Virus record (IMG/VR): IMGVR_UViG_3300042114_000139
Coordinates: 1 to 36,983 of that record
Origin: a virus
Reading direction: 5' to 3' (one strand)
DNA: 36,983 nucleotides
Part shown: piece by piece, positions 1 through 36,983 of the stretch
Position numbering within the stretch: the first letter of the stretch is position 1
Layout of the letters: the number at the start of each line of letters is the position of its first letter
Made by a program: the position numbers and the translations under genes
The notes under the pieces: model-generated
What the model saw: the letters and a program-made list of their open reading frames with translations, nothing else
What the model was told of the DNA's origin: nothing
Databases searched by the model: none

Positions 1-557
1 AAAGCCGTTTGCGCTCCCTTGAAACGCAGCTAAATCCGCACTTTTTGTTTAATGCGCTCAACTCCATAGCCGAACTCATTCACCACGACAAGGACAAGGC
101 AGAGATGGCTGTTTTAAAGGTCTCTGCGTTTTTGAGAAACTCCATGAACGAAAAAGCCTTGCTGTGTTTAGAAGATGAGATTCGCAATGTAAAAGATTAT
201 GTAGAGCTTGAAAACATCCGATTTTCGGGAAAAATAAAACTCCACATAGAAGGGCGTCCAAAAAATTGGAGTATTCCAAAGTTTTCCATTCAGCTACTTG
301 TGGAAAACGCAATCAAACACGGCTATAATCCCGCAAAAGAGCAGTTAAACATCTGGCTCTCTTTTGATGATGCAAAAAAAATAATCATACTTAAAAATGA
401 TGGAAACGCAATGAAGTCGCAAAAGTTTGGAGTAGGGCTCTCAAACCTGAACCAAAGAGTGGAGCTTTTGTGCCATGGAAAAATCGAGATAATAGACACG
501 CTAGAACCCACTTTTTATATCTATGTAGGAGATTGTAATGAAAATATTAATTGTTGA
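1..557 (+). CDS. LytS-type sensor histidine kinase, 3' part (truncated by window edge)
   Basis: The frame is open from the first bases, so the true start and any membrane sensor domain lie outside the window. The visible part begins at the phosphoacceptor motif QLNPHFLFNAL, typical of the His_kinase (PF06580) family, with the conserved His about residue 11 of the visible protein. The ATP-binding N-box LLVENAIKHG and the GVGLSNLNQRV glycine motif follow, and the protein ends at the end of the HATPase domain. The 3' end overlaps the next gene by 20 bp, and the two form a LytS/LytR-like two-component pair. The input signal cannot be read from this fragment. Confidence 0.9.
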   Translation, partial: SRLRSLETQLNPHFLFNALNSIAELIHHDKDKAEMAVLKVSAFLRNSMNEKALLCLEDEIRNVKDYVELENIRFSGKIKLHIEGRPKNWSIPKFSIQLLVENAIKHGYNPAKEQLNIWLSFDDAKKIIILKNDGNAMKSQKFGVGLSNLNQRVELLCHGKIEIIDTLEPTFYIYVGDCNENINC

Positions 558-1233
558 TGATGAAGAGTTGGCACGGGCTAGACTCTCAAGAATGTTGCAT
601 ACGCTCGAAATTGGCTCTATAGATGAGGCTACAAACGCAAACGAAGCCATAGAAGCTCTAAAAGCGGACAAATATGATCTTGTTTTTTTGGACATCAATA
701 TGCCTCAGGTAAGCGGTTTGGAACTGGGTTATGAGCTGAAATATTTGGACCCCGATTTGGCTATTATTTTTCAAACGGCTTATGAAGAACATGCGCTCAA
801 AGCTTTTGATATCGGCGCGGTTGCTTATCTTGTGAAACCTTACTCGTTAGAGCAGGTCAAAATGGCTGTAGAACGTGTGAAAACGGCAAAAGTCAAAGAT
901 GAAGATTTACGCATTCTCTCCAAAAGCGGAGACAATTATCTACTGCTAAAACCTCAGGAAATCCATTACGTAAAAGCCGATCTCTCCGAGGTAATGCTTA
1001 GAACTGCCAAAGGTTTTTCTTACTACGCACAAAAAATTTCCGACTTGCAAACAAAACTCGAAGCCCACAATTTTGTCCGTATTCACCGCTCTTACCTCAT
1101 AAACATAGACGAGATAAAAGAGATAGAAACCATAGAACAAAGCAAGCTGCGTTTTACTTTTAGAAACTCTAACGACACCATAGAATCAAGTAAAGACGGG
1201 GCAAAAGCATTTAGAGAAAAATTTTCGGTTTAA
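538..1233 (+). CDS. LytTR-family response regulator
   Basis: A 231-residue regulator with an N-terminal receiver domain (about residues 1-118) and a C-terminal LytTR DNA-binding domain (about 128-231). The acidic pocket is the VDDEE motif near residue 6, the phosphoacceptor is D52 in VFLDINMP, and the conserved Lys is in the YLVKPYS motif. The LytTR part has the typical HRSYLINIDEI sequence. It overlaps the upstream kinase gene by 20 bp, which implies coupled translation and a cognate pair. LytTR regulators bind pairs of short direct repeats upstream of their targets; the targets cannot be inferred here. Confidence 0.93.
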   Translation: MKILIVDDEELARARLSRMLHTLEIGSIDEATNANEAIEALKADKYDLVFLDINMPQVSGLELGYELKYLDPDLAIIFQTAYEEHALKAFDIGAVAYLVKPYSLEQVKMAVERVKTAKVKDEDLRILSKSGDNYLLLKPQEIHYVKADLSEVMLRTAKGFSYYAQKISDLQTKLEAHNFVRIHRSYLINIDEIKEIETIEQSKLRFTFRNSNDTIESSKDGAKAFREKFSV

Positions 1234-1388
1234 ACGACAAAATCCTACTACAAAACAACTCTAAACTCCCATAAAATACGTATCAAATTATATTTCTGCC
1301 TCGAAAGAGGCAAGCTTCAGTGCCATAGCGGCTAGCGTAGCAAAGATGGGCTTAGCTCATTTTGCGTTTTAAAAAGGAAAAATTTTGC

Positions 1389-2027
1389 ATGAATAACGCA
1401 GAGAAACTCAAAGGCTTATATGTGATCACGGACGATGTTTTGACTCCGCCAAAAACAATTATGACTCAGGTAGAAGAAGCCCTTAAAGGCGGTGCAAAAA
1501 TAGTCCAGCTCAGAGATAAAACAAGCTCTCATGAAGAGATAAAAAAAACCGCTCTCGCACTGCAAGAACTTTGCACTGCTCATGACGCGCTTTTTGTGCT
1601 CAACGATGCAGTAGAACTCGCCATAGAACTTGGTTTGAGCGGACTTCACATAGGCAAAAGTGACCATCATAGAGTAGAAGAAATACGCAAAGAGTTTAAA
1701 GGTGTGCTTGGCGTTTCTTGTTACGGGGACGTTACGTTTGCCATACAAATGCAAGACGCAGGTGCAGACTATGTCGCTTTTGGCTCATTTTTTAGCTCAC
1801 CGACAAAACCAAACTCAAACATTGTGCCTCTGGGTACGCTTCGCATCGCAAAAAATAGCCTTGACATTCCCGTATGTGCCATCGGCGGTTTAGATAGCGA
1901 AAATATAGCGGATGTTCTGCTCTATAAGCCGGATATGATTGCGCTTATAAGCGATATTTGGAAGAGTGAAAATATAGAAGAGAAGTGTGCATGGCATACA
2001 TCTGCTTTAGAAAAATCATTCGCTTAA
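1389..2027 (+). CDS. thiE: Thiamine-phosphate synthase (ThiE)
   Basis: A 212-residue TIM-barrel enzyme that joins hydroxymethylpyrimidine diphosphate and thiazole phosphate into thiamine phosphate in the cytosol. Recognisable family motifs in order are GLYVITDD, IVQLRDKTSS (pyrophosphate-binding region), FVLNDAVELA, GLHIGKSD, GVSCYG, YVAFGSFFSSPTKPN and CAIGGLDSENI. The ATG at 1389 gives the usual family length and follows an AAGGA-type site; an in-frame TTG at 1362 adds nine residues with no good site. Upstream (1297-1312) is a 6-bp hairpin with a GAAA loop of unknown role. It stands alone between the regulator pair and the flagellin gene. Confidence 0.92.
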   Translation: MNNAEKLKGLYVITDDVLTPPKTIMTQVEEALKGGAKIVQLRDKTSSHEEIKKTALALQELCTAHDALFVLNDAVELAIELGLSGLHIGKSDHHRVEEIRKEFKGVLGVSCYGDVTFAIQMQDAGADYVAFGSFFSSPTKPNSNIVPLGTLRIAKNSLDIPVCAIGGLDSENIADVLLYKPDMIALISDIWKSENIEEKCAWHTSALEKSFA

Positions 2028-2029
2028 TC

Positions 2030-2060
2030 TTCAAGAGTTGCATAAAGTAGTATAATATTT
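2030..2060 (+). promoter_or_regulatory. Probable promoter of the flagellin gene
   Basis: A perfect TATAAT hexamer lies at 2051-2056, 38 bp before the flagellin start, with TTGCAT about 11 bp upstream of it, which is too close for a standard -35 element. Campylobacterota housekeeping promoters often have only a -10 box, so a sigma70-type promoter fits. A sigma28 or sigma54 promoter cannot be excluded by eye. The assigned function is inference. Confidence 0.4.
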
Positions 2061-2093
2061 TGATAGGGTCTAATTCCAAACAAAGGATTTATC

Positions 2094-2870
2094 ATGAGCT
2101 TTCAAATAAATAACAATGTAGGCGCAATGAATGCAAATTTGAATCTGTCGTTGAACAATAGAGGGTTGGATAAAAGTTTAATAGCTCTCTCCGCTGCGAC
2201 AAAGTTGAACAAAGCAGCAGATGATGCGGCCTCACTCAGCATAGCCAATGGCTTTGCTTCTCAAGTTTCACAAATGGGACAAGAGATTATGAATATGAAT
2301 GAGAGTGTCGGAATGCTTCAAATCGCAGACGGTGCAATGCAAGGCATCAGCGATAATACCGATAAGATAAGAACTCTGACGCTTCAAGCTTCAAACGCAA
2401 GTTTAAATGCGGACAACAGAACCTCTATCCAAAACGAGATAAATGGCCTGATGAAGTCTTCAAACCAAATAGCAAGCAGTACTAGCTACAACGGCAATCA
2501 TCTGCTTGATGGTTCAAGAGCAGGAGATACTTCAGCCGATGCAAGAGTTTCAACTCTCTTTTCTTCTCCGATAGATGTTACAACTCAAGAGGGTGCGGCT
2601 GCCTCTTTGGATGTTATCGACGCAGGTATGACAAACATAGGCGCTATCCGTTCATCTTTTGGTGCCACTCAAAATCAGTTTGAATCAGCTATAAGAAACA
2701 CCTCCGTAGGGCGTGTAAACGCAGCTTCATCCGAGTCACAACTGCGTGATGTCGATTTTGCGGCGGAGAGTGCAAACTTCTCAAAGCTAAATCTCCTTTC
2801 CAAAACAGGCTCATTCGCTCAAAGTCAGTCTAATATTGCTGCTGCAAATGCTATGAGATTGTTGATGTAA
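2094..2870 (+). CDS. Flagellin (short)
   Basis: A 258-residue flagellin with the conserved N-terminal D0/D1 helices (starting MSFQINNNVGAMNA, with LNKAADDAASLSIA at about 38-51) and the conserved C-terminal helix ending NAMRLLM. The variable surface domains D2/D3 are almost absent, which is why it is about half the length of enteric flagellins; short flagellins are common in Sulfurimonas-like bacteria. The RBS AAAGGA is 7-8 bp before the ATG. It is monocistronic, followed by a hairpin at 2883-2904. The product is exported by the flagellar type III system and polymerises into the filament. Confidence 0.93.
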   Translation: MSFQINNNVGAMNANLNLSLNNRGLDKSLIALSAATKLNKAADDAASLSIANGFASQVSQMGQEIMNMNESVGMLQIADGAMQGISDNTDKIRTLTLQASNASLNADNRTSIQNEINGLMKSSNQIASSTSYNGNHLLDGSRAGDTSADARVSTLFSSPIDVTTQEGAAASLDVIDAGMTNIGAIRSSFGATQNQFESAIRNTSVGRVNAASSESQLRDVDFAAESANFSKLNLLSKTGSFAQSQSNIAAANAMRLLM

Positions 2871-2882
2871 TTTACTTTCTGG

Positions 2883-2904
2883 TTTCACCTTTTGTGAGGT
2901 GGAA
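2883..2904 (+). terminator. Hairpin after the flagellin gene
   Basis: Arms TTTCACC and GGTGGAA (7 bp with one G-T pair) enclose an 8-base loop 12 bp after the flagellin stop. The T-rich stretch CTACTTTTCTT follows. It looks like an imperfect intrinsic terminator. Confidence 0.5.
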
Positions 2905-2994
2905 CTACTTTTCTTGGAAAAAATGGGGTGGGAAAATAGTTATTGGAAAGATAAAAATGTTTTTAATAAAGATTTGTATGCTTTAGGAAATGTT

Positions 2995-3032
2995 AAAAAA
3001 AAGAGAGTTAGGGTGGCTTGAGACCACCCTAA
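2995..3032 (-). terminator. Strong terminator pointing left, belonging to the lost superoxide-reductase copy
   Basis: A perfect 9-bp stem TTAGGGTGG/CCACCCTAA (3008-3032) has a 7-base loop. Read on the minus strand it is followed five bases later by a run of eight T (2995-3002). On the plus strand there is no T run, so it serves minus-strand transcription. It lies directly downstream of the gene remnant at 3050-3082 and would have ended that gene. Confidence 0.75.
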
Positions 3033-3049
3033 AAAAAGAAGATTAAAAA

Positions 3050-3082
3050 CTATTCAGCTACCGCTACTTCTACTGGAGTACC
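3050..3082 (-). pseudogene. 3' remnant of a superoxide-reductase-like gene
   Basis: The minus strand reads GTPVEVAVAE followed by a stop. This is nearly identical to GTPVEVSVTE-stop, the end of the gene at 36787-36983 beyond the right end of the prophage. Upstream of these 11 codons the similarity ends abruptly and in-frame stops appear, so only the tail survives. At DNA level the two tails match at about two thirds of positions, so this is not a recent copy. The 3083-3224 stretch up to attL shows no gene. Confidence 0.7.
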
Positions 3083-3224
3083 TTTTCAATTTTATCCATA
3101 TTTGCTATATTTACACACTTTTACTTTCTTTTACAAAGTGCCACAAAACTACCTATATTTCAGGCTTTATCAAAGGTTATTGTTTTACAATCTGCTACAA
3201 CAAAAAACTAGCTTTTCACTTACG

Positions 3225-3250
3225 TGGGTAGCCATAGGGTAACCTTTTAT
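3225..3250. repeat. attL (left copy of the 26-bp core)
   Basis: The repeat begins TGGGTAGCCATAGGGTAACC and ends CTTTTAT, and is identical to 36720-36745. Inside it GGGTAGCC and GGGTAACC are repeated 11 bp apart, and each fits the self-complementary pattern GGNTANCC, consistent with paired recombinase-binding sites. The last two bases (AT) are the first two bases of the integrase start codon. The core is not a tRNA gene. Confidence 0.9.
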
Positions 3251-4331
3251 GAAGAAAATTTTATCAAAAAGATATGAGGGAGTTTACTATTCGGAGCTTG
3301 TGGATGGTGACAAGACTTATTATATCACATACAAAGACAAAGAGTCTAAAAAAGTTTGGGTAAAGATTGGGAAACACTCTCAGGGCATTCGTGAGAACTT
3401 CTGCTCGCAGGCACGATCAGAGCAGATGAATAAGGTTCGGCTTGGCGAAAATGTGACGATAGGAAAACCAAAGCGTAGCCTAACAACACTCAATGACATA
3501 GCAGACGCATACGTCACAGAGAAAGAGCTCCATAATCGAGGCATTAAAGTGGAAATCCAAAGATACGACAAGCACATAAGAGACGATTTAGGACGCTACA
3601 ACATTGACGAAATAACAAAGTCACATCTCGAAGCGTTGCAGAAGAAAAAGAGAGAAGAGGGCTATGCGGACCAATCTGTGAACCACATGCTGCAAATGCT
3701 GCAAACTATCTACAATCACGCTATAAAAAATGGAATCTATAAAAAAACAAATCCACTGCTTGATATAACTTACTTTAAAATCAGCAACGATAGAGAGAGG
3801 TTTTTGACAATAGAAGAGATAAAAGAGCTTTTTGAGTATGTGAAAGAAAACGAGCAGCTTTATTTGTTTACGAAGTTGGCGCTTACTACCGGAGCGCGAC
3901 TGCAAGCAATAATGGATATAAAAAAGAAGGATATTGATTTTTCAAACCGCATTATAACTCTGAATGACTACAAGAACGGGAGTATTTACAAGGGGTTTTT
4001 CAATGAGGATGTGGGGGAACTTTTAATGCGGCATAGTGCAGATAAAAACTATAATGATACGCTTATGACATATTCACGGTCAAATGTATCTAAGCGATTG
4101 TTGAAAGTTTTGAATGATTTGTTTAATAAGGGATTAGAAACAAAAGACGCGCAAAACAAAGTCGTAATTCATACTTTGCGACATACATTCGCTTCGCACC
4201 TGGCAATCAATGGAACGCCGATTTTTACAATACAAAAACTCATGAACCACAAAGATATAAAAATGACGCTGCGATACGCAAAACTAGCACCTGACAGCGG
4301 CCGCGATATGGTTGAAGCTCTATACATTTAA
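3249..4331 (+). CDS. int: Phage integrase, tyrosine recombinase
   Basis: A 360-residue tyrosine recombinase that should integrate and excise the prophage at the flanking 26-bp cores. The N-terminal part (about 1-70) resembles an arm-site DNA-binding domain, residues 80-165 a SAM-like core-binding domain, and 185-355 the catalytic domain. Catalytic residues are R217 (TTGARLQ), H308 and R311 (HTLRHTF), H334 (MNHKD) and nucleophile Y343 (RYAKL). The start codon overlaps attL, so the DNA upstream of it, including the promoter, is exchanged on integration. The only RBS candidate (AGGG) lies inside the att core. The stop overlaps the stop of the convergent HTH gene by a few bases. Confidence 0.95.
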   Translation: MKKILSKRYEGVYYSELVDGDKTYYITYKDKESKKVWVKIGKHSQGIRENFCSQARSEQMNKVRLGENVTIGKPKRSLTTLNDIADAYVTEKELHNRGIKVEIQRYDKHIRDDLGRYNIDEITKSHLEALQKKKREEGYADQSVNHMLQMLQTIYNHAIKNGIYKKTNPLLDITYFKISNDRERFLTIEEIKELFEYVKENEQLYLFTKLALTTGARLQAIMDIKKKDIDFSNRIITLNDYKNGSIYKGFFNEDVGELLMRHSADKNYNDTLMTYSRSNVSKRLLKVLNDLFNKGLETKDAQNKVVIHTLRHTFASHLAINGTPIFTIQKLMNHKDIKMTLRYAKLAPDSGRDMVEALYI

Positions 4332-4564
4332 TGAACAGACACCGTGCCACAAATGTAGCGCGCGACTTCCACAATAGGGAAAACGACTTTTGCGCTTTTT
4401 TCTTTGCCGAGTTTTTTATAGTTTGGCAAATCTATCCCTTTACTGATGCGATTGCTGATTGTTGACTCACTTACATTGAGTTCGTGAGCGACTTCTTTTT
4501 TTGTCATAGTTGCTTTTTTATAAGTCTCTTTGAGAAACTTTAGCGTTTCTTCGAACTCTGTCAT
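4328..4564 (-). CDS. Small HTH protein, candidate excisionase
   Basis: A 78-residue protein with a helix-turn-helix near residues 22-40 (KKEVAHELNVSESTISNRI) followed by PNYKKLG and a short beta-like segment. The layout resembles MerR/AlpA-type excisionases (recombination directionality factors). It is the last gene of the leftward early operon and ends tail-to-tail with the integrase, the two stops overlapping. AAAAGGAG precedes the ATG. Expression from the leftward promoter only after derepression would suit an excisionase. Function is inferred from fold and position; a transcriptional regulator is the alternative. Confidence 0.65.
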   Translation of the reverse strand: MTEFEETLKFLKETYKKATMTKKEVAHELNVSESTISNRISKGIDLPNYKKLGKEKSAKVVFPIVEVARYICGTVSVH

Positions 4565-4648
4565 GGAGTCTCCTTTTTAAAAATATGTATGTCTCGCTAT
4601 TGTTTTTGTATTGAGATTATTATTGTCATCATCTCCGCTGGCGATATT

Positions 4649-4900
4649 TTAATCAAAATCCATCTCCGAGTACTCTGCCATTGCAGAATTTTTATCTAAA
4701 CTCGCCTCTCTTTTGTCAACTTCGCAAAAGAGGATATGCTTGGCATCAGCCGACAAAACACTATCTGAGAGTTTTACTTTGAAAAGTTCCAACTCGTTGA
4801 GACCCATTGCGTGGATCTCGCTTGTTTTTATTGCTATGTATTTTGAGTTGTCGTTCTCATCTTCATAAACAAATGCTTTTTCCCATGTCCTTTTATGCAT
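4649..4900 (-). CDS. Hypothetical early phage protein
   Basis: An 83-residue acidic protein I do not recognise. It is rich in charged residues, has no membrane segment or signal peptide, and contains a region that reads like a small beta-rich fold (KAFVYEDENDNSKYIAIKTSEI). The ATG is preceded by GGAGA at good spacing. It lies in the leftward early operon between the candidate excisionase and the glutamine-rich protein, with an 84-bp gap to the former. Confidence 0.7.
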   Translation of the reverse strand: MHKRTWEKAFVYEDENDNSKYIAIKTSEIHAMGLNELELFKVKLSDSVLSADAKHILFCEVDKREASLDKNSAMAEYSEMDFD

Positions 4901-4939
4901 ATCAATTCTCCGTTTTGCATAGCTCTGTAAATGTCCCCG

Positions 4940-5275
4940 TCATCTTCGCCCTTGGTCGTTGTCGTACTGTGGCAAGCTCTGCTGATACTGTTGCTGCGTT
5001 ATCGGTCTGCCGTTTGTGTCCTGGTACTGCGGTTGCGGTGCTCTGTATTGTTGCTGTGGCTGCTCATGTGCGTATTGTTGTTGCGGTTGCTGTTTGTCTT
5101 CTCTGTCAAAACAGCTAAAAGAACCGTCCCATGGTCCAACGGGAATAGAGCTTATCTCTCCAAACACTTTACCGTCATCACCTATTACCAGGTTGCCAAT
5201 GTTTACCCATTTCGTCTTATCTGCACCGTGTTTGTCTTTGTACAACATCGGTACGCTTATGTTTAATTTTCTCAT
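4940..5275 (-). CDS. Glutamine-rich early phage protein
   Basis: A 111-residue protein. The N-terminal half (1-60) is a compact domain containing WVNIGNLVIGDDGKVFG and PVGPWDGSFSCF. The C-terminal half (63-111) is a disordered, repetitive Q/P/Y tail with units such as QQPQQQYAHEQ and PQPQYQ. A small beta domain with a disordered tail is reminiscent of single-strand DNA-binding accessory proteins, but no family can be named with confidence. The ATGA overlap with the upstream stop shows translational coupling. The opposite strand shows long open frames rich in Cys/Leu/Val that are artefacts of the CAG/CAA repeats. Confidence 0.75.
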   Translation of the reverse strand: MRKLNISVPMLYKDKHGADKTKWVNIGNLVIGDDGKVFGEISSIPVGPWDGSFSCFDREDKQQPQQQYAHEQPQQQYRAPQPQYQDTNGRPITQQQYQQSLPQYDNDQGRR

Positions 5276-5514
5276 TTAGATATCCTCACAAACTTGTCGT
5301 TAATAACAACATAAAAATTTAATTCATCGATGTAATAGTTACCGCCCGGACCACCGTTTACTTGACCTTTAAACTCACCACAAGTTGTAGGTATATCAAC
5401 TTTAAAATGTGTTGGTTTTCCATTTTTATCCACGCAATAGTGTCTTTGATGATAGTGTTTTGAACTGCTCTTTATCAGTGCATATAGTTGCACTCTATTT
5501 TCATCTTTGCCCAT
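5272..5514 (-). CDS. Hypothetical early phage protein
   Basis: An 80-residue protein of unknown function. It contains a basic His-rich stretch (KHYHQRHYCVDKNGK) and a glycine-rich loop (KGQVNGGPGGNYY) in what looks like a small beta fold. The start follows a good RBS in AAAGGGGAAAAAG, and its stop overlaps the next gene's start as ATGA, so it belongs to the same leftward operon. Confidence 0.7.
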   Translation of the reverse strand: MGKDENRVQLYALIKSSSKHYHQRHYCVDKNGKPTHFKVDIPTTCGEFKGQVNGGPGGNYYIDELNFYVVINDKFVRISK

Positions 5515-5527
5515 TTCTTTTTCCCCT

Positions 5528-5698
5528 TTACATATAAACTAAAATATCTCGTGTTCCGTTGACAAAGCCAACACTCTTGAGTTTTGGAAACTCTTGCCTC
5601 TTTGCGTTTCGTACCTTTACTTTTTCGTATGTGCTGCGTTCAAAGTCTTTAAATGCAGCCTTTGCTTCTGCGAGCACTTGAGCGTATGTCTGTCTCAT
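5528..5698 (-). CDS. Small hypothetical early protein
   Basis: A 56-residue basic, mostly helical protein (MRQTYAQVLAEAKAAFKDFE at the N-terminus). The ATG at 5698 is chosen because it overlaps the stop of the preceding small gene as ATGA and has GGAAA eight bases upstream. An in-frame TTG at 5710 would add four residues. No family is recognised. Confidence 0.65.
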   Translation of the reverse strand: MRQTYAQVLAEAKAAFKDFERSTYEKVKVRNAKRQEFPKLKSVGFVNGTRDILVYM

Positions 5699-5829
5699 GA
5701 CATTTTCCAAATAAAGCCTGTTCCGTCATTTCGGAGTATCTTTGTCAGCAGGCTTTGCAAGTAGCCAATGTCAAAGCTTGGCTGTGTGTAAGGCTTGCCT
5801 TTGTATGTTCCTCTTAGTTCCCACATCAT
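5695..5829 (-). CDS. Very small early protein (44 aa)
   Basis: A short reading frame starting MMWELRGTYKGKPYT and ending GFIWKMS. It is supported by context: its ATG overlaps the stop of the upstream gene (ATGATG, sharing TGA), AGGAGC lies just upstream, and its own TGA overlaps the ATG of the downstream gene. It fills what would otherwise be the only gap in a tightly coupled operon. Function is unknown. Confidence 0.65.
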   Translation of the reverse strand: MMWELRGTYKGKPYTQPSFDIGYLQSLLTKILRNDGTGFIWKMS

Positions 5830-6083
5830 GCTGCAGCTCCTATCTGTTTTAAAAATTTTATGGCTTCGTAGTAGTCGAAGTAGTGCTCTAAGCTGTCAAA
5901 GTCTTTTGGCTGCGGCTCTGTATTCACTTCTACGATCTCTTCTGTTTTTAACTTTGCATCTACAAAATTTGGTTTAACTCCACCATCTCTTTTGAGTGTT
6001 TTAAGTGCGGATGGCTCTAAACCAAGTTCATAGCACTTTTGCCTGTATGACTCATAAGCTTTGTCGTTTATAGATATCTCCAT
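5826..6083 (-). CDS. Hypothetical early phage protein
   Basis: An 85-residue acidic protein starting MEISINDKAYESYRQKCYEL. ATG 6083 is preferred over an in-frame TTG at 6089 because AAGGA lies at the right distance. The C-terminal half is helical (SLEHYFDYYEAIKFLKQIG). The stop is shared with the start of the 44-residue gene. No family is recognised. Confidence 0.7.
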   Translation of the reverse strand: MEISINDKAYESYRQKCYELGLEPSALKTLKRDGGVKPNFVDAKLKTEEIVEVNTEPQPKDFDSLEHYFDYYEAIKFLKQIGAAA

Positions 6084-6085
6084 AT

Positions 6086-6250
6086 TCAATCCTTACTTCT
6101 CTTTCCAAGGGCATAAAAGTCATCAAAAACTTGTTTTTTCGGCTTAATGTAATCATCTTCTTTGTATTCTGCCAAGAACCATCGAACCACAATAACTATA
6201 AAAGCTATTACGCCAAGAGCCCATATAGCTATTGCGAGTGTCTCGTTCAT
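6086..6250 (-). CDS. Small single-pass membrane protein (54 aa)
   Basis: The protein begins MNETLAIAIWALGVIAFIVI and has one transmembrane segment at about residues 5-25, followed by a charged cytoplasmic tail (RWFLAEYKEDDYIKPKKQ). Its stop lies 3 bp from the ATG of the next gene and contributes to that gene's RBS context. The upstream AAAGG-type site (read from the minus strand) supports the start. A role at the membrane during early infection is possible but unproven. Confidence 0.65.
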   Translation of the reverse strand: MNETLAIAIWALGVIAFIVIVVRWFLAEYKEDDYIKPKKQVFDDFYALGKRSKD

Positions 6251-6287
6251 CGTTTACCTTTGTCGTGATATAATTTTTGTATCGAAT

Positions 6288-6383
6288 TTATAAAACCCGT
6301 TCGGCGAGTTGCTCTAACAACTTCTCGAACTTCTCAAAACCTCTCTCAAACCTTGATAATCCGTTTTTAATCTTCTTTGCCAT
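6288..6383 (-). CDS. Tiny basic/helical protein (31 aa), first gene of the leftward operon
   Basis: The frame MAKKIKNGLSRFERGFEKFE continues for 11 more residues (KLLEQLAERVL) to a stop. AAGGAG sits eight bases before the ATG, among the best ribosome sites in this operon. The peptide is an amphipathic helix rich in K, E, R and F. It is the first translated unit after the leftward operators. No function can be assigned. Confidence 0.55.
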   Translation of the reverse strand: MAKKIKNGLSRFERGFEKFEKLLEQLAERVL

Positions 6384-6650
6384 CGTCTGCTCCTTATGTA
6401 AGTATTTAATCAGAGCAGTCTGCAGCTTACTCTCAGGTAGATACTTATCTTAAAACTCTGTGCAACAAGCAGCTGTAAGCTTTAGTGGTGCAACTACTTA
6501 CTGCATCGAGATTTAAAACCGTAGCACCGCCTCTGCGCTTTGGTATGTTGAAATTAGTCTATGGGTTGTCCAGCGTCCCAAGTTAATAAGTGAAAGAAAC
6601 TTCAAAACAAGTTCGCCTCGTAAAAGGCTGTTTTGTTTCGCGATTGAAAA
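6384..6650 (-). other. Untranslated leader of the leftward early operon
   Basis: About 270 bp with no credible gene on either strand between the operators and the first small gene. It contains inverted repeats: CAAAACA/TGTTTTG with an inner GCC/GGC pair (6603-6635), and GGTGC/GCACC enclosing about 35 bases near 6495-6540. A long structured leader at this place is where lambda-like phages carry antitermination (nut-like) signals, but no known box can be matched. The adjacent stretch to 6745 holds the operators and the promoter of the HsdR-like gene. Confidence 0.4.
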
Positions 6651-6702
6651 TGATACTATTTGTATCTTTAAATGAATATTAAATTAGATACTTTATGTAT
6701 CT
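6651..6702. promoter_or_regulatory. Left operator pair of the CI-type repressor
   Basis: Two copies of an inverted repeat with half-site GATAC and 5-bp spacer: TGATACTATTTGTATCT (6651-6667) and AGATACTTTATGTATCT (6686-6702), 35 bp apart centre to centre. The same motif occurs three more times next to the repressor gene. The pair sits between the leftward early operon and the rightward HsdR-like gene, so the repressor probably controls both. Confidence 0.75.
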
Positions 6703-6707
6703 TATGA

Positions 6708-6720
6708 GGATGTATAATTA
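6708..6720 (+). promoter_or_regulatory. Probable promoter of the HsdR-like gene
   Basis: TGTATAAT places a perfect TATAAT at 6713-6718, 28 bp before the chosen start. The second left operator ends 11 bp upstream of it and would cover the -35 region, so repressor binding should block it. Confidence 0.55.
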
Positions 6721-6745
6721 TCAATAACAATTTATGGGAGAAATT

Positions 6746-7816
6746 ATGGAATTTCACAGTGCAATACTTAATATAGTAACTAGAATTGAAAATCTTAAAG
6801 ATAAAGTCGTTACGGAAGAGGCTACAAAAACGTCTTTTATTCTTCCGATGCTAAGTGCACTTGGATATGATATATTTGATCCTACAGTTGTGGTTCCTGA
6901 ATTTACAGCTGACATTGGAAAGAAGAAGGGTGAAAAAGTTGATTATGCAATTATGAAAGACGATAAACCACTTATTCTTATTGAGGCAAAACCACACACA
7001 GAGATACTTGACCGCCATAAAACGCAGCTAGAGCGTTATTTTACCGTTACAGATAGTAAGTTTGCTATCTTGACAAATGGAATAGAGTATAGATTTTTTT
7101 CCGATATCGATAAGCCAAATGTAATGGATCAATCTCCATTTTTAGTTATAGATATACTTAATTTAAAAGACAGAGATATTAAGCAACTTGAAAAATTCTC
7201 TAATGAAGCTTTAGATATAGATAATATTTTGAGTATGGCTGGCAATAAAAAATATGTAAACAGCATTAAAGAAATTTTCAAAAAAGAAGTTGTGTCTCCA
7301 AGTGACGATATGGTTAGATTTTTTGCAACAAGAATGACTGATAAAATGCTTAGACAAAATATCTTAGATGAATTCAGAACATATACAAAACAAGCTTTTT
7401 CAGAAATAGTTAATGATATGGTGAACGATAGAATTAACTCCATCAAATCAATTGCTGAAAAAAATTCACATCCAGCAAGTGTGGAAGAGGATGAACCTAC
7501 AGATACTGTAGAAGATAATGGCATTATTACAACAAATGAAGAACTTGAAGGTTTCTTTATTGTTAAATCAATCTTAGCAGAGATAGTTCCGCTCCATAGA
7601 GTAGTGGCTAGAGATACAAAAAGCTACTTTGGAGTTCTACTGGATGATAACAATAGAAAATGGATATGCAGACTTCACTTTAATGCAAAATCCAATAAAT
7701 ATATAGGAATTCATACTTCAGATAAAGAAGAGGAGCGTTTTTCTTTGGAGCATATTGAAGATATATATAAATATAAAGCTGAAATTATAAAAACTGTAGA
7801 AAGATTAAATAGTTGA
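6746..7816 (+). CDS. HsdR N-terminal-like nuclease-domain protein (orphan)
   Basis: A 356-residue protein resembling the N-terminal nuclease domain of type I restriction R subunits (HSDR_N/COG4748 type). A PD-(D/E)xK site is visible as D66 in KVDYAI and E80-x-K82 in LILIEAKP. No helicase or HsdM/HsdS partner is encoded nearby. The C-terminal part (about 260-356) looks like a separate alpha/beta domain with WICRLHFNAKSNKYIGIHT. ATG 6746 is chosen because GGGAGAAATT precedes it; an in-frame ATG at 6734 lacks a site. Such standalone proteins are common in prophages and defence regions; their role is unresolved. The left CI operators overlap its promoter. Confidence 0.8.
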   Translation: MEFHSAILNIVTRIENLKDKVVTEEATKTSFILPMLSALGYDIFDPTVVVPEFTADIGKKKGEKVDYAIMKDDKPLILIEAKPHTEILDRHKTQLERYFTVTDSKFAILTNGIEYRFFSDIDKPNVMDQSPFLVIDILNLKDRDIKQLEKFSNEALDIDNILSMAGNKKYVNSIKEIFKKEVVSPSDDMVRFFATRMTDKMLRQNILDEFRTYTKQAFSEIVNDMVNDRINSIKSIAEKNSHPASVEEDEPTDTVEDNGIITTNEELEGFFIVKSILAEIVPLHRVVARDTKSYFGVLLDDNNRKWICRLHFNAKSNKYIGIHTSDKEEERFSLEHIEDIYKYKAEIIKTVERLNS

Positions 7817-7831
7817 ATATTAGGAAAAATT

Positions 7832-8152
7832 ATAGCACTAATAGATTGTCCGGAGTGTGGGCATAAGGTTTCAAATACGGCAGCATCTTGTCCAAGCTGT
7901 GGAGCGCCTATTGCAGAAGCACTTGGAAGTTTGGCAGCTGGTGCACCATTAACAACGGTGCAAGAAACAAGTAAAAAATTAAAGATGCATATTATCATTG
8001 CTTCTGCATTTTTTTGGATTGGAGTCATATGGCTCTTTACTAGTGCAACAAGTGTGGGCGGGAAAGCAAGTGTTGCAGCATCGTATTTAACGCTTATTGG
8101 CTTAGTATGGTACATAGTCACAAGATTTAGAATTTGGTGGCATCATAAGTAA
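7832..8152 (+). CDS. Zinc-ribbon membrane protein with ATA in place of the start codon
   Basis: The frame reads (M)ALIDCPECGHKVSNTAASC then PSCGAPI, a double CxxC zinc ribbon (residues 6-24), followed by two transmembrane segments (about 50-70 and 78-96) and a basic tail ending WWHHK. This matches the common zinc-ribbon proteins that begin MALIDCPEC. Here the codon at the expected start (7832) is ATA, with AGGA seven bases upstream; no ATG, GTG or TTG occurs in frame before a TTG at 7931, which lies after the zinc ribbon. Either ATA is used, or a G-to-A change has silenced it. It follows the HsdR-like gene by 15 bp. Confidence 0.6.
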   Translation: MALIDCPECGHKVSNTAASCPSCGAPIAEALGSLAAGAPLTTVQETSKKLKMHIIIASAFFWIGVIWLFTSATSVGGKASVAASYLTLIGLVWYIVTRFRIWWHHK

Positions 8153-8175
8153 AGTTATTATTTTAAAAGTTGCAA

Positions 8176-8727
8176 TTATTTTGAGTACAAACTTACTTTT
8201 TCTTTTGCAATTTTTTTAAAGATATCGTTTTTTGCTGACATAACTGTCTTCTTTTGCATAAGTGGGTACTCATCGTGCTGTTTAAAATATTTATCTGTTA
8301 GTCTTGTTTTATACTCCATGTGGTCTTTTCTCATAGCGTCAGCACTATAATAGCTTTTCATATTGTATTCTTTTTTAATATCTTCTATAACACTTAACTT
8401 TTGACTAGTGGAAGTGATAAGTAACAATATTTTTGGTTCTAAACTACTCTCTTTGTTTTCCATATATTTTATTGCTTTAGCATGTAGTTTTGAAAATTCT
8501 TCAGAATAGTCTTTGATTAAGTCAATAATAATTTCATTTCTTTTGTTGCTATTAGATAATTTAATATTTACAAATAATGCGAGGCCTATTGCTATAAGTA
8601 ATTGCATGAAAGGTGTTAGAAGCTGTATGATATTAAATTGAAAGAAAGATACTGGAAGTTCATGCGTAAACATCGAAGTAAAAAAGAATGTCAGCACAAT
8701 TAAAAATATGCAAACAATATATTTCAA
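8176..8727 (-). CDS. Two-TM membrane protein, third gene of the HATPase/STAS cassette
   Basis: A 183-residue protein with two N-terminal transmembrane segments (about residues 3-19 and 33-56) and a long charged helical cytoplasmic domain (60-183). The start is TTG at 8727, one base after the stop of the DUF4325 gene; starting at the first ATG would remove the first membrane segment. The 2-TM plus cytoplasmic helix layout resembles SLATT-type or other membrane effectors of defence systems, but no family match can be confirmed by eye. It is the distal gene of a minus-strand operon led by the CI repressor and converges on the zinc-ribbon gene. Confidence 0.75.
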   Translation of the reverse strand: MKYIVCIFLIVLTFFFTSMFTHELPVSFFQFNIIQLLTPFMQLLIAIGLALFVNIKLSNSNKRNEIIIDLIKDYSEEFSKLHAKAIKYMENKESSLEPKILLLITSTSQKLSVIEDIKKEYNMKSYYSADAMRKDHMEYKTRLTDKYFKQHDEYPLMQKKTVMSAKNDIFKKIAKEKVSLYSK

Positions 8728-8728
8728 A

Positions 8729-9031
8729 TTAGGCTTCTTTAATGTATGAAATTATTTCTTCTATTAAAGCTGGATCTTCATCAGATATAAAAGTAATTCT
8801 TTTAAGTACATCAGTTTTATTATACTTTCTTGCTAAACCACCAAAGCTTTCTTCTAAAAAAGATGTTGCATAGCCCTCAGTATTATCTAAATTTATTGTG
8901 ATATCTTCATTACTCTCAAAAGCTGGAACGAGTAATTCTTCTCTAAACGATTCCCCAGAGTAGTTACCATCTGTATAGTATCTAGCACCAGGTGCATCTG
9001 AAAAATCGTTAGCAATATTTATAACTATCAT
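8729..9031 (-). CDS. STAS-like DUF4325 protein
   Basis: A 100-residue protein with the DUF4325 (PF14213) hallmarks: GARYYTDGNYSGESFREELL at about 14-33 and the strongly conserved TSFLEESFGGLAR near 56-68. DUF4325 is a STAS-like fold and commonly occurs next to HATPase proteins, by analogy with SpoIIAA/SpoIIAB-type partner switching. ATG 9031 is chosen since it overlaps the TGA of the HATPase gene (ATGA), and AAGGAT lies upstream. Its role here is probably as the protein partner of the adjacent ATPase; this is inference. Confidence 0.82.
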   Translation of the reverse strand: MIVINIANDFSDAPGARYYTDGNYSGESFREELLVPAFESNEDITINLDNTEGYATSFLEESFGGLARKYNKTDVLKRITFISDEDPALIEEIISYIKEA

Positions 9032-10068
9032 TCTCCTATCCTTTTTGTAGCTTTCCATGATATTAGTGTTCCATGAAATTTTTCATTTAAGTTGTGTTTT
9101 ATATCATTAGTTGGATTAACATAGCCTTTGTTTGAAATTATAACTAAGTCTTTAATATATCCCTCTTGCGCAAGTTCATTCATCTTGGGAAGTCCTTTGC
9201 CTCTTTTTCTTTGACCAGTTTGTGTTCTAAAATCACCATTCAGAGCCGATGCAATAAGAGTATGGTCTGCAGCACCTTCACTTTGAAAAAGAAATTTTAT
9301 TTTTTCATTAAAATTTTGTCTAATAGTCTTTGGAATACCAGCTCCACTATCCAAAAATGCAAATTCTACATTACCATCTTCTGTGTAATATGCCATTAAA
9401 TACCATTTCTTTTTGTCTTTATGGCTAACTACTGCATGATTATGTGTGTTCGCCATAGCTTCTATGATAAGTGCATAAATCGCTCTAGTATTTTTATTTG
9501 ATTGTTCAATATTAAGATGTTTTTTAACATATTGCAGTACTTCTTTTGCGATTTGCGATTCTGTTTGTTCACCTTCTCTAATTGTAAAAATATCAGTATC
9601 TTTTTTGTATTTATTTTTATGGCTGCTTACATAACTTAAAAATCCGGATTCTTGAAGCATTTTTTTGCAATATTTATCTTTTGGCATATTACCTCTGAGA
9701 CTATAGTTATTGTGTTTATTATGGATCTCTTCTAGGATTAATATAAAATATAGCATTGCATCAGGAGTTATTTTCTGAACATGTTTACTATCTATAAAAA
9801 CAGGAATGCGTTCATTTACATAGTATAAAACGTCATTGAAAAAAACAATAGTTTCATCTCTATTATCTATTATACTGCATATATTTGGCATATGTAGCTT
9901 ATGTCTTTTTGCGGGCTTTGAATAGTTTGTTGACAACTCTAAAAAATTAGTATTTGGTAATGAAATATTTTTATCGTGATTATATTCCTTTGATTTTCTT
10001 TTTAGATTATGTATAAATTTTTTTTCTGCAGTAATGTCTTGATATGATTTATTTTTTACTTTTTTCAT
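9028..10068 (-). CDS. GHKL-type ATPase (HATPase) of the repressor-linked cassette
   Basis: A 346-residue protein with a C-terminal GHKL ATPase domain (about 185-346): N-box IIEAMANTHNHA (202-212), G1 box FLDSGAGIP (238-246), G2 box RGKGLPKM (289-296) and a terminal HGTLISW. There is no phosphoacceptor His domain, so it is closer to anti-sigma or MutL/Hsp90-like ATPases than to sensor kinases. The N-terminal 180 residues are unassigned and may include a STAS-like region. Its ATG is 3 bp after the CI repressor stop and its stop overlaps the DUF4325 start, so the four genes appear co-transcribed and coupled. Confidence 0.82.
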   Translation of the reverse strand: MKKVKNKSYQDITAEKKFIHNLKRKSKEYNHDKNISLPNTNFLELSTNYSKPAKRHKLHMPNICSIIDNRDETIVFFNDVLYYVNERIPVFIDSKHVQKITPDAMLYFILILEEIHNKHNNYSLRGNMPKDKYCKKMLQESGFLSYVSSHKNKYKKDTDIFTIREGEQTESQIAKEVLQYVKKHLNIEQSNKNTRAIYALIIEAMANTHNHAVVSHKDKKKWYLMAYYTEDGNVEFAFLDSGAGIPKTIRQNFNEKIKFLFQSEGAADHTLIASALNGDFRTQTGQRKRGKGLPKMNELAQEGYIKDLVIISNKGYVNPTNDIKHNLNEKFHGTLISWKATKRIGE

Positions 10069-10071
10069 ATA

Positions 10072-10665
10072 TTAAAAATCCGTATCAACTACGCCGACAA
10101 CGCGAGCCATTTTAAGGTCTGATTCATCATCTGCATGTACGGTAATGATATTAAAGTCACTATTGATTGGTACAAGCGAAATCGTGTCGCCTTTTTCATT
10201 TATCTTATATTTCTTAATGCCGCTTTCTCCATCAAGAGAGTAGTGGACAATATTGCCGTTTTCTATGTGGCGGTGTACATTACAGTAGACTATGGCGTTA
10301 TTGTTAATTTTAGGGCTCATACTATCACCCTCAGCTCTTACAGCATACATTCCTTCTTCATATATGTCTGCACTTACCGGAACAGGCTCATATCCATTTA
10401 GGTCATACTCTTGAGGTGCGCCGCATGATGCTAAACCTATGAGTGGAATTGTTCTGATTTTTGCTTTATTGTTTTCACCAAATAAATCTGAAACACTTAC
10501 TTTTAATATTTTTGATATGTTTTTAATTTGTTCCGGAGAAGGCGTTCTAATACCATTAGACCAATGAGTAACTGTACCCCGTGTTATCTCTAAAATATCA
10601 GCAATGTTTTGAGCTGTAATATTTTTTTTATTCATATAATATTTTAAGTTCTCTGCAAAAGTCAT
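10072..10665 (-). CDS. CI-type repressor with S24 self-cleavage domain
   Basis: A 197-residue lysogeny repressor. The N-terminal HTH (about 1-58) reads NITAQNIADILEITRGTVTHW. The C-terminal LexA/CI-type peptidase domain (from about 75) has a probable cleavage bond C81-G82 in LASCGAP, catalytic Ser115 in AEGDSMSP and a general-base Lys at 151 or 152. RecA-stimulated self-cleavage would induce the prophage. ATG 10665 is chosen because AGGAGAAAGT precedes it; upstream in-frame ATGs fall inside the operators. Three operator copies lie just upstream, and the HATPase cassette follows 3 bp after the stop. Confidence 0.93.
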   Translation of the reverse strand: MTFAENLKYYMNKKNITAQNIADILEITRGTVTHWSNGIRTPSPEQIKNISKILKVSVSDLFGENNKAKIRTIPLIGLASCGAPQEYDLNGYEPVPVSADIYEEGMYAVRAEGDSMSPKINNNAIVYCNVHRHIENGNIVHYSLDGESGIKKYKINEKGDTISLVPINSDFNIITVHADDESDLKMARVVGVVDTDF

Positions 10666-10682
10666 ACTTTCTCCTAAATAAT

Positions 10683-10757
10683 GATACATATTGTATTTAA
10701 TTACAAGATACATAAAGTATCTAAATTAATAATCTTTTAAAGATACTTTATGTATCC
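10683..10757. promoter_or_regulatory. Right operator region, three sites between repressor and cro-like gene
   Basis: Three copies of the GATAC-N5-GTATC inverted repeat lie at 10683-10697 (one arm ends GTATT), 10706-10722 (perfect) and 10741-10757 (last base differs). Centre spacings are 24 and 35 bp. Divergent promoters are probable: TACAAT for the repressor on the minus strand near 10690, and TAATAAT near 10726-10732 for the rightward genes. The arrangement is equivalent to lambda OR1-OR3. Confidence 0.8.
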
Positions 10758-10764
10758 TTTTGGC

Positions 10765-10998
10765 ATGAAACGAGAAATACTTAAAGAAATACTTTTAAAA
10801 CACTATGTAAATTCAGCAGCAAATTCTATTTTACGTGGAATTAGAAAACCATCGTACGAAGTCATGGTTGAGCTAGATAAAAAGCATAATATTCCTTTTA
10901 ACTCTTGGATAGATATAAAATCTTACTTACAAGAAAATGATACAAAAACCACTCCACAAAAGTCTACTACAACACCAAACGCAAAGGTATCAGCATGA
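10765..10998 (+). CDS. Cro-like small DNA-binding protein
   Basis: A 77-residue protein with an HTH-like segment (AANSILRGIRKPSYEVMVELDKKHNIPFNSW in pattern) and a polar tail rich in T, K and P. As the first rightward gene divergent from the repressor it sits in the cro position. The start is uncertain: ATG 10765 gives MKREILKEIL, while ATG 10750 lies inside the third operator; neither has a clear ribosome site, so a very short or leaderless mRNA is possible. Its stop overlaps the next ATG (ATGA). Confidence 0.75.
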   Translation: MKREILKEILLKHYVNSAANSILRGIRKPSYEVMVELDKKHNIPFNSWIDIKSYLQENDTKTTPQKSTTTPNAKVSA

Positions 10999-11486
10999 AC
11001 GACTACTTAAATAACAAAGCATCAAAAGACGCAAAACTAAGCCAGCTCATCCGCAAAACTATCACGGTAAACCGCAAAGAGATAGGTTTAGAGTTTGAAG
11101 ATGTGGCGCATGAGCTTGGTATGCAACCGGGAACGCTTCAAAACAAGCTCAAACCTGCGATGCAGACAAATGACATGAGTATTACTGAGTTTGTACACTT
11201 TTTGGAACTCACAGGCGACTATAGCGCGCTTGAATACATAGCGAATAAGTTTGACTGCGTTTTAGTACACAAGAAACAGGCTCAAGCTTCACACACAAGT
11301 ATCAAGATACTTGTAGATACAGCGAACATAGAAAACGCAGAAGTTTTTAAAGCTGTGACTATTGCTTTGTCAGATGGCAACATCTCAGACGAAGAACGAG
11401 AGATCATACTCAAAGAGATAGACGAAGCTCAAAAAGCAAACGCAGAACTCAAAGACTTAGTGCAACACTTGGGAAGCAAGGAATAG
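10995..11486 (+). CDS. CII/CP76-like phage regulatory protein
   Basis: A 163-residue protein with an N-terminal HTH (FEDVAHELGMQPGTLQNKLKP, about 36-55) followed by ITEFVHFLELTGDYSALEYI, the pattern of phage regulatory protein CII-type (PF06892) families. The C-terminal half contains SDGNISDEEREIILKEIDEA, a helical, TerB-like or EF-loop-like stretch. Its position directly after the cro-like gene matches lambda cII. It probably activates lysogeny genes or adjusts early transcription; targets are unknown. Confidence 0.8.
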   Translation: MNDYLNNKASKDAKLSQLIRKTITVNRKEIGLEFEDVAHELGMQPGTLQNKLKPAMQTNDMSITEFVHFLELTGDYSALEYIANKFDCVLVHKKQAQASHTSIKILVDTANIENAEVFKAVTIALSDGNISDEEREIILKEIDEAQKANAELKDLVQHLGSKE

Positions 11487-11488
11487 CA

Positions 11489-11764
11489 ATGGTAAATCCA
11501 TTTAAAACAGGTTCACAGCCGCACAAACTCAATGAACACTTTAAGTCTGGCAAATCTCTTACACACGATGAAGCAGCACTTATGGGAATAGGGCGCTTAG
11601 CTCAGCGTATGCAGGACCTAAAAAATAAATATTTAGAATATGCAAACTACAACCCAATAATGGTCCTAGATGAGCCAAATGCTCGTGGTGGTATTCATGC
11701 TCGCTATTTCTACAAAGGTGCCGGCTCTCCGCTTGAGACAAAGCCAAATGTGAGAGTGTATTAA
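11489..11764 (+). CDS. Winged-helix (HTH_39-type) early protein
   Basis: A 91-residue protein. Residues 8-45 (SQPHKLNEHFKSGKSLTHDE, then AALMGIGRLAQRMQDLK) have the pattern of small winged-helix domains often encoded beside phage replication genes. The remainder has NPIMVLDEPNARGGIHARY. AAGGA precedes the ATG, and the stop shares a base with the helicase start (TAATG). A role in replication or regulation is inferred from the location. Confidence 0.7.
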   Translation: MVNPFKTGSQPHKLNEHFKSGKSLTHDEAALMGIGRLAQRMQDLKNKYLEYANYNPIMVLDEPNARGGIHARYFYKGAGSPLETKPNVRVY

Positions 11765-13047
11765 TGCACAGCAATCTTTTCAACATAGTCTTTGAGCGTT
11801 CGGTTTTAAGTTCCATACTGTTTGAGCCTTCACTCTTTGAAGAGCTTGGCAGCGTTTTAAAGCCTGAAGACTTTTATATCCCGACACACGGCTCAGTGTT
11901 TTTAGCTATGAGCATACTCTCTCAAGCAGATAAGCCGATAGATGAAGAGTTCCTCAAAAAAGAGCTGCTGAGACTCAAAGCGTTTGATGAACAAGTGATG
12001 CTTGAGATACTCTCTGCAAATCCTATCGCAAACACAAAGCCTTATGTCAACGAGATACTTGACAAATCAAAAATCAGAAAACTTCTCTCACTCTCAAACT
12101 CAATTAAAAACATAGCAGAAGAGGGTACAAGCGACGCCATACTTGCAGACATAGAAACGCAGCTGCTCAAACTCGAAGGCAACAGCGACATAGATATGCC
12201 TATGGATATGAATATGGCGATAAGCCAGTTCAACACTATGACACCACCGCCTCTCATCAAAACAGGCATCAGAGCGATAGATGATATGCTTTGTGGCGGT
12301 ATAGAGTCAGCGCAGCTGGTTCACATTGGTGGTGAGAGTAATGTCGGGAAAACTCTTCTTACTAAACAAATCCTGAAAAATGTATCGGACCATCATAAAA
12401 CTCTCTTCTTTAGCTTTGAGATGCCAAAGTGGAAGATTGCCAAACAACTTGCAAAATCAAACTTCAACAGACAGAACTACTTCATTACAGACTCTCAGAT
12501 GATGGGTAACGATGTAAGTGATGTAAGCCGCATGATAAAGCGCATGAAGCGTCAAAAAGATATACGCTTTGTAGTTATCGACTCTAAGATGAAACTCACT
12601 CACAACCACTATAAAGGCCAAAGCAGTGTAGAGAAAATAGCAGAGATAGACGCAATACTCGCATGCCTTTGCCAAGAGCTTGACATTGTTATATTTATGA
12701 TCACGCAGCTGAGTAAACAAGACCAGCGAGATGGCACTATGAGCGGCTACGGTTCAGGTATGAGCGACTATGAAGCAGACATGAAACTGCTTCTTAGCTT
12801 TGTAGATGGTGCAGGGGATAAACGCCGTAAGCTTGAAGTAAAGAAGAATAGACAGGACGTGAGATATGAACCTGTAACATTGACTTTAGATAGCGATACG
12901 CTTGAGTTTATGAGCTATAGCGTTGTTGAAACAATATACGATTCTTATGTTCCTTTTGGGGGCAATAAAACCAATGTAACCTACAAAAAATCTCCGGTAG
13001 ATATTAGTGATATGAACATCAAGATAGAAGGGGGACAATTCCTTTGA
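11764..13047 (+). CDS. DnaB-like replicative helicase
   Basis: A 427-residue homologue of DnaB. The N-terminal helical domain (about 5-110: ERSVLSSILFEPSLFEEL) is followed by a linker and a RecA-like C-terminal domain with Walker A GGESNVGKT (189-197), the catalytic Glu in FFSFEM (about 219), Walker B in FVVIDSKMKL and the ITQLSKQ motif. It should unwind the phage origin as a hexamer, loaded there by the adjacent initiator. It is translationally linked to both neighbours. Having its own helicase means the phage does not need to recruit host DnaB. Confidence 0.92.
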   Translation: MHSNLFNIVFERSVLSSILFEPSLFEELGSVLKPEDFYIPTHGSVFLAMSILSQADKPIDEEFLKKELLRLKAFDEQVMLEILSANPIANTKPYVNEILDKSKIRKLLSLSNSIKNIAEEGTSDAILADIETQLLKLEGNSDIDMPMDMNMAISQFNTMTPPPLIKTGIRAIDDMLCGGIESAQLVHIGGESNVGKTLLTKQILKNVSDHHKTLFFSFEMPKWKIAKQLAKSNFNRQNYFITDSQMMGNDVSDVSRMIKRMKRQKDIRFVVIDSKMKLTHNHYKGQSSVEKIAEIDAILACLCQELDIVIFMITQLSKQDQRDGTMSGYGSGMSDYEADMKLLLSFVDGAGDKRRKLEVKKNRQDVRYEPVTLTLDSDTLEFMSYSVVETIYDSYVPFGGNKTNVTYKKSPVDISDMNIKIEGGQFL

Positions 13048-13856
13048 GAATGAATTATAAGACATATCCTACGGACTATGTGCAAGAGCTCAAGCAGCTC
13101 AAAAACAACCGAAAAAAAGCACGCTGCTTTCAAGAATACTTTGATGATATGGAGCATGAGGACCACAACTCTTATGGATTTTATGCTCAGAGTTGGGACG
13201 TTAGCAAAAGTACCGCTCATGTCTGGATAGATGAGTTTAGAAAAGAGATAGCTTTGTTTGTGGATCATTGGGTACTCAAAAACAACAAACATTATAGCTA
13301 TGCAAAAAACACGGCCGAACGCTTGCCGAACGATAACCGAACGAAAACAATCGCTAAAAGCACCGAAAATACGGACTTTGTGGAAGCAGACAAAACGACA
13401 GCCGAACGCTTACCGAACAAAGACTTTAATTACATTAATAATAATGGCGCGAACTTTTTAAATGATAAAAACTTCAATGACTTTTATTTTGTTTATAGTC
13501 GCAATACAAGATTTGTAGGTAAGAAGAGTGAAGCGTATGAAGCGTTTGCAAATACAGATGTAAATGTTGACTTACTTAAACTCTCTTGCATGAAGTATTT
13601 GCATGACGATGCAGTAGAGAGACCGGTTGGGATGAAGAAGTTTTTAGAGAATGAAACATACTTGCCTTACTTGCCAAACTATATGAGAGTCAAGAGCGGT
13701 GATGAATGGTATGAAGGTGTTTATGATAACAAAACATTCGCGCTTACTGCAGCAGATGGCAGAGCACTTGGAACCATAGCCCCTAGCTTACTACTTGAAC
13801 TATTTGAAAAGGGTGAGCTTGTGTATTTAAAAGAACTTCAAAAGCAAAGCGCGTAA
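13044..13856 (+). CDS. Probable replication initiator (lambda O-like)
   Basis: A 270-residue protein. The N-terminal part (about 25-75) looks like a winged helix (SYGFYAQSWDVSKSTAHVWI). The middle (85-140) is low-complexity and contains two TAERLPN repeats created by the DNA iterons. The C-terminal part (140-270) is a conserved-looking domain of unknown fold. DNA-binding N-terminus, origin repeats inside the gene and a neighbouring helicase match the lambda O/P arrangement. The start is TTG 13044 (GGGGGA eight bases upstream) overlapping the helicase stop; ATG 13050 is the alternative. No family name is certain. Confidence 0.68.
   Translation: MRMNYKTYPTDYVQELKQLKNNRKKARCFQEYFDDMEHEDHNSYGFYAQSWDVSKSTAHVWIDEFRKEIALFVDHWVLKNNKHYSYAKNTAERLPNDNRTKTIAKSTENTDFVEADKTTAERLPNKDFNYINNNGANFLNDKNFNDFYFVYSRNTRFVGKKSEAYEAFANTDVNVDLLKLSCMKYLHDDAVERPVGMKKFLENETYLPYLPNYMRVKSGDEWYEGVYDNKTFALTAADGRALGTIAPSLLLELFEKGELVYLKELQKQSA
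13315..13500. other. Candidate phage replication origin (iterons plus AT-rich stretch)
   Basis: CCGAACG occurs at 13315, 13326 and 13337 and again at 13402, with CCGAACA at 13413. Within each cluster the spacing is exactly 11 bp, about one helical turn. Immediately right (13420-13500) the sequence is strongly AT-rich (TTTAATTACATTAATAATAA). Iterons then an AT-rich unwinding element inside an initiator gene is the lambda ori layout. Confidence 0.6.
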
Positions 13857-13865
13857 AGGATGAAC

Positions 13866-14111
13866 ATGGTAAAGATGAGCGATATTGTAGAGCGTATAAA
13901 GGATGTGATAAGCAAAGACTTTCCAAATGAGAAAGTGTTAGACAAGAATGTAGCACACGAACTCGGTATCTCTCCAGGTGCTTTAGCAGTTCAAAAGACA
14001 AGAGACTTGGTTCCGTATGATGAGTTGACAATGTTCTGTATCGAGCGCAAAGTAAATACCAACTGGCTATTCTTTGGTATCGGTGCGATGGAGATGGACT
14101 ATGCCAAGTAA
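13866..14111 (+). CDS. Small CI-N-type HTH protein
   Basis: An 81-residue protein matching the N-terminal DNA-binding domain of Bacteriophage CI repressors (PF07022): DKNVAHELGISPGALAVQK, then YDELTMFCIERKVNTNWLFFGIG. It has no peptidase domain. ATG 13866 is preferred (AAAGG seven bases upstream) over ATG 13860, which abuts the site. It lies after the initiator and overlaps the HNH gene by 11 bp. As a second CI-like DNA-binding protein in the phage it may act on late gene expression or serve as an antirepressor; this is unproven. Confidence 0.78.
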   Translation: MVKMSDIVERIKDVISKDFPNEKVLDKNVAHELGISPGALAVQKTRDLVPYDELTMFCIERKVNTNWLFFGIGAMEMDYAK

Positions 14112-14484
14112 GGTATGTAACCAACTCGGCTGCAACACTCTCGTGTCTATGAGTGAGAGATATTGTACTGAGCATAAGCGTAATGTGGCAACAGTTAAAC
14201 ATCAGACTTATGACAAGTTCAGTCGAAATAAAGAGCACGCAAAGTTCTACAACTCAAAAGAGTGGAGAGAGACACGAAAGATTGTCTTAGAGCGTAACGG
14301 TGGGCTTTGTGTTAGATGTGCACAGCTAGATATGATAACCAATGCTGATGTAGTGGACCATATTGTACCAATAACAAAAGACCATTCAAAGCGACTTGAA
14401 CTATCGAACTTGCAACCACTTTGTCACCCATGTCACAATAGAAAAACAGCTGAAGATGAAGAGCTATATGGGAGGGGGGAGTGA
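14101..14484 (+). CDS. HNH endonuclease of the packaging module
   Basis: A 127-residue HNH nuclease. An N-terminal Zn-binding set (CNQLGC and CTEH) precedes the HNH core: C-x2-C in LCVRCAQ, VVDHIVPITKDHSKR, then LQPLCHPCHNRKTAEDE with the zinc cysteines and final His. HNH proteins next to TerS are required with terminase for DNA cutting in HK97-like cos phages. ATG 14101 is chosen over an earlier in-frame ATG because GGAGA lies eight bases upstream. Confidence 0.9.
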   Translation: MPSKVCNQLGCNTLVSMSERYCTEHKRNVATVKHQTYDKFSRNKEHAKFYNSKEWRETRKIVLERNGGLCVRCAQLDMITNADVVDHIVPITKDHSKRLELSNLQPLCHPCHNRKTAEDEELYGRGE

Positions 14485-14633
14485 AATCTCTACAGTTCCA
14501 AAACCAAAATACCGACCTTCATCACATCTGTTTAAAAACTCTATTTTTATGGGGGTGGCTATTTTTGGCTAAAACTCGTGTATTTTTTAAGGTTGGAGCA
14601 TTTGAACTCTAACCTTAAGCAAAAGGATTAATT
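14485..14633 (+). other. Intergenic region upstream of terS, candidate cos/regulatory region
   Basis: About 150 bp between the HNH nuclease and terS, without a gene. It has a repeated GGCTA pair (GGCTATTTTTGGCTA, near 14557-14571) and the strong hairpin listed separately. In HNH-containing cos phages the cohesive-end site lies close to here, so this is the first place to look; the cut itself cannot be read from sequence. Confidence 0.35.
14587..14618 (+). other. 12-bp hairpin just upstream of terS
   Basis: Arms TTAAGGTTGGAG (14587-14598) and CTCTAACCTTAA (14607-14618) pair over 12 positions with one G-T, around an 8-base loop. There is no T run after it, so it is not a typical terminator. 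It lies 15 bp from the terS start and could be a terminase-recognition or mRNA-stability element. Confidence 0.55.
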
Positions 14634-15185
14634 TTGGCAAAAGACATTGATTGGGCACATATCCGAACTGAATATGAAGAAACTACAAAATCAGTGCGAA
14701 TGATTGCTCGTGAAAACAACATTACTCATGGAGCAATTCAACGAACTGCAAAGCTTCAAGGGTGGAAAAAGTTTAGTCCGGATGGAGTTGTAAATGATAG
14801 GGCCTTAGTTGGGAAAAATCCTATCCTTGGCAAAATAGCATTGAGAAAGATGAACGAACTTATCTATGAACTTGGGGAGAACTATTCCGCACTTGATGAA
14901 CCTTTGGTCGCAATTTATGCATCAAATTATGAGTTATGGATTGAGCAAATGATGATTGTCAAAGAAGAAGGCCTCATTTCTATAAGCTCGAAAGGAAGTG
15001 AGTACTTATCTGCTAATTTTTCCGCACTTCTTCCACTTCAAAAAAGCATGATTACTATTGCAAATCACCTGGGCCTCTCAATCTCTTCGCGCAAAAGAAT
15101 CGGCATGACAACAAAAGTCGACCCGCAAGAGTCGTCACTATTCGATATTGGCTCTGAACTTAACGAGTATTATTTAGATGTCTGA
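14634..15185 (+). CDS. Terminase small subunit (P27-like)
   Basis: A 183-residue protein. The N-terminal HTH (IDWAHIRTEYEETTKSVRMI, then ARENNITHGAIQRTAKLQGW) recognises DNA, and the C-terminal half contains the P27-type region ending LPLQKSMITIANHLGLSISSR. It should bind the packaging site and recruit TerL. The start is TTG 14634 with AAAGGA upstream; this gives MAKDIDW. The gene overlaps terL by eight bases. Confidence 0.87.
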   Translation: MAKDIDWAHIRTEYEETTKSVRMIARENNITHGAIQRTAKLQGWKKFSPDGVVNDRALVGKNPILGKIALRKMNELIYELGENYSALDEPLVAIYASNYELWIEQMMIVKEEGLISISSKGSEYLSANFSALLPLQKSMITIANHLGLSISSRKRIGMTTKVDPQESSLFDIGSELNEYYLDV

Positions 15186-16872
15186 AAATTCAAAAGCAAA
15201 CAAACGTATACTAGAAATACCTTACTACGAAAAAACATTTGAACGACATAAAAACGACTTGATTGCTGTTTCTTCTGGATTGCGCGATGATATTCGCTTT
15301 AATAAAAAACTTGGAACTGCCTATGTCGTTATCATTGAAAAACTAAAACACTTTGAGGGAGAGTGGGCCGGAACTCCAATTGTCCTTGAAGCGTGGCAAA
15401 AAAAAGCTATAGCTATATGCTTTGGATGGCAAAAAAAGCGCCTTGACAAAGATGGTAATCCTCTTCTAAAAAATGGTCAACCGCAATGGATTAGAAGATT
15501 TAACACTGCGTTTTGGTTTATTCCTCGTAAAAATGGTAAATCTATTTTAGCCTCCGGTGTTGGTATTGCAGAGTCTATACTGACAATTGAAAAAGGAAAT
15601 CAAATTGTCTCATTTGCAACAAAAAAGGATCAGGCGAAAATAATCTGGAACGGCTGTGAGAAAATGGTTAACTCAAATAAAGAGTTAAAAAGTAAAAGTA
15701 CTATTGCCTATTCAACAATAAATGTAAATCCAACATCCACAACCATCAAACCACTCGGCCGTGACTCTCAAACTGAGGACGGATTAAACATAGGATTAGG
15801 CATAGGAGATGAAATACACGCTCACCCTGACCGAACTATGATTGAAGTCGTTCAGTCCTCTCAGGGCTCTCGTGTGCAGCCTATGATGTTCTATATCACC
15901 ACCGCAGGATTTGACACCGCGTCACCTGGAGCGAGCGAATACGAATACGCGAAAAAAGTCATGGATGGCGTAATCGAAGATGATAGCTATTTTGCACTTA
16001 TCTGCGAGCTGGACAAAGAAGATGATCCATTTGATGAGAGCGTATGGCACAAAGCAAATCCAAACCTTGGCGTGTCAAAATCTTGGGATTATATGCGAAA
16101 ACAAGCGAAGCAAGCACTTGAGCGAGCAGAAACACGCAACAACTTTCTGGTTAAAGACCTCAATCGCTGGGTAAACGCAGCCGAAAATTTCATTAAATTT
16201 GAAGAGTGGGAGGCATGTACTGTTGATAAAATAGATTTAAGTGAGGCAATAGCTACTCTTTTAGGAGTAGATTTATCGCGAACTGATGACTTCACGGCAC
16301 TTGCAAAGACATATATGTTTCCAAATAACCGCTACTACACAACACAGCACTATTATATTCCAATGGAAAACGTAAAAGAACGTGAGAGTGAGCTGAGAGC
16401 ACCACTCACTAAATGGATTTTAGAGGGTTATATCACCGCAACACCTGGTAATACCATAGACTATGACTATATACAAAAAGATATTTTACAAGAAATAGAA
16501 GAGGGCGTAAATGAGATTTGTTATGATCCATACAGAGCAGCTACCCTTATTGCAAATATAGAGCGTGAGAGTGGCTTTGAGGGATGCGTACAAATCCGTC
16601 AAGGATATCTTACAATCAGTGAGCCAACATTCAATTTTAAAGATTATACAAAAAAAGGCACTTTGATGCACGATAGAAATCCCGTCACAAAATGGATGGT
16701 ATCAAATATGAGTGTTCTCAGTGATGCAGCCGGCAATATTAAACCAGACAAATCAAAGCCGAATAGGAAAATAGATGGATGCGCCGCAATAATAAATACA
16801 CTCGCCCGTTCTGTTGTTTATGAACCGGAACAAAAGAGTGTTTATGAAGAGAGAGGGATTAGGAGTGTTTGA
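15178..16872 (+). CDS. Terminase large subunit
   Basis: A 564-residue packaging motor of the Terminase_1 (HK97-like) family. The ATPase has Walker A PRKNGKS (116-122) and Walker B GIGDEIH with D211/E212. The RNase H-like nuclease begins near LLGVDLSRTDDFTAL with D365. Full family length. It works with TerS, HNH and the portal to cut and pump DNA into proheads. In related phages the portal follows directly; here a 2.3-kb moron block intervenes. Confidence 0.94.
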   Translation: MSENSKANKRILEIPYYEKTFERHKNDLIAVSSGLRDDIRFNKKLGTAYVVIIEKLKHFEGEWAGTPIVLEAWQKKAIAICFGWQKKRLDKDGNPLLKNGQPQWIRRFNTAFWFIPRKNGKSILASGVGIAESILTIEKGNQIVSFATKKDQAKIIWNGCEKMVNSNKELKSKSTIAYSTINVNPTSTTIKPLGRDSQTEDGLNIGLGIGDEIHAHPDRTMIEVVQSSQGSRVQPMMFYITTAGFDTASPGASEYEYAKKVMDGVIEDDSYFALICELDKEDDPFDESVWHKANPNLGVSKSWDYMRKQAKQALERAETRNNFLVKDLNRWVNAAENFIKFEEWEACTVDKIDLSEAIATLLGVDLSRTDDFTALAKTYMFPNNRYYTTQHYYIPMENVKERESELRAPLTKWILEGYITATPGNTIDYDYIQKDILQEIEEGVNEICYDPYRAATLIANIERESGFEGCVQIRQGYLTISEPTFNFKDYTKKGTLMHDRNPVTKWMVSNMSVLSDAAGNIKPDKSKPNRKIDGCAAIINTLARSVVYEPEQKSVYEERGIRSV

Positions 16873-16937
16873 AATTAAGGAGATTAGTCATTATTTAAAA
16901 AATAGTTTTTCAGTAATAAATAAGCAAATATGATTAA

Positions 16938-16975
16938 TTAAATTAAACTTAATTTAAGTCACATAGATATATAAT
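16938..16975 (+). promoter_or_regulatory. Promoter with palindrome between terL and the moron operon
   Basis: A 9-bp inverted repeat TTAAATTAA-AC-TTAATTTAA (16938-16957) precedes a perfect TATAAT (16970-16975). The layout is that of an operator-controlled plus-strand promoter with a start near 16982. No plus-strand ORF follows, so the transcript would be non-coding and would run antisense into the nuclease gene. Confidence 0.5.
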
Positions 16976-16980
16976 CTCCA

Positions 16981-17099
16981 CTAAGAAGTTGGTCTTCTGG
17001 TATAAAACCATCAGAGTTCGTCTCGGACGTCACGCTAGGGATTGCATTTGCAAGGCATTAGCCAACACCTGAGAAACGCAGTAGTTTTTGGTCTACTGC
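16981..17099 (+). ncRNA. Candidate structured small RNA
   Basis: About 120 bp that are clearly more GC-rich than their flanks, non-coding, and directly after a promoter-like sequence. Several hairpins can be drawn: AGAAG/CTTCT (from 16985), CGTC/GACG near 17018-17030, the self-complementary TTGCATTTGCAA near 17043, GGC/GCC around ATTA, a long-range GTTGG/CCAAC pair, and a perfect 7-bp stem GCAGTAG/CTACTGC (17078-17099) that overlaps the stop of the convergent nuclease gene. I cannot match it to a known RNA family. It could also be a DNA-level structure. Confidence 0.4.
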
Positions 17100-17500
17100 T
17101 CCTCTACAAATATTGTCTTCAACTCCAGTCTTTTTTCTCTATGTATTTTTAACTTTACAAGTTTTACATTTTTTTTATCATAATTTTTATAAAACTCAAG
17201 ATTAATAAGTGATGCACCTGTCTTAGAATCTGTTGTTATACTCTTTTTTACACTATGAAAATGTTGAATTATCTCAGGTATTTCACAAATAAAATCAACA
17301 TCATTAGGATGTCTTCTCTTTACATGTCTTACTTCATTCGCTCTGATGACACACATATATCCGCTCATATCAAAAAACAAAATCCCTTTTACCCTTCTTA
17401 CTGTCTCAGCCGGTATAGAAAACGAAAGTTCTTCTTTAAACTGTTTATCCGATAAAGAATTCTCAATATGAGCGCAGATTAGTTGTCTCAGAGCATCCAT
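17093..17500 (-). CDS. PBECR-like (barnase/EndoU/RelE-type) nuclease-domain protein
   Basis: A 135-residue protein. The central part (IRANEVRHVKRRHPNDVDFI, then CEIPEIIQHFHSVKK) fits the phage-Barnase-EndoU-colicin/RelE-like nuclease families (PBECR, closest by pattern to PBECR3), with the conserved His/Arg cluster HVKRRH as probable active-site residues and a beta-rich C-terminus. If active it would be an RNase-type toxin. It is the last gene of a three-gene minus-strand operon; its start overlaps the stop of the TerB-like gene (TAATG on that strand). The assignment is from memory of the family pattern. Confidence 0.6.
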   Translation of the reverse strand: MDALRQLICAHIENSLSDKQFKEELSFSIPAETVRRVKGILFFDMSGYMCVIRANEVRHVKRRHPNDVDFICEIPEIIQHFHSVKKSITTDSKTGASLINLEFYKNYDKKNVKLVKLKIHREKRLELKTIFVEEQ

Positions 17501-18054
17501 TACTTATTCTCATCACTTTTCTTCTCTAAATAATCTAAAATTTCCTGTTCTGATGGATGGATTATTTTTTGAGTATTGATGATTTTTTTTGCAAAGTCCA
17601 ATAAATCAACATCTAGCGTTTGGCTTATTAACAGCTTGTTGACATTAAGTTTAAAAGCTTGTATTGAAGTAACTTTTTGTTTTTTATAAACATATTCTAA
17701 AAATCTATCTGTTAAGTATTGGTTGTTGTCTTCTAATTTTTCAAACAACTCCTTGACGATTTCTTTTTCTTGTTTTGTAAAAGTACTATCTGCTTTAACT
17801 ATGAAAAATATAACTTTTAAAAGAAGGGCGTGTTTTTTTTGAAAATTTCTTTCGTATGTGCTTCTTTTAACATCTTCTTCGTACTTTGCTCTCTCCTCTA
17901 GAGATTGAGGAGTTCCTTGCATGGCAACAGTCATTTTAAATACTTCATTAGATATATTAGTAGTTTGTTTTTTAGGAACTGGTTCTTTATTTGAAGATTT
18001 ATATAACATATATCCTCCAATTGCCACGCCAAGAATAATTATTTCAGTTATCAT
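17500..18054 (-). CDS. Membrane-anchored TerB-like protein
   Basis: A 184-residue protein. An N-terminal transmembrane segment (MITEIIILGVAIGGYMLY) is followed by a linker and a helical domain (about 80-175) with HALLLKVIFFIVKADSTFTK and QEKEIVKELFEKLE, the pattern of TerB/DjlA-like domains. TerB-like domains often act as sensors or scaffolds at the inner membrane in stress and phage-response systems. ATG 18054 gives a clean N-terminal anchor; an in-frame start further upstream would overlap the HTH gene. It is coupled to the nuclease gene downstream. Confidence 0.7.
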   Translation of the reverse strand: MITEIIILGVAIGGYMLYKSSNKEPVPKKQTTNISNEVFKMTVAMQGTPQSLEERAKYEEDVKRSTYERNFQKKHALLLKVIFFIVKADSTFTKQEKEIVKELFEKLEDNNQYLTDRFLEYVYKKQKVTSIQAFKLNVNKLLISQTLDVDLLDFAKKIINTQKIIHPSEQEILDYLEKKSDENK

Positions 18055-18055
18055 C

Positions 18056-18265
18056 CTACAGCTTCTCCTTGATAGTCTCTTTGATATTTTCAAACTTTTT
18101 AGCTTCTATGTAGTTTTCCAACCAACTTTGCACCCATGGCGGTACAGGTTTATTTTCATCGTTCCAATTATTGACTGTGTTGTATGAGATGTTTGATAAA
18201 TTTGCAAATTCTTTTTTGCTGAGATTTATATCTTTTAAAATTTGTGTCAATTCAGCTTTAAGCAC
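18056..18265 (-). CDS. Small HTH regulator of the moron operon
   Basis: A 69-residue Cro/YdaS-like HTH protein: SKKEFANLSNISYNTVNNWN as helix-turn-helix, then VPPWVQSWLENYIEAKKFEN. The start is GTG 18265 with AAGGA eight bases upstream. It leads the operon and lies directly downstream of a perfect palindrome (18282-18314), so autoregulation is probable. It might also neutralise the nuclease as an antitoxin, which the sequence cannot show. Confidence 0.75.
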   Translation of the reverse strand: MLKAELTQILKDINLSKKEFANLSNISYNTVNNWNDENKPVPPWVQSWLENYIEAKKFENIKETIKEKL

Positions 18266-18281
18266 GGTAATTCCTTACTTC

Positions 18282-18314
18282 TTGACAGTACCGATTTAAA
18301 ATCGGTACTGTCAA
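18282..18314. promoter_or_regulatory. Perfect palindromic operator, 15-bp arms
   Basis: Arms TTGACAGTACCGATT and AATCGGTACTGTCAA are separated by three bases. It lies 16 bp upstream of the HTH gene's GTG. On the minus strand TATACAAT directly precedes it as a -10-like box, so a protein bound here would block initiation. Confidence 0.8.
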
Positions 18315-18326
18315 TTGTATATTAAT

Positions 18327-18418
18327 TTGATGTATTATTATATCAAAATGTATTTAAATGATGTACTTAATATTGACATTTATATTTTAATGATGTAAAC
18401 TTTTGAAATAAAACATCA
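18327..18418. repeat. TGATGTA direct repeats upstream of the rha gene
   Basis: TGATGTA occurs at 18328, 18359 and 18391, i.e. 31 and 32 bp apart (three helical turns), and an inverted partial copy (ACATCA) lies near 18412-18418. The repeats occupy the promoter region of the plus-strand Rha-type gene and look like phased regulator sites. Confidence 0.5.
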
Positions 18419-18430
18419 AAGGAATGTAAA

Positions 18431-19117
18431 ATGAATGATTTAATAATAGTTTTAGATAACGAACCAAGAGTATCTCACAAAGTAATTGCTGAAAATACTT
18501 CAAATAAAGTACAGTCTATTCAAGATTTAATCACTAAAAATTTACCTGACTTTGAAGAGTTTGGTACGATGGAAGTCGAAATTTTAAATGTCAAAAACAG
18601 TGCAGGTGCATCCAATCAGCAAAAGACATATTTTTTAAACGAGTATCAGGCGACATTGCTCATGACATATCTCAGAAATAGCGAGATAGTCAAAAAGTTT
18701 AAAATATCACTTGTTAAAGAGTTCTATAAACTCAAAGAGAATCATCGTAAATCACTCGAAAACAACAAAGCTCACATAACAGGTGGCTACAAATCTCAAC
18801 TCTCTCAAAAGAACTCTAAAATCAAAGCGCTTGAAACGCAACTGTTAATGTTAGACTGTAGTTTAGATGCAGAAATAGATTATCGATTAAGAGCTAAAGC
18901 ACTTTATCCAATCATACTTAACAGATTTGATTTGCTAGATGAAAAATTACATGATAGATTTTTATCTTTGCCATATCTCGAGGAATACCTAAATGACATT
19001 AAACAACTTCTAGCAGTTGAAGCCAGAAAGTGTAAGTACATCACCATCCTTGGAAATGGAACAGCAGTAAATAATTTTGTAATTGAGGACAGCAACAAGA
19101 AGCTTACTTTTAAGTAA
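18431..19117 (+). CDS. Rha family phage regulatory protein
   Basis: A 228-residue protein. The Rha domain (PF09669) spans about 10-105: VSHKVIAENTSNKVQSIQDL at the N-terminus and QKTYFLNEYQATLLMTYLRN, then VKKFKISLVKEFYKL. A coiled coil and a poorly conserved C-terminal region follow. Rha proteins are lambdoid-phage regulators that affect growth on some hosts. AAAGGAA precedes the ATG. It has its own upstream repeats and downstream terminator, marking a self-contained moron gene. Confidence 0.85.
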   Translation: MNDLIIVLDNEPRVSHKVIAENTSNKVQSIQDLITKNLPDFEEFGTMEVEILNVKNSAGASNQQKTYFLNEYQATLLMTYLRNSEIVKKFKISLVKEFYKLKENHRKSLENNKAHITGGYKSQLSQKNSKIKALETQLLMLDCSLDAEIDYRLRAKALYPIILNRFDLLDEKLHDRFLSLPYLEEYLNDIKQLLAVEARKCKYITILGNGTAVNNFVIEDSNKKLTFK

Positions 19118-19127
19118 TTTCTACAAC

Positions 19128-19151
19128 AACATTACACATCTGTAATGTTTT
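19128..19151 (+). terminator. Intrinsic terminator of the rha gene
   Basis: An 8-bp stem AACATTAC/GTAATGTT with a 6-base loop, followed by TT. It begins 11 bp after the rha stop and would also limit read-through from terL into the portal gene. Confidence 0.65.
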
Positions 19152-19186
19152 GGCCCTTCTTGCATTTTTGAGAGTAAAGTCTCGAC

Positions 19187-19384
19187 ATGCAAACATTCAT
19201 ATACCTGAGAGCACTCTATATTTTTTTAGCACTGATATTCCTTGGTATCGCTTTCGCGGTAGCGTTGGCGTTTCCAAGTGTGGCGGACTATGCCTATGCT
19301 GCTGCTATTTTTACTCATTCGCTCATCATGCTCTTTGTATTTGTTCAAGATCTCAAAACTCCACCACAAAAGAGTGACTCATGA
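19187..19384 (+). CDS. Small two-TM membrane protein before the portal
   Basis: A 65-residue protein starting MQTFIYLRALYIFLALIFLG with two transmembrane segments (about 7-29 and 35-53) and a short polar tail. Its stop overlaps the portal start (ATGA), so it is translationally coupled to the head operon. Function is unknown; small membrane proteins of this kind recur near portal genes. Any promoter for the head genes must lie near or upstream of this gene, in 19150-19186 or further left. Confidence 0.65.
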   Translation: MQTFIYLRALYIFLALIFLGIAFAVALAFPSVADYAYAAAIFTHSLIMLFVFVQDLKTPPQKSDS

Positions 19385-20598
19385 GTATCATCGGCGCACT
19401 TAGAGCGCGTGACAGTTCAGGACTTGCAAGCCCAAAAGAGTGGCTTAGTTCTATGTTCTCCATGGAATCCTACTCCGGTGTAAATGTCACTACAAAAAGA
19501 GCAATGGAACACACGGCTGTTTATGACTGTATAAACATATTGAGTGAGTCTATCGCATCACTTCCTATGTCTGTTTATAAGACAGAAACGAAACAACAAA
19601 AATCATTCAAAATAAAAGATACAAATCACCCCCTGCATTTTCTTTTTCACGACGAACCAAACGCAGACATGACAGCGTTTACGTATTATCAACTCATCAT
19701 GGTTCATTTGCTACTTCGTGGGAACTTCTATGTGCAGATTGTACGCAATAACGCAGGCCGTGTAACAGGACTATACCCTCTTGAGAATGAAAAAATGCAG
19801 GTCGTCAGACTTGAGAGCGGACGCATAGGGTATCTCTATACAAGTGCAGCATATGGACAGGTGGCGCTTGAGAGCAGTGAAGTACTGCATTACATTGGGA
19901 TGAGTCTTGACGGTATAGTCGGAATAAGCCCTATTGCTTACAATCGACACACTATCGGCGCAAGTATAGCTATGGAGACATTCGGCTCAACACTTTTCAA
20001 AAATGGCGCTACTCCAAGCGGTGTAGTAAGTGGGAAAGGTGTCACATCCATGAGTGATACTGCGTTTGAGAGATTTAAACAAAGCTTCAAAGAATCTTAC
20101 GCTGGACTTATGAACGCTGGAAAACCGCTCATACTAGAAGACGGTTTCGAGTTCAAGCCTATTACTATCTCCAACAAAGACGGCCAGTATATAGAATCTC
20201 GAAAATTTACAAAAGCGGAAATCGCATCTATCTACAGAGTACCGCTTCATATGCTCAACGAGCTCGACAAAGCTACTTTTTCAAACATTGAGCACCAGTC
20301 TATGCAGTTCGTAGTAGATGCAGTTCGTCCCTGGGCGATTCGCATCGAGCAGGAGAACAAAAGAAAGTGCTTTACGCCTGCAGAGAAAAAAAACTATTAC
20401 GTCAAGTTTAATATGGGAGCACTTCTCCGTGGTGATACACAGAGCCGTTACACGGCTTATGAGTCTGCAATTACAAAAGGTTGTTGGATGAGTAGAAATG
20501 AAGCGCGTGAACTTGAAGATCTAAATCCTATGGACGGGCTTGATGAGATGATAGTACCACTCAACTATGGAAAGGAGGGCGACAGTGCCAAGAACTAA
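19381..20598 (+). CDS. Portal protein (HK97-type)
   Basis: A 405-residue portal subunit of the Phage_portal (PF04860) family: AVYDCINILSESIASLPMSV near 43-62, YYQLIMVHLLLRGNFYVQI, HYIGMSLDGIVGISPI and MLNELDKATFSNIEHQS. Twelve copies form the ring through which DNA enters the capsid. The gene overlaps the protease start (GTG 20585) by 14 bp. Confidence 0.94.
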   Translation: MSIIGALRARDSSGLASPKEWLSSMFSMESYSGVNVTTKRAMEHTAVYDCINILSESIASLPMSVYKTETKQQKSFKIKDTNHPLHFLFHDEPNADMTAFTYYQLIMVHLLLRGNFYVQIVRNNAGRVTGLYPLENEKMQVVRLESGRIGYLYTSAAYGQVALESSEVLHYIGMSLDGIVGISPIAYNRHTIGASIAMETFGSTLFKNGATPSGVVSGKGVTSMSDTAFERFKQSFKESYAGLMNAGKPLILEDGFEFKPITISNKDGQYIESRKFTKAEIASIYRVPLHMLNELDKATFSNIEHQSMQFVVDAVRPWAIRIEQENKRKCFTPAEKKNYYVKFNMGALLRGDTQSRYTAYESAITKGCWMSRNEARELEDLNPMDGLDEMIVPLNYGKEGDSAKN

Positions 20599-21217
20599 AG
20601 AGCAGATTATTGCTCGTATGAATGAGGTCGGGATTATGAACCGCTCATGTGGCAAAGGAATTTGTCCAAGAGCTAAGGGAGATGTCACGGAAATTGATAT
20701 CGAGAACCGTTCCGTCCCATTTATACTTGTAAGCAAAGACAACGCAGGTGAGCGTTATGATTGGTGGAATGATGAAGTGTACATCGAAGAGTTGGACCCA
20801 AAAGGTGCAAGACTCGAAGAGCTTCAAACATTTTTCAAAGACCACCGCACAAGCGTAGATACAGCAATAGGCCGCATAGAAAATGCGCGTGTAGAAGATG
20901 GTCAAATCAAAGCGGATGTCGTTTTTGGAACAGACGACGATGCAGCGAAGGTCTTTACAAAGTACCAGGACAGAGTACTCACCGATGTGAGTGTCGGGTA
21001 CTATGTAAACGACATCATCGTCACTTCAAAACGCGATGAGCCAGACCATGTACTCGTAACCGACTACACCTTGGTTGAACTCTCCGCAGTTTGGAAAGGC
21101 TTCGACAAAGGTGCAACCATAGGCCGCTCGGCAACGAGCCAAAAGCAAGTTGAAAAACTTAGAAACAGCGATGTACTTCGCAAAAAACTTGATCTTAAAT
21201 CAAAGGAAATAAAATGA
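20585..21217 (+). CDS. Prohead maturation protease (S78-like)
   Basis: A 210-residue HK97-type serine protease with H87 in FKDHRTSVDTAIGRI and nucleophile S136 in LTDVSVGYYV. It cleaves the capsid protein's N-terminal delta domain during prohead maturation. GTG 20585 is chosen since AAAGGAGG stands seven bases before it; an in-frame ATG at 20567 would lengthen the overlap with the portal. It has an atypical Cys-containing N-terminus (NRSCGKGICPRAKG). The stop overlaps the capsid ATG. Confidence 0.9.
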   Translation: MPRTKEQIIARMNEVGIMNRSCGKGICPRAKGDVTEIDIENRSVPFILVSKDNAGERYDWWNDEVYIEELDPKGARLEELQTFFKDHRTSVDTAIGRIENARVEDGQIKADVVFGTDDDAAKVFTKYQDRVLTDVSVGYYVNDIIVTSKRDEPDHVLVTDYTLVELSAVWKGFDKGATIGRSATSQKQVEKLRNSDVLRKKLDLKSKEIK

Positions 21218-22392
21218 ATTTAGAACAATTACGTGCCTTTTTGGCTGAGTTAGATGGAAAAATGAGAGCAATGTTGGATGGAAATCCAGATGGACTTGGT
21301 GAAGCACAATCGAAAGAGTACGATGACCTTGAAAAACAGTTTGACGATACAAGATCTAAAATTGATGCAGCACAAACTCGTGCAGACAATCAAGCTAAGC
21401 GTCAAAACTATTTAAATACAAACCAAAGAGCTCCAATGGTTGGCGGCGTTGCACATGTAGATGCAGGTGAAGATAAAGTTGATGGATATCGTGATGCGTT
21501 TTGGGCTATGCAAAGCCGCAAAACTTTAAATGCTGAGCAGACTCGTGCTTTAAATTCAGGAACTGCAGGTGAAGGTGGTCATTTAATTCCTGAAGTTTTT
21601 CAAACAAACATTATTGCTACATTGACTGAAAAGTCATATATGCGTCCTATCGCAACAGTAAGTATGTCAACTTCAACTGAAAACATTCCTGTTGAGGGTG
21701 ATGATGGCGTAAATAGCTGGATAGATGAAACTGGAACATATGCAGAGAGTGATCCAACTATCAGCCAGGTAGTTATGAAAGCTTTTAAAACAGGTCGCAT
21801 CATTAAAGCTACTGATGAACTTTTACAAGACAGCTTTACAAGTATTGAAGCGTACATCTCTCTAAAATTTGCAAAATCAACTATTGCAGCTGAAGAATTA
21901 GCATTTGTCTTAGGGAATGGTATTGGAAAACCTACAGGATTTTTAATAACTGCGATTGTTGGAAAGCTTACAGCTTCGCCTACTTCAATCACTGCTGATG
22001 AGATTATAGATCTATGGGGTTCTGTAGATGAAGATTACGCAGCAAACGCAGTATGGAAAATGAACCGTAATACACTTGTAAGACTTATGAAGTTAAAAGA
22101 CAGTAATGGAGACTACCTTATTAATAAAGGGCTAAACGGTGCTCCTGCTACACTTCTTGGCCGTCCTATTGTTATCAATAAGCATATGCCAGATATTGCA
22201 GCAGGCGCAAAACCAATCTCATTTGGAGACATGAGCTACTACTTCATCAAAGACAGAAAAGTTATGACAATGAAACGTCTTGATGAAAAGTATGCAGATA
22301 CTGGTCACATCGGTTTTAGAATTGACAAACGCGTTGACGGTAAATTGGTGCTTCCTGAAGCGGTAAAAGTTCTACAAATGGCAGCAGTGTAA
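21214..22392 (+). CDS. Major capsid protein (HK97 fold)
   Basis: A 392-residue HK97-family capsid protein. Residues 1-85 form a helical, charged delta/scaffold domain (MNLEQLRAFLAELDGKMRAM onward) expected to be removed by the protease. The shell domain follows with SGTAGEGGHLIPEVF, SYMRPIATVSM, TDELLQDSFTSIEAYI, FVLGNGIGKPTGFL and PVVIN-like GRPIVINKHMP. Encoded directly after the protease with an ATGA overlap, as usual. Confidence 0.95.
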   Translation: MNLEQLRAFLAELDGKMRAMLDGNPDGLGEAQSKEYDDLEKQFDDTRSKIDAAQTRADNQAKRQNYLNTNQRAPMVGGVAHVDAGEDKVDGYRDAFWAMQSRKTLNAEQTRALNSGTAGEGGHLIPEVFQTNIIATLTEKSYMRPIATVSMSTSTENIPVEGDDGVNSWIDETGTYAESDPTISQVVMKAFKTGRIIKATDELLQDSFTSIEAYISLKFAKSTIAAEELAFVLGNGIGKPTGFLITAIVGKLTASPTSITADEIIDLWGSVDEDYAANAVWKMNRNTLVRLMKLKDSNGDYLINKGLNGAPATLLGRPIVINKHMPDIAAGAKPISFGDMSYYFIKDRKVMTMKRLDEKYADTGHIGFRIDKRVDGKLVLPEAVKVLQMAAV

Positions 22393-22402
22393 AGGCTAGA
22401 TT

Positions 22403-22783
22403 ATGAGCAAAATGCAAATTAAACTGCTAACCGGACGAAGCGGTCCGGATGGCAGTCATATGCCAGGTGAAAAAATAGAAGTCGGACTCAGAGAAGCTAT
22501 AACTCTCATTCAGTCCAACCAAGCGGAGCCGATGAACAAAGCGGCTTACGAAAAAGCGCTTAAAGCCATTGAAGATGAAAATCTTAAAACAGCAGAACGC
22601 GAAGCAGAGATAAACGCAATCATGCACAAAGAGACTCTTGAGCTTGAACTACGAGACTTGTATGCGCAGGTTGCACTTAAGACGGCCGAGATTGAGGGCG
22701 TTATTTTAACCGACGAAGAGGTTAAAGCATTTGTTGCGGTCTCTTTGGAGGGCGAAAAATTTAAAGGGAAGGAACCGAAGTAG
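22403..22783 (+). CDS. Hypothetical head protein between capsid and connector
   Basis: A 126-residue protein: a short beta-like N-terminus (MQIKLLTGRSGPDGSHMPGE) and a long charged helix (residues 45-95). In other HK97-like phages a small head-tail or capsid-accessory protein occurs at this place. The N-terminal segment resembles head-fibre/SH3-like accessory domains only loosely. AAGG precedes the ATG. Confidence 0.7.
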   Translation: MSKMQIKLLTGRSGPDGSHMPGEKIEVGLREAITLIQSNQAEPMNKAAYEKALKAIEDENLKTAEREAEINAIMHKETLELELRDLYAQVALKTAEIEGVILTDEEVKAFVAVSLEGEKFKGKEPK

Positions 22784-23317
22784 ATGAGCGCTGTAACACT
22801 GCTAGAAGCAAAAGCACACTTACGCGTCTTGGATGATGCGGATGATGCTTATATACAAACCTTAGTAGATGTTGCAGAGGCTCAGGCAGAAGAGATTACT
22901 TCAAGAAATTTACTTGAGACAACAAATGTGTTTTACTTGTCTGACTATGTCGGAAATTTTGCACTTCCAAAATCTCCGCTGATTGCGGTTGATACTATTC
23001 AATATGTGCCATACGGTGAAAGTGACTATGTGACACTCTCTCCTGACATGTATGAAGTTGATGATTCGCGCGAACCTGCAAGAGTTCGTTTTTTTGAAGG
23101 GCTCTATGTGGCTGACCTCTTTAAAGCGATTAAGGTCACATACAGAGCAGGGTACACAGAAGCAGAAGTGCCAAAGCCAATAAAGCAATGGGTGCTTTTG
23201 AGAGTTGCAACAATGTACGAAAATAGAGAAGAAATTATAGTCGGGACTATCAACTCTGTCATTCAGAATGACTATAACGATTTTCTCATCTCAAAATACA
23301 GAGTAGGCAGACTATGA
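22784..23317 (+). CDS. Head-tail connector (gp6-like)
   Basis: A 177-residue protein of the Phage_gp6/DNA-packaging connector family: helical N-terminus LLEAKAHLRVLDDADDAYIQ, then EAQAEEITSRNL, a beta hairpin region with FALPKSPLIAVDTIQYV, and PIKQWVLLRVATMYENRE. It binds under the portal as a ring adaptor. Its stop overlaps the start of the next gene. Confidence 0.87.
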   Translation: MSAVTLLEAKAHLRVLDDADDAYIQTLVDVAEAQAEEITSRNLLETTNVFYLSDYVGNFALPKSPLIAVDTIQYVPYGESDYVTLSPDMYEVDDSREPARVRFFEGLYVADLFKAIKVTYRAGYTEAEVPKPIKQWVLLRVATMYENREEIIVGTINSVIQNDYNDFLISKYRVGRL

Positions 23318-23637
23318 GAAGCGGCAACCTAAAGCAAAAAATTACGTTTCAAACATCAACACCAACGCAAGATGATTTTGGCGGTATTGTTGATGGCTTT
23401 AGTATTTTTGCACAAACTTACGCAAGTATCACGCCAATTAGCGGCAAAGAGTATTTTGTATCAAAGCAGACAAACGCAGAGGTGTCGCATAAGATAGAGT
23501 GCCGTTTCATTAGCGGCATCACTCCATCTATGCGCATCGTTTATGGCGCGAGAGTGTTTAACATCGAGAGTGTCATAAATATCCGTGAAGAAAATAAAAC
23601 TTTGCAGATCATGGCGAGCGAGGTGATAAGTGGTTGA
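23314..23637 (+). CDS. Head-tail adaptor/stopper protein
   Basis: A 107-residue beta-barrel protein of the phage head-tail joining family (PF05521; SPP1 gp16-like): MRSGNLKQKITFQTSTPTQD, DDFGG, YASITPISGKEYF, HKIECRFISGITPSMRI. It closes the connector after packaging and joins the tail. Confidence 0.87.
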   Translation: MRSGNLKQKITFQTSTPTQDDFGGIVDGFSIFAQTYASITPISGKEYFVSKQTNAEVSHKIECRFISGITPSMRIVYGARVFNIESVINIREENKTLQIMASEVISG

Positions 23638-24028
23638 TGTTCAAATCAAAGGGATGGATGAACTCTTGAAGTCTCTAAAGATACTGCCAGAACGCATACA
23701 AAAAAATGTTTTAGTCGGGGCTATTCGTGCCGGAGCTACAAGCATTTCAAAAGAGATGAAGCGATTTGTTCCAAAAGATACCGGAGAGCTTCAAAAAAGT
23801 ATAGGCGTTGTTAAAAGAAAAAGCAAAAATAAAAACGAAATTCTTTTTACCGTAGCACCACAAATTAAAAAAGGTGGCTGGAAAGCGCACTTTCACGAGT
23901 TCGGAACAATAAAAATGCCAGCGCATCCGTTTGTGCGGCCTGCGTTTGAGGGCAAGGGTAATGAGGCGATAGAAGTTGCAAAAGAGTACATGACAAAACG
24001 AATAGATAAGGAGCTTGCAAAACTATGA
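23630..24028 (+). CDS. HK97 gp10-like tail completion protein
   Basis: A 132-residue protein of the HK97-gp10 family (PF04883): MDELLKSLKILPERIQKNVL, VPKDTGELQKSIGV, HFHEFGTIKMPAHPFVRPAF. Start GTG 23630 with GAGGTG just upstream and an 8-bp overlap with the preceding gene. Confidence 0.88.
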   Translation: MVDVQIKGMDELLKSLKILPERIQKNVLVGAIRAGATSISKEMKRFVPKDTGELQKSIGVVKRKSKNKNEILFTVAPQIKKGGWKAHFHEFGTIKMPAHPFVRPAFEGKGNEAIEVAKEYMTKRIDKELAKL

Positions 24029-24357
24029 TTGAAATAGATTTATACAACGCTTTGAACTCTATTTGTGAGAGAACTTATCCTTTGATTTTTCCTGATAATG
24101 TAATCTTCCCTGCGATGAGTTATCAAGTTATCTTCGACGGGGCGAACCAAGCTACAAATGGAAACTACATGAGCAGAGATGTCCGCTTCCAAGTTGATAT
24201 CTACTCAAAAAGCTATGCAGAAGCAAAGGACCTCAAAGGTCAAGTTGTGGCAAGTATTATCTTTCTAGGTGCTGGCGACATATCGGCTCAAGATTTATAC
24301 GACGATGAGACAGAACTATACAGACAGTTAATTGATTTTAATATAAAAAGGAGTTAA
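24025..24357 (+). CDS. Tail terminator-like protein (DUF3168)
   Basis: A 110-residue protein that fits DUF3168/tail terminator families: DLYNALNSICERTYPLIFPD, MSYQVIFDGANQATNGN, RFQVDIYSKSYAEAKDLK. It should cap the tail tube at the head-proximal end. ATGA-type overlap with the preceding gene. Confidence 0.82.
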   Translation: MIEIDLYNALNSICERTYPLIFPDNVIFPAMSYQVIFDGANQATNGNYMSRDVRFQVDIYSKSYAEAKDLKGQVVASIIFLGAGDISAQDLYDDETELYRQLIDFNIKRS

Positions 24358-24359
24358 AA

Positions 24360-24773
24360 ATGGCAATCAAAACCACAGGTCACAAAGTAAAAGTGAATAG
24401 CAAAGACGCAGGCGACTTACAGTCACTTGGAAGCATTAAGCAAAAAAGAGCGATTAAAGAGTATGAAGCACTTAACACAGGGGCAATCGTGCAAGCAATC
24501 GGGAACATCAAGACAGACCCTATCGCAATGAGTGTGCTTTACAATCCAGACGATGCAAATGGAGCAGGCGAGCTAGAAGCTGCGTTTATCGCAGGAACCA
24601 CCATCCCGTTTGCTATTGAGTTGTCAGATACCATCACAACAAATGGAACTACTTTCACATGGTCTGGTGCAGTTATTTCAGACTTTGAAATCAACCAAGA
24701 GAAAGACGGTGACGTTGTTGCGTCATTTACGGCGGCACTCAATGGCGCTCCTGTAGTAACTCCGGCGGCATAA
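24360..24773 (+). CDS. Major tail tube protein
   Basis: A 137-residue beta-rich protein placed between tail terminator and tail chaperone. Visible features are GTTIPFAIELSD, TFTWSGAVISDFEINQEKDG and a conserved-type ending VVASFTAALNGAPV. It is the building block of the siphovirus tail tube. The RBS AAGGAG is strong, as expected of an abundant protein. The stop overlaps the next ATG by one base (TAATG). Confidence 0.85.
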   Translation: MAIKTTGHKVKVNSKDAGDLQSLGSIKQKRAIKEYEALNTGAIVQAIGNIKTDPIAMSVLYNPDDANGAGELEAAFIAGTTIPFAIELSDTITTNGTTFTWSGAVISDFEINQEKDGDVVASFTAALNGAPVVTPAA

Positions 24774-25258
24774 TGAAAATTCAACTAGATTATAAAATCG
24801 ACATTGAGATAGTAGAGGGCGACAAAACAAAAGAAAGTCTTGTTATCGCTCTTAGAGAGTTTACAAAAGATGAGAAAAAAGAGTTTGAGGAGATGCGAAA
24901 ACAGTTTGAGCAAATCTTTAAAAAAGGACAAAAACTCATCAATAAACAAATGTCTCTCAAAAAGAAAACTTCACTCTATGAAGCAAACGGGAACTTTGAT
25001 AAAGCACTTGAAGCTATTGAGGAAAATCAAAAGCTTGATGATGAACTTGAAGTGTTGATTGAAAAACTGAGTGAAATAGGTGGCGGCGACCAGGACGCCT
25101 TTGCGGAAAAAGTTGCCAAAACAAGATTTGAAAAACTCGTAAGCGGCAGCGATAAGACAAAGCTTGAAGCATACGCAAACATCAAAGGCTATACGCAGAT
25201 GATGAAATTGCTTGACTCGGCAAAGTCTGACCTTGAAAAAAAGCAGTCTGGCGAATAG
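24773..25258 (+). CDS. Tail assembly chaperone, short form (gpG-like)
   Basis: A 161-residue acidic, helical protein corresponding to lambda gpG by position (after the tube gene and before the tape measure) and by the frameshift signal near its 3' end. It contains a long coiled-coil-like region (KDEKKEFEEMRKQFEQIFKK). It coats the tape measure during tail assembly and is absent from virions in related phages. Confidence 0.85.
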   Translation: MKIQLDYKIDIEIVEGDKTKESLVIALREFTKDEKKEFEEMRKQFEQIFKKGQKLINKQMSLKKKTSLYEANGNFDKALEAIEENQKLDDELEVLIEKLSEIGGGDQDAFAEKVAKTRFEKLVSGSDKTKLEAYANIKGYTQMMKLLDSAKSDLEKKQSGE

Positions 25259-25569
25259 CCGGATGTATTCGCTCACGAAAAGGGTATGACGAACTTCTCG
25301 ACTTTGAAAAAGCGCTTCTTGGGGTGGCCTCAAAATGTGAGTACAGCTATTCGTCAAACAGAAGAGTCGGGTATCTTTACGGCTCAATGAAAGATCAGCT
25401 TAGATGGCACAATCTAAGCGTAAAAGATAACGTAAGATTTATCTCAACAGTAGGACAACTTGTTGTTTTGCCTGATGAAGATTTCAACAAAGAAAAAGTG
25501 AAAGCGATGAGAATGAAAAGCTCAGATATTGCAGACGCTTTAAAAGCAGCCTTCGGAGATGGATTATGA
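24773..25569 (+). CDS. Tail assembly chaperone, frameshifted long form (gpGT-like)
   Basis: A -1 shift at A-AAA-AAG (25237-25243) joins residues 1-157 of the G-like protein to a 108-residue extension: AVWRIAGCIRSRKGYDELLD, then FEKALLGVASKCEYS and on to the TGA at 25567-25569. The extension is open from the slip site with no own ATG and no convincing RBS; a GTG at 25324 is only a partial start. Its end overlaps the tape-measure ATG (ATGA). The product of about 265 residues matches lambda gpGT in layout. Confidence 0.8.
25237..25243 (+). promoter_or_regulatory. Programmed -1 ribosomal frameshift site
   Basis: The heptamer A AAA AAG in the zero frame (CTT GAA AAA AAG CAG) is one of the most efficient bacterial -1 slippery sequences. 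It lies five codons before the G-form stop (TAG 25256-25258). After slipping the frame stays open for 108 codons. Confidence 0.8.
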
Positions 25570-27800
25570 GTCAAAAAATCGGTACAGTAATAATCGACAT
25601 ACTTGCAGATACAACAAAGCTCGTAGCCGGAATGGAAGGCGCGCAAAAGTCCATCAAAAAGAATGTTGAAGCCCTGCAAAAATCCATCATCGGAATAGGG
25701 GCTGCGTTTTTGTCTGTTCAAACAGTAATGAAAGCATTTGACATCGGAAAAGAGTTCACATCAACAGCGATGGAATTTGAGAAATTCAACACAGTATTAG
25801 AAACGATAGAAGGCTCATCTCAAAAAGCTGACAGCGCTATGGCTTGGATAGCTGATTTTACCAAAAGCACACCGTACGAACTTGCAGAAGTGACGGATGC
25901 CTTTGTTAAACTCAGAGCGTATGGACTAAACCCTACGGATGGAACTTTAAAAACACTTGGTGATACAGCATCGGCAATGGGGAAAAGCCTCAATCAAGCA
26001 GTTGAGGCAATGGCGGACGCTGTAACAGGTGAAAACGAGCGCCTTAAAGAGTTTGGCATTAAAGCTTCAAAAACGGGTGAGGAGATTACCTACAAATGGA
26101 CAAGCGCAAGCGGTGAAGCTCGCTCAAAAACAATCGAGAACAATTCAGCAATCATTCAAAGTACGCTCTCCGCTATTTTCAACGAGAAGTATGCAGGAGC
26201 TATGGACGCGCAAAGCAAAACTCTTGAGGGAATGCTCTCAAACATTAGCGACTCATATACAATCTTTCAAAAGAATGTTATGGATAGTGGGCTGTATGAT
26301 TACATAAAGGCGCTCGTTAAAGTCTTTGGAGAAGAGCTAAATAAGGCATTCGGTACAACTTCTGAAAACGCAGGAGCGTTCGCAAACTCCATGATAGATG
26401 CTATTAACTCCACAATAAATGCAGTTGGCTTTTTGAAGGACTCATTCACTGGAATCCAAGTTGTTGTGAAATCAATAGAAATCGGTTTTTTATATATGGT
26501 AAAGGGCATCACATTTGCAATAGACTCTATTATTGGAGCAATGAACGCAGTCTTAGTCCAATACAATGATCTTCCGTCTGCGCTCAGGGGAGAACAAGTA
26601 GATTTGTTTAGCAAGTTTGGAGTAGGCGCAGTAAGTCAAGAAATAGCAGACTCGAAAACAGAGTTGGCGGGACTTGTAAACTCAATAAGCGACGGAAGAA
26701 ACTTTGCTGAAAACTTTACAAAAAGAGTAGGAATAGCGTTTCAAGAGTTTAAAACAACAATAGACAGCGTTACAAAATCAACAGATATAAAAAACAAAAG
26801 CGATGAAAAAAGTGAGGGCTTATCTAAAAAACAAATAACTGCACTAGAAAAACAATCACAGCTTAACGAGAGAATGAGAGATACATATCTAAACATCATC
26901 GGCAGCGATTATGACAAATGGCTCGTAAGCACAAACAGTACTATGATTGACTTAGCAAAAAGCACAGAGCTGACGTCTGATGAACTTATGAAAGCGTTTG
27001 ATAAATTAAGCGAGAGCAATCCAGAACTTAAAGTGAAGACAGCAGATCCGGCATCGCTTCAAGTGTGGAGCGATTACTACAAAGGCATTGGCGATTTACA
27101 AACTGCTTGGCTCACTTCTCAAGAGAGAGTAGATGCACACGATAATGCTGTGCTTCTTGGGCTGAAAGATGAGGACTACAATGTTTATATCGAGAGGTAT
27201 AAAACAAACTTTCTTGACCAACTCAAAGATAAAACAAAAGAGAGTACTGACGAAGTCAAATATGTCTTTACAAACGCATTCAAAGGGATGGAAGATACGC
27301 TTATTGATTTTGTGAAAACAGGAAAAGTAAGTTTTGAAAACCTTGTAAATTCAATTTTAGAAGATTTGCTAAGACTTCAAATCCAAATGTCAATCACAAA
27401 GCCACTTATGGCTTCATTTGAGGCATCAGGAGGAGTAGGAAGCATTGCGAGTATGTTTGGCTTTGCAAACGGCGGGGTAATGACAAATCAAGGCGCTGTG
27501 CCATTAAAAGCTTATGCAAATGGAGGAATAGCGACAACTCCTCAACTCGCTCTCTACGGAGAAGGGCGAATGCCTGAAGCGTATGTGCCGCTCCCAGATG
27601 GAAGAACAATCCCTGTAACTATGCAAGGCGGCTCAGGTGCAAATGTTTTAGTAAACATTGAAAACAACTCCGGCACGCCTGTATCTGAAAACAACGTAAC
27701 AACATCTTTTGACGGGGGAACAATGATTGTAAATATAGTTTTGGACGCAATCACGCGCAACAAAGGTGGCATGAGAGATGCCATTAGGAGTACAAAATGA
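25566..27800 (+). CDS. Tape measure protein
   Basis: A 744-residue tail length protein. The N-terminal domain (about 1-250) matches lambda-family tape measures: VLETIEGSSQKADSAMAWIA, PYELAEVTDAFVKLRAYGL, MADAVTGENERLKEFGIKA. The middle has hydrophobic segments near 290-345. The C-terminal part has FKGMEDTLIDFVKTGKVSFE, then MFGFANGGVMTNQG and a glycine-rich end. By the usual ratio (about 0.15 nm per residue) the tail would be roughly 110 nm; this is an estimate. Confidence 0.93.
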   Translation: MSQKIGTVIIDILADTTKLVAGMEGAQKSIKKNVEALQKSIIGIGAAFLSVQTVMKAFDIGKEFTSTAMEFEKFNTVLETIEGSSQKADSAMAWIADFTKSTPYELAEVTDAFVKLRAYGLNPTDGTLKTLGDTASAMGKSLNQAVEAMADAVTGENERLKEFGIKASKTGEEITYKWTSASGEARSKTIENNSAIIQSTLSAIFNEKYAGAMDAQSKTLEGMLSNISDSYTIFQKNVMDSGLYDYIKALVKVFGEELNKAFGTTSENAGAFANSMIDAINSTINAVGFLKDSFTGIQVVVKSIEIGFLYMVKGITFAIDSIIGAMNAVLVQYNDLPSALRGEQVDLFSKFGVGAVSQEIADSKTELAGLVNSISDGRNFAENFTKRVGIAFQEFKTTIDSVTKSTDIKNKSDEKSEGLSKKQITALEKQSQLNERMRDTYLNIIGSDYDKWLVSTNSTMIDLAKSTELTSDELMKAFDKLSESNPELKVKTADPASLQVWSDYYKGIGDLQTAWLTSQERVDAHDNAVLLGLKDEDYNVYIERYKTNFLDQLKDKTKESTDEVKYVFTNAFKGMEDTLIDFVKTGKVSFENLVNSILEDLLRLQIQMSITKPLMASFEASGGVGSIASMFGFANGGVMTNQGAVPLKAYANGGIATTPQLALYGEGRMPEAYVPLPDGRTIPVTMQGGSGANVLVNIENNSGTPVSENNVTTSFDGGTMIVNIVLDAITRNKGGMRDAIRSTK

Positions 27801-28123
27801 CATTTCCGACACTTCCGATAACAAATATCAAGAGAAAACAAAACAAAGCAGTGGTGCGATCTTCTTTCGATGGCGGATATGAGCAGACTAGACCGAAACA
27901 CACTCGAAGTGTTAAAGAGTTTGAACTGACTTTTGATGTATTAACTACAGCGCAGATGCAAGAGTTAGAAAACTTCTTTATATCACATCAGGGTGACAGT
28001 TTTTATTTTGATGATTATCTATACGCCTCAACGCATATTGTAAGATTTACGGAAGAGTCTTTGCAGTTCACTCAGATTTCACCAAACGACCACAGCACAA
28101 CTTGTATGCTGAAAGAAGTCTAA
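27797..28123 (+). CDS. Minor tail protein, lambda gpM-like
   Basis: A 108-residue protein of the phage minor tail (PF05939) type: YEQTRPKHTRSVKEFELTFD and FFISHQGDSFYFDDYL. It belongs to the tail-tip complex. It overlaps the tape-measure stop (ATGA). Confidence 0.83.
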   Translation: MTFPTLPITNIKRKQNKAVVRSSFDGGYEQTRPKHTRSVKEFELTFDVLTTAQMQELENFFISHQGDSFYFDDYLYASTHIVRFTEESLQFTQISPNDHSTTCMLKEV

Positions 28124-28124
28124 T

Positions 28125-28754
28125 ATGTTAACACTCTCTTCAATAGTCATCGACCAAAAGAACGACTTAGGCTCAACAGAAGCCATACTTGTAGCAATTG
28201 ACTTGGCAATCCCGTCAATTACCGAGCCGATAAGACTTGTGCGCAATAATGAAAATATCACTTGGAGAGGAAGCGAATACCAGGCATTCCCTTTTTCAAT
28301 CGACGAGATAAGCGAAACGGCAACAAATGAAGTTCCAAGTGTAGCAATAACGCTTGCAAACGCATCAAGAGCCATTGAAAAGTACATAGTTGAGTACGAC
28401 ATATGGCTCAAAGAAAATGCGCATCAGCCTATTGTAGTGACAATCCATGTTCTGAGCACGGCAGACTTAGCGAATACCTCGTCAATTTTGTCATCAACAT
28501 TCGAGATAAGTTCATTCAGCTCAAACGCGGAGTCTGTGACTTTTAACCTCACTCAGAAAAATCTTTACATCAAGGCCTTTCCTCCACATAAGATAACGCG
28601 CAAATGTCACTTTAAATTTGGCTCAACAGAGTGTGGGGTGATAACAGGCGGAACGTGCAACAAAACGCTTGCAAATTGCAGAAGCCATAACAACTCGGTG
28701 CGTTTTGGCGGCTACCCCTCAGTAGGCGGCAAGCTTGACAAGGTTTACTCATGA
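28125..28754 (+). CDS. Minor tail protein, lambda gpL-like, with Cys cluster
   Basis: A 209-residue tail-tip protein. The N-terminal part is like gpL/DUF2163 (VRNNENITWRGSEYQAFPFS). The C-terminal part carries four cysteines in KCHFKFGSTECGVITGGTCN and TLANC. Lambda gpL binds an iron-sulfur cluster through a comparable set of cysteines. The stop overlaps the next start (ATGA). Confidence 0.85.
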   Translation: MLTLSSIVIDQKNDLGSTEAILVAIDLAIPSITEPIRLVRNNENITWRGSEYQAFPFSIDEISETATNEVPSVAITLANASRAIEKYIVEYDIWLKENAHQPIVVTIHVLSTADLANTSSILSSTFEISSFSSNAESVTFNLTQKNLYIKAFPPHKITRKCHFKFGSTECGVITGGTCNKTLANCRSHNNSVRFGGYPSVGGKLDKVYS

Positions 28755-29137
28755 TGAAGTTTATCGGCATTCCGTTTTCAGACAAAGAAACGCAAGACTT
28801 CCAAGGAACGAACTGCTATGGCTTGGTAAGGCTTTTTTACAAAGAGCATTTAAATATAGAGATACCGGAGTTGCGCGTGCCTAGTGACCACTCAAACAGA
28901 GTTTGGGCTACTTACCTCAATGAGATACGAGGGAATTGGATTACGGTAACTGAGCCTCAAATGTTTGACGTAGTTGCAATGGCGCAAGACATCACGCATC
29001 CTCGCATAGTTCAGCACGTAGGTGTCTATCTTGGTGGGGGAAAAGTGCTCCATACACTTAGCAAAGTTGACTCTCACATCGTAAGTTTAGAGAGCATCAA
29101 ACATTCAATAAGAGGGTTTCACAGATGGCACAATTAA
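28751..29137 (+). CDS. NlpC/P60 tail-tip peptidase (gpK-like)
   Basis: A 128-residue cysteine peptidase. The catalytic Cys is C22 in QGTNCYGLVRLFY and the catalytic His is in IVQHVGVYLGGGKVLH (about residue 97). It probably opens peptidoglycan during DNA entry. Lambda gpK's N-terminal Mov34 domain is absent. The gene overlaps the J-like gene by 13 bp. Confidence 0.88.
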   Translation: MMKFIGIPFSDKETQDFQGTNCYGLVRLFYKEHLNIEIPELRVPSDHSNRVWATYLNEIRGNWITVTEPQMFDVVAMAQDITHPRIVQHVGVYLGGGKVLHTLSKVDSHIVSLESIKHSIRGFHRWHN

Positions 29138-32100
29138 CGACTGTAACGAATCCTTTTGACGTTATTAACAGCAGAGAAATAACGCAAATTGAAAGCGGAA
29201 AACATATCTATGAAGTTGTAGCAGGCTTCTACTGCTTCCATGATGTTGTCGTAAGCGTAAATGGGCAAATCATATCCGATTATGAGTATGTCGTACAAGA
29301 CGATGATTATGTCGGGTTCGTGGCGGTGCCACAAAAAGGCGGGAAAAATACACTTATGCTCGTGGCAATGATTGCACTGACAATAGCAGCACCCGCAGCT
29401 GGGTTGGCGGCAGTAAACGCAATAGGTGCTACAACTGCACTCGGATATTACGGCGCAATGGGGATAATGTACGGTGTTCAGTTAGGCGTTATGGTTGGTG
29501 GCGGAATGCTTATAAACTCTCTTCTCGCTCCGTCTGTTGCAAGCAGCACACCAACGCAAAGCATAGAATCTTCGCCTACATACGGCTGGGAAAACGCAGG
29601 AAACCAAAGCGCAGAGGGAATCTCTCTCCCTATAATTTACGGCAAAGCAAGAATAACTCCGCCGGTCATCAGCCAATATGTAGAAACGGTAGGCAACAAA
29701 CAATATTTAAACATTCTCTATGCACTGTGCGACGGTGCAATCGCTTCAGTATCGGACATAATGATAAACGATAACCCAATAAGCTATTACACGGACGTTG
29801 TTACATATATCAGACTTGGCGCAAATGCACAAACACTTATCCCATCTTTTGACAATACTAGAGTAGATAACGCAGTCGGAGCAAAACTGAGCACAACGGC
29901 ACTGCTCAGAGAGACGAGCTACAACAGCGTACAGGGCTTGAAGATAAACATTTCAGCACCGTCTGGTATCTATTACGCAAACAACGACGGTGGTCTTGAC
30001 TTAAGAACGGTTACGCTTGTTATAAAGTATAAAAAAGTCGGCGATGCAACTTGGATAACAATTCCAAACACTACGATAAGTGGCGCTTCAACTTCTACGA
30101 TACGCGCAACTTTTACGGCAGATGGGATACCTGCAGGGCAGTATGACATCTCGGTAGCAAGAACAACAGCCGAAAGCACAACTTCAAGAACGCAAGATAA
30201 AGTTTACTTTGAGGGTTTTACAGAAATCATTTACGATGATTTTATATATCCATCAACGGCGCTTCTCGCGATAAAAGCTCTTGCAACAGACCAACTAAGC
30301 GGCTCAATGCCTAAAGTTTCGTGTGTTGTAGACAGAGGGGCAGGCACTTCAAACCCGGCAGTTGCAGCGCAAAATATTCTAACACTTGCAGGCGCAGAAG
30401 TAAACGCTTCACTCTTTAATACTTGGGCAACTTATTGCACAACTCAGAACTTCAAATGCAACATAATCTTTGACAGTGAAATAAATGTGCGTGAAGCTTT
30501 GAATATTGTCGGTATGCTTGGCCGCGCAAATATCATCCAGATGGGCGCTGCATACTTGCCTATTATCGAAAAAGCAGAAATGCTCCCTATCCAAAGATTT
30601 CTTTTTACAATGGGAAATATTATCAAAGACTCATTTAAAGAAGAGTATTTGCCGCTCGCTGACCGCTCAAACGCAGTCGAGGTAACATACTTTGATGAAA
30701 CACTTGACTATGAAAAACAATCAATAGAACTTTACCAAAGCGGCTTTGATGAGTCAACGCAGACGATTAGAAAAGCATCGGTAACACTTTACGGCTGCAC
30801 AAACAGAACACAGGCAACGCGACACGGGCGTTTTCTTTTACACAGAAACAGATATTTAACCAACACAGTAAGTTTTGAAGCTGATGTGGACGCAATCGCT
30901 TGTACCATCGGAGACATCATTGATGTTTCTCACGATGTACCTCAGTGGGGTTTTTCAGGGCGATTAAAAAACACAAACCATAGCGACACTTGGGCTTACA
31001 CGTCATCTGTAGTTGTCAATGGCAACGTGGCCACAGAAGCAAATACAAACATCATTCAGCTTGACAGAGACGTGGATATAGCTGCATCGATTGAGTATGG
31101 GATAATCGTCAGATTAAAAGATGACAGCACTGTAACTGTTTCAATAATATCATCAGAAACACTAAGAACGGACTCAATTCCATTGCCCTCATCACTTAAC
31201 TTATCTATGTTTGATGTGTACGCATTCGGGGAAATAAGCAGAATATCAAAACTCTTTAGAGTAGCTTCCATCTCTCGCTCATCAGATCAGCGCAGAAAAA
31301 TATCAGCGATTGAGTACATACCTGCAATCTATAACGACTACATCGACAATGTTGCAATAGATAACGCATCTGCACTATCAACAGTTTCCTATCTTTTAGT
31401 AAGCAGTGACACCGAAGTAGCAAGTGACGGAAGAAGCATCAACATCATAAACTTAACTTGGAGCGGTCAAGCCATAGCGTGGAATGTTTATGGAAGAGAT
31501 ATCTTGTCTCAAACGTGGATACTTCTTACAAATACGCAAAACACATACTTTCAAATCAAAGATGTCAAAGCAGGCGGTTACTCTTACAAGGTAGGAGAAA
31601 AAGTCGTATCAACAACGGTAACGATTGCAAAAGTGCCGCTTGCAAATGTGCAGAACTTTATCTCGTTCTATCAAAACAACCAACTTGTATTGAGATGGGA
31701 TTTAGTAACTGACACATACAGAACGCCAATATGGTATGAAGTAAGACGTGGACTCTCCTGGCTAAACAGTGAAGTTTTGGGAAAGATTACGACAAACAGC
31801 ATAGTAATAGACTCCGCAGGGACTTACTTCGTCAAAGCGTATTATAAATCGCTCGACGGGGTAGAAGTTTACAGCGAAACTGAAACGGGCATAGTCGTAT
31901 CTTCCGCGAACATCCTCAAAAATGTTGTTGCTACTTGGGACGAATACGCTACGGCGTGGACTGGGACAAAAACAAATCTTACAACGGAAAATGGAAACTT
32001 GATTTTGCCGGCAGGAACCGCATCGGGAACTTATGAGATTCCAACGTCTCACATAGTAACTCTTGCGACTGCGCAACTCAGCACGATATCCATCAGATAC

Positions 32101-32595
32101 AGCGCAAGCGCAGGAGATGAGTCTATTCTTTTTGACTCCATAACAAGTCTCGACACCTGGGCAAATCTCGATGGAGACGTGACGGGCACTTGGAGCGTTA
32201 AACCAAAAATATCAATCTCTCAAGACGGCACAACATGGGGAGCGTGGCAAGACTTTGTCATAGGCGACTATGTGGGAAAAGCGTTTAAGGCGAGGCTGGA
32301 ACTATACAGTTATGACATAGCGGTAAAGGTGTTATGCGACGGTTTCACTTTTACGGTAGATATGCCCGACAGAATAGCAAAAGGAACTGCAATTTCAATA
32401 GCATCAGGAGGCACAAACATAGTTTACTCATATCCATTTCAAACGAAACCAAACACACAGATCACCATCGTAAACGCAACAGCAGGAGATGACGTGAAAC
32501 TCACGGCTGAAACTGCAAGCGGATTTACAGCTCAGGTTGTAAACGGAGGTGCCGGTGTGGCAAGAACAATAAATTATTTAGCACAGGGGTATTAG
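29125..32595 (+). CDS. Tail tip protein, gpI-like domain fused to gpJ
   Basis: A 1156-residue central tail protein. The N-terminal part (about 1-140) is gpI-like: a beta-grasp-like start (VVSVNGQIISDYEYVVQDDD) and hydrophobic segments (KNTLMLVAMIALTIAAPAAG and ALGYYGAMGIMYGVQLGVMV). From about 150 the gpJ-type tip domains follow (YGWENAGNQSAEGISLPIIY, GKARITPPVIS, LNILYALCDGAI). The C-terminal half contains fibronectin-like and beta-rich receptor-facing domains. In lambda I and J are separate genes. Host attachment is expected of the C-terminus. Confidence 0.88.
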   Translation: MAQLTTVTNPFDVINSREITQIESGKHIYEVVAGFYCFHDVVVSVNGQIISDYEYVVQDDDYVGFVAVPQKGGKNTLMLVAMIALTIAAPAAGLAAVNAIGATTALGYYGAMGIMYGVQLGVMVGGGMLINSLLAPSVASSTPTQSIESSPTYGWENAGNQSAEGISLPIIYGKARITPPVISQYVETVGNKQYLNILYALCDGAIASVSDIMINDNPISYYTDVVTYIRLGANAQTLIPSFDNTRVDNAVGAKLSTTALLRETSYNSVQGLKINISAPSGIYYANNDGGLDLRTVTLVIKYKKVGDATWITIPNTTISGASTSTIRATFTADGIPAGQYDISVARTTAESTTSRTQDKVYFEGFTEIIYDDFIYPSTALLAIKALATDQLSGSMPKVSCVVDRGAGTSNPAVAAQNILTLAGAEVNASLFNTWATYCTTQNFKCNIIFDSEINVREALNIVGMLGRANIIQMGAAYLPIIEKAEMLPIQRFLFTMGNIIKDSFKEEYLPLADRSNAVEVTYFDETLDYEKQSIELYQSGFDESTQTIRKASVTLYGCTNRTQATRHGRFLLHRNRYLTNTVSFEADVDAIACTIGDIIDVSHDVPQWGFSGRLKNTNHSDTWAYTSSVVVNGNVATEANTNIIQLDRDVDIAASIEYGIIVRLKDDSTVTVSIISSETLRTDSIPLPSSLNLSMFDVYAFGEISRISKLFRVASISRSSDQRRKISAIEYIPAIYNDYIDNVAIDNASALSTVSYLLVSSDTEVASDGRSINIINLTWSGQAIAWNVYGRDILSQTWILLTNTQNTYFQIKDVKAGGYSYKVGEKVVSTTVTIAKVPLANVQNFISFYQNNQLVLRWDLVTDTYRTPIWYEVRRGLSWLNSEVLGKITTNSIVIDSAGTYFVKAYYKSLDGVEVYSETETGIVVSSANILKNVVATWDEYATAWTGTKTNLTTENGNLILPAGTASGTYEIPTSHIVTLATAQLSTISIRYSASAGDESILFDSITSLDTWANLDGDVTGTWSVKPKISISQDGTTWGAWQDFVIGDYVGKAFKARLELYSYDIAVKVLCDGFTFTVDMPDRIAKGTAISIASGGTNIVYSYPFQTKPNTQITIVNATAGDDVKLTAETASGFTAQVVNGGAGVARTINYLAQGY

Positions 32596-33504
32596 ATGGC
32601 AATACACGATTACAACATTGCAAACGCAAGCGGCTTGAATGTACGAGCAGATATTAACGCTGTTTTGGCGGCGATTTTATCAAACAACTCCAACGCGACA
32701 GCGCCGACGACAACACTTGCGGGTATGTTTTGGTACGACACGACAGCAGGGATTTTAAAGCAAAGAAACAGCGCAAACAGTGCGTGGGTTGATGTGTGGG
32801 TAGTAGGAGCAGGAAGGCTTGCGACTTTGGAATCGCCGACTTTTACGGGTAATGTCGCACTTCCATCCACTACGACACTAAACGGCGGTGCAATAGCACT
32901 TTTGGCATCGCCGACGTTTACAGGAAATGCAACATTTGCAAACATAACGGCGGCAGGAACAATCTCGCTTCCTGTAGCAACAGCGATTGGCGCAGTTTCT
33001 GCTACGGAGATTAGCTATTTAGACGGCGTGACTTCAGCCATACAAACGCAACTAAACGCGAAAGCAGACGCAACGGCCACGACAAACGCGCTGAACACTA
33101 AAGTCGCAACAACATCAGCGCAAGCCCTACACGCTACGGATGCTTTGCGAATAAGTGGGCAGACTCTGTCACTTTACAAAGGGAATAGTGCTAGTGAATC
33201 TGTGACTATTCCTGTGCCTGCAGCTATAGTGCTTCCTGCAGCTGCGTATGATATAGGGTGTTTTATTATTGGTAGACCTGCAAATATAACTAGCTATGCT
33301 ATAGGAAGTACTATTGCAGGAACTTCTCTTTACAATATGCACACGAATCAGACTAGAACTTATGACTCTGCTTGGGCTTCAACAGCTTCAACATCGAGTA
33401 ACGCTACGCCAAGTCTAGTAAACACAGGTAGCTGGCGTTGTATTAGTCCTGCACCACTAGAGTACGCACATGCATCTCCAGGGCTATGGGTAAGATATGC
33501 TTAA
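32596..33504 (+). CDS. Tail fibre protein with TFTG repeats
   Basis: A 302-residue fibre. The N-terminal part (1-75) has TTLAGMFWYDTTAGILKQRN, a common attachment domain. The shaft has ESPTFTGNVALP and ASPTFTGNATFA repeats and the SATEISYLDGVTSAIQTQL motif with NAKADA, known from many fibres. The C-terminal 110 residues are Ser/Thr/Ala-rich and end in GLWVRYA, a typical receptor-binding tip. Followed by a Tfa/DUF4376-type gene. Confidence 0.85.
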   Translation: MAIHDYNIANASGLNVRADINAVLAAILSNNSNATAPTTTLAGMFWYDTTAGILKQRNSANSAWVDVWVVGAGRLATLESPTFTGNVALPSTTTLNGGAIALLASPTFTGNATFANITAAGTISLPVATAIGAVSATEISYLDGVTSAIQTQLNAKADATATTNALNTKVATTSAQALHATDALRISGQTLSLYKGNSASESVTIPVPAAIVLPAAAYDIGCFIIGRPANITSYAIGSTIAGTSLYNMHTNQTRTYDSAWASTASTSSNATPSLVNTGSWRCISPAPLEYAHASPGLWVRYA

Positions 33505-33514
33505 GGAATACATA

Positions 33515-33973
33515 ATGGAATTTACAAATATACAGAATATTAAATGGGCAAATGCAGAGAACACAGCAATATATTGCGAGGTTAATTTTACAAGTGTTGA
33601 ACAAGAGGAGTACTCACCGTTTGGTGCTCCTCTTGGTACTACCGATAAAGTAGGTGAGCTTATTATAGCAGCGTGTTTATCTGGGAAATATGGAGAAATA
33701 CAAGAGTTTGTTCCTGAGCCTATACCACCTCATGTTGTGGTAATCCCACAAGTAATCTCAATGAGACAAGCAAGATTAACGTTACTTCAAGCTAACTTAC
33801 TTTCAACCGTGGAGACAGCTATTGGGAATAGTACAGATGAAGCTATGAAAATAGAGTGGGAGTACGCAACAGAATTTCGTAGAGACTGGATAAGTCTTAT
33901 AGCTCTTAGTGAGGCTCTAGGTATGACTTCACAACAGATGGATGAGTTGTTTCTTCTTGGGAGCTCATTGTGA
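33515..33973 (+). CDS. Tail fibre assembly-like protein
   Basis: A 152-residue protein. The C-terminal half has the widespread pattern SMRQARLTLLQANLLSTVET, IEWEYATEFRRDW and LSEALGMTSQQMDELF found in phage fibre-assembly and DUF4376-like proteins. ATG 33515 is preferred since AAGGA is eight bases upstream; ATG 33497 lies inside the fibre gene. It overlaps the following gene by four bases. Confidence 0.75.
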   Translation: MEFTNIQNIKWANAENTAIYCEVNFTSVEQEEYSPFGAPLGTTDKVGELIIAACLSGKYGEIQEFVPEPIPPHVVVIPQVISMRQARLTLLQANLLSTVETAIGNSTDEAMKIEWEYATEFRRDWISLIALSEALGMTSQQMDELFLLGSSL

Positions 33974-34230
33974 AAGACTACTGCACTATGTTTCCTGAAA
34001 AGGTGCAAAACAATGAGATAGGCGAGAGTTGCTGTAAACAGCACGATGATGATGTAGCACTCACTTATAACCTAATTAAGCCACATACGAAGTTTTACAG
34101 ATGCCTAAGAAGCCGTAATGTGACTTTGACATGGGCTACAATAATTACGCTTGGCGGAGCTATTGGCACTTACATAAAATATCCGTATTTTGCGTATTGT
34201 ATTTACAAAAAAAGGAAAATAAATGAGTGA
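33970..34230 (+). CDS. Small protein with phospholipase A2-like CCxxHD motif and one TM segment
   Basis: An 86-residue protein starting at GTG 33970 (GGGAG upstream). Residues 20-26 read SCCKQHDDD, the signature of secreted phospholipase A2 active sites (CCxxHD), and a second Cys pair partner (YRCLRSR) follows. A transmembrane segment lies at about 52-70 and the tail is basic. It opens the lysis gene cluster, so a membrane-damaging or lysis-assisting role is possible. The catalytic dyad's second Asp cannot be identified with certainty. Confidence 0.6.
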   Translation: MKDYCTMFPEKVQNNEIGESCCKQHDDDVALTYNLIKPHTKFYRCLRSRNVTLTWATIITLGGAIGTYIKYPYFAYCIYKKRKINE

Positions 34231-34531
34231 CGCGAAACTTATATGGATATTCATCATAGGCGCATTTTTGGCATTCTTATTTTACCTTGAAGAGATAATT
34301 ACTCAGAACGAGATTGTAGAAAAAATCGGGATTGTCAAGGTTATTATTTTAGTTGCAACGCACTCGGTGATAGGAAGTGTTGTTATGGTTACAACATATT
34401 ATGGGTTGGTGCAATTCGCTCCGGATTGGCATGATTATTTCAAAGTTGGTATTTCAGGGATGACAGCAATGCTTGGGAAAGATTTTGTCCACTTATATTA
34501 CAAGCTTGTTAAATCGAGGGTAGAACCATGA
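34223..34531 (+). CDS. Putative holin
   Basis: A 102-residue protein with two to three transmembrane segments (about 5-21, 39-62 and perhaps 72-88) and a short basic tail, lying before the spanins and lysozyme. The pattern DYFKVGISGMTAMLGKDFV resembles the end of several phage holin families. AAGGA precedes the ATG. The next gene product is a rival candidate; the two may act as holin and antiholin. Confidence 0.6.
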   Translation: MSDAKLIWIFIIGAFLAFLFYLEEIITQNEIVEKIGIVKVIILVATHSVIGSVVMVTTYYGLVQFAPDWHDYFKVGISGMTAMLGKDFVHLYYKLVKSRVEP

Positions 34532-34812
34532 CAACAATGCAGGTAATCCAAATTATGGCGGTGCTGTACTTTTTGTTTGCGCTGAGATTTACAATCTGGC
34601 GTACAAGTCTAAACAGTTTTATTGTTATAGCAGGTTTTTTCATCATCACGGTGAGTTATGAATTTGAGTTATTTAAACGGTTTTGGCTTGATTATCATCT
34701 AGTAATAGTAGCTATTATTATGACGATGGTGATGGTAAGAGTCGTGTACCAGTCAATACGTAGAGAGCGAATGAAAAGAGTCGGCGGGAGAAGAGCAAAT
34801 GACAAGTGTTAA
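34528..34812 (+). CDS. Small membrane protein of the lysis cassette
   Basis: A 94-residue protein with three transmembrane segments (about 5-22, 30-45 and 55-75) and a strongly basic C-terminus (RRERMKRVGGRRANDKC). Holin-like in size and layout. ATGA overlap with the preceding gene and overlap with the spanin gene downstream. Confidence 0.6.
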   Translation: MTTMQVIQIMAVLYFLFALRFTIWRTSLNSFIVIAGFFIITVSYEFELFKRFWLDYHLVIVAIIMTMVMVRVVYQSIRRERMKRVGGRRANDKC

Positions 34813-35197
34813 CCAAATTTATTACGGCATTGTGCTTGCTATAGTGCTTACGGTTGGAGGGTATATCTACTCTTTAAAAGGTGATATTTCAGAACGTGAC
34901 GGCACTATCGATACAATGAAAACAGATTATGAAACTATACAAAAAGACCTCTTAGCAGAGCAACTGAAATACAGCTTGACTGAGTCTGCCCTTATAGATC
35001 TATCTCACACTATAGATAAACAAAAAGTTGATTACGACAGCGCTATGAAAGAGTTGTTGTCATGGAAACAAAAGGCCGATAGATTTGAAAAAACATCAAA
35101 ATATCTACCAAAGCCTGAAATCATACAAAGGGGGAATTGTGAAGATATTAATGATTACTTCAATAGTCTTGACAGCTTTAATCTTGACAGCTTGTAG
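34799..35197 (+). CDS. Inner-membrane spanin (Rz-like)
   Basis: A 132-residue type II membrane protein: N-terminal transmembrane anchor (YYGIVLAIVLTVGGYIYSL, about 8-26) and a periplasmic coiled coil (35-95). GGGAG precedes the ATG. With the overlapping lipoprotein it should span the periplasm and fuse the membranes at lysis. It shares the motif KYLPKPE with its partner. Confidence 0.8.
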   Translation: MTSVNQIYYGIVLAIVLTVGGYIYSLKGDISERDGTIDTMKTDYETIQKDLLAEQLKYSLTESALIDLSHTIDKQKVDYDSAMKELLSWKQKADRFEKTSKYLPKPEIIQRGNCEDINDYFNSLDSFNLDSL

Positions 35198-35375
35198 CAA
35201 CAAGTGTGAGCCGATTACAAAATACATTCCAAAACCTGAGCCATACGCAGTACCGGTTCCATGCAAAACACCGGAAGTGGTATGTGGGAAATTAATAGGA
35301 AATGCTATCGAAAAGCAGAACAAGTCATTAGAGTGCATTGAAGAGTTGAAAAAAGCAAATAGGGTATGTAAATGA
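35139..35375 (+). CDS. Outer-membrane spanin lipoprotein (Rz1-like)
   Basis: A 78-residue lipoprotein in a different frame, overlapping the 3' end of the Rz-like gene by 59 bp. The signal sequence (M)KILMITSIVLTALILTAC ends in a lipobox with C19. The mature part is proline-rich (KYIPKPEPYAVPVPCKTPEV), as in Rz1. Start GTG 35139 with AGGGGG five bases upstream; starting earlier would break the signal peptide. Confidence 0.82.
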   Translation: MKILMITSIVLTALILTACSNKCEPITKYIPKPEPYAVPVPCKTPEVVCGKLIGNAIEKQNKSLECIEELKKANRVCK

Positions 35376-35764
35376 GCTTAATAGAAAAGATAAAGCATAG
35401 CGAGGGATATGTTGGGATGCCATATAAAGACAGCCTTGGAAAGCCAACTATCGGATATGGAACGCTGCTCCCGCTAACCAAAGAAGAATCTGAGCTATTA
35501 CTCACTCATAGACTTAGTGAGAAAATAAAAGAACTTAGAGTGTATGAGCCATTCGTAAGCGAACTTCCTGCAAATGTGCAAGATGTAATATCAGAGATGT
35601 GTTATCAGCTTGGAGTTGGTGGAGTTTTAAAGTTTAAAAAGATGTGGAATGCACTAAAAGTTGGAAACTACAATGAAGCGTCAAGACAAATGATGGATAG
35701 TGTATGGGCGAAACAGACGCCAAACAGAGCCAAAAAGCTTTCTGAGATTATGGCGCAAGGGTAG
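35372..35764 (+). CDS. Endolysin, T4-type lysozyme (GH24)
   Basis: A 130-residue lysozyme with the catalytic triad at the T4 positions: E11 (KHSEGYVG), D20 (PYKDSLGK) and T26 (PTIGYGTLLP). It cleaves the glycan backbone of peptidoglycan. There is no signal peptide, so it depends on the holin. ATGA overlap with the Rz1-like gene. Confidence 0.92.
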   Translation: MSLIEKIKHSEGYVGMPYKDSLGKPTIGYGTLLPLTKEESELLLTHRLSEKIKELRVYEPFVSELPANVQDVISEMCYQLGVGGVLKFKKMWNALKVGNYNEASRQMMDSVWAKQTPNRAKKLSEIMAQG

Positions 35765-35794
35765 GTGAAGATGACTTAATGAAAAAATAGCAGA

Positions 35795-35828
35795 CACACA
35801 GTAAAAACTTCGACCCTCTTACTGTGTG
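35795..35828 (+). terminator. 10-bp hairpin after the lysis cassette
   Basis: Perfect arms CACACAGTAA and TTACTGTGTG with a 14-base loop, 30 bp after the lysozyme stop. No T run follows, so it may be a Rho-assisted terminator or a processing site at the end of the late operon. Confidence 0.5.
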
Positions 35829-35867
35829 AATCCGGATAATAACTTTAAAAATTAGAATCTTAAAAAA

Positions 35868-35947
35868 AGAGGACAAAATCAAAAAAATTAAATAGTGCGT
35901 TTGGATGGGTAGGCGGTAAAAGTAAGTTAGCATATGAAATTATAAAC
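35868..35947 (+). other. Damaged or phase-variable 5' end of the methylase gene
   Basis: The frame of the methylase is open upstream of its first ATG and encodes LNSAFGWVGGKSKLAYEII, the conserved SAM-binding motif, but holds no ATG, GTG or TTG. AGAGGA (35868-35873) is a good ribosome site and is followed by ATC AAA and a seven-A run (35881-35887). Removing one A would put ATC in frame as (M)KKLNSAFG. Thus both the start base and the frame are off by one. Confidence 0.6.
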
Positions 35948-36679
35948 ATGCTGCCGGAGCATAAACTATATGTTGAAGTTTTTGGAGGCGCATTAAATAT
36001 TTTATATGCAAAATCAAGAACAAAATTAGAAGTCGTAAACGATATAAACTCTGAGCTCATAAATCTACACAGGGCCATTCGTAATAATCCTCAATCATTG
36101 CAAATATACATGAAACAACTCTTAGTCTCAAGAGAGATATTTGAAGATATAAAGCATGGCCGCATGAGACCAAAGAATAATATCGAAAGAGCTTCTTTTT
36201 ATCTTTACATTCTTACTCAAAGCTTTAGCTCCATGCAAGACAACTTCGCCATGAACGCAAAGGCTATGAGTACACCAGGCAATATGTATAAATCATATAT
36301 GAAGTGGTCCAAGCGACTAAGAGGCGTTACGATAGAAAATAAATCATTTGAAGATTTGATTACAACTTACGATAATCCGGATGCATTTTTTTATTGTGAC
36401 CCTCCATATGTAGAGACTGAAAGCTACTATAAAAACACCGGCGGTTTTGGAGCAAAAGAGCATGAACTGTTAGCTGCTACTTTGAAGGGCATAAAAGGAA
36501 AGTTTTTGGTGAGCTACAATGACCATGAAGTAGTAAGAGAACTGTACAAAGATTTTAATATTATGATCAGTAAAGAGATAGAGTACACGCTTGGAAAAAA
36601 TGCACATGGCAAAGCTAAGGCGGTAAGAGAGGTTTATATTAGTAATTATGAAATTAAGAAGGATTTATTTAGTTTGTGA
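35948..36679 (+). CDS. Dam-type adenine-N6 DNA methylase (D12 class)
   Basis: The ATG-initiated part encodes 243 residues; coding signal extends about 20 codons further left (separate entry). Motif I is LYVEVFGGALNILY, the catalytic motif is FFYCDPPYV, and ATLKGIKGKFLVSYND and the C-terminal VREVYISNYEI are typical of Dam-like enzymes. It would methylate adenine, protecting phage DNA or altering regulation. Without the upstream GGKSKL motif the protein should lack full SAM binding. Its stop lies 41 bp before attR. Confidence 0.82.
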   Translation: MLPEHKLYVEVFGGALNILYAKSRTKLEVVNDINSELINLHRAIRNNPQSLQIYMKQLLVSREIFEDIKHGRMRPKNNIERASFYLYILTQSFSSMQDNFAMNAKAMSTPGNMYKSYMKWSKRLRGVTIENKSFEDLITTYDNPDAFFYCDPPYVETESYYKNTGGFGAKEHELLAATLKGIKGKFLVSYNDHEVVRELYKDFNIMISKEIEYTLGKNAHGKAKAVREVYISNYEIKKDLFSL

Positions 36680-36719
36680 GAAGATTTTTGCAGGCTAGAT
36701 TAAGAGAACTTAGCCTCTA

Positions 36720-36745
36720 TGGGTAGCCATAGGGTAACCTTTTAT
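36720..36745. repeat. attR (right copy of the 26-bp core)
   Basis: Identical over 26 bases to 3225-3250. The phage side (left) ends with the methylase gene; the host side holds a terminator and the superoxide-reductase-like gene. In the excised circle this junction would place the methylase end immediately upstream of the integrase. Confidence 0.9.
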
Positions 36746-36760
36746 TTTCTGTATTTCATT

Positions 36761-36784
36761 AAAAGCCCTAAAAATAGGGCTTAA
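36761..36784 (-). terminator. Terminator of the superoxide-reductase-like gene
   Basis: Stem AAGCCCTA/TAGGGCTT (8 bp) with a 4-base loop. On the minus strand TT and an AT-rich stretch follow. It begins 5 bp after the stop of the downstream-encoded gene and differs completely from the terminator at 2995-3032. Confidence 0.7.
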
Positions 36785-36786
36785 AA

Positions 36787-36983
36787 CTACTCAGTAACAC
36801 TTACCTCGACAGGTGTTCCTTCCCAGATACCGTGTTTTGTACAGTAACCATGAGCGACTAGAGTAAGTTTTTTACCAGTTGGGATGATTGTAAAAGTTGT
36901 AGTGTTGTGAGCTTTTACATTTCCAAGAGTACCAGGAACATACGTAGCTTGAGCTAATTTTGTCTCACCGTTAAAAAGAGTTA
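36787..36983 (-). CDS. Superoxide-reductase-like protein, C-terminal part (truncated by window edge)
   Basis: The last 65 codons of a host gene. The segment LTLVAHGYCTKHGIWEGTPV contains the Cys-x2-His pair that, in desulfoferrodoxin/neelaredoxin, supplies ligands to the non-haem iron centre; the preceding part (TYVPGTLGNVKAHNTTTFTI) fits the beta-sandwich. The remaining His ligands would lie outside the window, so the name is provisional. A 10-residue tail almost identical to its end (GTPVEV) is found on the other side of the prophage. Confidence 0.6.
   Translation of the reverse strand, partial: TLFNGETKLAQATYVPGTLGNVKAHNTTTFTIIPTGKKLTLVAHGYCTKHGIWEGTPVEVSVTE

Follow-up and report, generated by a model that had tools for sequence, protein, structure and literature searches.

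Sequence comparison indicates that the three genes following the CI repressor of a temperate phage form a conserved cassette, comprising a presumed kinase (K), a DUF4325 STAS-like protein (S) and a membrane protein (M), and that this trio turns up again in widely differing phages, plasmids and bacteria. The cassette is probably a relative of the anti-phage toxin switch VapKSC; beside CapKS and VapKSC it appears to be a third branch of these switches, one whose presumed effector is a membrane protein. The phage is IMG/VR record IMGVR_UViG_3300042114_000139; "the window" denotes the whole 36,983-nt stretch analysed, positions 1-36,983.

The gene content of the window (integrase, terminase, portal, tape measure and CII) is that of a temperate phage, and the trio sits inside the operator-bounded immunity region of this integrase-bearing genome (Table 1). 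The four minus-strand genes lie exactly as the initial annotation described them, with a 3 bp gap between CI and K, an ATGA overlap between K and S, and a 1 bp gap between S and M. CI starts at the M of MTFAENL, its ORF being open as far as 10713; S has a possible alternative upstream ATG at 9058, and M a TTG start. CI matches Pfam PF00717 (Peptidase_S24, 2e-18) and PF01381 (HTH_3, 1.9e-9) and PHROG 4 (8e-33); the cro-like gene has no Pfam match. The operator-like motif gave 10 strand matches at seven places (shuffles: mean 1.69, maximum 5). Within 7900-11100, the only two terminator-like sites fall at 11019-11077, outside the CI-K-S-M run, and promoter-like sites are not commoner than in shuffles (13 vs 18.0 +/- 4.1), which agrees with a single transcript without proving one.

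Table 1. Features of the immunity region, in window coordinates.
Feature	Positions	Strand	Basis or remark
CI-type repressor (HTH + S24 peptidase)	10072..10665	-	first gene in run; Pfam, PHROG matches
K, STAS-like N-terminal region + GHKL (SpoIIAB/RsbW-type) presumed Ser/Thr kinase, 346 aa	9028..10068	-	
S, DUF4325 STAS-like protein, presumed kinase substrate	8729..9031	-	PF14213, structure model
M, membrane-anchored helical protein (2 TM + cytosolic helical domain), presumed effector	8176..8727	-	KD
Three CI/Cro operator-like palindromes	10683-10697, 10707-10721, 10742-10756		between CI and cro-like gene
Two more operator-like sites, OL-like	6652-6666, 6687-6701		bound immunity region on other side
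cro-like gene, divergent from CI	10750..10998	+	position and operators; probable start 10765

Conservation of the trio was assessed in 110 loci, collected via the DUF4325 protein alone. An ATPase gene lies directly upstream of the DUF4325 gene in 96 of them, and K is missing, by the criterion applied, in 11. A clear membrane protein gene comes next after S in 80 of the 93 testable loci; the third gene is under the TM threshold in 12, three of them clearly (L077, L084 and L088), and absent in one. Among control tandem genes of 120-230 aa from these loci, 35/199 (17.6%) encode an N-terminal TM. Genome-wide, M adjoins S in 4/4 matches across 229 genomes from the class to which L073 belongs, and in 5/5 matches with E<1e-5 across 247 genomes of the class of L113, although the independent matches number 3 and 4, because each set's centre genome is in the profile too. 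Moreover, of 247 genomes in one class, seven carry the STAS gene, and a clear membrane gene follows it in all seven. The proposal that the 2-TM gene belongs with the other two was thereby upheld, both by the loci and by these seven genomes. The unit consists of three compact, often overlapping genes, and no recurrent fourth gene was seen in it.

K scores only 0.043 for HATPase_c in Pfam, under the cut-off of that family, and is described here as GHKL because its motifs are kept in relatives and because of its structure matches. It matches PHROG 3364 (7.5e-46), and its structure model (mean pLDDT 87.9) finds SpoIIAB as best structural match (1til_E, Z 14.5), with RsbW at Z 12.1; the first rows beyond anti-sigma kinases are LvrC (10.4) and ThkA (9.7), and Foldseek returns 1th8_A at 4.7e-6. 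Residues E203, N207, D240, G242 and G292 are conserved in 99 of 100 sequences. K looks, from its model, like an anti-sigma-type (SpoIIAB/RsbW) Ser/Thr kinase fold with its catalytic residues kept. Its N-terminal STAS assignment is weaker, with profile positions 71-148 matching SpoIIAA only at E 0.84-0.93.

S matches Pfam DUF4325 (PF14213, 3.2e-16) and PHROG 5816; counted from the 9058 ATG it is 109 aa long, the STAS fold running to its end. For its model (mean pLDDT 94.7), the first 13 structural rows are STAS-type entries, RsfB (Z 6.7) and RsbV (Z 6.4) among the matches at middling values, and Foldseek gives no match with E below 0.2. Against PDB profiles, Escherichia VapS comes out on top, but only at E=0.079. 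The candidate phospho-acceptors, Thr65 and Ser66 in the same numbering, start the second long helix, which begins at residue 65 of the model; in an alignment of 97 sequences that includes near-copies, position 65 is S/T in 90 and Ser66 is kept in 95, with at least one of both in all 97. S thus resembles a STAS-fold protein, the presumed substrate of K, with conserved candidate acceptor residues. Classical GHKL/STAS switches regulate sigma factors. SpoIIAB/SpoIIAA and RsbW/RsbV share with the K and S models the kinase fold (clearly) and the STAS substrate fold (at middling Z), but control sigma factors, whereas no sigma factor is seen in the cassette. The earlier suggestion that ATPase and STAS protein act as a partner switch is well supported by this modelled anatomy, in which both folds and conserved residues fit an anti-sigma-type kinase and its substrate.

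M features two hydrophobic segments (KD 2.3 and 1.53), and nothing in Pfam, PADLOC or PHROGs matches the window protein at E<=1. Its homologues comprise a 2-TM family of 44 (window M included), which is homologous to a 46-member 1-TM family: aligned in their cytosolic parts alone, the two give an hhalign probability of 93.5 (E 2.3e-7), with at most 0.2 in 20 column-shuffled controls and 0.9 when reversed. Most of the membrane proteins found after S belong to these two families. On account of their homology, together with the control genes above, the idea that a small membrane protein follows S by chance was rejected. The reading that M is a known toxin or channel was likewise rejected, with only scattered weak or coiled-coil/TM matches obtained from Pfam (42 members of the 2-TM alignment, and L073 as sole representative of the 1-TM family), from NCBIfam (37 sequences of the 1-TM alignment) and, for both families, from PDB profiles. 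No PIN match was found in window M (Pfam E<=1) or in the 42 family-alignment members (E<=0.01). M is without a recognisable toxin domain, and could be a sensor or an anchor.

The initial annotation knew of no characterised system with this trio, which no longer holds for the ATPase/STAS pair: CapKS and VapKSC share the kinase/STAS logic, and VapKSC, reported as an anti-phage system in EMBO J 2026, protected against a phage in one published test (PMC13373217). As described there, CapK phosphorylates CapS, VapS is the antitoxin of VapC and is inactivated by a phosphomimetic change, and vapKSC confers ~2 logs of protection against phage Bas42, which mutating any gene abolishes (PMC13373217). Going by that description, VapKSC resembles the cassette in its K-S-third gene order, its STAS+GHKL kinase and a STAS protein with conserved Ser/Thr, and differs in having a PIN RNase third where the cassette has a membrane protein. 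CapKS also comprises a STAS-GHKL kinase followed by its STAS substrate, but its kinase carries an extra HTH and its STAS protein a winged HTH, whereas K and S have no HTH match in Pfam at E<=1; CapKS, moreover, represses a downstream immune operon, whereas the third gene of the cassette is within the unit (PMC13373217). Locus L139 has the VapKSC layout with cassette-like K and S: its K, to nearly the whole of which window K is homologous, matches the window-type K profile at E 7e-11, its PIN-linked S passes the cut-off for DUF4325, and the third gene encodes a PIN protein (1.1e-11). L151 is similarly annotated as ATP-binding/STAS-like/PIN. It is this VapKSC layout, with a homologous K and a DUF4325 S, that suggests a third branch. 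The S of L139, the one PIN-linked S aligned, mostly lacks the N-terminal signature of cassette S (R26, G31, S34, G35, F38, R39). Sensing of ssDNA is reported to need an aromatic residue, CapK W68/VapK F54 (PMC13373217), which is not evident in cassette K: K99 of window K lies in a non-aromatic column, placed through the presumed equivalent tryptophan of L139 K and not through the published CapK/VapK sequences.

In lambda, rexA and rexB lie behind cI in the immunity region, with the membrane protein last. The cassette likewise lies in the immunity region, behind CI and in one run with it, and ends with its membrane protein, but has three genes with kinase logic. The rexAB parallel drawn initially holds for position alone; K, S and M match no Rex family in PHROGs (E<=1), and many copies lie at other sites. 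Francisella phage vB_FhiM_KIRK has the same after-CI arrangement by the order of its published table, where Fhv_0045-0048 are CI (S24), a 293-aa protein resembling AS1 (23%), a DUF4325 protein and a TM protein, genes which that table annotates only, with no role proposed (PMC7924643). The anticipated co-occurrence with S24 repressors was found in part: the cassette follows CI in the window, in L005 and four contigs like it, and in L007, but of 11 viral records carrying it four have S24 matches and none has one adjoining it, which makes the CI operon one location among several. Other phage accessory-gene sites include P2 A-Q, Rac ren-hokD and places beside integrases, and two E. coli Rac-like prophages carry the cassette after early genes on the same strand, with no CI gene before it. 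Further copies are found on plasmids (L002, L003, L004 and L008) and chromosomes. Relatives were reached through plasmids and a DUF4325 alignment; single-protein searches gave none for the ATPase (phages, viral contigs, genome contigs) or for M (phages, viral contigs), and S of L007 gave no phage record at 1e-3.

On the strength of the conserved unit, the K and S folds, the conserved residues, the homology to a PIN-type operon and the phage accessory-gene sites, we consider it reasonably probable that the cassette is a switch for stress or defence, expressed in lysogeny, and that phosphorylating S frees M. K, S and M would be expressed from the CI transcript, and in the resting cell S would bind and silence M, a small inner-membrane protein. 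On sensing an infection or damage signal, for which ssDNA is our default guess by analogy with CapK, K would phosphorylate S on the Ser/Thr starting its second long helix; phosphorylated S would then release M, which may halt growth or damage the membrane, such that the incoming phage fails and the siblings of the prophage survive. The chances seem evenly balanced that the cassette represents a third, widespread branch of GHKL-kinase/STAS immune switches, in which phosphorylated S unleashes a membrane-acting effector and not an RNase or transcription programme, a branch acquired at accessory-gene sites, including the lambda rex position, by temperate phages that are very unlike one another. 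If so, many "ATP-binding protein / STAS-like / hypothetical" operons become one testable family, a signalling logic first published in 2026 acquires a membrane output, and what lies at the rex position in a number of different phages becomes a common, testable content.

M could instead be the input, controlling K as a sensor in the membrane that responds when phage attaches or DNA enters, with K-S acting on something else, for instance the transcription machinery of host or phage, by stressosome or sigma-factor logic. That SpoIIAB and RsbW, the best K matches, belong to sigma-factor-regulating switches agrees with this, as does the want of a toxin domain in M; yet the unit shows no recurrent fourth gene, and a PIN protein occupies the third place in VapKSC-type operons, and we regard M as input as unlikely. 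A selfish, toxin-antitoxin-like module stabilising mobile elements, with no real phage defence, appears more doubtful still: carriage by plasmids and phages and the compact gene arrangement are as expected of one, but the phage accessory-gene sites and the protection conferred by VapKSC favour defence, and both roles are compatible. It is highly improbable that K-S senses damage and tunes CI or the induction of its own prophage, a role suggested by the position behind the repressor gene in the window, in phages of the Marinobacter AS1 type, in L007 and in KIRK, since many copies lie away from repressors (P2 A-Q, Rac ren-hokD, plasmids, chromosomes).

The neighbourhood of the cassette is only suggestive of a defence-gene setting, because PADLOC figures count models, many of them redundant, and not genes: at 1e-8, the 129 nearest genes of 71 chromosomal cassettes match 401 models, against 115 for 103 genes more than 3.5 kb off. 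By Pfam, these 129 genes include S24 in three cases, resolvase/recombinase in two and integrase in two, besides assorted methylases, restriction genes and housekeeping enzymes. A figure legend of the DefensePredictor paper names a HATPase among predicted systems (PMC13092281). No L017-type cassette turned up in 5,426 complete E. coli genomes at megablast sensitivity. Another version is whole at >=99% identity in 24 of the 5,426, which makes laboratory-strain tests easy, and in the two of these genomes inspected all three genes are annotated intact.

In the window, the CI repressor gene is followed by genes for a GHKL ATPase (the presumed kinase, K), a STAS-like DUF4325 protein (its presumed substrate, S) and a two-TM protein (M), as the initial annotation had claimed. 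K starts 3 bp past the end of CI, its stop overlaps the start of S in an ATGA, and M has a TTG start 1 bp after S. Within this run no terminator-like sites and no excess of promoter-like sites were found, and its anatomy makes co-transcription of all four genes likely. Operator-like palindromes lie at 10683, 10707 and 10742, between CI and a divergent cro-like gene, with two more at 6652 and 6687, and the phage encodes an integrase as well as the head and tail genes of a tailed phage; the run therefore lies within a temperate phage's immunity region. This bears out the proposed rexAB-like position, which is where rexAB is found in lambda. The same region holds an HSDR_N-only endonuclease gene convergent to the cassette, with the two outlying CI-operator-like sites (6652-6701) just 5' of it, and this gene may be under CI control. 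Between it and the cassette is a small zinc-ribbon ORF, whose listed TTG start at 7931 is 3' of the zinc-ribbon; the latter is in frame upstream.

An ATPase search returned three plasmid relatives. All three precede a STAS-like gene and then a short ORF with a membrane anchor; in the Novosphingobium plasmid cassette (L003) this ORF is without annotation in its table. With four further seed loci from phages and plasmids, two obtained via the ATPase and two via DUF4325, the trio was present in all eight seeds, window included, the hydrophobic stretch of the Pasteurella locus (L007) being just below threshold. A DUF4325 alignment of four seeds was then used to assemble a test set, 30 loci from viral contigs and 80 bacterial ones (the best of 345), which represents the nearest DUF4325 relatives only and includes near-copies. 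As these 110 loci were selected on DUF4325 alone, they provide a fair test of the other two genes. The ATPase gene lies directly upstream of DUF4325 in 96 of the 110; three are cut at the contig edge, and 11 lack it by the criterion used, one of which (L096) scored for it in a separate comparison. The expectation that the membrane gene is conserved with its two neighbors held: among the 93 loci having the ATPase and downstream room, all but L045 have a third ORF. The N-terminal TM of this ORF is clear in 80 loci; in the other 12 the hydrophobic stretch is weaker, scoring 1.09-1.48 on the KD hydrophobicity scale in nine and lower in three. With seeds added, these values become 104/118 for the upstream ATPase and 87/101 for the clear TM; the 87 ORFs comprise 44 with one TM, 42 with two and one with three, and start offsets of 100 third ORFs range from -59 to +59 bp. 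A TM was present in 35/199 control tandem genes of 120-230 aa. These counts mark the trio as one cassette rather than neighbors by chance.

Clustering of 100 third proteins (120-230 aa) yielded a one-TM family of 46, a two-TM family of 44 that includes the window M, and 10 singletons. The two families are homologous even without their TM parts (hhalign probability 93.5, E 2.3e-7; at most 0.2 in 20 shuffled comparisons). In each of the following genome sets, one match comes from the centre genome, which itself contributed proteins to the profiles: the one-TM profile has four matches in 229 genomes of L073's class (which we take to be Gammaproteobacteria), all adjoining a DUF4325 gene, and the two-TM profile has seven in 247 genomes of L113's class (presumably Bacteroidia), of which five with E<1e-5 sit directly after DUF4325. 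The other two are weak; their genomes have no S match, and they resemble noise. All seven DUF4325 genes in L113's class have a third gene beside them, two of these recognized on inspection. In L073's class, DUF4325 occurs at 41 places in 34 genomes; six of the 30 loci fetched match the cassette DUF4325 profile well, and five of these, including L073 itself, are full cassettes, while the sixth, L150, has a broken ATPase and lacks a third gene. Separately, 15 of the 41 matches lie in frames of 344-399 aa (e.g. L122, L123, L124, L129), a length that points to fusion of the kinase with DUF4325 (cf. PHROG 5816, 441 positions). Pfam, NCBIfam and PDB profile searches of the M families revealed no toxin signature.

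The K model (mean pLDDT 87.9, from 83 sequences) best matches SpoIIAB (Z 14.5, 136 residues, 2.9 A) and RsbW (Z 12.1), ahead of the first matches beyond anti-sigma kinases, LvrC of Leptospira (10.4) and the histidine kinase ThkA (9.7); Foldseek concurs (4.7e-6). Residues E203, N207, D240, G242 and G292 are conserved in 99/100 sequences. A weak alignment with SpoIIAA (E 0.84-0.93) spans positions 71-148 of the K profile, so the N-terminal part of K is probably STAS-like. For S (pLDDT 94.7), the top structural matches are RsfB (Z 6.7) and RsbV (Z 6.4), middling scores that do not settle the fold alone; all of the 13 highest rows belong to STAS-domain proteins, namely antagonists, stressosome proteins or entries of sulfate-transporter type. 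Residue 65 of S (numbered from the ATG at 9058) is S/T in 90/97 sequences and residue 66 is S in 95/97, with one or the other present in 97/97. In SpoIIAA, the phosphoserine is on the same helix that these residues open. The equivalent helix bears the phosphoserine of CapS, as described for the CapKS immune switch (PMC13373217).

The top PDB match of the DUF4325 profile is Escherichia VapS (9z7o), although its E value is only 0.079; the alignment pairs window T65 with the presumed VapS Ser48 (a numbering that assumes an 18-residue tag). By sequence, L139 is a firmer link to the VapKSC switch: its kinase is found by the cassette K profile over nearly its whole length (7e-11), its second protein clears the Pfam cut-off for DUF4325 (3.4e-13), and its third is a PIN protein (1.1e-11). 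VapKSC, as described (PMC13373217), shares this layout, as does, by annotation, an operon on Deinococcus gobiensis plasmid P5. The third gene of VapKSC encodes a PIN RNase, whereas the window cassette has a membrane protein in this place. Because L139 couples a related kinase and DUF4325 with PIN in the VapKSC layout, we infer that the window cassette is a VapKSC-type switch with another third part. The published account describes CapS phosphorylation by CapK in the presence of ssDNA, and proposes that VapK, which itself could not be assayed, acts likewise on VapS; phosphomimetic VapS loses its hold on VapC, and the vapKSC operon protects against phage Bas42 by about 2 logs (PMC13373217). The words "transmembrane" and "DUF4325" are absent from its main text.

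On the VapKSC precedent, M would be silenced by S in the resting state and freed through phosphorylation by K, whereupon it would stop growth or harm the membrane; it is also possible that M is a sensor. For the switch proposed here, the trigger may differ from the ssDNA of CapK, since the aromatic residue for ssDNA is not evident in cassette K when the presumed equivalent column is compared with L139. Cassette S features an N-terminal signature (R26, G31, S34, G35, F38, R39) that the S of L139 mostly lacks, and which perhaps serves M binding. In a search of open-access journal papers, two of which name DUF4325, we found no GHKL/STAS switch in immunity beyond PMC13373217, and no account joining a STAS-like protein, an ATP-binding protein, a transmembrane protein and prophage.

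Coordinates of features in the window and in related loci
Feature	Locus	Position	Strand	Basis or remark
HSDR_N-only endonuclease gene	window	6734-7816	+	PHROG 4225, 2.3e-129
Small ORF, CPECG...CPSCG zinc-ribbon and TM-like segments	window	about 7841-8152	+	by eye
Third gene of Novosphingobium plasmid cassette	L003	6270-6821	+	TTG start, 2 bp after STAS gene
Kinase, DUF4325, PIN operon	L139	859-2637	-	K profile, Pfam; genome in class of L073
Kinase, STAS-like, PIN operon	L151	1938-3784	+	annotation; Deinococcus gobiensis plasmid P5
Apparently decayed cassette	L150	562-1743	+	kinase split into two frames; third gene not found

The cassette directly follows a repressor in the window, Marinobacter phage AS1 (L005), contigs L018, L019, L025 and L031, and Pasteurella L007, and also, to judge from the gene order in a published table, in Francisella phage KIRK (PMC7924643). 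The CI of L018 and L019 is 100% identical to that of AS1. Others occupy the interval from P2 gene A to portal Q (L014, L017, L028; L015 shows the Q side only), which we take to be the tin region, where accessory and defense genes are known to reside. In Rac-like prophages (L020-L022, L038, E. coli records) they lie between a DUF977 (ren-like) gene and hokD; a stretch with the Rac-type cassette occurs in 24/5,426 E. coli genomes, two of which were inspected. Three adjoin an integrase (L016, L029, L030). A site was thereby assigned for 15/30 viral contigs, some of the remaining 15 being short or without the ATPase; several placed contigs are near-copies, so these represent four kinds of site rather than 15 events. 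S24 repressors were present in 4/11 viral records, none beside the cassette. Around chromosomal cassettes, near genes match more PADLOC models than distant genes, a count of models and not of genes. In L153, an ORF at 115-453 (+), about 0.6 kb from the cassette, resembles by eye part of a TIR domain.

Follow-up and report, generated by a model that had tools for sequence, protein, structure and literature searches.

A previously uncatalogued pseudoknotted RNA linked to a PBECR3 nuclease: a possible RNA antidote and viral counter-antidote

A PBECR3 nuclease gene among the late genes of a temperate phage is met at its 3' end by a convergent, pseudoknotted RNA, and the two are predicted to form a functional unit in which the RNA, a single unit of ~100-120 nt, binds and blocks an RNase toxin; we give this reading a probability of about 0.68. 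Computational comparisons identify the family and probable fold of the nuclease, the RNA with its fold and strand, the linkage of the RNA to one clade of PBECR3 genes, and the survival of the RNA where the toxin is gone.

The window, meaning the whole stretch of DNA that was analysed, is a 36,983-bp virus record of a temperate phage, with an integrase at 3249-4331 and a CI-like repressor at 10072-10713 that is separate from the minus-strand helix-turn-helix (HTH) gene described below. The terminase large subunit (15178-16872) and the portal (19381-20598) are plus-strand late genes, and between the terminase subunits and the portal lie three coupled minus-strand genes opposed to the late genes, an arrangement reported in an earlier note on this DNA and confirmed here by the open reading frames. 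The HTH gene starts with GTG and the second gene, coding for a membrane protein, with the ATG at 18054; the PBECR3 gene overlaps the stop codon of the second gene. Elsewhere in the window there is a 72-nt imperfect inverted repeat (78%; 6647-6718 and 10690-10761), with one arm just 5' of an endonuclease gene (phrog_4225) and one where the CI-like repressor gene begins. The features of the locus are as follows.

16970..16975, plus strand: TATAAT, putative -10 box of the RNA promoter; start expected at ~16982.
16983..16998, plus strand: variable 5' hairpin preceding the RNA core.
17002..17099, plus strand: convergent structured RNA, conserved core with pseudoknot, predicted RNA antitoxin (model R1, 102 bits; covariation over 37 copies; G-U versus A-C cells).
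17093..17500, minus strand: PBECR3 nuclease gene, 135 aa, predicted RNase toxin (PF18812, 31.4 bits; model pLDDT 92; invariant H59, H64 and T129).
17500..18054, minus strand: membrane protein, 184 aa, weak TerB-like match, optional operon cargo (TerB 17.7 bits; hydrophobic N-terminal helix visible in the sequence).
18056..18265, minus strand: small HTH regulator, phrog_8898 (E 1.6e-22; relatives precede PBECR3 in loci L038 and L097).
18282..18314, minus strand: 33-nt palindrome, probably a leader hairpin.
18337..18342, minus strand: TATAAT, probable -10 box of the HTH operon, from the sequence.
18431..19117, plus strand: divergent Rha-type regulator, a neighbour outside the RNase-RNA pair (Phage_pRha, 7.2e-11).

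The earlier note had suspected a PBECR-like nuclease in the 135-residue protein and proposed a profile search, which bears the suspicion out: the protein matches PF18812 (PBECR3) with an E value of 2e-7 and 31.4 bits, above the Pfam gathering cut-off of 30, nothing else in Pfam exceeds its cut-off, and PADLOC and NCBIfam give no match. The closest solved folds to its AlphaFold2 model (pLDDT 92) belong to RNase toxins, among them the BrnT/RelE type of type II toxin-antitoxin systems, with BrnT (3u97) at Z 7.4, a BrnT-like protein (7vd7) at 6.5, CdiA-CT (6cp9) at 4.7 and RelE2 (3g5o) at 4.2; every score is below 8 and hence modest, and the ranking agrees with the family. Searching solved structures by sequence produced no convincing match for this protein or for the membrane protein. 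Residues invariant in 16 homologues include H59, H64, T94, K105, K116, K128 and T129, and thus both histidines of the HVKRRH cluster (residues 59-64) that the earlier note had singled out. The PBECR/BECR active-site layout (PMC5512222) combines a histidine in a helix with a threonine or serine in a C-terminal strand; H59 lies in a helix (54-63) and T129 in the last strand (124-134) of the PBECR3 model, matching this layout. Conservation and model together support assignment as a BECR-type RNase-like protein with a conserved His and Thr. Close relatives were found neither by a single-sequence scan of viral contigs nor by tblastn in phage records; genome contigs yielded three relatives at 54-63% identity, 397 Campylobacterota genomes eight further ones at 31-41%, and an alignment scan phage relatives at 76% and 39%.

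The loci of these relatives have in common a strongly conserved, non-coding block of ~100 nt past the PBECR3 stop codon. Consensus folding of the alignment on the sense strand gives only a terminal hairpin, and that reading was rejected. On the opposite strand the block folds into P2, a short P2b, the hairpin P3, P4 capped by P5, and a terminal hairpin P6, the loop of which (UGGU) pairs with a 5' ACCA to form a pseudoknot; in the window this core (17002-17099, plus strand) runs convergent to PBECR3 and overlaps its stop codon by 7 nt. Seven helices, one being the pseudoknot, are supported by 37 copies of the RNA. Pairing holds in 94.1% of the cells against a shuffled mean of 79.3% in a 37-row alignment whose fitting to the model biases it towards that structure, and in 91% of the cells of the unfitted alignment A4. 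Over the 37 copies, sliding the partners by 1-3 columns brings pairing down to 32-45%, two-sided changes are present at 20 of 27 pairs, and covariation is 0.420 versus 0.164, with none of 500 shuffles as high, a count that is not a probability because the copies are related. The ACCA:UGGU pseudoknot is paired in 98.6% of cells, with a compensatory change from A-U to G-C in two copies. Outside helix P3, G-U cells outnumber A-C cells by 36 to 7; read on the other strand these G-U cells would not pair, which assigns the RNA to the plus strand.

Folding of single sequences gives the RNA strand no advantage (in the window, z -1.4 for plus and -3.0 for minus). Promoter-like sequence is present 5' of the RNA in many copies, in the form TTGACA-N17-TATAAT in several relatives; the window has a good -10 and a poor -35, and the promoter score rises above shuffles at p 0.05 in only 14 of 30 non-lytic copies. 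The RNA is present as one unit per PBECR3 gene with no tandem repeats, and none of the 4227 families of Rfam matches it, even at E values as high as 5, either in the window or at 11 related loci. Its alignment and covariance model define a new structured RNA family for use in annotation. An integron attC-like nature of the block was considered and dropped, since it is always accompanied by the same ORF family and its contexts are not cassette arrays. A separate Rfam match, to Flavo-1, was recorded in a Campylobacterota genome (L023, 1235-1301; 49.8, above the gathering score of 42).

The RNA adjoins all 17 PBECR3 genes of the clade examined (the window, L013-L015, L028-L038, L091 and L097) and is absent from the 30 PBECR3 loci examined outside the clade, which mostly have larger frames. 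PBECR3 often starts 0-40 nt past the stop codon of the preceding gene, and the identity of that gene varies greatly: PADLOC identifies cas1f (L013) and cas2-3 (L015) of type I-F CRISPR loci, and sequence inspection adds hsdS (L028), dnaE (L030), a MetH-like gene (L034) and integrases (L031, L033). Because the module follows genes as unrelated as dnaE, hsdS, cas1f and cas2-3, the HTH and TerB-like genes of the window are optional. No protein antitoxin gene is common to the PBECR3-RNA loci. Identities of the protein and of the RNA correlate (r = 0.68, with 0 of 5000 permutations as high), as would also be expected from simple joint inheritance.

Several of these loci have features of their own. 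The units in type I-F cas operons occupy two positions, after cas1f in L013 (90-1447) and between cas2-3 and cas8f in L015 (31-5884), and the ORF that follows the unit in L013 retains just the first 18 residues of cas2-3. The PBECR3 domain and RNA block of L036 (3238-8478) are read through in frame within a polyvalent ORF of 1746 aa. L091 has two RNA copies of different subtypes (3833-3930 and 4449-4537) ~500 bp apart, one of them with a PBECR3 gene.

The RNA is also found alone. Twenty of the 37 copies have no intact PBECR3 gene adjoining them: eight in the 397 genomes, one on an Arcobacter plasmid beside a frameshifted toxin, five on other viral contigs, two of which retain only the last 26 residues of the toxin, and six in large phages. 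Remnants of the toxin adjoin an intact RNA in L039, L045, L055, L090 and L094, and they show toxin decay next to a maintained RNA, a pattern that could partly reflect the toxin gene being the larger mutation target. Pairing is kept in the orphans (94.8%, versus 94.2% in linked copies, with L094 entered as linked).

In the six large-phage contigs (L109, L114, L116, L118, L124 and L127; the longest 111 kb) the RNA scores 57-84 bits. It is co-oriented with the phage genes, which also supports the assigned strand, and lies after an SSB gene, with an RNA-ligase gene between the two in four of them and a ribonucleotide reductase beyond the RNA in L118, L124 and L127. These copies differ in sequence and keep the fold, and PBECR3 is absent from the 111- and 102-kb records. 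The SSB proteins are closest to those of N4-like Alteromonas phages, and phrog_743 and phrog_548 are matched in L114 and phrog_84 in L124; from this kinship and gene content all six phages are apparently lytic. Comparison of the RNA copies with cultured phages by blastn gave no match, and the RNA is absent from the 12.6-kb segment searched of the Alteromonas N4-like phage AD45-P3, a distant relative of the orphan carriers. Because phage PhiTE escapes ToxIN with an RNA mimic of ToxI, termed pseudo-ToxI (PMC3475682), an antitoxin decoy is the natural reading of the lytic-phage RNAs. L109, L116, L118 and L127 have similar 5' flanks within the 60 nt before the RNA, sharing parts of GAGGACTAATGCGTCAGTAATGGGTGT and GTCTGCTTGAAGACT, in which ARAGORN reports no tRNA, and the flank before the orphan RNA of L124 contains a tRNA-like GCTCAGCTGGTAGAGC.

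The strict linkage, the parallel divergence of RNA and protein, and the contact of a large structured RNA with the end of the nuclease gene would suit any RNA-protein partnership, and in nuclease-RNA pairs of other mobile elements the nuclease binds the RNA for its activity or choice of target. That the RNA is a cofactor, guide or substrate which activates or directs PBECR3, and not an inhibitor, is nonetheless unlikely: it leaves unexplained the many RNAs that persist without PBECR3 and the lytic phages that have the RNA alone, and the RNA has no obvious variable guide segment. The convergent layout with its overlap at the stop codon also allows complementary transcripts, so that the RNA could act in the manner of type I systems by annealing to the 3'-terminal part of the PBECR3 mRNA and so blocking its expression. 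Complementarity of this kind needs no conserved fold, yet strong covariation is seen on one strand, and the fold is retained both where the toxin gene has been lost and in lytic-phage copies whose sequences have diverged; we consider an antisense role very unlikely. In type I toxin-antitoxin systems the antisense RNA acts on the mRNA of a toxin that is usually a small membrane peptide; at the present locus RNA and gene overlap convergently, but the protein has a 135-aa nuclease fold and the RNA a conserved fold.

Less probable still is the scheme of the earlier note, in which the three genes themselves make up the toxin system, with the HTH protein as antitoxin or repressor and the TerB-like protein as membrane sensor, and the RNA would be a side feature. 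The genes are coupled as an operon in the window and an HTH gene precedes PBECR3 in five phage loci, the window included, but at 12 of the 17 loci no HTH gene stands in front, the membrane protein is absent from the other 16, and the RNA accompanies PBECR3 at every one, which speaks against the HTH protein as antitoxin and the TerB-like protein as an essential part. What stands of that regulated toxin system is an RNase-like protein in a toxin-shaped module, with the HTH protein as plausible regulator; the likely antidote RNA had been overlooked because it is non-coding. Of all the explanations weighed we rate lowest the one that takes the conserved block for a mobile-element end, a recombination or insertion site travelling with PBECR3. 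The unit does occur in many unrelated contexts, and in L030 (4700-5400) a copy of the final 44 nt of dnaE (89% identical) stands on the other side of it; nothing comparable is found at the 15 other loci checked, there is no shared integrase or transposase, and the covariation, the one-strand G-U pairs and the promoter-like sequence point to an RNA.

In the proposed toxin-antidote mechanism PBECR3 would be an RNase toxin carried on the transcript of whichever gene stands before it. The RNA would be transcribed from a promoter of its own, and its compact pseudoknot would bind and inhibit the nuclease. RNase activity, toxicity, binding between RNA and protein, neutralisation and the biological role of the module are all predictions of this model. 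An RNA made separately could be depleted first, which would free the nuclease. In the phage of the window the pair lies behind the HTH and membrane protein genes and would presumably be transcribed in the lysogen, where it would serve for addiction or against other phages. The large lytic phages presumably meet toxin-bearing hosts, and their orphan RNAs would act as decoys that hold the nuclease inactive. A broader proposal, to which we give somewhat less than even odds, is that this is a new protein-RNA toxin-antitoxin class, made up of a BECR-type RNase and one convergent pseudoknot RNA, which takes up position as an addictive guard behind genes of the host, type I-F cas operons and type I restriction genes among them, and that large lytic phages have captured its RNA near SSB and RNA-ligase genes as a counter-defence decoy.

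The classical RNA-antitoxin systems (type III) comprise three families with one gene order, and the AbiF type adds another. The PBECR3-RNA module resembles ToxIN, CptIN and TenpIN in pairing an RNase-like protein with a pseudoknotted RNA, and its lytic-phage copies resemble the pseudo-ToxI mimic of PhiTE (PMC3475682). In classical type III loci the RNA lies upstream of the toxin with a terminator between and a single promoter for both (PMC5086642), the RNA is a tandem repeat, and the toxin is a homologue of ToxN, CptN or TenpN; here the RNA is a single unit, downstream and convergent with its own promoter-like sequence, and the protein is a PBECR3 with a BrnT/RelE-like model. The module is thus type III-like in its likely mode of action and is not filed as type III, because three defining features are missing: tandem repeats in the RNA, an upstream RNA set off by a terminator under a common promoter, and a toxin homologous to the known ones. 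That RNA antitoxins exist beyond the three classical families follows from the AbiF/RCd22 pair of a Clostridioides difficile prophage, in which a toxic protein is neutralised through direct binding by a structured RNA (PMC12373285). Both are phage-borne pairs of a toxic protein and a structured RNA, with toxicity and binding predicted in the present case, but the AbiF protein belongs to Abi_2 (AbiD/F) with links to Cas13 and not to PBECR, and the RNA described here has no Rfam counterpart. CreTA (PMC10097628), a toxic RNA with a crRNA-like antitoxin, guards type I CRISPR-Cas and is similar in being a toxin-antitoxin-like module in or beside cas operons, including those of type I-F; its toxin is an RNA, whereas the predicted toxin here is a protein, and cas loci are just two of the many sites of the PBECR3-RNA module.

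Toxins of the BrnT/RelE type have protein antitoxins. For PBECR domains, the part of Iyer et al. 2017 (PMC5512222) used here deals with those of polyvalent phage proteins, of the same PBECR3 family and active-site layout, and notes solo versions in phages; an RNA partner is not mentioned in that part. Nor was a PBECR domain with an RNA partner found in the openly licensed literature searched, which is not proof of novelty. The present pairing proposes both a partner and a means of control for a PBECR nuclease. If it holds, RNA-antitoxin systems gain a toxin family unrelated to the known ones, an RNA without repeats and a convergent gene order, and the ToxI mimic of PhiTE would have a natural counterpart in the orphan RNAs of lytic phages.

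The TerB-like label given to the membrane protein is weaker than had been supposed, with a score of 17.7 bits against PF05099, below the cut-off of 24.4, and a best stretch of 35 residues; its structural model has a pLDDT of 42, too low for use, and no clear relatives were detected by single-sequence scan of viral contigs or tblastn in phage records. Relatives of the HTH protein are encoded in Helicobacter prophages and on viral contigs; their genes often lie divergent from an antirepressor and are followed by varying genes. An HTH gene lies directly before PBECR3 and the RNA in phages L038, L091 and L097, and in L037 the pairing recurs with a different gene between. Because the HTH-PBECR3 pairing recurs in phages, the HTH protein is plausibly the phage's regulator of the PBECR3 operon; a role as main immunity repressor was set aside, given the separate CI-like repressor.

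Upstream of the HTH gene the palindrome TTGACAGTACCGATTTTAAATCGGTACTGTCAA (18282-18314, 33 nt) is exact over 16 bp per arm, as described in the earlier note. Its designation there as an operator is an interpretation, and one we doubt: the site falls past the -10 box (18337-18342), within the transcribed leader of the HTH gene, and phages whose HTH relatives have the same recognition helix carry hairpins of other sequence at this site. The palindrome is therefore probably a leader hairpin, and the HTH operator would lie elsewhere. In L038 (991-3207) three paralogous genes of this HTH family stand in tandem, with PBECR3 and the RNA after the third. Behind the phrog_8898 HTH gene, L006, L007, L008 and L012 each have a different small gene (120, 70, 96 and 187 aa), often with a divergent antirepressor nearby, and this position may be a cargo site.
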